Part shown: positions 1 to 45,934 of the stretch, piece by piece
Layout: every line of letters begins with the position of its first letter
Numbering within the stretch: the stretch's first letter is position 1
Source: Treponema sp.
Lineage (GTDB): Bacteria; Spirochaetota; Spirochaetia; Treponematales; Treponemataceae
Reading direction: 5' to 3'
Length of the DNA stretch: 45,934 nucleotides
Assembly: GCA_012519415.1 (NCBI GenBank)
Contig: JAAYQG010000011.1
Location: forward strand, 1 to 45,934
The notes under the pieces: generated by a model
What the model was told of the DNA's origin: nothing
Databases searched by the model: none
Seen by the model: the letters and a program-made list of their open reading frames with translations, nothing else
Position numbers and translations under genes: made by a program

Positions 1-127
1 GAATTCTAAAAAAATTGCTGATTCTATAATTGATAAAATAAATGAAAAAATACTTATAGTCGTATCTCATGATGATTTTGTTAAAAATATATTCAGGACT
101 GATCAAACTGAATATATCGAAATATAA
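1..127 (+). CDS. ABC transporter ATP-binding protein, C-terminal fragment
   Basis: Only the last 41 codons lie in the window; the frame is open from base 2 and ends with TAA at 125-127. The visible part contains the string KILIVVSHDD, which matches the beta-strand plus H-loop histidine (VSHD) that follows Walker B in ABC-family ATPases, and then a short tail of about 20 residues. In this family the H-loop histidine contacts the ATP gamma-phosphate. The rest of the protein, including any membrane or peptidase domain, is outside the window, so it cannot be said whether this is an ATPase subunit or a fused exporter. A small Cys-rich peptide gene starts 13 nt after the stop, probably in the same transcript, which suggests but does not prove export of that peptide. 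Confidence 0.7.
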   Translation, partial: NSKKIADSIIDKINEKILIVVSHDDFVKNIFRTDQTEYIEI

Positions 128-140
128 AGAGGAGGCACAT

Positions 141-266
141 ATGGTTATTCTTAACAAGAAAAAAGAAAGCTCTATCTATTCAGATGTAACTTTTAAAAAG
201 TGTTGCCCTGGATGCAGAGCACCTACTTGTCCTGGCTATCTTTGTTGTGGTCCAGCAGGTAGATAA
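141..266 (+). CDS. Small cysteine-rich peptide, candidate modified or secreted peptide precursor
   Basis: A 41-residue ORF starts at an ATG placed 6 nt after a strong Shine-Dalgarno sequence (GAGG at 131-134). An ATG further upstream in the same frame (base 69) lies inside the ATPase gene and has no ribosome site. The first 20 residues are charged and Cys-free (MVILNKKKESS and on). The last 21 carry all six cysteines in the spacing CC-x2-C-x4-C-x4-CC with several Gly and Pro, ending GPAGR. A Cys-free leader plus a compact Cys-rich core beside an ABC ATPase is the usual shape of a ribosomally made, modified peptide, but no maturase is visible in the window. It could instead be a small metal-binding protein. 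I do not recognise the family. Confidence 0.6.
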   Translation: MVILNKKKESSIYSDVTFKKCCPGCRAPTCPGYLCCGPAGR

Positions 267-311
267 TGGTATTTTATATTCAATAATAAAATTTTCTAGA
301 TTTTAAAAAAT

Positions 312-373
312 GGGGCAAAAATATTAAAATTTGTTTGATTTGATAAATCATTCAAAATAAAGATTTTTGCCCC
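312..373 (+). terminator. Likely terminator after the Cys-rich peptide gene
   Basis: A perfect 11-bp inverted repeat (GGGGCAAAAAT at 312-322 and its complement at 363-373) encloses 40 nt that can itself fold (TTTGA / TCAAA). It is followed by a pyrimidine-rich TCTTTCTTT run rather than a pure U tract. It lies 46 nt after the peptide stop codon and would end the ATPase-peptide transcript. Confidence 0.55.
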
Positions 374-419
374 CTCTTTCTTTAGAATAATTCAGGATTT
401 ATCTATGATTTCTAAATTC

Positions 420-444
420 CAAGTTTTTGCGGTCCAAAAACTTG
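420..444. repeat. Short foldback of the AAGTTTTTG family
   Basis: CAAGTTTTTG (420-429) and its exact complement (435-444) flank a 5-nt loop. Related stems recur at 1639, 1796, 13692, 26021 and 29448. There is no T tract next to it, so it does not look like a plain terminator. The rest of 374-492 holds no gene that I can see. Confidence 0.6.
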
Positions 445-492
445 ATAGTTGGAGCGTTTTTGGATTTTGTGCTGTGTGAATAGTTCCACTTT

Positions 493-1620
493 TTAAAGAC
501 GAATAATTTTAGAATTTGTTAAGACTTCATTCCCTGTTTCTGTGATTAGTATGTCGTTTTCAAGACGACAGCCGCCAAGTTTTGCATCATAAAGACCGGG
601 TTCAAGTGTTACAACCATGCCGGGCATAAAAACTTGCGAAATATCGGCATTGCTTTTTATAGACGGCCATTCATGTGCTTCAAGTCCTATTCCGTGCCCT
701 AAAGCATGAGGCATTTTTCTGTTTATTTGTTGAAAAATCGAATCTGTTTTTATGTTTGCTTCGCATACGGGAATACCTGCTTTGTATAAATCTAATGATA
801 TGTTTGCAGCAGTTTGCACAGATTCAAGCATCTCATTTTGTTTTTTTTCAAGTGTACCACGCGCAACAGTAAGTGTAACATCGCTTGTGTAGCCGTCATA
901 AATAAGACCGAAATCTAAAATAGAAAGTCCTTTGTCCGCAAACATTCCGGATGTATAGCCCGGAAAGGCATGTATATAAAAACTTCTTGATGCTCCTGCT
1001 GCAAGTGTACCAAAACCTGTGCCTTCAAGATTATTACTGTGTGCGGCTTTTTCTATAAAAAGTGCAACCTCTATTTCACTTGTAAATTTTCCATCAATAA
1101 GCCCTGCTTCAATTGTTTCTATAACTTCGTTGGTTAATGCGCAAGCTTTGCGAATTGTTGCAATTTCAGTTTCGTCTTTTATTGCTCGCATATATTTTAT
1201 ATGCTGATTAACTCCGTTTTCGCGGCAAAGCACATCGTTTCTAACAAAAGTTTCAACATATTTTAGAAATACAGGATATGGCGTTCTAGAAGGAATTTCA
1301 ATTTTTTGATTGGGCATTATTTGGAATATGGCAGCAATTCCTGCAGCAGCTTGAACATTAGACCTGTCAAATTTTGTAAATGGAATAATTACGTTGACAT
1401 CCGCTTTTTCATTTGCAAGATGTTCGTCCCAAGGAGATAAAATCGCTTCTCCCGTAAAGCTGATTCCTAAAATAGCATCGTTTGGATGACCTGAAAAATA
1501 TCTAAGAGCGGGATCTCTCATATTTTCAGAATCTTCAATAATAACAAGTGCTATATTATTTTGTTCCATCCAAGCTGCAAGAGCCATACATCTTTTTTGA
1601 TACACCGAAATATTTTTCAT
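493..1620 (-). CDS. M24-family metallopeptidase (Xaa-Pro aminopeptidase/dipeptidase type)
   Basis: This 375-residue cytoplasmic enzyme should remove N-terminal residues in front of proline or split X-Pro dipeptides. The C-terminal pita-bread domain has the five metal ligands expected for M24: Asp236 (LDFGLIYDG), Asp247 (TSDVTL), His309 (LGHGIGLEAHEWP), Glu340 (LEPGLY) and Glu354 (CRLEND). The N-terminal 130 residues match the creatinase/prolidase N domain in size. I chose the ATG at 1620, preceded by GGAG with 5 nt spacing; a longer ORF starting at 1668 runs into repeat sequence and lacks a ribosome site. It lies downstream of murJ on the same strand, separated by a repeat array, and may pair functionally with the peptide importer at 29.6-35.6 kb. 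PepP versus PepQ cannot be decided here. Confidence 0.88.
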   Translation of the reverse strand: MKNISVYQKRCMALAAWMEQNNIALVIIEDSENMRDPALRYFSGHPNDAILGISFTGEAILSPWDEHLANEKADVNVIIPFTKFDRSNVQAAAGIAAIFQIMPNQKIEIPSRTPYPVFLKYVETFVRNDVLCRENGVNQHIKYMRAIKDETEIATIRKACALTNEVIETIEAGLIDGKFTSEIEVALFIEKAAHSNNLEGTGFGTLAAGASRSFYIHAFPGYTSGMFADKGLSILDFGLIYDGYTSDVTLTVARGTLEKKQNEMLESVQTAANISLDLYKAGIPVCEANIKTDSIFQQINRKMPHALGHGIGLEAHEWPSIKSNADISQVFMPGMVVTLEPGLYDAKLGGCRLENDILITETGNEVLTNSKIIRL

Positions 1621-1638
1621 AACCACTCCAATATAAAT

Positions 1639-1866
1639 AAAGTTTGCGTTGCAAACTTTGCAAATCAAAACTTTGACGCTATTTCCGGCAAAGTTTTCAT
1701 TAGAACTCCTATAAAAACTCGATGAGGAAGTATCAACTTCCGAATTGAGTTTTTAGCGCACTTTCGCAATGGAATGAGAAAGTGCAGTAAATAAACAAGT
1801 TTGCGTTGCAAACTTGCGAATGCAAACTTTGACGCTATTTCCGGCAAAGTTTTCATTAGAACTCCA
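1639..1866. repeat. Array of foldbacks with a 39-nt exact direct repeat
   Basis: Two copies of a roughly 70-nt unit (1641-1709 and 1797-1865) share an identical 39-nt 3' part (1671-1709 and 1827-1865). Each begins with a palindrome: AAAGTTTGC-GTT-GCAAACTTT at 1639-1659 and CAAGTTTGC-GTT-GCAAACTTG at 1796-1816. Between them are two more foldbacks, one with AAAAACTC / GAGTTTTT arms around GGAAGT-ATCA-ACTTCC, and one with GCACTTTC / GAAAGTGC arms. On the minus strand each unit carries GGAG, 5 nt and ATG, opening a mini-ORF MKTLPEIASKF. The array fills the murJ to peptidase gap. Confidence 0.75.
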
Positions 1867-1871
1867 ATATA

Positions 1872-3560
1872 TCATTCATTCGGAATATTTGATACATCGC
1901 AGACATCGCTATTGTCGCTATTATTGTTTCTGCTGCTGATACTCGAAATTGTACTTTGAATTTGCGGCGAAGTTGTTTTTTGTTTATTCATCTTTGTTTT
2001 CACCGTATCTATGATTATTTTTAAAATAGGATCTTTCGTTAATGCAAGCAATGCAAGCATTATAACTCCAAATATAATTGCTGATAAAGATAATGGTATT
2101 CCTTGTGCAAATAGTCTGTTCATTTTTTCAAAAGGACTACATAAAAACGGTTTCAAAAAATAAAGCGGAACAATAGAAATTGCCGAAAGAACAAATGTTT
2201 TAACTGAATAAAACATTGTGCTTTTAAACAAGTAGAATACATCAGTTATATTTGTCTTTTTTAGGAATATAAAAAGTGCTACTGTATTTACAAGACTTGA
2301 TGCAGAAAGTGCAAAAGCAATGCCCGAACCGGAAAAAGATTTTGAGAGAATTGCCGCAAGAATCATATTTACAGTAAAGCTTATAATTCCAGCCAATGTA
2401 GGAAGTTTTGAGTTTCCTTGTGCATAAAAAGCCGGCGCAATAATTCTGTTGAGTGCGATAAAGTAAAGACCTGTTATATGCCACGAAAAAGCTTTAAGCG
2501 TTAATTTTACAGAATCTTCTGTAAAGCGACGTGCTTGAAAAATCAATTTGATAATATTTTCGCCATAAAGCAAAGAAAAGAAAGTTACTGGAATTGTAAT
2601 TAATGCAATTATACAGCATGCTCTTCGCAACATATCCTTAAAATCGTTCCATTTTTTGTTTTGTGCAAGCATTGAAAGGTCTGGCAAAATTACAGTTCCA
2701 ATTGAAACTGCAAAAATTCCAAGAATGAGCTCTTGCAGTCTAATCGAAAACTGAAGACTTGACGCAACGCCAACACCTGCTTGTGTTGCAAAACGAGTGG
2801 AAACAAAATCATTCAGCTGATATGCTGCCATACCTAAAATTGTTGGTGCAACTAATGCAATTATGCGTTTTGTTCCGGGGTTAGAAAATGCTTTTTTTAA
2901 TGAAGTAAATTGAATTTTCCAATTTGTAGCTAAAACAAAAGGAAGTTGAAAAAGTGCTTGAACTGTTCCCCCAAAAACTACACCTATTGCCATTGCACGT
3001 GCAGGATTATCTGTATAAGGTGCAAGAAGATAAGTAGCACTAATTATAATTATGTTTAATAAAATCGGAGTAACACCAGATGGCAAAAAAATCTTTAAGC
3101 TGTTTAATATTCCCTGAAAAAAAGCTGCAACTGAAATTACAATTAAATACGGAAACATTAGTCTTGTAAGAAAAGTCATTTCCGGAAGAATATCTTTAGA
3201 TGCGTTGTTTGCAAAAAGCGGAATAATATGTGGCGTTAAAATTATGCAAATAATAGTAGAAGTTGTTGTAAGAAAAGTTACTAAAGTAAATGTGGCATTT
3301 ATAAATTCTTGAGTTTCTTCTTTTGATTTGCTTTTAAGATACGAGCGAAATGTTGGAATAAAAGCCACAGAAATGCTACCTTCTGCAAAAAGTTTTCGAA
3401 AAAGATTTGGGAACATAAATCCGACAGTAAAAGCGTCTGAAAGAGAAGATGTTCCAAGCAAAGCTGCTTTTGTCATTTCGCGGATAACGCCGAGAAGTCT
3501 AGAACAGAACGTTAATATCGAAAGTTTAAGGCCGGCCGAAGCGATAGATTTTTTTTTCAT
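1872..3560 (-). CDS. murJ: Lipid II flippase MurJ (MviN family)
   Basis: This polytopic inner-membrane protein moves lipid-linked peptidoglycan precursors to the outer face. The N-terminus reads MKKKSIASAGLKLSILTFCS then RLLGVIREMTKAALLGTSS, the characteristic MviN start with the conserved arginines of the central cavity. About 14 hydrophobic segments follow, and the 562-residue length is a little above the usual 510-530 because of a Ser/Asn-rich tail after residue 525. I chose the ATG at 3560; the ORF stays open to 3659, but that stretch is not MurJ-like and overlaps the promoter. There is no Shine-Dalgarno before the ATG and a -10 box lies 9 nt upstream, so the mRNA may have almost no leader. 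It is divergent from the adenylate cyclase. Confidence 0.93.
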   Translation of the reverse strand: MKKKSIASAGLKLSILTFCSRLLGVIREMTKAALLGTSSLSDAFTVGFMFPNLFRKLFAEGSISVAFIPTFRSYLKSKSKEETQEFINATFTLVTFLTTTSTIICIILTPHIIPLFANNASKDILPEMTFLTRLMFPYLIVISVAAFFQGILNSLKIFLPSGVTPILLNIIIISATYLLAPYTDNPARAMAIGVVFGGTVQALFQLPFVLATNWKIQFTSLKKAFSNPGTKRIIALVAPTILGMAAYQLNDFVSTRFATQAGVGVASSLQFSIRLQELILGIFAVSIGTVILPDLSMLAQNKKWNDFKDMLRRACCIIALITIPVTFFSLLYGENIIKLIFQARRFTEDSVKLTLKAFSWHITGLYFIALNRIIAPAFYAQGNSKLPTLAGIISFTVNMILAAILSKSFSGSGIAFALSASSLVNTVALFIFLKKTNITDVFYLFKSTMFYSVKTFVLSAISIVPLYFLKPFLCSPFEKMNRLFAQGIPLSLSAIIFGVIMLALLALTKDPILKIIIDTVKTKMNKQKTTSPQIQSTISSISSRNNNSDNSDVCDVSNIPNE

Positions 3561-3569
3561 AACTTTTAC

Positions 3570-3598
3570 AGAATACTTTTGTTGCTGATTTGTTTCAA
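3570..3598 (-). promoter_or_regulatory. Promoter of murJ, close to the start codon
   Basis: Read on the minus strand: TTGAAA (3598-3593), a 17-nt spacer, TATTCT (3575-3570), then 9 nt to the murJ ATG. A start site 6-8 nt after the -10 box would leave a leader of 0-3 nt. It overlaps the promoter of the divergent cyclase gene. Confidence 0.5.
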
Positions 3599-3610
3599 TA
3601 GGTTTATAAT
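3582..3610 (+). promoter_or_regulatory. Promoter of the adenylate cyclase operon
   Basis: TTGCTG (3582-3587), a 17-nt spacer and a perfect TATAAT (3605-3610). The expected leader to the TTG start at 3724 is about 107 nt. It interleaves with the murJ promoter on the other strand. Confidence 0.5.
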
Positions 3611-3723
3611 ATTGTTTATATGCTCTAAAATCTCTAAAATTATTAGTGGGAAAAATCATTGCGCTAAAGATTTTTTACAAAGAATTTTTGCAAAGAATAT
3701 TTAACATTTGGGAGGTTTATAAA

Positions 3724-5415
3724 TTGAAAAAAGGCATTTTTTTTCAAAAGGTTGGAAAAACATCTGTTATACCTATTTCTTTTAAGATATTGGCTGTTTT
3801 TTTGTGTCTTCTGTTATTTTCAAACTTTATAACAAATTATATAAATATGTTACTAAACAGAAAATATATGTTTTCCGTAACAAACCAGCTATTAGTAAAA
3901 GAACTTAAAGAAATTTTTACAAATGCAAGTAATCAATATGAAATATTTAAGTTTTCATCTGATGTAGAAAGCAGTATTTCTTCTATTTTATCATCTGCAA
4001 AAAAAGGATTTACGCATGACCACAGTATGCTGCTAGGTGTAGACCCATTAGGTTTTATAGTTTTTGGTGTGAGTGCAGATGGATATGAATATAAGACGTT
4101 CCCTGATAAAGAGGCTTTAGCTAAAATCAAAACAGACAGCGAAAACGGAATTGCAGAAGGTTCTATGTATTTTACAACAGAAGAAGGTAGAAATCTTGCT
4201 GTTTATAAATATCATGAAGATTGGCAATGTTTTTTGATTCGCTCGGAACTGCTTTCTGATATGAATGCGGATTCTAACCGTGTCTTTTTGATTATCTGTA
4301 TAATTACAATTTTTCTTATTGCAGGGTTTCTTGTTTTAGGTTTTTATATGTTCAATGAGATTCTTCGCTACTTAAAACAGATGATTCAAAGCCTTTACGA
4401 AATGCAGAAAAAACAATCGCTTGACTTGCTTGATTTAACAGGTGCGCCAAACGATGATATTACATATCTTGGTGCTTCGTTCAACTCTCTTTCATCTTCG
4501 ATAAACAACTTGATGTCTATTTTTAGACGTTTTACAACGCGCGACGTAGTTGAACATGCATATAAAAATCATCATGTAGGGCTTGAAGGTTCTCAAAGAG
4601 AATTGACGATTTTGTTTTCAGACATAAGAGGCTTTACTTACATGACTGAAACTTTGGGAAACGACATTATTAATCTGCTTAATATTCATTATTCTCGAAC
4701 AATTAACAAAGTGCATGACCAAAACGGAATTATCGGTTCTATTATTGGAGATGCAGTTCTAGCTATTTATGGTGCGCTTCGAGATAATTATCACAATAAA
4801 TCTCTTGAAGCAGTGCGCAGTGCATGGGAAATAATAAAAGAAACGGCGAAACTTAGAGATGCAATAATTGCTCGACGTGCTGAAATTGAAGAAGAACGTT
4901 CTCTCACGGAAGCAGAAGAGCGCGTTTTCAAAGCTGTTTTAATAGATGTTGGTGTAGGTATAGACGGCGGTAATGTTTTTTACGGCAACATCGGGTCTAT
5001 TGAACGTATGACAACAACAGTAATCGGCGACAATGTAAATGCTGCAAGTCGTCTTGAAGGATTAACTAAAATTTATCACTTGCCTATTATTGTATCAGAG
5101 TATGTAAAAGATGATGTTTCCAGCATGACATCTCAATACCGTTTTTATGAAATTGATACGGTTCAAGTCAAAGGGAAAACCGAAGGTAATAAAATATTTT
5201 TCCCCTATGATACTTTGCAACCAGATGAAAATCTTGAAAAACAGTTTGAAGATTTTGAAGAGGGACTTCAAAATTATTATTCTGGCAACTGGGCTGAAGC
5301 TAAAAAGCATATGCGAAAAAGTGGACTTGATGTTGCTGAAATTTTTCTTCAGCGAATGTCTGTAAGAAATTTGCCTGAAAATTGGAGTGGTATATGGACA
5401 ATGACAACAAAATAA
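3724..5415 (+). CDS. Membrane-bound class III adenylate cyclase
   Basis: This 563-residue enzyme makes cAMP from ATP. A TM helix at residues 17-39 and a second at 187-210 bracket an extracytoplasmic sensor region of about 147 residues. A HAMP-like linker follows, then the cyclase domain (about 292-495). Catalytic features are present: metal-binding Asp300 (FSDIRGF), Asp343 (IIGDAVLAIYG), transition-state Asn/Arg in GDNVNAASRLEGL (435-447), and Lys483 in VQVKGK, the residue that selects adenine. I chose TTG at 3724 because GGGAGG lies 8 nt before it; an ATG at 3646 has no ribosome site. The end overlaps the next gene by 22 nt. The ligand of the sensor region is unknown. Confidence 0.88.
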   Translation: MKKGIFFQKVGKTSVIPISFKILAVFLCLLLFSNFITNYINMLLNRKYMFSVTNQLLVKELKEIFTNASNQYEIFKFSSDVESSISSILSSAKKGFTHDHSMLLGVDPLGFIVFGVSADGYEYKTFPDKEALAKIKTDSENGIAEGSMYFTTEEGRNLAVYKYHEDWQCFLIRSELLSDMNADSNRVFLIICIITIFLIAGFLVLGFYMFNEILRYLKQMIQSLYEMQKKQSLDLLDLTGAPNDDITYLGASFNSLSSSINNLMSIFRRFTTRDVVEHAYKNHHVGLEGSQRELTILFSDIRGFTYMTETLGNDIINLLNIHYSRTINKVHDQNGIIGSIIGDAVLAIYGALRDNYHNKSLEAVRSAWEIIKETAKLRDAIIARRAEIEEERSLTEAEERVFKAVLIDVGVGIDGGNVFYGNIGSIERMTTTVIGDNVNAASRLEGLTKIYHLPIIVSEYVKDDVSSMTSQYRFYEIDTVQVKGKTEGNKIFFPYDTLQPDENLEKQFEDFEEGLQNYYSGNWAEAKKHMRKSGLDVAEIFLQRMSVRNLPENWSGIWTMTTK

Positions 5416-6824
5416 ATATTTCTAAACCGGAAGTAGTACTTTTTATTGGTGATAAACTTGTTCCATCGGATTTATCTGCTACAAACAGTTACGATATTGA
5501 ATCTGAATTTGCAAAAGCAAAAGCAAACCGTTCATATAAAGTAATTTTTATAATTGTAGGAATCGGCATTTTTGTAGTTCTGTTTTCAATACTTTTTTCA
5601 AAATACATAAAAACTAATAATGAAAAAATGAAAGTTAGTGTTGAATCTTTCGATGATTTGAATTTGCGTCGACTTTTAGATTCTGTTTCTCGCATAGAAA
5701 ATGAACTTTCGCTTGCTGTGTCTGAAAAAAAACAAATAGATGATGCTTATAAAGAAAGTATTTTAAGTGCTGAACAAGTTCGTGATGCAGATTTACATAC
5801 TTTGCAATATATGAATCTTTCCAAAAGTGAATATAACAAGCAAAAACGAAAAATTGAAGAATCTTGCGAACATAAAATTGCTTTTATAGAAACTACTTAC
5901 AAAGAAGATACTGAATATATTGATGCAAAAATAAAAGATATTACAAATGAACTTGCAGCAATGGACAGTGCAAATCTTGAAAGAGCGCAAAAAATGCAGT
6001 CTGAGATAGACTCGCAGCGTCAGGTTTTTGAAATTGAAAAGCAGCAATTAATAGAAGAATATGAATTAAACATCGAAACATTGAAAAATCAGCTTGCTGC
6101 TCAAAAAACGGAAGCTTATAAAGAGCGCAATCGTGTTGTAGACACAATCGCTACGCGATATAAAAAAGAAATAGCGGCTTTGAAAGAAACAATAGATTCT
6201 TTAGATCCTGAAATTTCTAATAAAAAAGCTGACGATATTCTTCTTGATACTGAACTTCTTGAAAATACAGCACCGCAGTTTTTGAGTTTTTTATCAGAAC
6301 AATATGATTTTTCTGAAGCCGATATACTGTTGCTTGCTACAATAGATAAAAAACTTGAAAATTTTGATTATTTATCTAACATAATTGCTGAACAACCACA
6401 CAAAAACAGCCTTGCATCGTTTGCAAGAGCTCGAAACTTTATCCTGCATTCTTTTGCAGGCGATGCGGTTACATTGCTGAAAAATATTTTATCTGCAAGA
6501 ACAGAAGCCGAGCAGAATGCAGTCAAGCTTGATTCTTTGATTAGTTCTTACGAGCTTTATTTTGAAGCAGAACTAAAAGATTCAGGAGATTCCGGCTGTG
6601 TTATAGATTCACGGAATAAATCTGAAATTATTGTATATATTTTGCCCGCTTATAAAAACAAAATTGAAAATACAATAGCTTCTGTTTATAGAACGCCGGA
6701 CGAAGTAATCGGTGAAGTTATGCTTAAAAAACAAGGCAATGTAATTGTGGCTGTACCGCAAAATACAAGAACTTCATCAAAAATAAAAACAGGCGACCGT
6801 ATTTTGATTAAAAATTCACAATAA
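5394..6824 (+). CDS. Membrane-anchored coiled-coil protein of unknown function
   Basis: 476 residues. Residues 1-48 are polar and probably cytoplasmic, one TM helix spans about 49-68, then a long Glu/Lys/Gln-rich coiled coil runs to about residue 280. A C-terminal part of about 190 residues ends in a beta-rich segment (VIVAVPQNTRTSSKIKTGDRI). The ATG at 5394 has GGAG 6 nt upstream, and that site lies inside the cyclase coding sequence; the two genes overlap by 22 nt, which points to translational coupling. I do not recognise a named family. The context suggests a partner, scaffold or downstream element of the cyclase. The GDRILI ending resembles small beta-barrel ends that follow coiled coils in envelope proteins, but this is weak. 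Confidence 0.75.
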   Translation: MDNDNKINISKPEVVLFIGDKLVPSDLSATNSYDIESEFAKAKANRSYKVIFIIVGIGIFVVLFSILFSKYIKTNNEKMKVSVESFDDLNLRRLLDSVSRIENELSLAVSEKKQIDDAYKESILSAEQVRDADLHTLQYMNLSKSEYNKQKRKIEESCEHKIAFIETTYKEDTEYIDAKIKDITNELAAMDSANLERAQKMQSEIDSQRQVFEIEKQQLIEEYELNIETLKNQLAAQKTEAYKERNRVVDTIATRYKKEIAALKETIDSLDPEISNKKADDILLDTELLENTAPQFLSFLSEQYDFSEADILLLATIDKKLENFDYLSNIIAEQPHKNSLASFARARNFILHSFAGDAVTLLKNILSARTEAEQNAVKLDSLISSYELYFEAELKDSGDSGCVIDSRNKSEIIVYILPAYKNKIENTIASVYRTPDEVIGEVMLKKQGNVIVAVPQNTRTSSKIKTGDRILIKNSQ

Positions 6825-6855
6825 TAAATACTAAAGTCAAAATGAGCGAATATAC

Positions 6856-6903
6856 AAACATCACTTAAAAGATTTTAATTTCTTTTAAGTGATGTTTTTT
6901 TAT
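6856..6903 (+). terminator. Rho-independent terminator of the cyclase operon
   Basis: A perfect 16-bp stem (6856-6871 with 6882-6897), a 10-nt loop, and a run of Ts from 6895 to 6902. It lies 32 nt after the coiled-coil gene and would end the cyclase transcript. Confidence 0.9.
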
Positions 6904-7156
6904 AAAATATTTTTAGTTTTGACAGTTGTTTATGCGATGAGCAATTTTCGTGTTTATGCGAATCAAACTATTAACCGCAATTAACTGCAACTTTTGATGA
7001 ATAATTGCGTCTATATATTTGCAGAAATTATACAATGAATATTTTTATTTATTTGTACGGAAAAGCTCAAGCGATAATACAAAAGTTAAAACTCCGTTGT
7101 GAGGTTATGATGTAGTTATGCTTTTTTCATGTTATATGTTTACAAATGTATAGATT

Positions 7157-7190
7157 TATGCGAATATTTAGCTTGCGAATTATTCGCATA
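7157..7190. promoter_or_regulatory. Inverted repeat, possible operator before the activase gene
   Basis: TATGCGAATA (7157-7166) and its exact complement (7181-7190) are separated by 14 nt that again contain GCGAAT. Another TTTATGCGAAT lies near 6952, so the ATGCGAAT word occurs several times in this 495-nt gap. The inverted repeat ends 16 nt before the predicted -35 box, a common place for a regulator. The rest of 6904-7398 shows no gene. Confidence 0.4.
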
Positions 7191-7205
7191 TGTTTGTTTC
7201 GACAT

Positions 7206-7235
7206 TTGTCATAAAACTGAAACCTTCCGTATAAT
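7206..7235 (+). promoter_or_regulatory. Promoter of the activase gene
   Basis: TTGTCA (7206-7211), an 18-nt spacer and a perfect TATAAT (7230-7235). It would give a leader of about 155 nt before the ATG at 7399. A second TATAAT (7269-7274) has no good -35 box. Confidence 0.5.
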
Positions 7236-7398
7236 AGATTTGAGACTGATACAAAATGTTAAAATGTGTATAATATAAATATAAATAAACAAAAGGAATT
7301 GCTTACACAGCTTAAACAACAAAAGATAAAATATTCAAAATCTAATATAAAAATAATAAATTTTGTTTAATGTTTATGTGTAGGTTTTTGTAGATTTT

Positions 7399-10300
7399 AT
7401 GGAAGAAAACAAAAAAGTATCTTTAAATCAAAAAAAATGCAGTGCAAAAATACCTTTGCGTGTCGGCATTGATGTCGGTTCAACTACAGTAAAAATAGTA
7501 GTTCTCGATGAAAATGATAAAATGCTTTATGGTGATTATGAACGACATCGTGCAGACATTAGAAGTACAATTATTTCTGTTGTTACAAAAGCTTTAGACT
7601 ATGTGCAAAATCAAGTTGACGGCGGCGAAGAGAGATTGCTTGCGGTACGTGTTGCAGGTTCCGGTGGTTTTGCTGTTTCTCAGTGGCTTTCCATCCCTTT
7701 TATTCAAGAAGTTGTTGCTTCTACAACAGCAGTTCGCAATATTATTCCACATACTGATGTTGTAATTGAACTTGGTGGCGAAGATGCAAAAATAACGTAT
7801 TTTACAGACGGAATCGAGCAGCGCATGAACGGAACTTGTGCCGGCGGAACAGGCGCATTTATTGACCAAATGGCAGCTTTGCTTGAAACAGATGCAGCCG
7901 GTTTGAATGAACTAGCTCGCGGTGCTTCAACAATTTATCCTATTGCTGCAAGATGCGGCGTTTTTGCAAAAACTGATGTACAGCCACTCATTAACGAGGG
8001 CGCACGAAGAGAAGATATTGCTGCCTCAATTTTTCAAGCTGTTGTAAGCCAGACAATATCAGGTCTTGCATGTGGAAAACCGATTCGCGGCCGTGTTGCG
8101 TTTTTGGGCGGTCCGCTACATTTTTTAGATCAGCTTAGACTTAGATTTATTGAAACATTAAAACTTGAAGGCGATGCTATAATTGTTCCCGAGAATTCAC
8201 AATTGTTTGTTGCCGGTGGAGCTGCTTTTTCCGCCTTTGATACCAAAAAACATGAAGAAGAACATATAAGCTGTAGCGGAAACTGTGTATCAGATTATTC
8301 CGACTGCGAAAAATTAAATACACACGCAAATGATATTGCTATAGCAGAAGAAAATTTTGTTACAATAAAAGAATTGCGTTCTTCGTTGAAAAAGCTTATT
8401 GGTGCAGAAATGCAAGAAGTTCAGCGGATTGAACCTCTCTTTACAAATCAAAAAGAGCTTGATGAATTTTACGAACGCCATTCAGCTGAAATAGCTGCAA
8501 CGTCAGATTTAAATGCTGCTTCAGGGCCGGTTTTTCTGGGACTTGATGCAGGTTCAACTACAACAAAAGCTGTCTTAATTGATTCGGACGGGCGCATTTT
8601 ATGGCGTTTCTACGATGTAAATGCAGGAAATCCTGTAGAGTTGGCTGTGCGTGTTTTAAAAGACCTTTATAAGCAATTACCAAAAGATGTATATATTGCG
8701 CGTTCAATTTCTACAGGTTATGGAGAAGCACTTTTTCAAGCAGCACTTGGCGTTGACGCTGGCGAAGTTGAAACGATTGCGCATTATCGAGCTGCTGATT
8801 TTTTTGTGCCCGGTGTTGAATTCATTTTGGATATTGGCGGGCAAGATATGAAATGTTTGCGCATGAAAGACGGCGCAATCACATCAATTCAGCTTAATGA
8901 GGCTTGTTCTTCTGGCTGCGGAAGCTTTCTTGATAATTTTGCGCGTTCACTTGGAATGGATGTTCGAGAATTTAGTCGGAAAGCTTTGCTTGCAGAAAAG
9001 CCTGTTGATTTAGGCAGTCGCTGCACCGTTTTTATGAATAGCCGGGTAAAGCAAGCGCAAAAAGAAGGTGCAACAGTTGCGGATATTTCTGCAGGATTGT
9101 CGTATTCTGTTATAAAAAATGCGCTTTTTAAAGTAATAAAGCTTAGGCAAGCTTCGGAAATCGGTTCAAAAGTTGTTGTTCAAGGCGGAACATTTAACAA
9201 TGACGCAGTTCTTAGAGCTTTTGAAAAAATTGCAGGTATAAATGTTTTTAGGCCGGATGTTGCAGGTTTAATGGGTGCTTATGGTGCTGCGCTAATTGCA
9301 AGAGATCAGTGGCTCGATATTATAAAGCTGAAACCGGAAGATGAAGGATACGATTCAAATATTTCTGTGATAGAAGAGCTTAAAAAAAGAACTTCTATTC
9401 CAGAAATTCATTCTTCTTTGGCTTCTGTTGAAGAACTTGAAAATTTTTCAGTGTCGCTTGAACTTCGTCGTTGCGGTAAATGTGCAAATAATTGTCTTTT
9501 AACAATAAATACATTTTCAAACGGAGATGATCTAAAAAGGCCTGCACGTCGTTTTGTAACAGGCAATCGTTGTGAACGAGGTGCCGAGCTGTTAGAAAAC
9601 GAAAATGCTTCTGTAAAAACTATTGATGCAAGCAATGCGAAAAATACCGAAGATGATGATAAAAATGTACCGAATCTTTTTGCGTGGAAATACAAGCGTT
9701 TGTTCAGTTATGTTCCGCTAGAACTTAAAAATGCACCGCGCGGTACAGTTGGACTTCCGCGTGTTTTGAATATGTATGAAAATTATCCGCTGTGGTTCAC
9801 TTTTTTTACCGAATTAGGCTTTTCTGTAAAACTTTCGCCGCGTTCAGCGCGTTCTGTATATGAGCTTGGGCTTGAAACTATTCCATCTGAATCAGTTTGT
9901 TATCCTGGCAAAATTTCGCACGGGCATATTGAAACTTTGCTAAAAGCCGGAGTTAAATTCATTTTTTATCCATGCGCTCCGTATGAAATAAAAGAAGATC
10001 CCGGTGCCGGCAATCATTATAATTGTCCGATTGTTACAAGCTATCCAGAAGTGTTACGCAATAACATAGATGCTTTGCGACGAAATCATAATGTACGTTT
10101 TATGAATCCGTTTTTGCCCATTGACGATAAGCGAAGACTTGCAGAACGCTTATGCGAAGAGCTTTGTGATGAATTCAATATTCCTAAAAATGAAATTTTT
10201 GCGGCGGTTGATAAAGCATGGATAGAGCAGAAAAAATTCAGAGAAGAGGTTCAGCAAAAAGGCGAAGATGCGCTTGAAGAAATTATTCGACGCGGCATAA

Positions 10301-11982
10301 CAGGTATTGTGCTTGCCGGTCGCCCATATCATCTTGACCCAGAAATAAATCACGGTATTCCAGAACTTATTGCAGGGCTTGGAGTTGCAGTATTTACAGA
10401 GGACAGTGTGGCTCATTTTACTGCTGTTGAAAGACCGCTCCGCATTGTAGACCAATGGACTTATCATAATCGTCTTTATCGTGCAGCGGCTTTTGTTGCA
10501 GGAACTCCGAACTTGGAGCTTGTTCAGTTGACAAGTTTCGGTTGTGGACTTGATGCTGTAACGAGCGATCAAGTTGAAGAAATACTTAATGCAAAAAACC
10601 GAATGTATACGCTTATAAAAATTGATGAAGGGTCAAACCTCGGTGCTGTTCGTATTCGCATAAGGAGCTTGATTGCTGCTGTGCATGAGAGATCGCGCAA
10701 TAGAAAATATAAAAATCTTTCTGTAACATCGGCAGCTTATAAGCGAGTTGTGTTCACAAAAGAAATGAAGCGCAAATATACAATACTTGCTCCGCAAATG
10801 TCGCCGATTCATTTTAAGATTTTGCAAACGGCATTTGAATATTCCGGCTACAATTTTGTTATTCTTCCTGATGTTGATACAGAGGCTGTAGATATTGGTC
10901 TTCAATTTGTCAATAATGATGCTTGTTATCCTTCGATTATTGTAACCGGTCAAATGATTGCAGCTTTGCGTTCCGGAAAATACGATTTGAACAAGACTGC
11001 ATTGTTGATAACACAGACAGGTGGCGGTTGTCGTGCAACAAATTATATTGGATTTATCCGCCGTGCTTTAGCAGATGCAGGCTGGAGTCATATTCCCGTT
11101 ATTTCGCTTTCTGTACAGGGGTTTGAGAAGAATCCCGGATTCAAGTTTACAATTCCGCTTATTCAGAGAGCGATGATGGCTATTATGATTGGTGATCTTT
11201 TAATGCGTGTGCTTTACAGAGTGCGTCCTTATGAACGAGTTGCAGGTTCTGCCGATGAACTTTATCAAAAATGGAATGATAAAACTATAGAAATGCTCAA
11301 AATTCCGACTTTCTATTCATATCATAAACTGATTCGTGGAATAGTTCGCGATTTTGATAACCTTCCATTAAAGCCCGGCAGAAAACCTCGTGTCGGTGTT
11401 GTCGGTGAAATTCTTGTCAAATTTCATCCGACTGCGAACAACAATCTTTTTGCAATTATTGAAAAAGAAGGAGCAGAATGTGTTGTACCTGATCTTGCTG
11501 ATTTTCTGTTTTATTCATTTTCTACCGGAATTTATAGATATGAAAAATTATCTTTCCCCAAAAAAACGGAACGAAATGCAAAATTTTTAATTTGGCTTGT
11601 TGAGCGGTATCGCTACTATATTAAAAAGCAGCTTAAAAAATCAAAACGTTTTGAGCCGCCAAAGTCAATTTATGAATTAATGGAAGGCGTTGATGATGTC
11701 GTTCAGCTGGGCAATATAACAGGCGAGGGGTGGTTTTTAACGGCTGAAATGGTTGAGCTTATTCAGATGGGAGTTTCTTCTATTGCTTGTGTTCAGCCAT
11801 TTGCTTGTCTACCAAACCATGTAACCGGCAAAGGAATGATAAAAGAGCTTCGTCATCGTTATCCGGGTGCAAATATCAGTGCTATTGATTATGACCCGGG
11901 TTCAAGTGAAGTAAATCAGCTAAACCGCCTGAAACTTTTGCTTGCAAATGCTCCGCTTGGAAGACATCCTGATGAGGGATAG
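7399..11982 (+). CDS. Tandem 2-hydroxyacyl-CoA dehydratase activase (BadF/BadG/BcrA/BcrD ATPase) fused to DUF2229 and a dehydratase-like region
   Basis: 1527 residues. Two ASKHA ATPase domains lie in tandem: residues about 21-280 (phosphate loop DVGSTT) and 378-640 (DAGSTT). Each has the two cysteines that in HgdC-type activators hold one [4Fe-4S] cluster across a homodimer: Cys147 (GTCAGGTG) and Cys186 (ARCGVF), then Cys503 (EACSSGCG) and Cys542 (SRCTVF). A Cys cluster (CGKCANNC at 692-699, plus Cys725) follows, then DUF2229 (about 785-1000) and a C-terminal region related to dehydratase subunits. Family members use ATP to inject an electron into radical dehydratases or related enzymes; the partner of the very large fused type is not established. 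No dehydratase alpha/beta genes lie nearby. The ribosome site is weak. Confidence 0.88.
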
Positions 11983-12003
11983 ATTTTTATGAATGAAAAC
12001 TAC

Positions 12004-12051
12004 CAAACTTGTACTTCAACAGGCATCTTGTCTGATTTAAGTACAAGTTTG
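12004..12051 (+). terminator. Hairpin after the activase gene
   Basis: A 13-bp perfect stem (CAAACTTGTACTT at 12004-12016 with 12039-12051) around a 22-nt loop, starting 21 nt after the activase stop. The tail is only moderately T-rich, so termination may be imperfect. It sits between convergent genes. Confidence 0.5.
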
Positions 12052-12113
12052 ATGTAAGATTTTATAGGTACAAATTGATTTTTTATCGCCACATAAACCG
12101 ATGTGCAAGGAGC

Positions 12114-13628
12114 TTAAGCTTTGTTATTATTAATAGACTTGCGGTCATATTCTTCTTGTTTAAGCAGACTTTCATAATCTCTAAGCATTTGCTTTAATGT
12201 TTTTTCTCGGCTGTACATATTTTCTTCAGAAATTACGCTCCAGCCTGATAAATTTCTTCCTTTTTCGATACAAGATAATGCTTTTTTTGTATATTCAATA
12301 GCTTTTTTATAAACGCCGAACGTCGCATATTCTTTTGCTTTATATCCATAATAAATGGAATACAAATTCTGGCTACCGGATGTCTGGCATTTTTCTTCGT
12401 CCAGCATTGAAATTGTTGTGCTCATTTTTTTTACGTCATTAGCAAAATAAGCAGTAGCAGCATAATAAATATAAAAATTGTAGTACAAATCATTTTTGTT
12501 TTCTGTATTTTCAAATGCAGGATTTGCTTCATCAAAATAATTCAATATTTTTTTAAAAGACGTAGTATACAATTTGTTTATTTTTGCTTGGTCTTTATCT
12601 GTAATATTTTTTCCGTTGTAAGTGTTTAATATTTCATTTAATTTGGCGGTTTCTTTTTCATAAAACATCACAGCTCTTAAAAATCCTGCGGCAGGAATTT
12701 TTATTTTTCTTTCAAGAAAATTAGTTACAATGGAATATTCCGATGACGTAACATAATTTTCGCCAAAGTATCCCATTCGTACAGCTAGTATCCATGGGGT
12801 AGCATCTTTTGACGGTTTGTAAACTGCATCAGCATATTTTAATATGCGATTATTGTTTTGGTTTTTAGCCGGAAATTTTGTGTTATTATAGGTGAACACT
12901 TTATCTTTTTCATTTTCAGAAACTTTTATATCATATTTTTTTATACAACGCAGAACTTTATCAAGATATTCTTGATAATCTTTGCCAATGGACAAAGCAT
13001 AAAATACTCTACCAAATGCATAATGTACGGCATAATCTTCCCAAGAATCATAAGAATTTAGGATTTCATCAATAAACGGTTTTGCAAGATTCAATGCTTC
13101 TGTTTCAGAAAGCCAGCCTGCGGCAATGCTCCATCTTAAAACAGAAAGCATCCTGCCGTTATCCCATGCAAGAAGCCCATATTCTCCTAAAGTTTTTTGC
13201 ATATCTGCAACATAATACAATCTTGCAATTAAAGGTGTTTCCATACATTCTTTTATTATAAGTTGCTCAAGTGATTTTTTTGATGTTTGATTAAGTTTTT
13301 CTTTTAGTTCATTGTATGTTTTTGCATGCCCTAACTGTTTAAGCCTGTATGATTCAATAATGTTTAATACATCTTCTCTTGAAAAAAGCTCCCATGAGTT
13401 TTCTAAAATACTTTGAGATGCGCTTTTCGAACCTATAGGCACATATCTTTCAGGATTTACAGTTGTTATGCTTAGGGAATTTTGTTCCATTAAAGGTTCG
13501 GACAAAAGACAAAACCACTTTTCGTCTTCAGAGAGCATTTGCCATTCTTCAATCATCTTGCTAGAAACATTTGCAAAAAGTGTAATGCATAAACAGAAAA
13601 ATACAATTAACAAAGCAATTTTTTTCAT
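12114..13628 (-). CDS. Exported DUF1266-domain protein, paralogue 1
   Basis: 504 residues with a signal peptide (MKKIALLIVFFCLCITLFA, cleavage likely after residue 19) and no later TM helix, so it is probably periplasmic or surface-bound. Residues about 153-210 match the DUF1266 pattern: AWDNGRMLSVLRWSIAAGWL, then SETEA, then SYDSWEDYAVHYAFGR. Most DUF1266 proteins known to me are not exported, so the signal peptide is unusual. The C-terminal half is helical and TPR-like. The start at 13628 is set by GGAAG 5 nt upstream. The next gene upstream (13770-15392) is a clear paralogue; both contain IEEW-x-MLSEDEKW-x-CLLSEP and TTVNPE. Function unknown. Confidence 0.7.
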   Translation of the reverse strand: MKKIALLIVFFCLCITLFANVSSKMIEEWQMLSEDEKWFCLLSEPLMEQNSLSITTVNPERYVPIGSKSASQSILENSWELFSREDVLNIIESYRLKQLGHAKTYNELKEKLNQTSKKSLEQLIIKECMETPLIARLYYVADMQKTLGEYGLLAWDNGRMLSVLRWSIAAGWLSETEALNLAKPFIDEILNSYDSWEDYAVHYAFGRVFYALSIGKDYQEYLDKVLRCIKKYDIKVSENEKDKVFTYNNTKFPAKNQNNNRILKYADAVYKPSKDATPWILAVRMGYFGENYVTSSEYSIVTNFLERKIKIPAAGFLRAVMFYEKETAKLNEILNTYNGKNITDKDQAKINKLYTTSFKKILNYFDEANPAFENTENKNDLYYNFYIYYAATAYFANDVKKMSTTISMLDEEKCQTSGSQNLYSIYYGYKAKEYATFGVYKKAIEYTKKALSCIEKGRNLSGWSVISEENMYSREKTLKQMLRDYESLLKQEEYDRKSINNNKA

Positions 13629-13656
13629 ATCAACTTCCAATCTCGATTTTTACGCT

Positions 13657-13758
13657 GCTTTGCAACAAAGCGAAAACAGCATTTTATAAAAAAGTTTGCA
13701 ACACAAACTTGTAAATATGGCGCATAAAAATATGCAAACAGCAAATTATATGCTGTTT
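13657..13758. repeat. Foldback cluster between the DUF1266 paralogues
   Basis: Three short palindromes lie in 100 nt: GCTTTG-CAA-CAAAGC (13657-13671), AAGTTTG-CAACA-CAAACTT (about 13692-13710), and AAACAGCA-7 nt-TGCTGTTT (13736-13758). The last, followed by Ts on the plus strand only, could weakly end minus-strand transcription from the upstream paralogue. The middle one belongs to the AGTTT stem family seen elsewhere. Confidence 0.5.
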
Positions 13759-13769
13759 TTAGTCTGCTT

Positions 13770-15392
13770 TTAAATAGCAACATCTTTTGGTAAATCTTTT
13801 TTTATTTTGATATTATCTTTGTCGTTATTTTCGTTTTTTTTGTAACGTTTTTGAACAAAATTTTTTATTTCGTCTATTTTTTCCTTTGAATTTTTAATAT
13901 CTTCGTTATTAAAAAACTCCGTATTGCTTTTGTCTATAAGTGCAAAATTTTCTTCCGCTTTTTCTAAATAAAAAATTGCCTTTTCTAAATCTCTTGCTTC
14001 GTAATACATATAGGCACATTCTGAATAAATCGAAAATAAATGAAAATTCATAAACATACTTGTTACGGAAATAATTTTTTGTAAATCCCCTTTTAACGGC
14101 AACTGTTCTTTGGCTATTTTTAAATTTTCAACTGCTTCTGTTGCATAGTTTTCTGTGCTTGTCAGAATATATTCAGAATTATTCTTTAGCCCGCCTTCTT
14201 CAATATTATTCATAATTTCAGATATTTTAAGAATTTTATAGAAGGAATTTAAGTAATAATAGCTTTTTTCGTTTTCAAGGTTTGATATTAAAGATAACAT
14301 CTGTTCCGATTGGTTTTCGGCAAGCAACATAAGACCATACCATATATAGAATTCATGGTATAAATACGATTTATGTTTTACTTTTTCGAAAGCTTTAGCA
14401 TAGTTACTAATTTCGGTGTAATTTTCTGTTCCAAATAAATTTTCAGCTTGCAAAAAAGCAACAGCAGGAATATATGATTTTTCTTTTAATAATGATTTGT
14501 AGTTTGCTTTTTCAGAAGCAAGGAGTGATTTTTCTCCGTTATAACTGCCTTTTCTAATCAAATACCATTTTTCTGCGTCTTTTCCAGGATGATAAATTGC
14601 ATCATCATAAGTTAATATTGTACTATCGTTTAAGTTGTCTGCAGGGAATTTTATATCATGGCTGATAAGCTGTGTGGGTTTGCGGCTTGATTTTGTTGAA
14701 GTATTATATTTTTTTATTTCTGTTACAATGCTTTTTTGATTAGCAGATAAATCATAACCCCAATACACAGTGTAGTAACACCAGCCCAAAGCAAAATGAA
14801 CAGCATAATCTTCCCATGAATCATATGATACTAAAATCTGTTTTATCAAAGGTTTTGCAGTTTCAACAGCTTCTGTTTCCGAAAGCCAGCCTGCTGCAAC
14901 GCTCCATCTTAAAACAGTCAAGATTCGTACTGCATCTAACGCAAACAGTCCGTGTGCGCCCATTTTATCTTTAGTTTCTGCATAAAAATACAAACTTATA
15001 ATTTGAGAAAGTTCAAGACATTCAATTGTTGCAATTTCTTCTATTGAATAATCAGGATATTTTTCGTAGAAGGCATTCGCTTCTATAAAGTTTCTGTTAT
15101 CGCCCCATTTATCGTTTTTATATTTGTCGACAAGATTAAGGACATCTTTTTTTGAATGAAGGTTCCAACCGTTTTGAAGATGCCCCTTCGAAACTCTTCC
15201 TTTGTTTTTGGGTTCAGGATTTACAGTTGTTAAGCTTTGTTTTTGAGCACATACAAAAGGTTCTGATAAAAGACATAACCATTTTTCGTCTTCAGAGAGC
15301 ATTTCCCATTCTTCAATTACCTTGCTAGCAGGAGCTGCAAAAAGTGCAAGATTCATACAAATGAACATTAAAATGAAAGTAGATTTTTTCAT
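13770..15392 (-). CDS. Exported DUF1266-domain protein, paralogue 2
   Basis: 540 residues with a signal peptide (MKKSTFILMFICMNLALFAA) and no other TM helix. The DUF1266 core is at about 149-208 (GLFALDAVRILTVLRWSVAA, GWLSETEA, SYDSWEDYAVHFALG). A helical C-terminal half follows, and the last 30 residues are Lys/Asn/Asp-rich. It is a tandem duplicate of the gene at 12114-13628, diverged mainly after residue 210 and expanded by about 36 residues. No Shine-Dalgarno precedes the ATG, but a -10 box lies 6 nt upstream, so this copy may be read from a leaderless mRNA while paralogue 1 has a normal ribosome site. Function unknown. Confidence 0.7.
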   Translation of the reverse strand: MKKSTFILMFICMNLALFAAPASKVIEEWEMLSEDEKWLCLLSEPFVCAQKQSLTTVNPEPKNKGRVSKGHLQNGWNLHSKKDVLNLVDKYKNDKWGDNRNFIEANAFYEKYPDYSIEEIATIECLELSQIISLYFYAETKDKMGAHGLFALDAVRILTVLRWSVAAGWLSETEAVETAKPLIKQILVSYDSWEDYAVHFALGWCYYTVYWGYDLSANQKSIVTEIKKYNTSTKSSRKPTQLISHDIKFPADNLNDSTILTYDDAIYHPGKDAEKWYLIRKGSYNGEKSLLASEKANYKSLLKEKSYIPAVAFLQAENLFGTENYTEISNYAKAFEKVKHKSYLYHEFYIWYGLMLLAENQSEQMLSLISNLENEKSYYYLNSFYKILKISEIMNNIEEGGLKNNSEYILTSTENYATEAVENLKIAKEQLPLKGDLQKIISVTSMFMNFHLFSIYSECAYMYYEARDLEKAIFYLEKAEENFALIDKSNTEFFNNEDIKNSKEKIDEIKNFVQKRYKKNENNDKDNIKIKKDLPKDVAI

Positions 15393-15398
15393 ATTGAT

Positions 15399-15427
15399 AT
15401 TGTATATGACATAATCATAAGGTGCAA
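15399..15427 (-). promoter_or_regulatory. Promoter of DUF1266 paralogue 2, leaderless type
   Basis: On the minus strand: TTGCAC (15427-15422), a 17-nt spacer, TACAAT (15404-15399), then 6 nt to the ATG at 15392. The -35 match is modest (3 of 6). Position 15428-15602 shows no convincing gene. Confidence 0.45.
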
Positions 15428-15602
15428 TATTTAAGGAATCTTTTGTGCATTACTTGCAAGTGTACATCAAGCATATTGTAATCAAAATATGCGGAATTGC
15501 AATTACAGCTATTATAAAAGGGTTTGCAATAAATTTTATTTTCAATATTTTCCAACAGTATGGAAATAAAGCAATAGTTTGTACAAACGGTTTAAAACAA
15601 AA

Positions 15603-15634
15603 AAAGCGAAACAACTTTTTAGTTGATTCGCTTT
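15603..15634 (-). terminator. Terminator of tRNA-Lys
   Basis: On the minus strand a stem AAAGCGAATCAACT / AGTTGTTTCGCTTT (15634-15621 with 15616-15603, one mismatch) begins at the end of the tRNA and is followed by a T run from the plus-strand As before 15606. Confidence 0.75.
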
Positions 15635-15706
15635 GAGCCACACTGGATTCGAACCAGTGACCCACGCCTTAAAAGGGCGTTGCTCTACCTTCTGAGCTAG
15701 TGGCCC
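15634..15706 (-). tRNA. tRNA-Lys (anticodon TTT)
   Basis: A 73-nt cloverleaf read on the minus strand. The acceptor pairs GGGCCAC with GTGGCTC (one G-U), the anticodon loop CTTTTAA sits on an ACGCC/GGCGT stem, and the T arm CACTG-TTCGAAT-type loop-CAGTG is perfect. The discriminator base is A; CCA is not encoded. Confidence 0.95.
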
Positions 15707-15733
15707 AAATACCTGTTTTCGCAAGGCTTAAAC

Positions 15734-15762
15734 AAGATAAGCGGTATAAAAAAAAATGTCAA
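15734..15762 (-). promoter_or_regulatory. Promoter of tRNA-Lys
   Basis: On the minus strand: a consensus TTGACA (15762-15757), a 17-nt spacer containing nine Ts, and TATCTT (15739-15734). This places transcription start about 20 nt before the tRNA. Confidence 0.6.
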
Positions 15763-15947
15763 GTAGTTTGTAAAAAAAATATCACCAAAAAATATCAGCA
15801 AAGTAATTCGTAAGCGATTTTGTCGCTGTTTGTCGCATTCTTGCCGTAGCATATGCGTTCAGGTTAAAAAAGCTGGTTCCTCTCCCCTAATGTAACCTTT
15901 ACAAAACAGAGGAGTGTTCATATACTGGAATAATCCAATTCGTGTGC

Positions 15948-15976
15948 TTTTCATTAAAACTCAAAAACGCTATAAT
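15948..15976 (+). promoter_or_regulatory. Promoter of the antiporter gene, near-leaderless
   Basis: TTTTCA (15948-15953), a 17-nt spacer and a perfect TATAAT (15971-15976), followed by only 9 nt before the ATG. No ribosome site fits in the resulting 0-3 nt leader. Confidence 0.5.
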
Positions 15977-15985
15977 TAACTTATT

Positions 15986-17710
15986 ATGAATTATTTAGCT
16001 GAATTCTTGCCGTCTTTTATGCATTTTGATGCAATCGACAGTTCAAATCTTGTTTTGCTTTTAGGTCTTATTTTGCTTTTAGGAACAATTAACGGCAGGC
16101 TTTTTCAAAAGCTTCATATTCCGCAAGTAGTAGGTTATATTGTTATAGGCATTATAATTGGACAGTCCGGTTTTCAAGTTTTAAGCTCGGCAGTAATTTC
16201 TGCACTTGACCCTATAAGTTCAATAGCACTTTCTTTGATTGGTTTTTTAATTGGCGGCGAACTTAAAATTGGAGTTCTAAAAAAATACGGCAAACAGTTT
16301 GTAGGAATTCTTTTGTTTGAAGCAATCGTTCCATTTTTTATTGTTTCAACAATTGTAACTTTTGTTTCTTATATGTTTACAAAAAATCTGCCTATTTCGC
16401 TTTCACTTGGTCTTTTACTTGGTGCAATTTCATCAGCAACAGCACCTGCCGCTACAACAGATGTTTTAAGAGAAAATCGCACTCGCGGTCCTTTAACTAC
16501 AACAGTTCTTGGAATTGTAGCAATGGACGATGCGGTAGCTCTTATTCTTTATGCAATAGCATCGTCTATTAGTGCTTCGCTTTTGGGTGCTACAGGCGGA
16601 ACTTTTTCATATAAGTTGTTAATGCTTGCTTACGATATTTTTGTTTCTGTTGCAGTAGGTTCCTTAATTGGACTATTGTTAAGCCGCTTTATTCTTAATG
16701 TGATGACGGACGAAGGACGTGTTATTGCATTTTCTTTAGGTTCAATCTTTTTATGCACAGGAATTTGCATTTTCTTAAATCTCGATACAATTTTAGCAGC
16801 AATGTCTCTCGGTTTTTTTATGGTGAATTTTGCACCCTCAAAAACAAAATCCTCATTTGCACTTGTTGAAAAATTTACACCGCCGATTTATGTGCTTTTT
16901 TTTGTGCTTGTTGGTGCAAAACTCAATATATGGAATGTTACGCCATATCTAGGCTTAATCGCATTGATTTACATAATCTTTCGAACGTTTGGAAAAACAA
17001 TAGGTTCTATAATTGGTGCAAAATTAACAAAAGCACCGGAAACCGTAAGAAAATATTTACCCTGGTGCCTTTTGAGTCAAGCCGGCGTTGCAATAGGACT
17101 TTCAATAGCGGTTAATAATGATTTTTCAGATACTGTTGGTTCTGAAATAATTCTTATTATTACAGCAACAACTTTTGTGGTTCAATTAATTGGACCAATT
17201 TGCGTAAAATACGCCGTAACAAAAGCTGGAGAATGCGGGCTTGATATATGCGAAGAAGATATTATGAAAACGTGCAAGGTTTCTGATGTTCACTATGCTG
17301 GATTAAGCGTTTGCTCGCCGGGAACACCGGCAATTGTAAAAGAAACAACAAAGCTTTGTGATATACTCACTTCTTTTAGTCAAAATATGAACGTAAATTA
17401 TGCTGTAAAAACAAAAGACAACAAACTTTCCGGCATAATTACACTCAAATATCTAAAAGAATCATTAAAGGTTCTTGAATTATCAGAGAGGATTATGGCG
17501 ATGGACATTCAAGAAGAAAGTCCTTGTACATGCCGTCCCGATATGCTTATTCCTGAAGTGCTTGATTTGTTTGAAAAACATGATACGGAAGCACTCCCTA
17601 TAACAGACGAAAACAACAATGTTTTGGGCGTTATTGAAAAACCAATAATCGACCATTATCTTAGAGGTCAAGTTATGGAACTACATAAAAAAATAGCCTC
17701 ACTTGGCTAA
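15986..17710 (+). CDS. CPA2-family cation:proton antiporter with C-terminal CBS pair
   Basis: 574 residues. Residues about 20-415 form 12-13 hydrophobic segments of the Kef/NapA type. The sequence GIVAMDDAVAL carries Asp181-Asp182, the double-Asp motif of electrogenic CPA antiporters rather than the Gln-Asp of KefB/KefC. Residues about 440-570 form two CBS motifs (LSGIITLKYLKESL; SPCTCRPDMLIPEVLDLF, ALPITDENNNVLGVI), a nucleotide-sensing module that usually gates transport. It exchanges Na+ or K+ for protons at the inner membrane. The start ATG has no Shine-Dalgarno and lies 9 nt after a TATAAT. The gene stands alone between a tRNA and gene fragments. The cation carried cannot be read from sequence. 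Confidence 0.85.
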   Translation: MNYLAEFLPSFMHFDAIDSSNLVLLLGLILLLGTINGRLFQKLHIPQVVGYIVIGIIIGQSGFQVLSSAVISALDPISSIALSLIGFLIGGELKIGVLKKYGKQFVGILLFEAIVPFFIVSTIVTFVSYMFTKNLPISLSLGLLLGAISSATAPAATTDVLRENRTRGPLTTTVLGIVAMDDAVALILYAIASSISASLLGATGGTFSYKLLMLAYDIFVSVAVGSLIGLLLSRFILNVMTDEGRVIAFSLGSIFLCTGICIFLNLDTILAAMSLGFFMVNFAPSKTKSSFALVEKFTPPIYVLFFVLVGAKLNIWNVTPYLGLIALIYIIFRTFGKTIGSIIGAKLTKAPETVRKYLPWCLLSQAGVAIGLSIAVNNDFSDTVGSEIILIITATTFVVQLIGPICVKYAVTKAGECGLDICEEDIMKTCKVSDVHYAGLSVCSPGTPAIVKETTKLCDILTSFSQNMNVNYAVKTKDNKLSGIITLKYLKESLKVLELSERIMAMDIQEESPCTCRPDMLIPEVLDLFEKHDTEALPITDENNNVLGVIEKPIIDHYLRGQVMELHKKIASLG

Positions 17711-17756
17711 TTTTAAAACATTGCAGCTTGGGTCCGCCGCAAACCGGCAGATTTCG

Positions 17757-17900
17757 TCAGATTAAACCCAACAAACAAAACAAGATAAAGGAGCGTTTTA
17801 TTTCTGTCGGCGGAACAACGATGAACGATGCAATCGTTAGTGCTGCGACGAGTACGAACACGATTTCTTTTTGGATAAATGATTTTAGATTGTGCTTCAT
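17757..17900 (-). pseudogene. Truncated SLC13-like anion permease, N-terminal remnant
   Basis: A 47-codon ORF starts at an ATG that overlaps the stop of the DUF4143 fragment (ATGA) and has GGAG 5 nt upstream. The beginning, MKHNLKSFIQKEIVFVLVAA then LTIASFIVVPP, matches the usual start of SLC13/CitMHS-type permeases, which are more than 400 residues long. After residue 47 there is a stop, and no continuation is found in any frame. I read it as the 5' end of a transporter gene that lost the rest. A genuine small membrane protein is possible but less likely. Confidence 0.5.
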
Positions 17901-18258
17901 GGTTTCTCCAGCAAAAAATCCAAAAGATATTTTGTATACATGCCGTTTCGTTCGATGTTTTGAAATTCATCGAACGTCAGAACGAACTTAGGGTAGTTGT
18001 CTTGTATCTTTTCGAGCGGGGCAAACTCGCGGTCGATTGTGCGTGTATCGGGCAGCAAATATGCAAGCTGGATGTACATGCGTTTGCCCCGGCGTTCTGC
18101 GATAAAGTCAATTTTAAGGTCGTCGATTTTGCCGACATGGACGGTATATCCACGTGTTCGCAATTCAAGATAGACGACGTTTTCGAGTAGCCCGGAAATG
18201 TCGCCGTCACGGTAGTCGATTAAGCCGTGTCGCAGTCCGATGTCGCCTGCAAAATAAA
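17897..18258 (-). pseudogene. 3' remnant of a DUF4143-type AAA ATPase gene
   Basis: The minus-strand frame is open from about 18258 to the TGA at 17897 and reads YFAGDIGLRHGLIDYRDGD, ISGLLENVVYLELRTRGYTV, VGKIDDLKIDFIAERRG and IQLAYLLPDTRTIDREFAPL. This is the C-terminal nuclease-like DUF4143 domain of the large ATPase family often found in host-associated bacteria. The N-terminal AAA part, normally over 250 residues, is missing: sequence stops at a junction near 18258 where the oppositely oriented DUF503 gene begins. Base composition is higher in G+C than the neighbours (32 of 60 in 18001-18060). The reading frame has no internal stop, so loss may be recent. No start codon upstream has a ribosome site. 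Confidence 0.65.
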
Positions 18259-18553
18259 GGTGCGATTACCCTACGTACATTCACTCAAAGAAAAACGCAA
18301 AACGCTCAAAAGTCTTATGGCGAAAATTGCGCAACGATACAGCGCATCGGTACGTGAAGTCGGTTCGCACGATGCTCATCAGATTATAGAGCTTGGATTT
18401 TCGTTTACGGCCTTGTCGGAAGCTGAAGCCCGAGACAAGGCATATGCTATTGAGCAAACGATATGGGAAACGATTGCGAGCATGGGCGAATTGATTGAGT
18501 ATTCGACAGACTGCGTGCTCCCCGATTTTTTGGGAAAACGGTTTATCTTTTAA
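18227..18553 (+). CDS. DUF503-family (YlxP-like) protein with altered N-terminus
   Basis: 108 residues from a GTG at 18227. The core, KVRLPYVHSLKEKRKTLKSL and REVGSHDAHQIIELGFSFTA, follows the DUF503 pattern of RLPxAxSLKEKR and SVxEV-x-H/Q-D. YlxP proteins are small and are often encoded near rbfA and infB, with an RNA-related role suspected. The first 10 codons come from the antisense DUF4143 remnant: the junction is at about 18258, just where the native protein would begin. The original start codon may therefore be lost and replaced by a chance GTG. The stop overlaps the convergent gene at 18550. G+C is raised as in the remnant, and no translation-factor genes are near, so its location looks secondary. 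Confidence 0.6.
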   Translation: MSQSDVACKIKVRLPYVHSLKEKRKTLKSLMAKIAQRYSASVREVGSHDAHQIIELGFSFTALSEAEARDKAYAIEQTIWETIASMGELIEYSTDCVLPDFLGKRFIF

Positions 18554-20706
18554 AAATTTGATTCCATTTGCGATAACAAATTTTTTCTTTTAAAAAGAGA
18601 AAAAACTTGTGTATCCATTACCATTGTACAGATTTCCGGTTTATTTTTAAGATATAAACTGTCTTTGAACCGATTTATAGTATTTTCAAAATCTTCACGG
18701 TTATGTCCTAAAATTACAACCTTATTTAATTTTTCATCATAATAGATAATTGTACTTGCAAGATAGTCATTGTTGTTTGACCATCGGGTAAGCTTTCCGT
18801 TTTTTGATTTTTCCATTATCCATTTTTTATTAAATTCAGGCACCTTATTGTCCTTAAAAGCGGTTTCAAGAACACAGGACATTACCATCTTTCCCTTGTG
18901 CATTAATGGTGGCATTTCAGATATTCCAAAAGCTCCCCAAAGCGGCCAGGGATTAAACTGAAAAACAGAACTCATTCCCTGATTATCATAAAGTTGATTT
19001 GCAGTACAATATGCAAGATAATCAATATCTGATGGAATTATTCCTTTCCAGCCCATAACGGGTCCGTATGTCATGTAGAAACCACCCATATCAATTAAAA
19101 GTGTTACGCAAGTCAATAAATTTTCATCATAATTTATCTGAAGCGAATGTGAAAAAATTACATAAACACTGCCATCGGCATCTTTACAGGCAAATAAATC
19201 ATTTCCAAGTTTTTGACCAATCGAAAAAGCATGAAAATCCCATTTTTGATTTCCAAACCTGCCACCTCTGTTTGCATTTTTATGCCAAACACTCGCAATC
19301 CACTGTTCATAAAGCTTGTTTTGTGAAGATTGTGGAATTTTATCTATTTCTGTTCTGAATTTTCCCCTAAAGGCAGAAATCCTTCGTAAATAATTGTCCC
19401 CTTCACTAAACCAGTCAGGAGGGTCCTCATATTCATCTCTTTTCCAATATAAATCAAACTCTTTGCTAGCTTTAATACATTCTTTTTCTGTTGGAATTTT
19501 TAAATCCGGTGGTAAATCAATTTTTACCATTTCCATTTTTTGTTTTTCAATATTTTCTTTTGCTTCTTCAGTAAGAAAATCTTTTTTTGAAGATTTAGCG
19601 GTTTTTTTAGAAACATTAATCATTTGATTTGGAACATTTCCATGTCGCGTCCAAAGGTGCATGGAATTATTTAATTCTACAACATAAGGGGTAAGCTGAT
19701 TAATCTCATCTATATCAGAGAAAGATATATCTGATTCATTGATAAGATATTCAATTGCATTAGTTGCATTTCCTTCAAGCTGTATGCGTATTTGAAGATT
19801 AAAGATTATGAACCTTATTATGTTATGATCAATTTTCTTTTTCTCTAAATATTTGAAAATTAATTCGCAATTTTCATTGTCATCTTCATAGCTTATCTGT
19901 GTAAGCTTTTTTTCAAGCTCTTTTTTGGAAGGTATATAAGGAAGGAAATTTTTTCTTGCTTCAATAATATAATCTTTTTCATGTTCTGCATAAACCCAAA
20001 AAGTTGATATGTAACCGTTTTCATAAATAAAGTTCATATCAATTTCTGTAGCTTCTTTTAAAAATTGAATTGCAATTTTTTTATCAGTAATTTTTGCAGA
20101 TTTATTATCACGATTGTAAATTTCCATGAACTGTTCAACAGAGCAAGCCCCATACAAACTTGCAAGCAAACGAGCATAATTTACAAAAGGAAAATATTTT
20201 CCGTGCTCGTCTTCCCCTTCTGTTGCTTTTATAACGTTTATGTAGTGCTTAGCCAATTCTATTGGTGCACATAGCTCAAGTTCAGAAGCCCCCTTTGGCA
20301 AAAATGCAAAAACCATTCCCGTAGTTACAAAAAAATCAACATAATCGATAATTACATCCTCTATTTGCTCTACAGGAATATTAAAATTTCTGGCACCTTC
20401 CACCATCTTATCAATAACATTTTGAACATCTTTCTTTGAGTGAGTACAAAATGATAAAAAAAGAAGCCTTGCAAGCGGAGCTTTATACTTAAATACATAT
20501 TTCATACGCTGAACAATCTTTTTTTTAAGTTTGTTCACAAGGTTTTCTTTTTTATCATTTATATTAAATTTTTCCGTTATAGGGATTACGTTTGTGATAA
20601 TATAAATCAACTGTTCTTTAGATAAAGAAAGCAATGATTCATCAAGTGTATATACAGGTTTTTTTTTAATGATTAATGGACCTTTTTTATTTAAAAATTC
20701 TATCAC
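18550..20706 (-). CDS. Large protein of unknown function with SAP/Rho-N-like N-terminus
   Basis: 718 residues, no signal peptide and no clear TM helix, so it is probably cytoplasmic. Residues about 20-70 (LLSLSKEQLIYIITNVIP, then KENLVNKLKKKIV) resemble the short helical SAP/Rho-N type modules that open some uncharacterised Firmicutes and spirochaete proteins. The middle is helical and charged. Residues about 455-650 form a Trp/Gly-rich globular part (WHKNANRGGRFGNQKWDFHA, MGGFYMTYGPVMGWKG, FNPWPLWGAFGISEMPPL). I do not recognise a named family. The GTG start at 20706 has AGAGGA 7 nt upstream. G+C is low, unlike the adjacent remnants. It stands alone inside the accessory stretch. Confidence 0.65.
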   Translation of the reverse strand: MIEFLNKKGPLIIKKKPVYTLDESLLSLSKEQLIYIITNVIPITEKFNINDKKENLVNKLKKKIVQRMKYVFKYKAPLARLLFLSFCTHSKKDVQNVIDKMVEGARNFNIPVEQIEDVIIDYVDFFVTTGMVFAFLPKGASELELCAPIELAKHYINVIKATEGEDEHGKYFPFVNYARLLASLYGACSVEQFMEIYNRDNKSAKITDKKIAIQFLKEATEIDMNFIYENGYISTFWVYAEHEKDYIIEARKNFLPYIPSKKELEKKLTQISYEDDNENCELIFKYLEKKKIDHNIIRFIIFNLQIRIQLEGNATNAIEYLINESDISFSDIDEINQLTPYVVELNNSMHLWTRHGNVPNQMINVSKKTAKSSKKDFLTEEAKENIEKQKMEMVKIDLPPDLKIPTEKECIKASKEFDLYWKRDEYEDPPDWFSEGDNYLRRISAFRGKFRTEIDKIPQSSQNKLYEQWIASVWHKNANRGGRFGNQKWDFHAFSIGQKLGNDLFACKDADGSVYVIFSHSLQINYDENLLTCVTLLIDMGGFYMTYGPVMGWKGIIPSDIDYLAYCTANQLYDNQGMSSVFQFNPWPLWGAFGISEMPPLMHKGKMVMSCVLETAFKDNKVPEFNKKWIMEKSKNGKLTRWSNNNDYLASTIIYYDEKLNKVVILGHNREDFENTINRFKDSLYLKNKPEICTMVMDTQVFSLFKRKNLLSQMESNF

Positions 20707-21096
20707 GGGATTTTCCTCTGTATTGTTTTAATGGATTCTAGCCTTAGCCTTCTAAACGCTTTTACTCCTTTATTATAAACAAGTTATGCGACTTTTTCAA
20801 CAGGAGCAGACCGCACTGGAGAAGCCCGCACCTGTCAAGCAGGTCGCACGCAAACCGCAGGCGTGAAGCTGAAGGCTCGACTTTTCTATTTATAGCTAGC
20901 ACTTACTTTTATCTGTACATCGGCGTCGATTTCTGGTAAAAGATTTACCATGGCATGAAGAAACATGAAGAAGAAATATGAAAAAGTACTCATTTATCTT
21001 ATAATATGCTATACTTAGTTGAAGCCACAAGTTTTTATGGAAGCTACAAGTTTTTATGGGCGATGAAGAATAGTTAGAAATAAAAACGGGTGAAAA
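20707..21096. other. Gene-free gap with a G+C-rich patch and a 19-nt tandem repeat
   Basis: About 20797-20884 is strongly G+C-rich (38 of 60 in 20821-20880) within AT-rich surroundings and includes a small foldback ACCTG-TCAAG-CAGGT. I see no credible ORF in it on either strand. At 21021-21058 a 19-nt unit GAAGCYACAAGTTTTTATG occurs twice head to tail. TATAAT and TATACT words near 21000-21015 may be the promoter of the small gene at 21097. Confidence 0.6.
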
Positions 21097-21372
21097 ATGA
21101 ATAAAATTTTAGAAAAGATAGGTTTATTATTTTTTGGCTTAAGTATCTTAATAAGTTTCTGCTCAGATAAATTTCTCAATTATTCTGTAAGCTTAATTTT
21201 CTTTTTTGATTTTCTAGGTTGTGTTTTCTTGCTTCCAGAGTCATATAATTCATTAAAAAAATCGGATTCAGGACTTATGTTAAGACACAGATATTGCTTT
21301 GCAATGACTATCGTTGGTGCAACTTTTTGTTTTGCATTATCAATTGCTTTTTTGCCATGTTTTGGGTTATAA
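21097..21372 (+). CDS. Small membrane protein of unknown function
   Basis: 91 residues with three hydrophobic segments (about 8-24, 29-46 and 68-88) and a short polar loop SLKKSDSGLMLRHRY between the second and third. ACGGGTG 4-5 nt before the ATG is an acceptable ribosome site. It is the first of five small plus-strand genes up to hicAB and the gene after it. I do not recognise the family. Its place in an accessory stretch beside a toxin-antitoxin pair suggests a strain-variable gene. Confidence 0.45.
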   Translation: MNKILEKIGLLFFGLSILISFCSDKFLNYSVSLIFFFDFLGCVFLLPESYNSLKKSDSGLMLRHRYCFAMTIVGATFCFALSIAFLPCFGL

Positions 21373-21426
21373 CAACCAACAAACAACAAAAATAAGTAAG
21401 TGTTCAAAATAAAGGTGTCTTATAAA

Positions 21427-21684
21427 ATGAGGAATACAAGAAATAAGTATATTGTATTTTTCTTTGTTTGCGTTCTATTCCTAATCAATAAAGGTGTATG
21501 TATGGAAGATACAAATATTGAAATAGCAGAAAAAATGGATGGGATAACACTCAATATAACGTATGTAAAACCGGAAGAGGTAGCATTAATTCCGATATTA
21601 CCACGGTCATCAATTAAATTAGTGATAAATGGAAAAAAAATAGTGGTTTCTTTTTTCAAATGTAAGGTAAAAACCATCTATTGA
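21427..21684 (+). CDS. Small exported protein of unknown function
   Basis: 85 residues. Residues 1-25 (MRNTRNKYIVFFFVCVLFLI and on) look like a signal peptide ending near KGVC; the cysteine context is not a good lipobox. The remainder is short, with an alternating hydrophobic pattern (GITLNITYVKPEEVALIPIL, SSIKLVINGKKIVVSFFK), and may be a truncated beta-rich domain. I prefer the ATG at 21427 to one at 21400 because AAAGGTG lies 9 nt upstream. It is followed directly by the hicAB promoter. Family not recognised; a broken 5' part of a longer gene is possible. Confidence 0.4.
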   Translation: MRNTRNKYIVFFFVCVLFLINKGVCMEDTNIEIAEKMDGITLNITYVKPEEVALIPILPRSSIKLVINGKKIVVSFFKCKVKTIY

Positions 21685-21709
21685 CACATATTATTATATT
21701 TGTTAATTA
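21681..21709 (+). promoter_or_regulatory. Promoter of hicAB
   Basis: A consensus TTGACA (21681-21686), a 17-nt spacer and TAATTA (21704-21709). A better TATAAT starts 4 nt later but gives a 21-nt spacer. HicB proteins commonly repress their own promoter; I see no clear operator palindrome. Confidence 0.45.
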
Positions 21710-21732
21710 TAATTTATGAAGGATGACTATTT

Positions 21733-21930
21733 ATGAAAAATTATTCCTCAAGGGAAATAATAAAAATGCTTATTGCAGACGGCTGGTTTGAAGTTAATAT
21801 CGTCGGTAGTCATCATCAATTTAAACATCCGGTAAAAAAAGGGCGTACAACAGTAAAGCACCCTACTAAGAGCATTCCATTAAAAACCTTAAAGATGATC
21901 GAAAAGCAATCGGGATTGTCATTCAAATAA
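21733..21930 (+). CDS. hicA: HicA-type mRNA interferase toxin
   Basis: 65 residues, the normal size. HicA toxins have a double-stranded-RNA-binding-like fold and cleave mRNA. The sequence has the family hallmarks: SREIIKMLIADGWFEV, the catalytic region GSHHQFKHP with His27-His28, and TVKHPTKSIPLKTLK. AAGGA lies about 9 nt before the ATG. It is followed 28 nt later by hicB, the classical toxin-first order, and shares the promoter at 21681. All key residues look intact, so the toxin should be active when free of HicB. Confidence 0.9.
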   Translation: MKNYSSREIIKMLIADGWFEVNIVGSHHQFKHPVKKGRTTVKHPTKSIPLKTLKMIEKQSGLSFK

Positions 21931-21958
21931 TTTTGGAAGAAAAGAGGAGAATCACAAA

Positions 21959-22357
21959 ATGAAAGAAAGATATGTGTATCCGGCAATTTTTACATATGAA
22001 AAAGACCAAGAAATAGCCGTTACTTTTCCGGATTTAGATGCTGCTACAAGCGGCGAAACGGAAGAAGAGGCTTTGTTTTCTGCAAGAGAACTTTTAGGAA
22101 TTGTTCTTACAGGATTGGAAGAAGACGGAGAAAATATACCTTCTCCGACACCTTTACATGACGTGCAGTGTGAATCAAACGAAAAGGTAAGTCTTGTAGA
22201 TGTATATATGCCATCAATTAGACAAGCTAATATGAATAAAGCAATAAACAGAACTGTAACATTGCCTGCATGGCTAAATGCCATGGCACTGGAACATAAT
22301 ATCAATTTTTCTCAAACCCTACAGGATGCATTAAAAACTACTTTAAAGATCCGGTAA
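21959..22357 (+). CDS. hicB: HicB-family antitoxin
   Basis: 132 residues. The N-terminal half (YPAIFTYEKDQEIAVTFPDL, then ATSGETEEEALFSARELLG) is the HicB partial RNase-H-like domain that binds and blocks HicA. The C-terminal part (NRTVTLPAWLNAMALEHNIN, FSQTLQDALKTTL) is a ribbon-helix-helix-like DNA-binding tail for autoregulation. GAGGAG lies 8 nt before the ATG. Its TAA overlaps the ATG of the following ORF by one base (TAATG), so a third gene may be translationally coupled. Confidence 0.9.
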   Translation: MKERYVYPAIFTYEKDQEIAVTFPDLDAATSGETEEEALFSARELLGIVLTGLEEDGENIPSPTPLHDVQCESNEKVSLVDVYMPSIRQANMNKAINRTVTLPAWLNAMALEHNINFSQTLQDALKTTLKIR

Positions 22358-22845
22358 TGTGTTTAATAGATTTTCATCTTCAATCTTTTTCTTTTCAAAT
22401 TGAGTACTTATGTGTTATGAATTATTCAAAGCAAAATATAATTGTTGATCTTGAATTTAATGCAGGTGTAGCCGTAAAAGAAAAAAACTATTTTCTAACA
22501 CAGACTGTAGGAGATCTTACTCTGAGAGTAAAAGATAGATTAGGGTTAAGAGGTAATAATGTAATAAAGCCCAATATATCTCAAGATTTGTATGAGATTT
22601 CTCCTCGCACATCTCTTGTAAATAGTGGACCTCTTTATGAGAAGATGGTAGCTCTGCCATTGATGGAAAAAATTACAGCTATTTACAAAAAATTGACAAT
22701 TTTGAGAGAAGATGGAACTGTTGCGCTAACACTTGATACATTACCGGATAAAATAATAAAGAAAACAGCAACAAGAGGTTATACGGCATATTACATCGAA
22801 ATTTTTGATTATGATTATGAAGGAAAACCGGCATCACAGTGGTAG
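22357..22845 (+). CDS. Unknown protein encoded directly after hicAB
   Basis: 162 residues if it starts at the ATG overlapping the hicB stop; a shorter form (142 residues) could start at the ATG at 22417, which suits the protein better because the first 20 residues look like read-through sequence. Neither start has a clear Shine-Dalgarno. The body is mixed alpha/beta with no signal peptide (NIIVDLEFNAGVAVKEKNYF, VGDLTLRVKDRLGLRG, TRGYTAYYIEIFDYDYEGKP). I do not recognise a family. The one-base overlap suggests co-expression with the toxin-antitoxin pair, but a role in the module is only inference; it may also be a truncated remnant of a larger gene. Confidence 0.5.
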   Translation: MCLIDFHLQSFSFQIEYLCVMNYSKQNIIVDLEFNAGVAVKEKNYFLTQTVGDLTLRVKDRLGLRGNNVIKPNISQDLYEISPRTSLVNSGPLYEKMVALPLMEKITAIYKKLTILREDGTVALTLDTLPDKIIKKTATRGYTAYYIEIFDYDYEGKPASQW

Positions 22846-22894
22846 CACTGATACTTGCCATTTCATAAAAATTATCCTTAATATTTTAGCGGAT

Positions 22895-23563
22895 TTATAA
22901 AAGTTCGGATTTTTCTGCAAATTGTTGCATATGTTCAGGGAGTGAAATTTCAAAAGTTTTTATGTTTTTTGCGGAATTGACTGGAATTGTAAGTTTAGAA
23001 GCTACAAGCATGAGTTTTTTTGCATCTAGGTTTTTGCGTAAAAATTTGTTCATTTTGAAATTTCCATGTTTATCATCAGCAACAATAGGCACTCCAAGCT
23101 TTGTTGCGTGAATGCGTATTTGATGCATACGTCCTGTTTCTATGCGCCATCTCATGCAACAAAGATTCACCGATTCATCTTCTATTTTTACAGCAGATTT
23201 TGCCTCAATTTGATAATTTGTCAACGCTGCTTTTTCGGCACCTTTTTGTTCAATTACTGAATCAATTACTCCATTTTCTTTAGGCGGAAAACCAACACAA
23301 AATGAAATATATTCTTTGACAGCTTTTTTTCCTGAAAAAATTTCTGTGTATATAGCAGCAGTTTTTGGATTTTTTGCAACAACTAAAATGCCTGCCGTAT
23401 CTTTATCAAGGCGGTGAACTAAATAAACTTTTTGTCCAATCTGTTTAGACAGAATTTTGTCAAGTGAATGCAAAATTCCTTCTCCGCCTTGTACCGCAAG
23501 CCCACTTTGTTTGTTTATAACAAGAATGTCGTTATCTTCATAAAGAATTGGAATAATATTCAT
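22895..23563 (-). CDS. RluA-family RNA pseudouridine synthase without S4 domain
   Basis: 222 residues. These enzymes isomerise specific uridines to pseudouridine in rRNA or tRNA. The catalytic motif VHRLDKDTAGILVVAKN (Asp53) is intact, followed by the RluA motifs KEYISFCVG and ETGRMHQIRIHATKLGVPIV. The protein begins directly at the catalytic domain (IPILYEDNDILVINKQSGLA), so the S4 RNA-binding domain of RluC/RluD is absent, as in short RluA-type members. The ATG has no Shine-Dalgarno and lies 6 nt after a -10 box. It is divergent from the transglutaminase-like gene. The target uridine cannot be predicted. Confidence 0.88.
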   Translation of the reverse strand: MNIIPILYEDNDILVINKQSGLAVQGGEGILHSLDKILSKQIGQKVYLVHRLDKDTAGILVVAKNPKTAAIYTEIFSGKKAVKEYISFCVGFPPKENGVIDSVIEQKGAEKAALTNYQIEAKSAVKIEDESVNLCCMRWRIETGRMHQIRIHATKLGVPIVADDKHGNFKMNKFLRKNLDAKKLMLVASKLTIPVNSAKNIKTFEISLPEHMQQFAEKSELL

Positions 23564-23569
23564 TCAATG

Positions 23570-23598
23570 AGTATAGTTAAAATTGCTGAAAAATTCAA
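23570..23598 (-). promoter_or_regulatory. Promoter of the pseudouridine synthase gene, leaderless type
   Basis: On the minus strand: TTGAAT (23598-23593), a 17-nt spacer, TATACT (23575-23570), then 6 nt to the ATG at 23563. Both boxes match consensus well (4 of 6 and 5 of 6), and the expected start site falls on the start codon. Confidence 0.6.
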
Positions 23599-23664
23599 TT
23601 TTAGAACTTACATTAGAAACTGCAAGATTTATATTTGCTGTTTTCACTTTTAGGAGAAAAAATA

Positions 23665-24837
23665 ATGAAACGCCTTATATTTGTTTTTTGCTGTATTTTT
23701 ATAAGTTTTACATCATTGCAAAATCTTTCTGCAATTCAATTTGCTTCGCCAACATTAAATTATTCAATAAATCTGCCGGATGATTTTCAAATGACAGGTT
23801 CCACTGGAAGTAACCGTTATCAGTTTTCCAGCACGATTTTACCTGTGGAATTACTTTTATGTACTTACGAAAAACAAGAATATGAAAATTCAGCAGCTGT
23901 TTTAGATAGCCTTGTAAAGCAACTTTACGGTTCATCTCGTGTAGCATCTTTTAAATGGCGAAACAGAGATACTGCAGTTGCGCAAATTTCTCTTGCGTTT
24001 GATAAATATTCAGTTCGACAAGGCTGGGCTGCTTCTGCGGAGCTTCCGCAAAACAAAGGATACGTTGCTTTAATCGGGTTTTATCCCGAAGCAGAGCTTG
24101 ATTCATCTTTGTGCGAAACGCTAATAATTTCATCTATAGATAGTCTTACAATAGATTATGGCTCGAATTTTGAAGCGGGACTTTTTACTGCTTTTGCATT
24201 TCCGATAGAGGGAGAAAAACAAATAAGCATAAATATAGCAGGAAAAACAATAGAGTCTACTATGGATAAAATTGACGTAGAAGCAAACCAATATGTAATA
24301 AATCGTGAATTTATGATTCTTGCGCTTGAAAATAAATATGGACTTGGACGAGAAGCATGTAAGCGTTTTTACAAAACTGTTTACAGAGATGCTTATAACC
24401 GTCTTAAAAATTTTTCTTTTACACTTCAGAATGAATTGACATTCGGCGAAAATCCAATAAAAGATAGAAGGGAACTTGCTGAAGTGCTTTTAAAATGGAC
24501 GCAATCATTAGAATACAAAAGAGATTTACAAGGAAGTGATGTAACATCTTTGCCCGCATTGCTTACAGGTGAAGGTTCTGATTGCGACAGCCGCGCGCTT
24601 TTGCTTGCAATAATTTTAAGACAAATGAATTACAGAAGTGCTTTTTTTGTTTCAAGTGTATATTCACACGCGCTTGTAGGTGCAGAACTTGAGGGAACCG
24701 GAGCAGCAATGGAAATAAACGGAAAAAAATATATTATCGGCGAAACAACAGCTGCTGTAAAATTCGGTCAAATTGCAGCGGATATGAGCAATGCTTCAAA
24801 TTGGATTGGTGTAACATTTGAACCGGAAAATCAATAA
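23665..24837 (+). CDS. Exported transglutaminase-like protein
   Basis: 390 residues. The ATG at 23665 has TAGGAG 8 nt upstream, better than the in-frame ATG at 23635. A signal peptide covers about residues 1-23 (MKRLIFVFCCIFISFTSLQN). The C-terminal part holds a transglutaminase/cysteine-protease-like core: LLTGEGSDCDSRALLLA with Cys307, SHALVGAEL with His335, and KKYIIGETT, where the third residue would be Glu360 instead of the usual Asp. The N-terminal 180 residues are a separate domain of beta character. It may act on cell-envelope proteins or peptidoglycan in the periplasm. Substrate and activity are inference; non-catalytic members of this fold exist. Confidence 0.7.
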   Translation: MKRLIFVFCCIFISFTSLQNLSAIQFASPTLNYSINLPDDFQMTGSTGSNRYQFSSTILPVELLLCTYEKQEYENSAAVLDSLVKQLYGSSRVASFKWRNRDTAVAQISLAFDKYSVRQGWAASAELPQNKGYVALIGFYPEAELDSSLCETLIISSIDSLTIDYGSNFEAGLFTAFAFPIEGEKQISINIAGKTIESTMDKIDVEANQYVINREFMILALENKYGLGREACKRFYKTVYRDAYNRLKNFSFTLQNELTFGENPIKDRRELAEVLLKWTQSLEYKRDLQGSDVTSLPALLTGEGSDCDSRALLLAIILRQMNYRSAFFVSSVYSHALVGAELEGTGAAMEINGKKYIIGETTAAVKFGQIAADMSNASNWIGVTFEPENQ

Positions 24838-24868
24838 ATACATTGTTTTAACAAAGTACAAAATATAA

Positions 24869-24917
24869 CTGCAAAAACAATAAATTAGTATTTTAATTGA
24901 TTCTATTGTTTTTACAG
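24869..24917. terminator. Terminator between convergent genes
   Basis: CTGCAAAAACAATA (24869-24882) pairs with TATTGTTTTTACAG (24904-24917) with one mismatch that is a G-U wobble in the minus-strand RNA. The arms end in A- and T-rich runs, so it may serve both the transglutaminase-like gene and the HTH-EIIA gene. Confidence 0.55.
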
Positions 24918-25571
24918 TTAATTTTCGTTAATTAATAAATTATAAGCATCAAGCGGCGTTTCAATAGATAAAAGTGCATCTCTAAGTTTGCTGCTTTTGA
25001 GACGATTGCTAAAATAAGAAAGTGTCTGTAAATAATACGCATGTTGATTATAAGCAGCAGCAATCATAAAAAGCAGCCGCACAGGTTCATCGTCAATAGC
25101 CTGAAAATCAAGAATATCAACTTTGCTAATGCCAACAGACATAACAAGATCTGTAACGGAAGCAAGACGAACATGAGGAATTGCAATACCTCGCCCTATG
25201 GCGGTTGACATTAACTCCTCTCTTTTCAAAATTTCAACAGAAAGTTCTTGGCTCGCTTTTACTTGTGGTGCTGTACTTAAATTATTTGCAAGAGCTAAAA
25301 GAGCATCATGTTTTGTTGAATGATTCAAAAAGATAATGCGATCAGGCGAAAGAATGTTTTTTACCTGAATCTGCGAATTCTGCAAAACAGGTTTAGAACT
25401 TGAAGATAAACGATCATTTACCCATTTTTCAATTTCTGCTTTTTTAAAACGCCAAACAGTTCCAATTTTGCCAGAAGGAATTTCTCCTTTCTGCGCCCAA
25501 TCATATACAGTGCGTTCAGAAACTCTTAAATATCGCGCAACTTCTTCTATTGTAAGAATATCGTCTTCCAT
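24918..25571 (-). CDS. PtsN-like EIIA protein with N-terminal excisionase-type HTH
   Basis: 217 residues. Residues 5-55 (LTIEEVARYLRVSERTVYDW, then KIGTVWRFKKAEIEKWV) are a MerR/excisionase-type winged HTH. Residues about 72-215 are a fructose/nitrogen-type PTS EIIA domain whose phosphorylatable histidine is His133 in AIGRGIAIPHVRL. The protein is therefore a candidate phosphorylation-responsive DNA-binding regulator, a fusion typical of spirochaetes and some deep-branching bacteria. I chose the ATG at 25571, which has GGGAG 6 nt upstream; the ORF extends to 25664 without family similarity. No other PTS gene is in the window, so its phosphate donor and regulon are unknown. Confidence 0.85.
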   Translation of the reverse strand: MEDDILTIEEVARYLRVSERTVYDWAQKGEIPSGKIGTVWRFKKAEIEKWVNDRLSSSSKPVLQNSQIQVKNILSPDRIIFLNHSTKHDALLALANNLSTAPQVKASQELSVEILKREELMSTAIGRGIAIPHVRLASVTDLVMSVGISKVDILDFQAIDDEPVRLLFMIAAAYNQHAYYLQTLSYFSNRLKSSKLRDALLSIETPLDAYNLLINEN

Positions 25572-25869
25572 GAACATCTCCCTAAACAACATTCCGCTTA
25601 ATACAGATGGAATAATTTGTTCTATACTAAAAAAAAGCGACAGGCAAAATTTGCCGCAAATCATTCATTTTTCAAATATATGCAGAAAGCAAAAAAATCA
25701 GTAATTATTCTTACCAGATTTTTAGCAAAGCACATTTTAAAATTAATTTTATCATTGTGATATTATCATCAATCTTGAATATTTTGCATTGATTGCGCTT
25801 TCTTGTCAAGTATTACATCAAGGCTAAACACATTATAAGGGCGGAAACCAGCATAGAGTTCAAAGCAGC

Positions 25870-25917
25870 GTTTTGCTAGATTAATCCCCAAACTGTAGCT
25901 CAATCCCAAGGCAAAAC
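25870..25917 (+). repeat. Foldback element with conserved loop, copy 1
   Basis: Stem GTTTTGC / GCAAAAC (25870-25876 and 25911-25917). The loop has two related halves, TAGATTAATCCCCAAAC and TAGCTCAATCCCAAG. It is the first of three copies before uvrB, all in the direction of that gene. An unrelated palindrome, GTAGTTTG / CAAACTAC (25925-25949), separates it from copy 2. The stretch 25665-25869 shows nothing else. Confidence 0.75.
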
Positions 25918-25949
25918 AGGCTTTGTAGTTTGTGCTCGCCGCAAACTAC

Positions 25950-26002
25950 GGGTTTTGCTAGATTAATTCCCAAACTGTAACTCAATCCCAAACACAAAAC
26001 CC
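25950..26002 (+). repeat. Foldback element with conserved loop, copy 2
   Basis: Stem GGGTTTTG / CAAAACCC (25950-25957 and 25995-26002) around the loop halves TAGATTAATTCCCAAAC and TAACTCAATCCCAAACA. The loop is nearly that of copy 1 while the stem pairs differ. Confidence 0.75.
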
Positions 26003-26020
26003 AACCGAATGCCCAATTCT

Positions 26021-26044
26021 CAAGTTTTCGTTCACGAAAACTTG
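26021..26044. repeat. Short foldback of the AAGTTTT family before uvrB
   Basis: CAAGTTTTCG (26021-26030) and CGAAAACTTG (26035-26044) with a 4-nt loop TTCA. It abuts copy 3 of the conserved-loop element. Confidence 0.7.
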
Positions 26045-26095
26045 GCGTTTCGCTAGATTAATCTCAAATTTTAGAATAAACCCCAAGCGAAACGC
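26045..26095 (+). repeat. Foldback element with conserved loop, copy 3
   Basis: Stem GCGTTTCGCT / AGCGAAACGC (26045-26054 and 26086-26095), loop halves TAGATTAATCTCAAAT and TAGAATAAACCCCAA. Its 3' arm overlaps the candidate -35 region of uvrB. Confidence 0.75.
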
Positions 26096-26121
26096 ACAAC
26101 CTTCCCATTTCATGATAGAAT
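26093..26121 (+). promoter_or_regulatory. Possible leaderless promoter of uvrB
   Basis: TAGAAT (26116-26121) lies 6 nt before the uvrB ATG. The best -35 at 17-nt spacing is CGCACA (26093-26098), only 3 of 6. No Shine-Dalgarno is present. A strong LexA-type box was not seen. Confidence 0.35.
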
Positions 26122-26127
26122 ATCAAA

Positions 26128-28125
26128 ATGAGACCGTTTAAAGTATATGCGCCTTTCGAAGCTTCCGGAGATCAGCCTGAAGCTATAAAAAAGCTTTCAG
26201 AGGGTTTTTTGCGGGGGGATTCGTTTCAGACATTAAAAGGTGTTACAGGTTCCGGTAAAACTTTTACAATGGCAAAAATAATTGAATCAATTCAGCGCCC
26301 GACACTTGTTATCAGTCATAACAAAACACTTTCTGCACAGCTTTATCGAGAGTTCAAAAGTTTTTTTCCTGAAAATGCTGTTGAGTATTTTGTTTCATAT
26401 TACGATTATTACCAGCCTGAAGCTTATGTTCCGGCAAGAGATCTTTATATAGAAAAAGACGCATCTATAAATGATGAAATTGACCATATGCGCCTTGCTG
26501 CAACTTACAGTCTTATGGAAAGACGAGATGTAATTGTCGTAGCTACAGTTTCTTGTATTTATGGACTTGGTATGCCCGAATTATATAGAGATATGCGCAT
26601 TCATATAGAAAAAGGTGAAACTATAGATACAATCGAATTTTCCAAAAAACTTGTAAGTCTTCAGTATAAACGCAATGATTTCGGTTTTGAACGCGGCGAT
26701 TTTCGCATACGTGGCGATTCCATTGAAATTTTTCCAGCTTACATGGAAACAAACGAAGCTTACAGAATAGATCTTGAATGGGAAGAAGTCAGCCGTATAA
26801 GACGCATAAACTCAATTTCCGGAAAAACAATAGAAGAACTTGATGAAACGACAATTTATCCTGCAAAACACTTTGTTGTTCCCCAAAATCTTTTGCTGGA
26901 TGCTGTCGATCGTATTAGAAACGAAATGACAGCACAGGTTGAATTGTTTAGACAGCAAGGCAAAATACTTGAAGCAGAACGCTTAAAAACGCGCACAACG
27001 TACGATATTGAGATGCTTTCAGAAATAGGAAGATGTCCGGGAATTGAAAACTATTCAGGACCAATTTCCGGAAGAAAGCGCGGAGAACCGCCTGCAACAT
27101 TATTGCATTATTTCCCCGATGATTTTTGCTGCATGATTGACGAAGCACATGTAACAGTGCCGCAAATTGGTGCAATGTATGAGGGCGATCGCTCAAGAAA
27201 ACAGAATCTTATTGATTTTGGTTTTAGACTGCCAAGTGCTTTAGACAACAGGCCGCTTAAAGTAACGGAATTCAATAAAAAAGTTCGTCAGACAATCTAT
27301 ATAACAGCGACTCCACGCAAAGAAGAAATAGATAAATCAACTCAAGTTGTTGAACAACTCATACGTCCAACAGGACTTTTAGATCCTATTGTTTCGGTAA
27401 AACCAAGCGAAGGTCAGATGGAAGATATATACAAAGAGATAAAATTGCGAATTGAGCGAAATGAACGTTCTCTTTTGTTGACACTCACAAAAAAAATGGC
27501 AGAAGATTTAACGGACTATCTTTGCGGTTTTGGCTTAAAAGTGCGATATATTCATAGTGAAATCGATACTATTGAACGTGTTGAAATTTTGAAAAGCCTT
27601 CGTACAGGTGAAATTGACATTCTTGTTGGAATTAATCTCTTAAGAGAAGGTATTGACTTGCCAGAAGTTTCGTTTATTGCAATTCTTGATGCCGATAAAA
27701 TTGGATTTTTACGCAGCACAACAAGTCTGATTCAAATTATAGGACGTGCTGCAAGAAACCAAAATGGTGCAGTTGTAATGTATGCCGATACAATAAGTCC
27801 GGCTATGAAAGAAGCGATTGCAGAAACAGAACATCGACGCAAAATTCAAAGTGAATATAATAAAAAACACAACATTACACCGGAAACTGTTCATAAAGCA
27901 ATTAAAGATATTCTTGTAAGACAAGAAAAAAACGTTGAAGAAAACATCGCTATTGAAACAAAAGCTTTAAGAAAAAGTTTTAACCCATTAAATCCAAAAG
28001 AGCGCAAAAAGCTTATAAAAGCACTCGAACAGCAAATGTTTGAACATGCAGAGCGTCTTGAATATGAAGAAGCTGCAGCTTTGCGGAATGAAATTGAAGA
28101 TATAAAAAAACGTTATGGCAGTTAA
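26128..28125 (+). CDS. uvrB: Excinuclease ABC subunit B (UvrB)
   Basis: 665 residues, normal length. UvrB is the damage-verifying helicase-like subunit of nucleotide excision repair; it loads with UvrA and recruits UvrC. Visible motifs are the Walker A GVTGSGKT (38-45), the flexible beta-hairpin YYDYYQPEAYVP that clamps DNA, the DEAH box (MIDEAHVTVPQIGAMY), helicase motifs TATPRKEE and LLREGIDLPEVSFIAILDAD, and QIIGRAARN (motif VI). The C-terminal UVR domain (LEQQMFEHAERLEYEEAAAL) binds UvrC. The gene starts without a Shine-Dalgarno, 6 nt after a -10-like TAGAAT and directly after the three-copy foldback array. Confidence 0.97.
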   Translation: MRPFKVYAPFEASGDQPEAIKKLSEGFLRGDSFQTLKGVTGSGKTFTMAKIIESIQRPTLVISHNKTLSAQLYREFKSFFPENAVEYFVSYYDYYQPEAYVPARDLYIEKDASINDEIDHMRLAATYSLMERRDVIVVATVSCIYGLGMPELYRDMRIHIEKGETIDTIEFSKKLVSLQYKRNDFGFERGDFRIRGDSIEIFPAYMETNEAYRIDLEWEEVSRIRRINSISGKTIEELDETTIYPAKHFVVPQNLLLDAVDRIRNEMTAQVELFRQQGKILEAERLKTRTTYDIEMLSEIGRCPGIENYSGPISGRKRGEPPATLLHYFPDDFCCMIDEAHVTVPQIGAMYEGDRSRKQNLIDFGFRLPSALDNRPLKVTEFNKKVRQTIYITATPRKEEIDKSTQVVEQLIRPTGLLDPIVSVKPSEGQMEDIYKEIKLRIERNERSLLLTLTKKMAEDLTDYLCGFGLKVRYIHSEIDTIERVEILKSLRTGEIDILVGINLLREGIDLPEVSFIAILDADKIGFLRSTTSLIQIIGRAARNQNGAVVMYADTISPAMKEAIAETEHRRKIQSEYNKKHNITPETVHKAIKDILVRQEKNVEENIAIETKALRKSFNPLNPKERKKLIKALEQQMFEHAERLEYEEAAALRNEIEDIKKRYGS

Positions 28126-28146
28126 AATATTTTTTTCAAACTTGGA

Positions 28147-28195
28147 AATTACAAGCGTTAAAAATTCAAACTTTTCAAGCTTACGCTTTGTAATT
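28147..28195 (+). terminator. Hairpin after uvrB
   Basis: AATTACAAGCG (28147-28157) pairs with CGCTTTGTAATT (28184-28195) with a single-base bulge. The following sequence is AT-rich without a long T run. It lies 21 nt after the uvrB stop. Confidence 0.4.
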
Positions 28196-28263
28196 AATTA
28201 TATGATTTTATTTTCAGGGATTTTTTCTGTATTATTTTTTAATTCAAAAGAGCAGGAAAAGGT

Positions 28264-29067
28264 ATGAAGTTGACAATAACAGGTTCCGGTACAAGTCATG
28301 GAATACCGGTTATAGGTTGCAAGTGCAAAGTATGTACTTCTAAATCGCCTAAAGACAAAAGATTCCGCACGAGTGCTATTATTCAAGAAAAAGATACTTA
28401 TGTTGTCATAGATACAGGCCCTGATTTTAGGTTGCAAGCGTTGAATTATGGTTTATGCAAACTTGATGCAGTTCTTTTAACACATGCTCATGCAGACCAT
28501 GTGCATGGATTAGATGATATAAGGGTTTTTACAAGAGAAAAAAGCATTCCGGTGTTTTCTAATACAAACACTCTTGCAGAAGTGCATAATCGTTATAATT
28601 ATGTTTTTAGACAAACTCAGAACGGCGGCGGAAAACCGCATATTGAGCTTGTTGATTGCACAAATTACAACGAAAACAATCCGCTTAAAATCGGTTCAAT
28701 CGATTTTGTACCAGTACCCATGAAGCATGGAACAATGCAAACGACAGGCTGGCGTTTTGGCAAATTTGCATATCTTACAGATTTGAATTTTTTGCCTATT
28801 TCTTCTTTTGACCGCATTAAAGATATAGAAGTACTTATTATTGATGGACTTAGAACAAGACCACATGAAACTCATTTTTCGTTTGAGCAAGCTCTTGAAG
28901 TAGCTGAAAAAACTACAGCTAATAAAATCTATCTTACACATATTTGCCACGATTATACTCACGATGAAATTGTTAAAATATTAGAAGAAAAGAAAAAAAC
29001 ACATAGCAACCTTGTTGAACGTTTAGTTGCGCCGTCATACGACGGTCTTTCGATAGAGCTTGAATAA
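28264..29067 (+). CDS. Metallo-beta-lactamase-fold phosphodiesterase, PhnP-like
   Basis: 267 residues. The start, TITGSGTSHGIPVIGCKCKVC, with its Cys-x-Cys-x2-Cys cluster, is typical of the PhnP/ElaC-related branch that hydrolyses cyclic or phosphodiester bonds in nucleotides or phospho-sugars. The metal site is seen in LLTHAHADHVHGLDDIR (73-79), PMKHG, LTDLN and LTHICHDYTHDE. AGGAAAAGG lies directly before the ATG as ribosome site. No phosphonate genes are nearby, so a role as 5-phosphoribosyl 1,2-cyclic phosphodiesterase is not supported by context; it might be a general phosphodiesterase. It follows uvrB after a 138-nt gap with a hairpin. Confidence 0.8.
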   Translation: MKLTITGSGTSHGIPVIGCKCKVCTSKSPKDKRFRTSAIIQEKDTYVVIDTGPDFRLQALNYGLCKLDAVLLTHAHADHVHGLDDIRVFTREKSIPVFSNTNTLAEVHNRYNYVFRQTQNGGGKPHIELVDCTNYNENNPLKIGSIDFVPVPMKHGTMQTTGWRFGKFAYLTDLNFLPISSFDRIKDIEVLIIDGLRTRPHETHFSFEQALEVAEKTTANKIYLTHICHDYTHDEIVKILEEKKKTHSNLVERLVAPSYDGLSIELE

Positions 29068-29109
29068 TGTTAGTACAAGTGTAAAACTTTCTTGCAATGT
29101 TTGTAGAAT

Positions 29110-29140
29110 AATAAACCCCGCATAAAAAGCGGGGCTTATT
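29110..29140. terminator. Bidirectional terminator
   Basis: AATAAACCCCGC (29110-29121) pairs with GCGGGGCTTATT (29129-29140), with one mismatch, around a 7-nt loop. It lies between the convergent hydrolase and rpmB genes and can serve both. Confidence 0.8.
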
Positions 29141-29178
29141 ATTTGAATTTTTGTAAAACGAAATTAATTAACTAACAA

Positions 29179-29370
29179 TTAAACTTTTTTTGTTACATAG
29201 CCACTTCTCAAGCAGCGTGTACACATTTTTAAAGTTAAAGTTGTGCCGCCAATTTCAGTTTTTACGCCAACAATGTTTGGCTTCCACTTGCGGTGCACAT
29301 GGTTGTAAGATTTACTAACTTTGTTTCCGGAAAGAGAGCCTTTGCCGCAAATATCACATTTTCTTGACAT
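29179..29370 (-). CDS. rpmB: 50S ribosomal protein L28
   Basis: 63 residues, the normal size. The sequence begins MSRKCDICGKGSLSGNKVSK and continues HRKWKPNIVGVK, TLKMCTRCLRSG. Two CxxC pairs (CDIC and CTRC) indicate the zinc-binding form of L28, the C+ type, rather than the Cys-free copy. AGGTAGG 6 nt before the ATG is a good ribosome site. It stands alone, as is common for rpmB outside Gammaproteobacteria, and its terminator is shared with the convergent gene. Confidence 0.96.
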   Translation of the reverse strand: MSRKCDICGKGSLSGNKVSKSYNHVHRKWKPNIVGVKTEIGGTTLTLKMCTRCLRSGYVTKKV

Positions 29371-29447
29371 ATTTGTACCTACCTAAATAGTTTCTGCATA
29401 ATTAGAGTCTGAAGTTTATCAAAATCAATGGATAAGGTCAACACAAT

Positions 29448-29478
29448 CCTCAAGTTTTTGCGGAGCAAAAACTTGAGG
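29448..29478. repeat. Long perfect foldback of the AAGTTTTTGC family
   Basis: CCTCAAGTTTTTGC (29448-29461) and its exact complement (29465-29478) form a 14-bp stem with a 3-nt loop GGA. No T tract follows. Near 29515-29540 a degraded half of the conserved-loop element may be present on the minus strand (GCGTTTCG next to a G-rich run). No other feature was seen in 29371-29612 apart from a TTGACG at 29577. Confidence 0.65.
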
Positions 29479-29612
29479 CTGGGACTTAGTATTGGAATTG
29501 TACCATAAATTTGGCGTTTCGTGTTTGGGGGCGAGGTTTTGTTGTAGAAATTCAGAATTGTAAAGCATAAAACTTCTTGACGAATAATTAAACACACGGC
29601 ACACTTAGTGGT

Positions 29613-31430
29613 ATGAGAAAACTAAGTTTTGTTTTTATTATAGCGGTTTTGCTAATTTTATTTGGCTGCAAAAAGCAGGAAGAACTTTCACTTGAAGAAA
29701 TTGAACTTGCAGGAACGAGCGGTATTGTAGAACTTTTGGAAAAAACTACATATCGTCCATGGGAAGGTCAATCTTTTGGAGCGGGCAAAAGTGGAGGCAC
29801 ATGGAACGATAGCACCCTTTCTGATCCGAAAACATTCAATGTTATTGTTGCTGACGGCGATGGTGAAACAAAAGCATTACTGAATTATCTTACAGATTAT
29901 CTTATAGATTATAATTATATAACAAAAGAATGGGAACCTCACATTGCAACACCTCGAATAGAAGTAAACGAAAAAGCAGGCACAATGGATGTGTTTTTTA
30001 CATTGCGCGATGATCTTTACTGGTCTTATTATGGTTCCGATAAGCTCATAAAAGTTACAAGTGATGATGCTATTTTCTGGTATAACGAAATAGAAGGCGA
30101 AGAAAAACTTTATCTTTCAGCATATACTGGTCAATTTTTGGGCATGGAAGATGGTACGATAAAGCATATTGATATAGAAAAGATTGACGAACTTACATAC
30201 GTTTTTCATTTTCCACGCATTATTGCAGAACCTCTTTTACATTGCAATGGTTCTTTTGGTCCAAAACATATATTCAAGCCTGTTAAAGATTCAGAAGGTA
30301 CAGAAGGATTAAAAAAGATTTTCAGCGTTTCTGTAGATCCAAAAACAATTCCATCAATGGGGCAATTTCATCTTGTTGAATATACTTCAGGCCAGCGTCT
30401 AGTATATAAGAAAAATCCTCATTATTGGAAAAAAGATTCAAACGGAGCTATTATTCCTTATCCGGACGAAATAATTTTGAACATTGTTCCCGACAAAAAC
30501 ACACAATATCTTATGTTTAGAGAAGGTTCTCAAGAAGATTATTCCCCAAGAACAGAAGAAATCAGCGAGCTTGTGGCAAAACAGGAAGATAAATACACAA
30601 TCTACAACAACGGTGGCTCGAATGGTGCAGCTTTTTGGACTTTCAATCAAAATCCAATAAACAAAGACAAACCATATTATGAATGGTTCACCTGTAAGGA
30701 ATTTAGACAAGCAATGAGCTGTCTTTTAAACAGAGAAAGAATTATTTCTCAAGTTTACAATGGGCTTGCAGAACCGTGTCTTTATCTTTTTCCAACCCCA
30801 AATGCTTTTTACAACGAAAATATTACACTTCAATATCTTTTTGATCAAAAAAAAGCAGAGAAACTATTATCTAAAGCCGGTATGAAAAAAGACAGCAGCG
30901 GCATTTTAAGAGATAAACACAATAATCCTGTTGAATTTGATCTTACAATTACAGCTGAAAGCACAGTTTCGTCTGATATTGCTACAATTATAGTTGATGA
31001 ATGCAAAAAAGTAGGTATAAAGATAAATATCCGTACAACAGATTTTCAAAAACTTGTAGAGCAAATGACATCAACATATAACTGGCAATCTTTGTTTGTA
31101 AGTCTTGGAACAACAATTTTTCCATCACAAGGGTCAAATGTTTGGCCGTCAAATACTCCGCTACATATTTGGTATCCTATGCAGCCTGAACCTGCAACAG
31201 AATGGGAAGCTCGCATTGATTTTCTTTACAACGAAGGTAGTTGCACTATAGAGCATGATAAAGCAAAAGTAATTTGGGATGAATATCAATCAATCATTTT
31301 GGAGCAATGCCCGCTGATATATCTTGTAAGACCAATTAATTTTTACGCTATAAATAATCGTTGGGAACAATCAAATCTTTATTTTGACCCTATGGGAGGG
31401 GCAACTACAGATTATGTCTACCTCAAATAG
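29613..31430 (+). CDS. Peptide ABC transporter substrate-binding lipoprotein (SBP family 5)
   Basis: 605 residues. The N-terminus MRKLSFVFIIAVLLILFGCK is a lipoprotein signal with lipobox LFGC, so Cys19 would be lipidated. The mature part shows SBP_bac_5 features: LTDYLIDYNYITKEWEPHIA, DLYWSYYGSDKLIKVTSDDA, VKDSEGTEGLKKI, REGSQEDYSP and a C-terminal lobe ending with LVRPINFYAINNRW. It binds di- or oligopeptides for the importer encoded by the next four genes, which it overlaps by 17 nt. There is no strong Shine-Dalgarno; TTGACG (29577-29582) is a good -35 box with no matching -10. The ligand (dipeptide, oligopeptide or a glycan) is not decidable from sequence. Confidence 0.9.
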   Translation: MRKLSFVFIIAVLLILFGCKKQEELSLEEIELAGTSGIVELLEKTTYRPWEGQSFGAGKSGGTWNDSTLSDPKTFNVIVADGDGETKALLNYLTDYLIDYNYITKEWEPHIATPRIEVNEKAGTMDVFFTLRDDLYWSYYGSDKLIKVTSDDAIFWYNEIEGEEKLYLSAYTGQFLGMEDGTIKHIDIEKIDELTYVFHFPRIIAEPLLHCNGSFGPKHIFKPVKDSEGTEGLKKIFSVSVDPKTIPSMGQFHLVEYTSGQRLVYKKNPHYWKKDSNGAIIPYPDEIILNIVPDKNTQYLMFREGSQEDYSPRTEEISELVAKQEDKYTIYNNGGSNGAAFWTFNQNPINKDKPYYEWFTCKEFRQAMSCLLNRERIISQVYNGLAEPCLYLFPTPNAFYNENITLQYLFDQKKAEKLLSKAGMKKDSSGILRDKHNNPVEFDLTITAESTVSSDIATIIVDECKKVGIKINIRTTDFQKLVEQMTSTYNWQSLFVSLGTTIFPSQGSNVWPSNTPLHIWYPMQPEPATEWEARIDFLYNEGSCTIEHDKAKVIWDEYQSIILEQCPLIYLVRPINFYAINNRWEQSNLYFDPMGGATTDYVYLK

Positions 31431-32538
31431 CAAAAAAAGTAAAAGCATAAAAGCAAACATAAAACAGCTTATGTTTACAGTAGCTTTTCCATATCTTAAT
31501 TTTAAAAGAAAAGCTCCGTTATGTTCTTTTATTGTTTCAAGATTGATTACAATGGCACTTATTCTGTTTTTTTTAGGTTTTGCCGTATTTGGCCTTATGG
31601 AATTGGCTCCCGGCGACATTGTTACACGTTTGATGATGCAGCAAATTTTTTCATCAAGCGAAAACCCTGCCGGAAATGTTCAAACTTTACAAGGTACCAA
31701 TTTCGATAAATATGAACAAACACGACAAGAACTCGGGCTTGACCGACCTTTTTATATTCAGTATTTCAGTTGGCTAAAGCGTGTAGTAATTCATCGCGAT
31801 TTAGGAACAAGTCTTATTTCTCGTGCACCTGTATCTTTTCTTATAGGCTCAAGAATATGGAATTCTCTTACGCTCAACTTAATTTCACTTGTTCTTATAA
31901 CAACTTTCTCTTTTTTGTTTGGTGTATATTTTTCGAGCAAGGCAGGTACTCCTTCAGATTTGGCAGTAACTTTCTTTGCACTTTTCTTTCATGCAGTGCC
32001 TGGCATTTTGCTTTTAATTATGCTGCAACTTTTTGCCGCCGTTACAGGATTTTTTCCGATAACTGCATATCCGAAATTTCCAATAACGGAAGCTCCGGTA
32101 AAATTCGTTTTTAGCTATATGCATCATATTTTTCTGCCATTACTTGCTTCTTTTCTCGGCGGAATAGGCGGCACATTGCGCATGATTCGAGCAACTATGC
32201 TTGACCAACTCGGACAGCCTTATATAACCTCTTTGCGCTCAAGAGGTATTTCAGAAAAGAGAATTTATCTTGCACATGCTTTTCGCAATACATTAAATCC
32301 ATATATAACAGGCAGTGCAAACTTGCTTGCAAGCCTTTTTTCCGGCTCGTTAGTTCTTGAAATCATATTTTCGTATCCGGGAATTGGGCGACTAATGTAC
32401 GAAGCTGTATTGCAAGAAGATATAAATCTGGTTCTTGCAAATCTTATGTTCATTTCATTTCTTGTTCTTGCAGGAATGGTAATTGCAGATATTTTGCTTG
32501 CATTTGTAGATCCGCGCATACGATACGGAAAGGAATAA
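31414..32538 (+). CDS. Peptide ABC transporter permease (DppB/OppB type)
   Basis: 374 residues. A cytoplasmic N-terminal extension of about 40 residues precedes six TM helices. The hallmark of this permease family is seen in FLGFAVFGLMELAPGDIVTR near the first helix and, towards the end, in the EAA-like loop RMIRATMLDQLGQPYITSLR then SRGISEKRIYLAHAFRN, which docks to the ATPase. The ATG at 31414 overlaps the substrate-binding gene by 17 nt; GGGAGGGG lies about 14 nt upstream, so the start could also be a TTG at 31384. Second gene of the five-gene importer operon. Confidence 0.9.
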   Translation: MSTSNSKKSKSIKANIKQLMFTVAFPYLNFKRKAPLCSFIVSRLITMALILFFLGFAVFGLMELAPGDIVTRLMMQQIFSSSENPAGNVQTLQGTNFDKYEQTRQELGLDRPFYIQYFSWLKRVVIHRDLGTSLISRAPVSFLIGSRIWNSLTLNLISLVLITTFSFLFGVYFSSKAGTPSDLAVTFFALFFHAVPGILLLIMLQLFAAVTGFFPITAYPKFPITEAPVKFVFSYMHHIFLPLLASFLGGIGGTLRMIRATMLDQLGQPYITSLRSRGISEKRIYLAHAFRNTLNPYITGSANLLASLFSGSLVLEIIFSYPGIGRLMYEAVLQEDINLVLANLMFISFLVLAGMVIADILLAFVDPRIRYGKE

Positions 32539-32544
32539 CTCAAA

Positions 32545-33663
32545 ATGAAAGAGTTTTTTAAATATCTACGAACACGACCTCTTGCATTTATTTCTTTTAT
32601 TTTACTTTGCATACTTTATCTTATTATGATTTTCGCACCTTTTGTTGCACCTTACAGTGCGCAAACTTCTTTTGCAGATAAAACATATCATCCTGCAAAT
32701 GTTCGTTTTGACGGCGGAATAAAAGCACAAGAATGTCGGGTAATTAATTCCGTAGAATGGAAATACGCTAGAGTAAAAGGTCTTTATCATAAAGTGAATT
32801 TTTTTGCAAAAGGTGAACCTTACAAATTATTCGGTTTTAATTGCGACCGTCATCTTTTTGGTACAACAGACAAATATCCGGTTTTTTTGCTTGGCGCAGA
32901 TTCACTTGGGCGCGACCTTTTCAGTCGAATTGTATACGGCAGCAGAATATCGCTTACAATCGGTTTTATAGCAACGGCTATTTCACTTGTTCTTGCAATT
33001 CTATTTGGTGGGCTTGCAGGTTATTGCGGCGGAACAACCGATTGGATAATAATGCGAATATGCGAATTTTTTATGCTAATTCCGGGGCTTTACATGATTT
33101 TGTTTTTGCGCTCAATTCTTTCATCTTCAATGGATTCAGGGCAATCTTACATGGTTATTACTGTAATATTAGCACTTGTCGGCTGGCCTGGCTCAGCAAG
33201 AACAATACGCGGTCTTGTACATTCAATAAAACGAGAAGAATTTATTTTGAATGCACAGCTCGAAGGAATTCCCTCAATCGTCATAATATTCGGACACATT
33301 ATTCCGCAGATTTCAAGTTTGCTTATTGTAAGTACCGCACTGAGTGTTCCGGGTTTTATAATGAGCGAAACAACTCTTTCGTATCTTGGACTTGGAATTT
33401 CCGATCCGGCTGTAAGTTGGGGTTCGCTCATAAATAGAGATATTTCTACACTGAATAATCTGTTGCATTATCCATGGCTTTTATATCCTGCATTACTTTT
33501 GCTTATTGTAACTCTTGCTTTTAATTTTACAGGCGATGTACTTCGCGATTATTTTGATCCATATCATACGATGTTTCCGCAATTCAGGTTGTTTAAGAGA
33601 AAAATTAAAACATCAGCAAAAACTCCAACAAAACTTTCTACAAAAGACGGAGAGTTGATATGA
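32545..33663 (+). CDS. Peptide ABC transporter permease (DppC/OppC type)
   Basis: 372 residues. An N-terminal TM (LAFISFILLCILYLIMIFAP) is followed by an unusually long extracytoplasmic insert of about 75 residues before the motif HLFGTTDKYPVFLLGADSLG and RDLFSRIVYGSRISL, the typical OppC entry sequence GTDxxGRDxxSRxxxGxR. Five more TM helices and the EAA loop SIKREEFILNAQLEGIPSIV follow. AAGGA lies 9 nt before the ATG. It forms the heterodimeric channel with the preceding DppB-type protein. Its stop overlaps the next ATG by 4 nt (ATGA). Confidence 0.9.
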   Translation: MKEFFKYLRTRPLAFISFILLCILYLIMIFAPFVAPYSAQTSFADKTYHPANVRFDGGIKAQECRVINSVEWKYARVKGLYHKVNFFAKGEPYKLFGFNCDRHLFGTTDKYPVFLLGADSLGRDLFSRIVYGSRISLTIGFIATAISLVLAILFGGLAGYCGGTTDWIIMRICEFFMLIPGLYMILFLRSILSSSMDSGQSYMVITVILALVGWPGSARTIRGLVHSIKREEFILNAQLEGIPSIVIIFGHIIPQISSLLIVSTALSVPGFIMSETTLSYLGLGISDPAVSWGSLINRDISTLNNLLHYPWLLYPALLLLIVTLAFNFTGDVLRDYFDPYHTMFPQFRLFKRKIKTSAKTPTKLSTKDGELI

Positions 33664-34619
33664 ACGAAACATTATTAGATGTAAAAAATCTTACAGTAAC
33701 ATTTAATATGCTACGCGGAAGACAATATATAAATATTCATGCAGTTCGTAATATTTCTTTTAGCCTTAATAAAGGGGAAATTTTGGGAATCGTAGGAGAA
33801 TCAGGTTCCGGCAAAAGCGTTTCAACACTTGCAATACCGGGACTTTTAGGTTCAAATGTGGTTGTAACAGGTCAAGCATTTTATTCCGGAAAAGATTTGC
33901 TTGCTGTTCCTAAAAAAGAATTAAAATATTATAGAGGGCGTAAAATAGGCATGATTTTTCAAGAGCCGGGTCGCTCGTTTGATCCGCTTCAAAATATCGG
34001 TTCCGTATTTATTGAAACATTCAGAGTAATAGACCCTGCAATAAAAAAAGAAGATGCAATAGAAAAAGCAATAAATCTGCTTGAAGAAACGGGGCTTACA
34101 AATGCAAAAGAAAGACTTTCAAATTATCCGCACCAATTTTCCGGCGGGCAACTTCAGCGCATTGGCATAGCCCTTGCTCTTGCGCAAGACTGCGAGCTTC
34201 TTGTTGCAGATGAGCCTACAACTGCATTGGATGTAACAATTCAAGCACAGATAGTTTCACTTTTGCTTGAACTGCGTAAGCGGAGAAATATTTCTATAAT
34301 TTTTATAAGCCATAACATTGACCTTGCAGCACATCTTAGCGACAGAATGCTTGTTATGTATGGCGGAATGATAATGGAAAGCGGAACAACAACTCAAATA
34401 ACACAAAATCCAATTCACCCATATACAAAGGCATTGCTCGCTGCTGCTCCCTCTTTTGGTACTCATTATTCAACGAGCAGACTTGTTTCTATTCCGGGAA
34501 AAGTTACAGATCCATCGCAATTAACAGTCGGCTGTCCTTTTGCGCCGCGTTGTTCGCAAACATCAAATCAATGTCGCACAGAAGATTTTAGAGGAATAAA
34601 ATGTTATGAACGCACATAA
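33660..34619 (+). CDS. Peptide ABC transporter ATPase (DppD/OppD type)
   Basis: 319 residues. All catalytic motifs are present: Walker A GESGSGKS (46-53), Q-loop at Gln101 (IFQEPG), signature FSGGQLQR (160-167), Walker B LLVADEPTTALD (D184, E185, D-loop Asp191) and H-loop ISHN. The C-terminal oligopeptide transporter extension contains GCPFAPRCSQTSNQC. The start ATG overlaps the permease stop (ATGA). The product pairs with the DppF-type ATPase that follows and overlaps by 14 nt. This subunit looks fully competent. Confidence 0.93.
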   Translation: MNETLLDVKNLTVTFNMLRGRQYINIHAVRNISFSLNKGEILGIVGESGSGKSVSTLAIPGLLGSNVVVTGQAFYSGKDLLAVPKKELKYYRGRKIGMIFQEPGRSFDPLQNIGSVFIETFRVIDPAIKKEDAIEKAINLLEETGLTNAKERLSNYPHQFSGGQLQRIGIALALAQDCELLVADEPTTALDVTIQAQIVSLLLELRKRRNISIIFISHNIDLAAHLSDRMLVMYGGMIMESGTTTQITQNPIHPYTKALLAAAPSFGTHYSTSRLVSIPGKVTDPSQLTVGCPFAPRCSQTSNQCRTEDFRGIKCYERT

Positions 34620-35586
34620 ATCAGAAAATAAAAACATTGTACTTCAAGCAGAACATATCAAGAAAAAATTCAACCTTGAAGCAGGATTTTTTGCAAGTTG
34701 CGGTCGTTTTGTGTACGCTGTAAATGATGTCTCTTTTACAATAGGGGAAAACGAAACATATGGACTTGTCGGAGAATCTGGTTGCGGCAAAACTACAACA
34801 GCAAGAACTATTGTAGGAATGTATAAAATAGACAGCGGTTCAATTCTCTACAAAGGAAAAGAAACATCAAAGTTTTTGCATAAAGAACTAAAAGATTATC
34901 GTGAAAAAGTTAAATATATATTTCAAGACCCTGCTCGCTCGCTGAATCCTCGCATGAATATATATCAAATACTTACAAGCGGCTGGCATTGGTCAACGCA
35001 CTGGCAAGGAAACGATTATGCAAAAGAAAGAGCTGCATCTATACTAGAAGAAACAGGTCTTTCTGCCGACGATATGTACCGTCGGCCGGCAGAATTTTCA
35101 GGCGGACAGCGACAGCGCATTTCTATTGGTCGTGCACTCATAATGCAGCCGGAAGTGCTTATATGCGATGAAGTAGTTTCAGCATTATATGTTTCTATAC
35201 AAGGACAGATTCTTAATCTTTTACAGGATTTGCGCGAAAAAAGAAAACTTTCTTATCTTTTTATAACCCATGATTTAAAAATTGCATGTTATTTTTGCGA
35301 TAGAATAGGTGTTATGTACAGAGGTTGTCTTGTAGAAGAAGCTGATGCATCCAATCTTTTTCAGACGGCAAAACATCCATATACACAGCTTTTGTTTGAA
35401 AGTGCACAAAGTTTCAGTACTAATGTAAAAGGCGAAGTAAAAACAAATATTGAAGAACTTGAAGGCTGTCCTTTTGTACACCGCTGTCCGAAAGTAACAA
35501 AACGCTGTAAATATCAGATGCCGCCGCTTGTAAATGTTTCAAAAGAAAACGAATCACCTCATCTGCTTAGATGTTTTGAAAATTGA
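34606..35586 (+). CDS. Peptide ABC transporter ATPase (DppF/OppF type) with altered D-loop
   Basis: 326 residues. Walker A GESGCGKTT (56-64), Q-loop FQDPARSLNPRM, signature FSGGQRQRISIGRA (164-177) and H-loop FITHD are normal. The Walker B/D-loop reads VLICDEVVSALYVSIQGQ, where the family has DEPVSALDVSIQAQ: Pro190 is Val, and the D-loop aspartate is Tyr195 (codon TAT at 35188-35190). The catalytic Glu189 is intact. The C-terminal CPFVHRCPKVTKRC extension matches DppF. It overlaps the preceding ATPase gene by 14 nt and ends the operon. The change could weaken coupling between the two ATP sites; a sequencing error is also possible. Confidence 0.92.
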   Translation: MNAHKSENKNIVLQAEHIKKKFNLEAGFFASCGRFVYAVNDVSFTIGENETYGLVGESGCGKTTTARTIVGMYKIDSGSILYKGKETSKFLHKELKDYREKVKYIFQDPARSLNPRMNIYQILTSGWHWSTHWQGNDYAKERAASILEETGLSADDMYRRPAEFSGGQRQRISIGRALIMQPEVLICDEVVSALYVSIQGQILNLLQDLREKRKLSYLFITHDLKIACYFCDRIGVMYRGCLVEEADASNLFQTAKHPYTQLLFESAQSFSTNVKGEVKTNIEELEGCPFVHRCPKVTKRCKYQMPPLVNVSKENESPHLLRCFEN

Positions 35587-35619
35587 ATATAAGTTTTTTG
35601 CATATTCGCACAAATTAGC

Positions 35620-36633
35620 TTAAAGGCGTTTTTTAATATCTTCTAACATCTTTAATGCAGCAAGCCCTGTTTCAATAGTTGAACCTAGTGAATCATTTCC
35701 GTCTAAAAAATCAACGGCGTTTTTAATCATGTTTGAAAAATAACCTGTTTTCTTTCCAAAACGAATTTTATCTTCCGTAAGTGAATAAAAGTTCGTATAT
35801 AACTTAGATGGACGGCTATATTCAACTTTTGCAAGACCGTTGCCGATCGAAATGCGCCCTTCTGTTCCGGTTAAAATTATTTCAAACCCGAAAAAACGAC
35901 TTCTACCGGAAAAATCAAAAACAACGGAAATGTTGTCAGATGTATGATATTGGGCAGAAGCATTTCTAACTGCGCCGTCTTCACTTCTGTAAACACCAAA
36001 AACATGAGGCTTTTCAAAAACAATATCACCCAACAAAAAACGAACAATATCTACTAAATGTGTGCCGTCATGAATCAAACTGTATGCGCCGGTTTTTTCT
36101 TCTTTTTTAGAATAAACTCTCAACCCTGAATAAAGCGAAGCATGGATACTTTGCAAATGTCCGATTGTTTCGATTAATGAAAACACTTTTTGATAATCTT
36201 TTGAAAATCGGCGTTCATGATTTACAAGTATTGGTACATTATTTTTTTCAGCAGCTTTTTTAATTTGCAAACCTTGTTTCATGTTCAGTGCAACAGGTTT
36301 TTCAAGAATTATGAGGCGCGGTTTTGCAGAAATTGCAGCTAATGCAGTTTCCAAATGTGCATTTTCGTTGACAGCGATTGTTATTATATCGAAATTCCTG
36401 CTTTTAAGCAGATTCTCAACAGAACTGAATGATTCAGCTTTTTTGTTAGCTCGATGCCATTGTTCAAGATTTTCAGCATTAATATCACAACCGGCAACAA
36501 GATTAATGCGCCTGTTTGCGTTAAGTGCCATTGAATGAGATGCAGGCTGTTCACGTTTTTTATCAAGACCAAGACTGTACCCAATGCGACCGGTTCCGAT
36601 GAGTGCCGCATAATAAATATTTTTTTTGCTCAT
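35620..36633 (-). CDS. Gfo/Idh/MocA-family NAD(P)-dependent oxidoreductase
   Basis: 337 residues. The N-terminal Rossmann fold starts with ALIGTGRIGYSLGLDKK (nucleotide loop GxGxxG), with VAGCDINAEN at the second strand. The family signature EKPVALNMKQ and the catalytic-like HDGTHLVDIVRFLLGD are present; the C-terminal alpha/beta substrate domain follows. The enzyme probably oxidises or reduces a sugar, inositol or a related polyol. It has no Shine-Dalgarno and no clear promoter in the expected place. It is convergent with the peptide importer and divergent from prs. Substrate unknown. Confidence 0.85.
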   Translation of the reverse strand: MSKKNIYYAALIGTGRIGYSLGLDKKREQPASHSMALNANRRINLVAGCDINAENLEQWHRANKKAESFSSVENLLKSRNFDIITIAVNENAHLETALAAISAKPRLIILEKPVALNMKQGLQIKKAAEKNNVPILVNHERRFSKDYQKVFSLIETIGHLQSIHASLYSGLRVYSKKEEKTGAYSLIHDGTHLVDIVRFLLGDIVFEKPHVFGVYRSEDGAVRNASAQYHTSDNISVVFDFSGRSRFFGFEIILTGTEGRISIGNGLAKVEYSRPSKLYTNFYSLTEDKIRFGKKTGYFSNMIKNAVDFLDGNDSLGSTIETGLAALKMLEDIKKRL

Positions 36634-36843
36634 GCTTTTTTATCGGCTATCAATCAGTCTATTTGAGATGCAAAAACTGCAACATTACGCAACGCAACCA
36701 ATATTAAACTCTGAAATATTGACGAAAGAGGTACAAAGTGGTACATATAATACAGCCCCTTGTGAAAACAATATGCAAATACACAAAATGCATAATGTCG
36801 TTTTTACAAGTAATTGCCCATCAAATTTATGTGATATAACGAT

Positions 36844-36906
36844 TTAGCACATAACGATGTGCTAATGGACGAACCTCAGAGAGAGAGGTCGAGGTATCGT
36901 TCGTCC
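36844..36906 (+). promoter_or_regulatory. Structured leader element before prs
   Basis: Two hairpins stand back to back. The first is TTAGCACAT-AACG-ATGTGCTAA (36844-36865, perfect 9 bp, 4-nt loop). The second is GGACGAAC / GTTCGTCC (36867-36874 and 36899-36906, perfect 8 bp), whose inside can form alternative pairs (ACCT/AGGT or CTC/GAG). TATAAC at 36835-36840 would start transcription at about the first hairpin. The element ends 92 nt before the prs ATG. A second weaker promoter, TTGCTA-17-TAAAAC, lies between (about 36942-36970). Other bases of 36634-36843 show nothing. Confidence 0.45.
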
Positions 36907-36998
36907 TTAGAGGAAATTGCATTCCATATTTTATAAAATTTGCTATAACGCAAGCATATATGTAAAACATGGTACGAATTAAAACAAGGATGATCTAA

Positions 36999-38237
36999 AT
37001 GACTTATTCTTTTCCGTCTAATCTCGGAGTTGTCGCCTGCCCGGGTGGCGAAGTGTTTGCAGATGAAGTAATTGTGCATTTAAAGCGCATTTACAAACGT
37101 CGGTTTCAGTTAAAAAACGAAGCTCTTTCAAAGCGCTACGAGATCGACAAAGAAAAACTTCAACAGAAAATAAATTTTTTAGGTGATATTTCTGCGTCCG
37201 GAACTTTTATAAAAGGTTCTGTTGATAAATATCGTATGCCAAAATTTAAAATTGATACACAATTCACTTATTTTATGAATGGCGAATTAAAAACAGAAAT
37301 TAAAGAATGTATACGAGGCAGAGATATATACATTTTTCAAGATGTAGAAAATCATCAAGAAATATACGTAAACGGCGGAAAAAATAAAATACGTTTTTCT
37401 GTGAACGACCATGTAATGTCGCTACTTGTAACAATTGATGCGGTAAGACAAGCCGGGGCAGCAAATATTTCACTTGTTGTGCCCGTTTATCCTTACAGTC
37501 GTCAGCACAAAAAGAAAGGGCGCGAAGGTCTTACGGCAAGTCTTTTGGGGCACATTTACGAAAATCTTGGAGTTTCAAGAATAATTACGCTTGATATTCA
37601 TTCTCGTGAAATTGAAAATTCATTCAACAAAACAAATATCGAAAATCTTCATGCAAGTTATCAAATAATTCGTGAACTTTCAAAAATCGTTGATTTAACT
37701 TCAAAACAAGATGCTTTTGTTGTAGTTTCGCCTGATACGGGTGCTGTAGATAGAAACAAGTTTTATGCAACCGCTTTGAAAAAACCGCTTGCATTAATCT
37801 ACAAAGAAAGAGATTATTCGGTTGTTACCCAAAATGCGCAAAATACAAATATTAAGACTGTAAAACTTTTAGGCGATGTCAACGGAAAAACAGTTTTTAT
37901 GGCAGATGATATGCTTGGCACTGGCGGAACATTGTTAAAAGCAATGGAGTTCTTAAAAGAACAAGGAGCAAAAAAAGTTATTGCAGCTATAAGTCTTCCA
38001 TTCTTTACAGGAAATGCAATTGAGCTGTTTAACGAAGCTTATGAAAAAGGTTATTTTTACAGAATAATAGGAACAAATGCTGTCTACCACGAAGAGCTTC
38101 TCAAATGTGAATGGTATATAGACACGAATGTTACAGGGCTTTTTGCTAATGTTATTTCAAGAGTTCATCACAATCAATCTTTGAGCAACCTTCTTGATAA
38201 CCGTACAATTATAGATAAACTTATAAAAACAGAATAG
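36999..38237 (+). CDS. prs: Ribose-phosphate pyrophosphokinase (PRPP synthase), long form
   Basis: 412 residues, about 95 longer than the classical enzyme. It transfers pyrophosphate from ATP to ribose 5-phosphate to make PRPP for nucleotides, His and Trp. Visible sites are VYPYSRQHKKKGREGLTA (162-180, ATP/flexible loop), ITLDIHSREIENSF (His of the metal site), VVSPDTGAVDR and the PRPP loop MADDMLGTGGTLLKA (301-315). The extra length lies mainly in the N-terminal half (residues 40-110), a variation known among spirochaete-type homologues. AAGGA lies 9 nt before the ATG. It is followed after 1 nt by the FGGY kinase gene. Confidence 0.88.
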   Translation: MTYSFPSNLGVVACPGGEVFADEVIVHLKRIYKRRFQLKNEALSKRYEIDKEKLQQKINFLGDISASGTFIKGSVDKYRMPKFKIDTQFTYFMNGELKTEIKECIRGRDIYIFQDVENHQEIYVNGGKNKIRFSVNDHVMSLLVTIDAVRQAGAANISLVVPVYPYSRQHKKKGREGLTASLLGHIYENLGVSRIITLDIHSREIENSFNKTNIENLHASYQIIRELSKIVDLTSKQDAFVVVSPDTGAVDRNKFYATALKKPLALIYKERDYSVVTQNAQNTNIKTVKLLGDVNGKTVFMADDMLGTGGTLLKAMEFLKEQGAKKVIAAISLPFFTGNAIELFNEAYEKGYFYRIIGTNAVYHEELLKCEWYIDTNVTGLFANVISRVHHNQSLSNLLDNRTIIDKLIKTE

Positions 38238-38238
38238 T

Positions 38239-39459
38239 GTGAAAGAAGCTGTTTTTTGCATTGATATTGGAACATCTTCGCTAAAAGCTGCATTAATAAG
38301 TATGCATGGGGAAGTATTTTCTTTTGCAAGAGTCCGCTTTGAAAATAAACCTATGCCATTCTGCTGGCAAAGTGCATTGCAAGAATCTTTAATAATACTA
38401 AGAAGTTCAACAAAAGAAAACATCAACATAAATTCAATATGTATTTCAGGTAATGGGCCTACAGTCGTTTCAGACAAATTTTTTCATTTGTGGAATCATC
38501 CAAACGGAACACAAGAAGACATGAAGAGATACAATTTGCTTTCCGGGAAAAGCTTGTTTTTGCCGCGCTTGCTTTATTGTATGGAATATTATGCAAAAGA
38601 ATGGGAATCTTCAAAATTAGTTTTTTCCGGCCCTGAATATTTGATTTATACACTTACAGGAACTGCCGTTACAGTATTGCCTGAAAAGCGATTTGAAGCT
38701 GCTTACTGGAATGATGAATCTCTTGAAAAATGCAAAATTCCAAAAGAAAAAATTCCTCCTTTTGTTGCTCCGGGTTTTTTTGCAGGCAATCTTTTAGAAA
38801 CTGAAGCGAAAGTGCTTAACTTAAAATGCAGCACAAAAGTCTACTGCGGATTACCAGACTTTATTGCAGCATTAATTGGAACTTCAACGCTTAAAAGCGG
38901 TCGACTTTGCGATAGAGCAGGCTCGAGCGAAGGGCTTAATCTTTGTGTTGAAAAAATAATTACAAACAGTAACATTCGCTTTTTGCCTTCTGTAGTAGAA
39001 GGTTTGTGGAATGCATCTGTACTGCTGCCAGAATCAGGAGCCAGATTTGCAAGATTCAAAAAAAATTCAGAATACAAAGAGCTTTCTTCGGCTGAAACAG
39101 TTAAAGAATTGCTAAAAAATAAAAATTCAGATGGTTATAAATTGCTTTGTTCTATTTCAGAAGAAGTAAAAAACGGAATTAATCTGCTTGAAAAAACAAC
39201 AGGATTTTCTATCGAAACAATGCGTGTTACGGGTGGTCAAGCTCATAATTCGCAATGGAATCAATTTAAAGCGAATATGCTTGGAATAAAAATTGAAACG
39301 ACACAAATACTAGATGCAGAACTTATGGGAAATGCAATTACAGCTTTTGTAGGCATGAATCTTTTCAGTTCACTTACAGAAGGAGCTGAAGCACTTGTAA
39401 AAACTGCACAAGTTTTTGAACCGCAATTAAACTCAAAAAGCTCAAACATTATCAAATGA
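38239..39459 (+). CDS. FGGY-family carbohydrate kinase
   Basis: 406 residues from a GTG placed one base after the prs stop, so translation is likely coupled; there is no separate Shine-Dalgarno. The N-terminal phosphate-1 motif FCIDIGTSSLKAALIS and the C-terminal domain (GLPDFIAALIGTST, RAGSSEGLNLCV, RVTGGQAHNSQWNQFKANML) match the xylulokinase/gluconokinase group of the ASKHA fold. It is shorter than usual xylulokinases (about 490), with a compact N-terminal half. It would phosphorylate a sugar or polyol. Its place between prs and a HAD phosphatase hints at a pentose, but the substrate cannot be read from the sequence. Confidence 0.8.
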   Translation: MKEAVFCIDIGTSSLKAALISMHGEVFSFARVRFENKPMPFCWQSALQESLIILRSSTKENININSICISGNGPTVVSDKFFHLWNHPNGTQEDMKRYNLLSGKSLFLPRLLYCMEYYAKEWESSKLVFSGPEYLIYTLTGTAVTVLPEKRFEAAYWNDESLEKCKIPKEKIPPFVAPGFFAGNLLETEAKVLNLKCSTKVYCGLPDFIAALIGTSTLKSGRLCDRAGSSEGLNLCVEKIITNSNIRFLPSVVEGLWNASVLLPESGARFARFKKNSEYKELSSAETVKELLKNKNSDGYKLLCSISEEVKNGINLLEKTTGFSIETMRVTGGQAHNSQWNQFKANMLGIKIETTQILDAELMGNAITAFVGMNLFSSLTEGAEALVKTAQVFEPQLNSKSSNIIK

Positions 39460-40100
39460 AAATCTACTATATTTCGCCAAAAACAAAAGCTATTCTTTTT
39501 GACATAGATTCAACTCTATACACAAATCCGTTTTATGCACATGAACAAATTGACGTGCAGATCAGATATTTTGCAAAACAAAAAGGCTGGACTTACGAAG
39601 ACGCAAAAAGAAAAATAGATTTATGCCGTCAAGAATATGCACAAAAGCATAACGGCGCAAAAACAAGTTTAGGCAACATATTATCAACTTTTGGAATTTC
39701 AATCCAAGAAAGCATTCGCTACCGTGAAATGCTTATAAACCCAAAAGATTATCTTGAATATGATGATAAACTCGTAAAAACAATGGACGAACTTTCAAAA
39801 AATTATAAAATTGCAGCTGTAACAAACAATGCGCTGATTCCTGCGCAAAAGACGCTTGAAGTTTTAGGAGTTTCAGCTTTTTTTGAATTTATTGTTGCAT
39901 TAGACACTTGCAATGTTTCAAAGCCGCATAGAATTCCGTATGAATTTGCAGCAAAATCTCTTTCGCTTTCTTTTGAAGAATGTCTTTCCGTTGGAGATAG
40001 ATATTACATTGATTTAGAAGTACCGCTTTCAATGGGTATGGGCGGCATTCTTGTAAGCGGTGTAAAAGACGTGTATGAACTGCCTGCACTTTTTAGATAA
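39456..40100 (+). CDS. HAD-superfamily hydrolase (phosphatase)
   Basis: 214 residues. Motif I ILFDIDSTLYTN holds the nucleophile Asp16 and general acid Asp18, motif II is AAVTNNA, and motif IV is SVGDRYYIDLE. A helical cap lies between motifs I and II (residues about 25-95), so it is a type C1 HAD enzyme of the pyrimidine 5'-nucleotidase/phosphoglycolate phosphatase kind. The ATG overlaps the FGGY stop by 4 nt (ATGA). In this operon it may dephosphorylate a sugar phosphate or nucleotide linked to PRPP metabolism, an inference from context only. Confidence 0.83.
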   Translation: MKIYYISPKTKAILFDIDSTLYTNPFYAHEQIDVQIRYFAKQKGWTYEDAKRKIDLCRQEYAQKHNGAKTSLGNILSTFGISIQESIRYREMLINPKDYLEYDDKLVKTMDELSKNYKIAAVTNNALIPAQKTLEVLGVSAFFEFIVALDTCNVSKPHRIPYEFAAKSLSLSFEECLSVGDRYYIDLEVPLSMGMGGILVSGVKDVYELPALFR

Positions 40101-40151
40101 GACGCATACAATCCCTAAAAGTTAAATGCTTGTGTTACAACAAATTGACAA

Positions 40152-40225
40152 CGCCCCATGAGCGATTCGAACGCACGACCTGTTGCTTAGGAGGCAACCG
40201 CTCTATCCAGCTGAGCTAATGGAGC
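40152..40225 (-). tRNA. tRNA-Arg (anticodon CCT)
   Basis: A 74-nt cloverleaf on the minus strand. The acceptor GCTCCAT pairs with ATGGGGC (one U-G), the D stem GCTC/GAGC is perfect, and the anticodon loop CTCCTAA sits on GTTGC/GCAAC. The T stem GTGCG/CGCTC has one U-U mismatch. Discriminator G; CCA not encoded. Confidence 0.92.
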
Positions 40226-40331
40226 AGAACACTTGGCTATTTTCAAAATGATATTATCTAAAATGCGCAAAGTATAAAATGAGAATATCACAAAACGAAG
40301 TAAAATTGCAAATACAAATTATATAAAGCTT

Positions 40332-41270
40332 TTATTTTTCTTCACGTACAATGAAAAGTGGTCTGTTTTTGGTTTCAATATAAATTTTAGAAAGATACTG
40401 CCCCAATATTCCAATGGAAAAAAGCTGCAAGCCACCTAAAAAAAGAATTATACAAACCATAGATGCCCAACCTGCAACAGGATCTCCGAAAAGGATTTTT
40501 CTTACAACAATAAAAACAATCAAAAAAAATGAAATTATCACAGAAATAAAACCTAGCACACTCGCAAGCATAAGAGGCTTTACGGAAAAAGCAGTAATTC
40601 CATCAAGTGAATACAAAAACAATTTGTAAAACGACCACTTTGTTTTACCGGCGATGCGTTCCCTGTTGTCGTAAGAAAACCATTTTGTCTTAAATCCGAC
40701 CCAAGGAAATATTCCTTTTGAAAAACGACTTTTCTCATACAAAGAAACAACAGCATCAACATATTTTCGCGACATAAGGCGAAAATCGCGGGCACCGTCA
40801 ACAACTTCTATATCACAAAGCTTTGCCATAAGTTTATAAAAACAACGGGCAAAAAATGAACGCACAACAGGTTCTCCAGAACGTGTAGCACGTCTTGTGG
40901 CAGCACAATCAAAAGATTCTTTTGTTAATGCATCCAACATTTGAGATAACATTTCAGGCGGATCTTGCAAATCTGCGTCAAGAGTTGCAACGAATTTGCC
41001 TTTTGAACGTTTTAAGCCAGCATAAAGCGCAGCTTCTTTTCCAAAATTTCTCGAAAAACTTATATAGTGAACACGAATATCATTTTTCGCAAGTTCTTTA
41101 ATTATTTCAAGCGTTTTATCGTCAGAGCCATCATCAATAAAAATAATTTCAGAGGATTTTATATTATGACTCTCAGCAAGCTGCGCTAAAACAGAAACAG
41201 CTTCTTTATAAAAAAAAGGAATAGATTCTTCTTCGTTTTTACATGGAACAACCAGCGAAAGATCGCTCAT
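40332..41270 (-). CDS. Polyprenyl-phosphate glycosyltransferase (GT2, GtrB/DPM1-like)
   Basis: 312 residues. The GT-A domain starts SLVVPCKNEEESIPFFYKEA and has IIFIDDGSDDKT (45-53), GKEAALYAGLKRSKG and the metal-binding DADLQDPPEM (98-107). Two C-terminal TM helices lie at about 232-256 and 268-290. This architecture moves a sugar from a nucleotide donor to undecaprenyl phosphate on the cytoplasmic face; the lipid-linked sugar then decorates glycan, lipid or protein outside. GAGG lies 5 nt before the ATG. No flippase or acceptor transferase gene is adjacent, so the final product is unknown. Confidence 0.9.
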   Translation of the reverse strand: MSDLSLVVPCKNEEESIPFFYKEAVSVLAQLAESHNIKSSEIIFIDDGSDDKTLEIIKELAKNDIRVHYISFSRNFGKEAALYAGLKRSKGKFVATLDADLQDPPEMLSQMLDALTKESFDCAATRRATRSGEPVVRSFFARCFYKLMAKLCDIEVVDGARDFRLMSRKYVDAVVSLYEKSRFSKGIFPWVGFKTKWFSYDNRERIAGKTKWSFYKLFLYSLDGITAFSVKPLMLASVLGFISVIISFFLIVFIVVRKILFGDPVAGWASMVCIILFLGGLQLFSIGILGQYLSKIYIETKNRPLFIVREEK

Positions 41271-41426
41271 AAAAACCTCTTAAAACATTATTTTTTGTTT
41301 TGAAAATATAATTAAATAACATCTTCATAAATCTAACATAAAACAGCTGTTCAAACAATGAAAATAAACTTAATTTTTGAAACTTTCACTTTAATTGAAT
41401 TCTAGAAAACCATGAATGCAGATATT

Positions 41427-42752
41427 TTAAATTAATTCAGCTCTTTTCTTTAATGCTGCTACAAGCAAACCTCCTGAACGTATAGTAGTTTTTGCTTTTT
41501 CAGCAGGAACGGATTCAAACTCATCTTTGTTTAGCAATTCATCAAATGATATTATATGCGGTTTGTTTAAAACTGAAACATTGCCAAAACATTCTTCATC
41601 TGTGGAATAATTTTCGATTATTGTTTTTTCAGTATTTTTTGAATCTTTTTCTGAAAAAGCAAAAGTATCTAACTCAAGAATATTTTCAGGAGTATTTATC
41701 GTATCAACAATTTTTAACGATTCTGAAGTTTCTTCAAAAATTTCAGCAGTTTCTGTTTTTATTGGAACAGATTGCCTAAGCTTTTCTACCATTCGATAAA
41801 CGTTTGTAAGTTCATCATCTTTTTGTGTTTTTTTTGCATTTTTATAATTTTCAAGCAATCGCAGTTCTTCTAAAAAACTTGAATAATCTTCCGTTTTTAT
41901 TGAATTGGCAATAATAGCAAGCTTTTTTCCGTCTTTGGAAAGCGAATCGTGCCATAAAACAGCAACAAAAGTTCCAAAAATAAGCAAATACAGCATTATC
42001 ATTAACAAATTAAAATCAGACAATATTTCCGGAGAAGAAACAACAATTCCATTCTTTGGCATTATAATTTTTTCATCTGAAACAATATTCTCTGTTGAAA
42101 AATTTATTTTTACCATATATTCGGAATCTGAATTACAAATTAAAGCATGAGTTTTTTTATCGCGAATAAATCCTTTGCGACTTTGAATTATTCCATTTTT
42201 ATAAACTAAAATGACATTTTCATCGTTTTCCATTAAATCTTCCAGACTCGATTGGAAAGATTCATATTCAGTTGTGTATTTTTCAATTAATGTCCTGTTA
42301 AACACATTGCGTACAAATACATGAATAATTAAAACCGCTGTAATTTCTACAGCAATAATTAGAAAGCAAATGTTATAAAAATGCTTTTTAGCAAATTCGG
42401 ATTTTCTTTTGATTAATGGAATAATATTTAAAAGACGAAAAAAAGAAAACCAACTTAACGGTGTAACTGCGTGAAAAATAGACGAAGAACGTGCAAGCAA
42501 AACAATGATAGGAACTGCCGCTAAAAAATCAATAATTTTTTGAAAACTTTTAAAATATGCAAAAAAACCATACTGCTTAATACGAAAAAAAATCAGCATA
42601 GAAAATAAAATATCAAAAATGCTACTTATAGGAAAAACAAAAAGATAAAGCGGTGTAAATTTTAATAAAAACAAAACTATCGAAAAAAAAGATATAACAC
42701 CAATCAATTTTTCTGCAAAATCAACAGTGTTTTGAGAATCGTTTCTATCCAT
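41427..42752 (-). CDS. Membrane protein with voltage-sensor-like N-terminus, function unknown
   Basis: 441 residues. Residues 16-116 read like the S1-S4 part of voltage-gated channels: a helix at 16-33, another at 36-57 ending IFFRIKQYGFFAYF, then KIIDFLAAVPIIVLL (Asp75, like the S3 NxxDxxAxxP motif), and WFSFFRLLNIIPLIKR with few arginines. A fifth helix (126-148) is followed by an extracytoplasmic domain of about 100 residues instead of a pore, a sixth helix (248-267) and a 170-residue acidic cytoplasmic tail. AGGGGAA 6-7 nt before the ATG at 42752 fixes the start. No selectivity filter is seen, so it is not a normal channel; it may be a sensor. The voltage-sensor reading is inference. Confidence 0.6.
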   Translation of the reverse strand: MDRNDSQNTVDFAEKLIGVISFFSIVLFLLKFTPLYLFVFPISSIFDILFSMLIFFRIKQYGFFAYFKSFQKIIDFLAAVPIIVLLARSSSIFHAVTPLSWFSFFRLLNIIPLIKRKSEFAKKHFYNICFLIIAVEITAVLIIHVFVRNVFNRTLIEKYTTEYESFQSSLEDLMENDENVILVYKNGIIQSRKGFIRDKKTHALICNSDSEYMVKINFSTENIVSDEKIIMPKNGIVVSSPEILSDFNLLMIMLYLLIFGTFVAVLWHDSLSKDGKKLAIIANSIKTEDYSSFLEELRLLENYKNAKKTQKDDELTNVYRMVEKLRQSVPIKTETAEIFEETSESLKIVDTINTPENILELDTFAFSEKDSKNTEKTIIENYSTDEECFGNVSVLNKPHIISFDELLNKDEFESVPAEKAKTTIRSGGLLVAALKKRAELI

Positions 42753-42824
42753 AAGATTTTCCCCTTTGGGATATTTCAATTATCGTATTTTGCTTCTTAA
42801 AACAATTTGTGTCTACCTTTATAT

Positions 42825-42879
42825 TAAAAAAAGCTTGTAAAAGTGGCGGTTGTCTGGCAGACCACCTCTTTTACAAGCT
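42825..42879 (-). terminator. Terminator of thrA
   Basis: On the minus strand: AGCTTGTAAAAG arm (42879-42868), an inner hairpin around GTCT-GGC-AGAC, the complementary arm (42843-42832), then seven Ts (42831-42825). A strong intrinsic terminator 62 nt after the thrA stop. Confidence 0.9.
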
Positions 42880-42941
42880 CAATATTTTTTAAGATTTGCA
42901 AATAAATTCAGTTCTTTGTAGCTACATCAACATCTTAAAAT

Positions 42942-45416
42942 TTATTTTTGTTCAAGGTTCCATGAAACTGTGCGGAGAATATCTCCGAAAACGCCGGCAG
43001 CTGTAACACCAGCACCAGCACCATATCCGCGCACAGTCATTGGAATCGGTGTGTAGCGTGCTGTATGGAACACAAATGCGTTTTCACAGCCTTTAATTAC
43101 ATAAAGCGGATGTTCCGGGCCAACTTCAATCATTCCTACAGAACATTTGCCCTTTTCAATAGATGCAGCCATACGGAGCACTTTTCCTTCTTTTTTGAGA
43201 GCATCAATTTTTTTGGCAAAATAATCATCAAGCTCGGGCAGTTTTCCTAAGAACTCGTCTGTAGAACCTGAATCATCAAATTCTGGCGGAAACACTTTGT
43301 TAATTACTATATCTTCAAGTTCAAGTTCCATACCGGCTTCTCGCGCAATAATCAAAGCTTTGCGTGCAACATCAAGACCTCCCAAATCATCGCGCGGATC
43401 AGGTTCCGTGTAGCGTTTTTCTTTTGCCTCAAGAACAGCTTTTGAAAAACTTACGCCCTCATCAAGACGTCCAAAAATGTACGAAAGTGAACCTGACATA
43501 ATGCCATAAAAACCTGTAAGTCTATCGCCGGACTTAAAAAGATTCTGCAACGTATCAATAATCGGAAGACCCGCACCTACGTTCGTTTCATAGAGAAAAC
43601 GACGGCGCATTTTATTAGCATTAGCACGAAGTTCTTTATAAAAAGCCATGCTCATTGAGTTTGCACGTTTATTTGGCGTTGCGATATGCATTCCTGCATT
43701 TAAAATATCAAGATAACGCTCAGGCAAATCATACGATGCGGTACAATCTACAAAAATGGGGTTGAGCGGTTTTACTCGACGTACAAAATCAAGGATTTCA
43801 TCAATGTTTGTTTGTTTTCCTTTGTTTTTTACATCTTCACGCCAATTGCGCAAATCAAGACTTGTTTCGCTCGTAATCATTCCGTCAATGTTTGCAATCG
43901 CCATAACACGGATATCAATTCCCTGAGAAAGCAAATCTTTTTGCTGGTCGCGAATCTGATCCATAAGTGCACCGCCGATATTGCCAACGCCAAAAGCAAA
44001 AACTTCGATTGTCTGTGCCGTATTAAAACAGAAACGATGTGCAATTCGCACGGCAGTATCGCCGTCTTTTCCATTAATAACAACAGAAATCGAACGCTCT
44101 GAAGAACCTTGTGCAATAGCCAAAATATTTATGTCTTGGCTTGCAAGCGAGTCAAGAAAAGTTCCTGCAATTCCTCGTTTATGTTTCATTCCGTCGCCGA
44201 CAATGGAAACAATGGCACAATCTTCTTGCATTTCAATAAGATTGATTATATTTTCACGTAGCTCAAGCTCAAATTCAGCACCTAAAATATCTTGAACTGT
44301 ACGCGCTTCGCTTTGATTTACACAAAAACTGATTGTATATTCTGAACTTGACTGAGTAATCAAAAGCATGGAAATTCCTGCGCGAGATACGGCAGCAAAA
44401 ATTCTTGCAGCCATACCTGATTTTCCTTTCATGCCGCTACCTGAAACGCTGATAATTGCAGTGTTTTTGAGGCAGGAAATTCCTCTAATTGGACCGCTTG
44501 ATTCAAAACGACCGCTTGTAATGCGAGTTCCCCTGCTTGAAGGATTCATGCTATTAAGGCTCCACACTTCAATGCCTTTTGCGGCAAGTGGTGCAAGGGT
44601 TTTTGGATGAAGAACTTTTGAACCGAAAAAAGAAAGCTCCATTGCTTCTTCATAGCTCATATCGTTTACCAATATTGCATCTTTTACAATGCGCGGATCT
44701 GCTGTAAATATTCCATCTACATCAGTCCAGAATTCTACTTTTGAAGCACCAAGCCCAACGCCAATAAGTGCTGCTGAAAAATCTGAACCATTGCGCCCTA
44801 AAAGTCCCATTGAACCGTTTTTCCATGTGCAAATAAAGCCAGGGAAAAGCAAAATGCGAAAACCGGAACCGATTCGTCCGTCGCGAACAGAAGCTAAAGC
44901 TTCCATTGTGCGTGGCATATCAGGATCACCTTCTGTTTGGTTTCCGGTTGTGTAGATATATTTTCGAGAATCTAAAAGACAAACAGATTGTCCCTTTGCT
45001 TTAAGAACAGCTGCTACAATCGGACTTGAAAGGCGTTCGCCGATGCCCATAATACGACAATACGCAGAAGTAGGACATTCGCCAAAAGCAGAAACTGCAT
45101 TCAAAAGTTGTTCATATTCAGCAAAAACAGATTCAAGCTCATTCATAACAGCCTTTGTATCAAAGTCGCTCAAGCTTTGCGCAATTTCATTACAAATCGT
45201 ACTATGTATATTTTTAATTGAATCAATAAATTCTTCCGGTACAGCACCTGCAACTGTTTTATCAATGCTTTCTTGCAATTTGTTTGAAACGCTTGCAACA
45301 GCAGAAACAACTACACTAATGCGGTCTTTTTCAGCTCGCCCTGCCATTATCGCAGCAGAATCCAAAATACGAGCGGCATTGCCCATTGAAGTTCCGCCGA
45401 ACTTTAACGTAATCAT
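42942..45416 (-). CDS. thrA: Bifunctional aspartokinase/homoserine dehydrogenase
   Basis: 824 residues, normal for ThrA/MetL fusions. Aspartokinase domain (1-290): KFGGTSMGN (5-13), GLLGRNGSDFSAALIG and WTDVDGIFTADPR. Two ACT domains (about 315-460): AIISVSGSGMKGKSGMAARI and AIVSIVGDGMKHKRGIAGTF, which bind threonine as feedback inhibitor. Homoserine dehydrogenase (465-820): FGVGNIGGALMDQI (NAD(P) loop), VDCTASYDLPERY and GIMSGSLSYIFGRLDEG, FSKAVLEAKEKRYTEPDPRD. It catalyses the first and third steps from aspartate to Thr, Ile and Met. GGGG lies before the ATG at 5-6 nt. Whether it belongs to the Thr- or Met-regulated class cannot be decided by eye. No thrB or thrC is adjacent. Confidence 0.96.
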   Translation of the reverse strand: MITLKFGGTSMGNAARILDSAAIMAGRAEKDRISVVVSAVASVSNKLQESIDKTVAGAVPEEFIDSIKNIHSTICNEIAQSLSDFDTKAVMNELESVFAEYEQLLNAVSAFGECPTSAYCRIMGIGERLSSPIVAAVLKAKGQSVCLLDSRKYIYTTGNQTEGDPDMPRTMEALASVRDGRIGSGFRILLFPGFICTWKNGSMGLLGRNGSDFSAALIGVGLGASKVEFWTDVDGIFTADPRIVKDAILVNDMSYEEAMELSFFGSKVLHPKTLAPLAAKGIEVWSLNSMNPSSRGTRITSGRFESSGPIRGISCLKNTAIISVSGSGMKGKSGMAARIFAAVSRAGISMLLITQSSSEYTISFCVNQSEARTVQDILGAEFELELRENIINLIEMQEDCAIVSIVGDGMKHKRGIAGTFLDSLASQDINILAIAQGSSERSISVVINGKDGDTAVRIAHRFCFNTAQTIEVFAFGVGNIGGALMDQIRDQQKDLLSQGIDIRVMAIANIDGMITSETSLDLRNWREDVKNKGKQTNIDEILDFVRRVKPLNPIFVDCTASYDLPERYLDILNAGMHIATPNKRANSMSMAFYKELRANANKMRRRFLYETNVGAGLPIIDTLQNLFKSGDRLTGFYGIMSGSLSYIFGRLDEGVSFSKAVLEAKEKRYTEPDPRDDLGGLDVARKALIIAREAGMELELEDIVINKVFPPEFDDSGSTDEFLGKLPELDDYFAKKIDALKKEGKVLRMAASIEKGKCSVGMIEVGPEHPLYVIKGCENAFVFHTARYTPIPMTVRGYGAGAGVTAAGVFGDILRTVSWNLEQK

Positions 45417-45432
45417 TAAAAACCCCTAAAAT

Positions 45433-45457
45433 GAATGAGCCGGATAAAAGCTCACTC
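45433..45457 (-). promoter_or_regulatory. Leader hairpin before thrA
   Basis: GAGTGAGC (45457-45450) pairs with GCTCATTC (45440-45433) on the minus strand with one G-U pair and a 9-nt loop, 16 nt before the ATG. No leader peptide rich in Thr or Ile codons and no T tract were seen, so classical attenuation is not supported. Confidence 0.3.
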
Positions 45458-45506
45458 GTTAAAAAATCTGTACTATTCTAGCTTATATGGGAAAAATAAT
45501 CTATGG

Positions 45507-45559
45507 GCGTTTTGCATTTGGGATTTATCTAAAATTTGGGGATTAATCTAGCAAAACGC
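45507..45559 (-). repeat. Foldback element with conserved loop, copy 4
   Basis: On the minus strand the stem is GCGTTTTGC / GCAAAACGC (45559-45551 and 45515-45507) and the loop halves are TAGATTAATCCCCAAAT and TAGATAAATCCCAAAT, nearly identical to each other. It lies upstream of thrA and points the same way. Confidence 0.75.
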
Positions 45560-45560
45560 T

Positions 45561-45676
45561 GTAGTTTGCAATTTATGCAAACTACGTTTGCAGTTTAATC
45601 AGACGTCCTTGTCTGATTAAACTGCCGAGTTTTGCTTCACAAAACTCTACGCTTGTGCACTGCCTCCGTGCAGTGC
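45561..45676. repeat. Run of four unrelated foldbacks
   Basis: GTAGTTTGCA-5 nt-TGCAAACTAC (45561-45585), CAGTTTAATCAGAC-6 nt-GTCTGATTAAACTG (45591-45624), GAGTTTTG-5 nt-CAAAACTC (45627-45647) and GCACTGC-6 nt-GCAGTGC (45657-45676) follow each other with only 2-9 nt between them. Arms differ, but three share AGTTT. None has a T tract. Confidence 0.75.
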
Positions 45677-45690
45677 GGATTTGTACAGGG

Positions 45691-45744
45691 GGCGTTTCGC
45701 TTGGGGATTGGAGCTACGGTTTGGAGAACAACTAGCGAAACGCC
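45691..45744 (-). repeat. Foldback element with conserved loop, copy 5
   Basis: On the minus strand the stem is GGCGTTTCGC / GCGAAACGCC (45744-45735 and 45700-45691), with loop halves TAGTTGTTCTCCAAAC and TAGCTCCAATCCCCAA. The stem is the copy 3 type while the second loop half is the copy 1 type. Confidence 0.75.
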
Positions 45745-45745
45745 G

Positions 45746-45791
45746 ATTGGGCGTTTGGGTGGGGGTAATTTACAAATTTTGGGTTAATCTA
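45746..45791 (-). repeat. Degraded copy 6 of the conserved-loop element
   Basis: On the minus strand TAGATTAACCCAAAAT and TAAATTACCCCCACCCAA lead to ACGCCC, but the 5' stem arm is absent, so the foldback cannot form. Confidence 0.5.
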
Positions 45792-45878
45792 GCTGTCTGA
45801 CTGTCTTTGAGCTTTTTCGGCAGCAACCATATATAGAAGAAAAACAACTACTGAAAATAAAATACCCCAAAAAAGCAT
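45789..45878 (-). CDS. Possible very small membrane protein
   Basis: A 29-residue ORF on the minus strand, MLFWGILFSVVVFLLYMVAA followed by a polar EKAQRQSDS tail, has the shape of a single-pass small membrane protein. There is no Shine-Dalgarno before the ATG, and its stop codon lies in the degraded repeat, so it may be a chance ORF. TATACT and TATAAT words near 45915-45925 could drive it or a plus-strand gene beyond the window. Confidence 0.25.
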   Translation of the reverse strand: MLFWGILFSVVVFLLYMVAAEKAQRQSDS

Positions 45879-45934
45879 CAAAAAGGGCTTAAAAATGCAT
45901 ACATATTAAAAAATATAGTATAATGACCCCACAC

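Follow-up and report, generated by a model that had tools for sequence, protein, structure and literature searches.

A modular two-hairpin repeat family with compensated stem changes in a Treponema genome

How does a stem remain paired while its sequence changes from copy to copy? The question is raised by foldback elements preceding uvrB and thrA in the window, a 45,934-nucleotide stretch that represents the entire contig C185 of a Treponema genome of 2.45 Mb in 189 contigs. A sequence-only reading had described three copies before uvrB and two to three before thrA, and had attributed the persistence of the fold to selection or to a copying mechanism. Three cores are indeed present before uvrB, all on the plus strand, and the thrA array comprises two clear units and a degenerate one on the minus strand (45506-45793; Table 1). 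The stems, said always to pair, do so as described except in the second uvrB copy, where a C/A mismatch is located at the inner end of the stem (GGGTTTTGC / ACAAAACCC). A 25-nt hairpin that precedes most units had been overlooked. We propose, with moderate confidence, that the elements are a new DNA repeat of the REP/BOX/MITE kind, palindromic and modular in build, non-coding and non-autonomous, mobile over evolutionary time, and with stems whose pairing is maintained chiefly at the level of DNA. This reading is based on copy number, a consensus that differs between species, an empty site, covariation devoid of a G.T excess, inverted loops and changes of the first hairpin.

Alignment of the copies reveals a unit of ~79 bp in which a tight hairpin of ~25 nt, termed h1 (for example CAAGTTTTTGC-TCC-GCAAAAACTTG or GTAGTTTGCG-CTCGC-CGCAAACTAC), is followed by a core foldback, GCGTTTYGC-loop-GCRAAACGC. 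The foldback noticed earlier is the second half of this unit and h1 the first. The second stem starts 0-1 base after h1, occurs also as GGCGTTTYGC / GCRAAACGCC or GGGTTTTGC / GCAAAACCC, and encloses a loop of ~31-37 nt, itself a direct repeat that has diverged (TAGATTAATCCCAAATTT, TAGATTAAACCCAAA), as had been suspected. Folding of the repeat region gives z = -5.7 as RNA and -6.3 as DNA. A second repeat type, the three-hairpin block of the thrA array, recurs between units in many arrays of the source genome. One of its hairpins, CAGTTTAATCAGAC-AAGGAC-GTCTGATTAAACTG (45591-45624, minus strand), is likewise found again in many arrays and, with ACAAGGACGT across the loop, bears what we take to be a resemblance to the CsrA/RsmA consensus site. 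The window harbours further repeats. A 31-56-nt direct repeat at 1605-1869, in three related copies spaced by 80 and 156 bp, lies at and upstream of the start of the minus-strand gene 493-1668, and a 139-nt repeat, 77% identical between 13492-13630 and 15256-15394, covers the starts of two neighbouring minus-strand genes and probably reflects a gene duplication.

Table 1. Repeat units and related hairpins in the window
Feature	Position	Strand	Description
uvrB array unit 1	25868-25917	+	core foldback GCGTTTTGC-loop-GGCAAAAC, without h1; 47.3 bits
uvrB array unit 2, h1	25925-25949	+	hairpin GTAGTTTGTGCTCGCCGCAAACTAC, GTAG type
uvrB array unit 2, core	25950-26002	+	foldback GGGTTTTGC-loop-ACAAAACCC, one C/A mismatch; model R1 match of the unit 25924-26003, 75.7 bits
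uvrB array unit 3, h1	26021-26044	+	hairpin CAAGTTTTCGTTCACGAAAACTTG, CAAG type
uvrB array unit 3, core	26045-26095	+	foldback GCGTTTCGC-loop-GCGAAACGC; terminal, right arm intact; model R1 match of the unit 26020-26096, 91.2 bits
thrA array, complete gene-proximal unit	45506-45586	-	h1 GTAGTTTGCATAAATTGCAAACTAC (45561-45585) and GCGTTTTGC/GCAAAACGC foldback; 82.3 bits
thrA array, three-hairpin block	45591-45676	-	GCACTGC..GCAGTGC, GAGTTTTG..CAAAACTC, CAGTTTAATCAGAC-AAGGAC-GTCTGATTAAACTG
thrA array unit	45691-45746	-	core foldback GGCGTTTCGC/GCGAAACGCC, without h1; 37.1 bits
thrA array, degenerate core unit	about 45755-45793	-	nhmmer match
Isolated h1-type hairpin	420-445	-	no convincing second stem
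Isolated h1-type hairpin	29450-29476	-	TCAAGTTTTTGCTCCGCAAAAACTTGA; no convincing second stem

The repeat is abundant in the source genome. A 22-nt core pattern with up to three mismatches (<=3) produced 111 matches, against 0 for the reversed control, and the core is therefore not a chance occurrence. A profile search recovered 264 units in 96 clusters within 0.91 Mb of this genome, a sample picked for matches, so that the figure is a minimum for the genome and not a density. An intended unbiased sample, six stretches taken from two large contigs, contained 0 units. Assemblies breaking at repeats probably explain this absence, and the copy number per genome is consequently only a lower bound. 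The arrays are intergenic, consist of 1-7 units and are built head-to-tail, with a single orientation in 91 of the 96 clusters and a spacing most commonly of 80-89 bp. Slippage or unequal exchange of ~80-bp units would account for their growth. An intact right arm is displayed by 57/79 terminal units versus 29/127 inner ones. A polarity of decay along the arrays was considered and discarded, since core scores do not fall steadily and the intact right arm alone marks the terminal unit.

Searches of Rfam detected only tRNAs in the window and, among the elements of relatives, nothing at gathering score except a tRNA, and no description of this family was found in the literature consulted. The earlier statement that no described family matches the element is thus accurate for Rfam, yet in kind the element is clearly related to REP/BIME and BOX repeats (PMC3733652, PMC3049150). 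REP/BIME are small, intergenic, high-copy palindromes, species-specific and clustered, for which sub-families with alternative complementary stem residues have already been described (PMC3733652). The two-hairpin repeat resembles them in its clusters and in sub-families of this sort, and is short, palindromic, intergenic, high-copy and species-specific, like REP in the broad sense. In contrast to REP, its unit is a fixed hairpin pair of ~79 bp with a second loop of 31-37 nt, its arrays run head-to-tail, the source genome is devoid of a RAYT, and there is no excess of the G-T pairs reported as frequent in REP (PMC3733652). Unlike GTAG REP/REPIN, alignment A1 shows no unpaired GTAG tag, the GTAG of h1 being inside the stem. 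CGTC-type REP, which are also found in Spirochaetes and have no dedicated transposase (PMC3733652), carry their tag at one end of a stem of 8-9 bp that closes a loop of 4-5 nt, whereas the A1 consensus has no CGTC tag. In the absence of a REP tag and of a RAYT, the repeat is filed beside REP, not as a REP. The BOX elements of Streptococcus pneumoniae are assembled from boxA, boxB and boxC modules, with ISSpn2 proposed as a possible IS partner (PMC3049150). By description, not by sequence, the repeat shares with BOX a modular build of tandemly repeated intergenic units with predicted stem-loops and varying unit number, although the repeating module here holds its own hairpin as well as the core. 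It is nearest in kind to REP/BIME, and to BOX for modular tandem growth. Two further comparisons failed: attC sites, as the arms are GCGTTTYGC ... GCRAAACGC instead of RYYYAAC ... GTTRRRY boxes and no integron integrase scores above cut-off, and a CRISPR-like reading, excluded on sequence and architecture.

The compensating stem changes around a conserved loop are borne out by an alignment of 78 units, 63 from the source genome and 15 from two congeners. Double-sided changes affect 10 of the 20 stem pairs and 144 cells. The alignment scores 0.265 for covariation versus 0.084 +/- 0.007 for shuffles, none of which scored as high, and no slid version came near that value. At the core-stem position that alternates between T and C, T-A is found 88 times, C-G 29, C-A 4, T-G 3 and other combinations 2. 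Some core positions are invariant because the units were selected by a motif spanning them. Selection on an RNA should tolerate G.U over A.C mismatches. The counts are small and show no such preference on either strand: 9 G.T versus 7 A.C in h1 and 3 versus 4 in the core stem, a total of 12 versus 11, and 4 versus 6 in a stricter scan. The covariation is accordingly without the signature of RNA.

Two further observations bear on how the stems change. Four pairs of hairpins have the same stem and reverse-complementary loops (TCC/GGA twice, TTCA/TGAA and CTCG/CGAG), and the controls on the same stem yielded 0 reversed-only and 0 complement-only pairs. Moreover, h1 differs in 9 of the 11 unit pairs whose cores differ at two positions or fewer (<=2), and these differences are mostly multi-base and mostly fully compensated. 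Identical cores, for instance, accompany GTTTTCG-CCCA-CGAAAAC at L045:8063 and GTTTTTGC-TCC-GCAAAAAC at L045:9334, and the units at L067:5726 and L067:16020 have a loop in common but differ, in concert, at h1 and the outer pair. In published work, replication template switching is recognised by multi-base compensation and by inversion of the loop or spacer (PMC8794818, PMC8604942). The repeat shares multi-base compensation, perfect stems and loop inversion with the hairpins of those studies, and both arm homogenisation and loop inversion, by which template-switch hairpins are recognised, are found in it. The published cases come from ancestry-based comparisons of RNA genes and of coding genes in yeast, whereas here the process is deduced from many paralogous copies without ancestral reconstruction. 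Units would thus spread and recombine as DNA, and template switching during replication, or exchange among copies, would rewrite one arm from the other and keep the stems paired, any effect on host transcription being secondary. Exchange among copies could explain the swapped h1 hairpins without template switching; it offers no alternative for the inverted loops. Of the two causes originally offered, selection or copying, the second fits better given the lack of a G.U preference, the inverted loops and the h1 swaps. The repeat family constitutes a ready test bed for hairpin repair by template switching versus selection.

The existence of many copies and the presence of the repeat in relatives are both supported. 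The strict core occurs 68 times in the source genome and once each in three others among 274 genomes of the family. With a composite query and the covariance model the repeat is detected in 7 of the 8 genomes of the genus, each species having its own consensus. A match in Lactobacillus psittaci covers part of the core only, without the second half, and was taken as chance. In a second genus, g17, model matches are weaker and the second stem, directly after h1, is unrelated in sequence (GGCGCAAGT/ACTTGCGCC, GGTAACGGT/ACCGTTACC, TGGTGGCGGTAA/TTACCGCCACCA) and closes a loop of 27-31 nt. In four genomes, one of this genus and three of g17, a stem of at least 7 bp lies beside 19 of 26 exact h1 hairpins, the figure for random positions being about 3%. 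Five additional genera also have h1-like hairpins, of which 0 of 25 adjoin a second stem of at least 7 bp. Hairpins of the h1 type occur in 149 of the 274 genomes and are densest in this genus (77 in the source genome, 56 in G270). This distribution, together with the second-stem counts, indicates that h1 is an old and widespread palindrome of the family and that the two-hairpin unit, among the genera tested, belongs to two. The g17 form may be a homologue of the present one or may have been assembled separately.

Arrays turn over between species. Two units at L122 5287-5556 in G267 have no counterpart in the orthologous gaps of G273, G272 and G270, where flank identity is 91-96%. This is the only clean empty site seen; other sites are common to G270 and G273, and to G267 and G272. 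Taken together, the empty site and the sites shared by some relatives indicate that copies are gained or lost at the species scale. The uvrB gap was rejected as a second clean empty site, as the upstream neighbour differs in the nearest relatives. Between the two units of L122, at about 5340-5430, G267 carries a palindromic repeat with CGTCATTGCGAGGAACGAAGTGACGAAGCAATC that resembles a CGTC-tagged REP; if it is one, this gap houses both repeat types. MITEs combine terminal inverted repeats and a target-site duplication with a cognate transposase. The repeat presents the one insertion-like empty site, and element boundaries are too ragged to define a target-site duplication. Among the families searched no cognate transposase or other mobilising enzyme was found. 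The lack of a defined duplication and of an enzyme, and the limitation to one clean empty site, count against the DNA-level reading.

The recurrence of the layout in g17, where the stems are unrelated in sequence, is a further point counter to the DNA-level reading, as it may reflect selection acting on the fold. Such selection could operate if the unit were a single-stranded DNA substrate, moved by an enzyme, recombinase or nuclease, specific for the two-hairpin shape, an explanation that we regard as unlikely. Enzymes that recognise shape have precedents in IS200/IS605 TnpA, TnpA-REP and IntI. Architecture conserved across two genera, the missing wobble bias of RNA type, differences in element presence between close relatives and the one-directional arrays would all be consistent with such a substrate. 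The enzymes searched for speak against it. No RAYT/IS200-type Y1 transposase (PF01797) matched in the source genome, control genomes being positive, and the copies in two congeners, tried as mobilisers, are ordinary IS200-like ones with no R1 match in their flanks. A reverse transcriptase was not detected in the source genome, and the best score there for an integron integrase (TIGR02249) was 71 bits against a cut-off of 265, sub-cut-off matches being likewise obtained in 14/14 control genomes. Contig C52 carries a pair of tyrosine recombinase genes separated by about 5 kb (L189, 3545-4093 and 8412-9209), which are related to integron integrases but score below the cut-off, and no R1 match lies on this contig. 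A tentative and rather speculative extension is that shape is inherited instead of sequence, the folded single strand being mobilised by a structure-recognising recombinase other than Y1, IntI or reverse transcriptase. Were this so, stems would be free to change while paired, and the same architecture with unrelated stems would be expected across genera.

The strength of the covariation is also what a functional RNA would produce, if transcribed units served neighbouring genes, say by stabilising 3' ends or by attenuation, and if selection to preserve the folded RNA generated the compensations. The position of arrays relative to genes lends some substance to this idea. Arrays followed by a convergent gene mostly end 4-26 nt from that gene's stop codon and would hence lie within the 3' UTR of its mRNA, and most copies in g17 also face the 3' end of a convergent gene; a 3'-UTR role may exist. 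Ahead of co-directional genes, mostly 25-150 nt separate the array end from the gene start. Because gene calls rest on a simple open-reading-frame criterion, individual distances are rough. Copies had been said to share the direction of the gene that follows them, which is true of both arrays in the window, but genome-wide the gene downstream of the array 3' end lies on the same strand in 52 cases and on the opposite strand in 33 (p = 0.05), a weak tendency. This mixed orientation, the lack of a G.U preference and of an Rfam match, and the turnover of arrays between species are at odds with a functional RNA, as is promoter-like sequence, a weak signal, after the array in some downstream gaps, where a promoter between array and gene is weakly supported. 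A functional RNA accordingly appears distinctly improbable, and the placement of arrays fits passive tolerance at the least harmful sites. It is very hard to credit that the units are simply the remains of ordinary palindromes, decaying descendants of one or two subfamilies whose covariation comes from shared ancestry only. GTAG-type h1 is mostly joined to GGG/CCC as outer pairs and CAAG-type h1 to GCG/CGC, some recombinants also occurring, and part of the outer C/G covariation therefore stems from two subfamilies, but the T-A/C-G exchange is present in several loop backgrounds, eight h1 pairs vary on both sides and near-identical cores bear different h1 hairpins.

Under the preferred DNA-level reading, the REP/BOX group gains a repeat family built of two hairpins, for which no mobiliser is known. 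Functional RNAs are as a rule proven by covariation, and a repeat with hundreds of copies, textbook covariation, no G.U signature and inverted loops represents a warning case for covariation-based RNA discovery. Variations on the layout were noted in several relatives. In G029, of genus g13, locus L237 contains a tandem array of another build, in which three h1-type hairpins, their loops being TAC, TTT and AAC, follow one another every 75 bp exactly and have no second stem. At L218 and L231-L233 of G222 a third hairpin, GCAAAAC..GTTTTGC, precedes the two hairpins, and an outer stem, such as CTGTTTATGGC/GCCATAAACAG or AGTGGA/TCCACT, encloses the hairpins in a cloverleaf-like fold. Two tandem units of G271 (L193 4800-4965 / L236) have nearly the same 35-nt loop and different second stems, CTTGTGC/GCACAAG in one and CGCGTAC/GTACGCG in the other.
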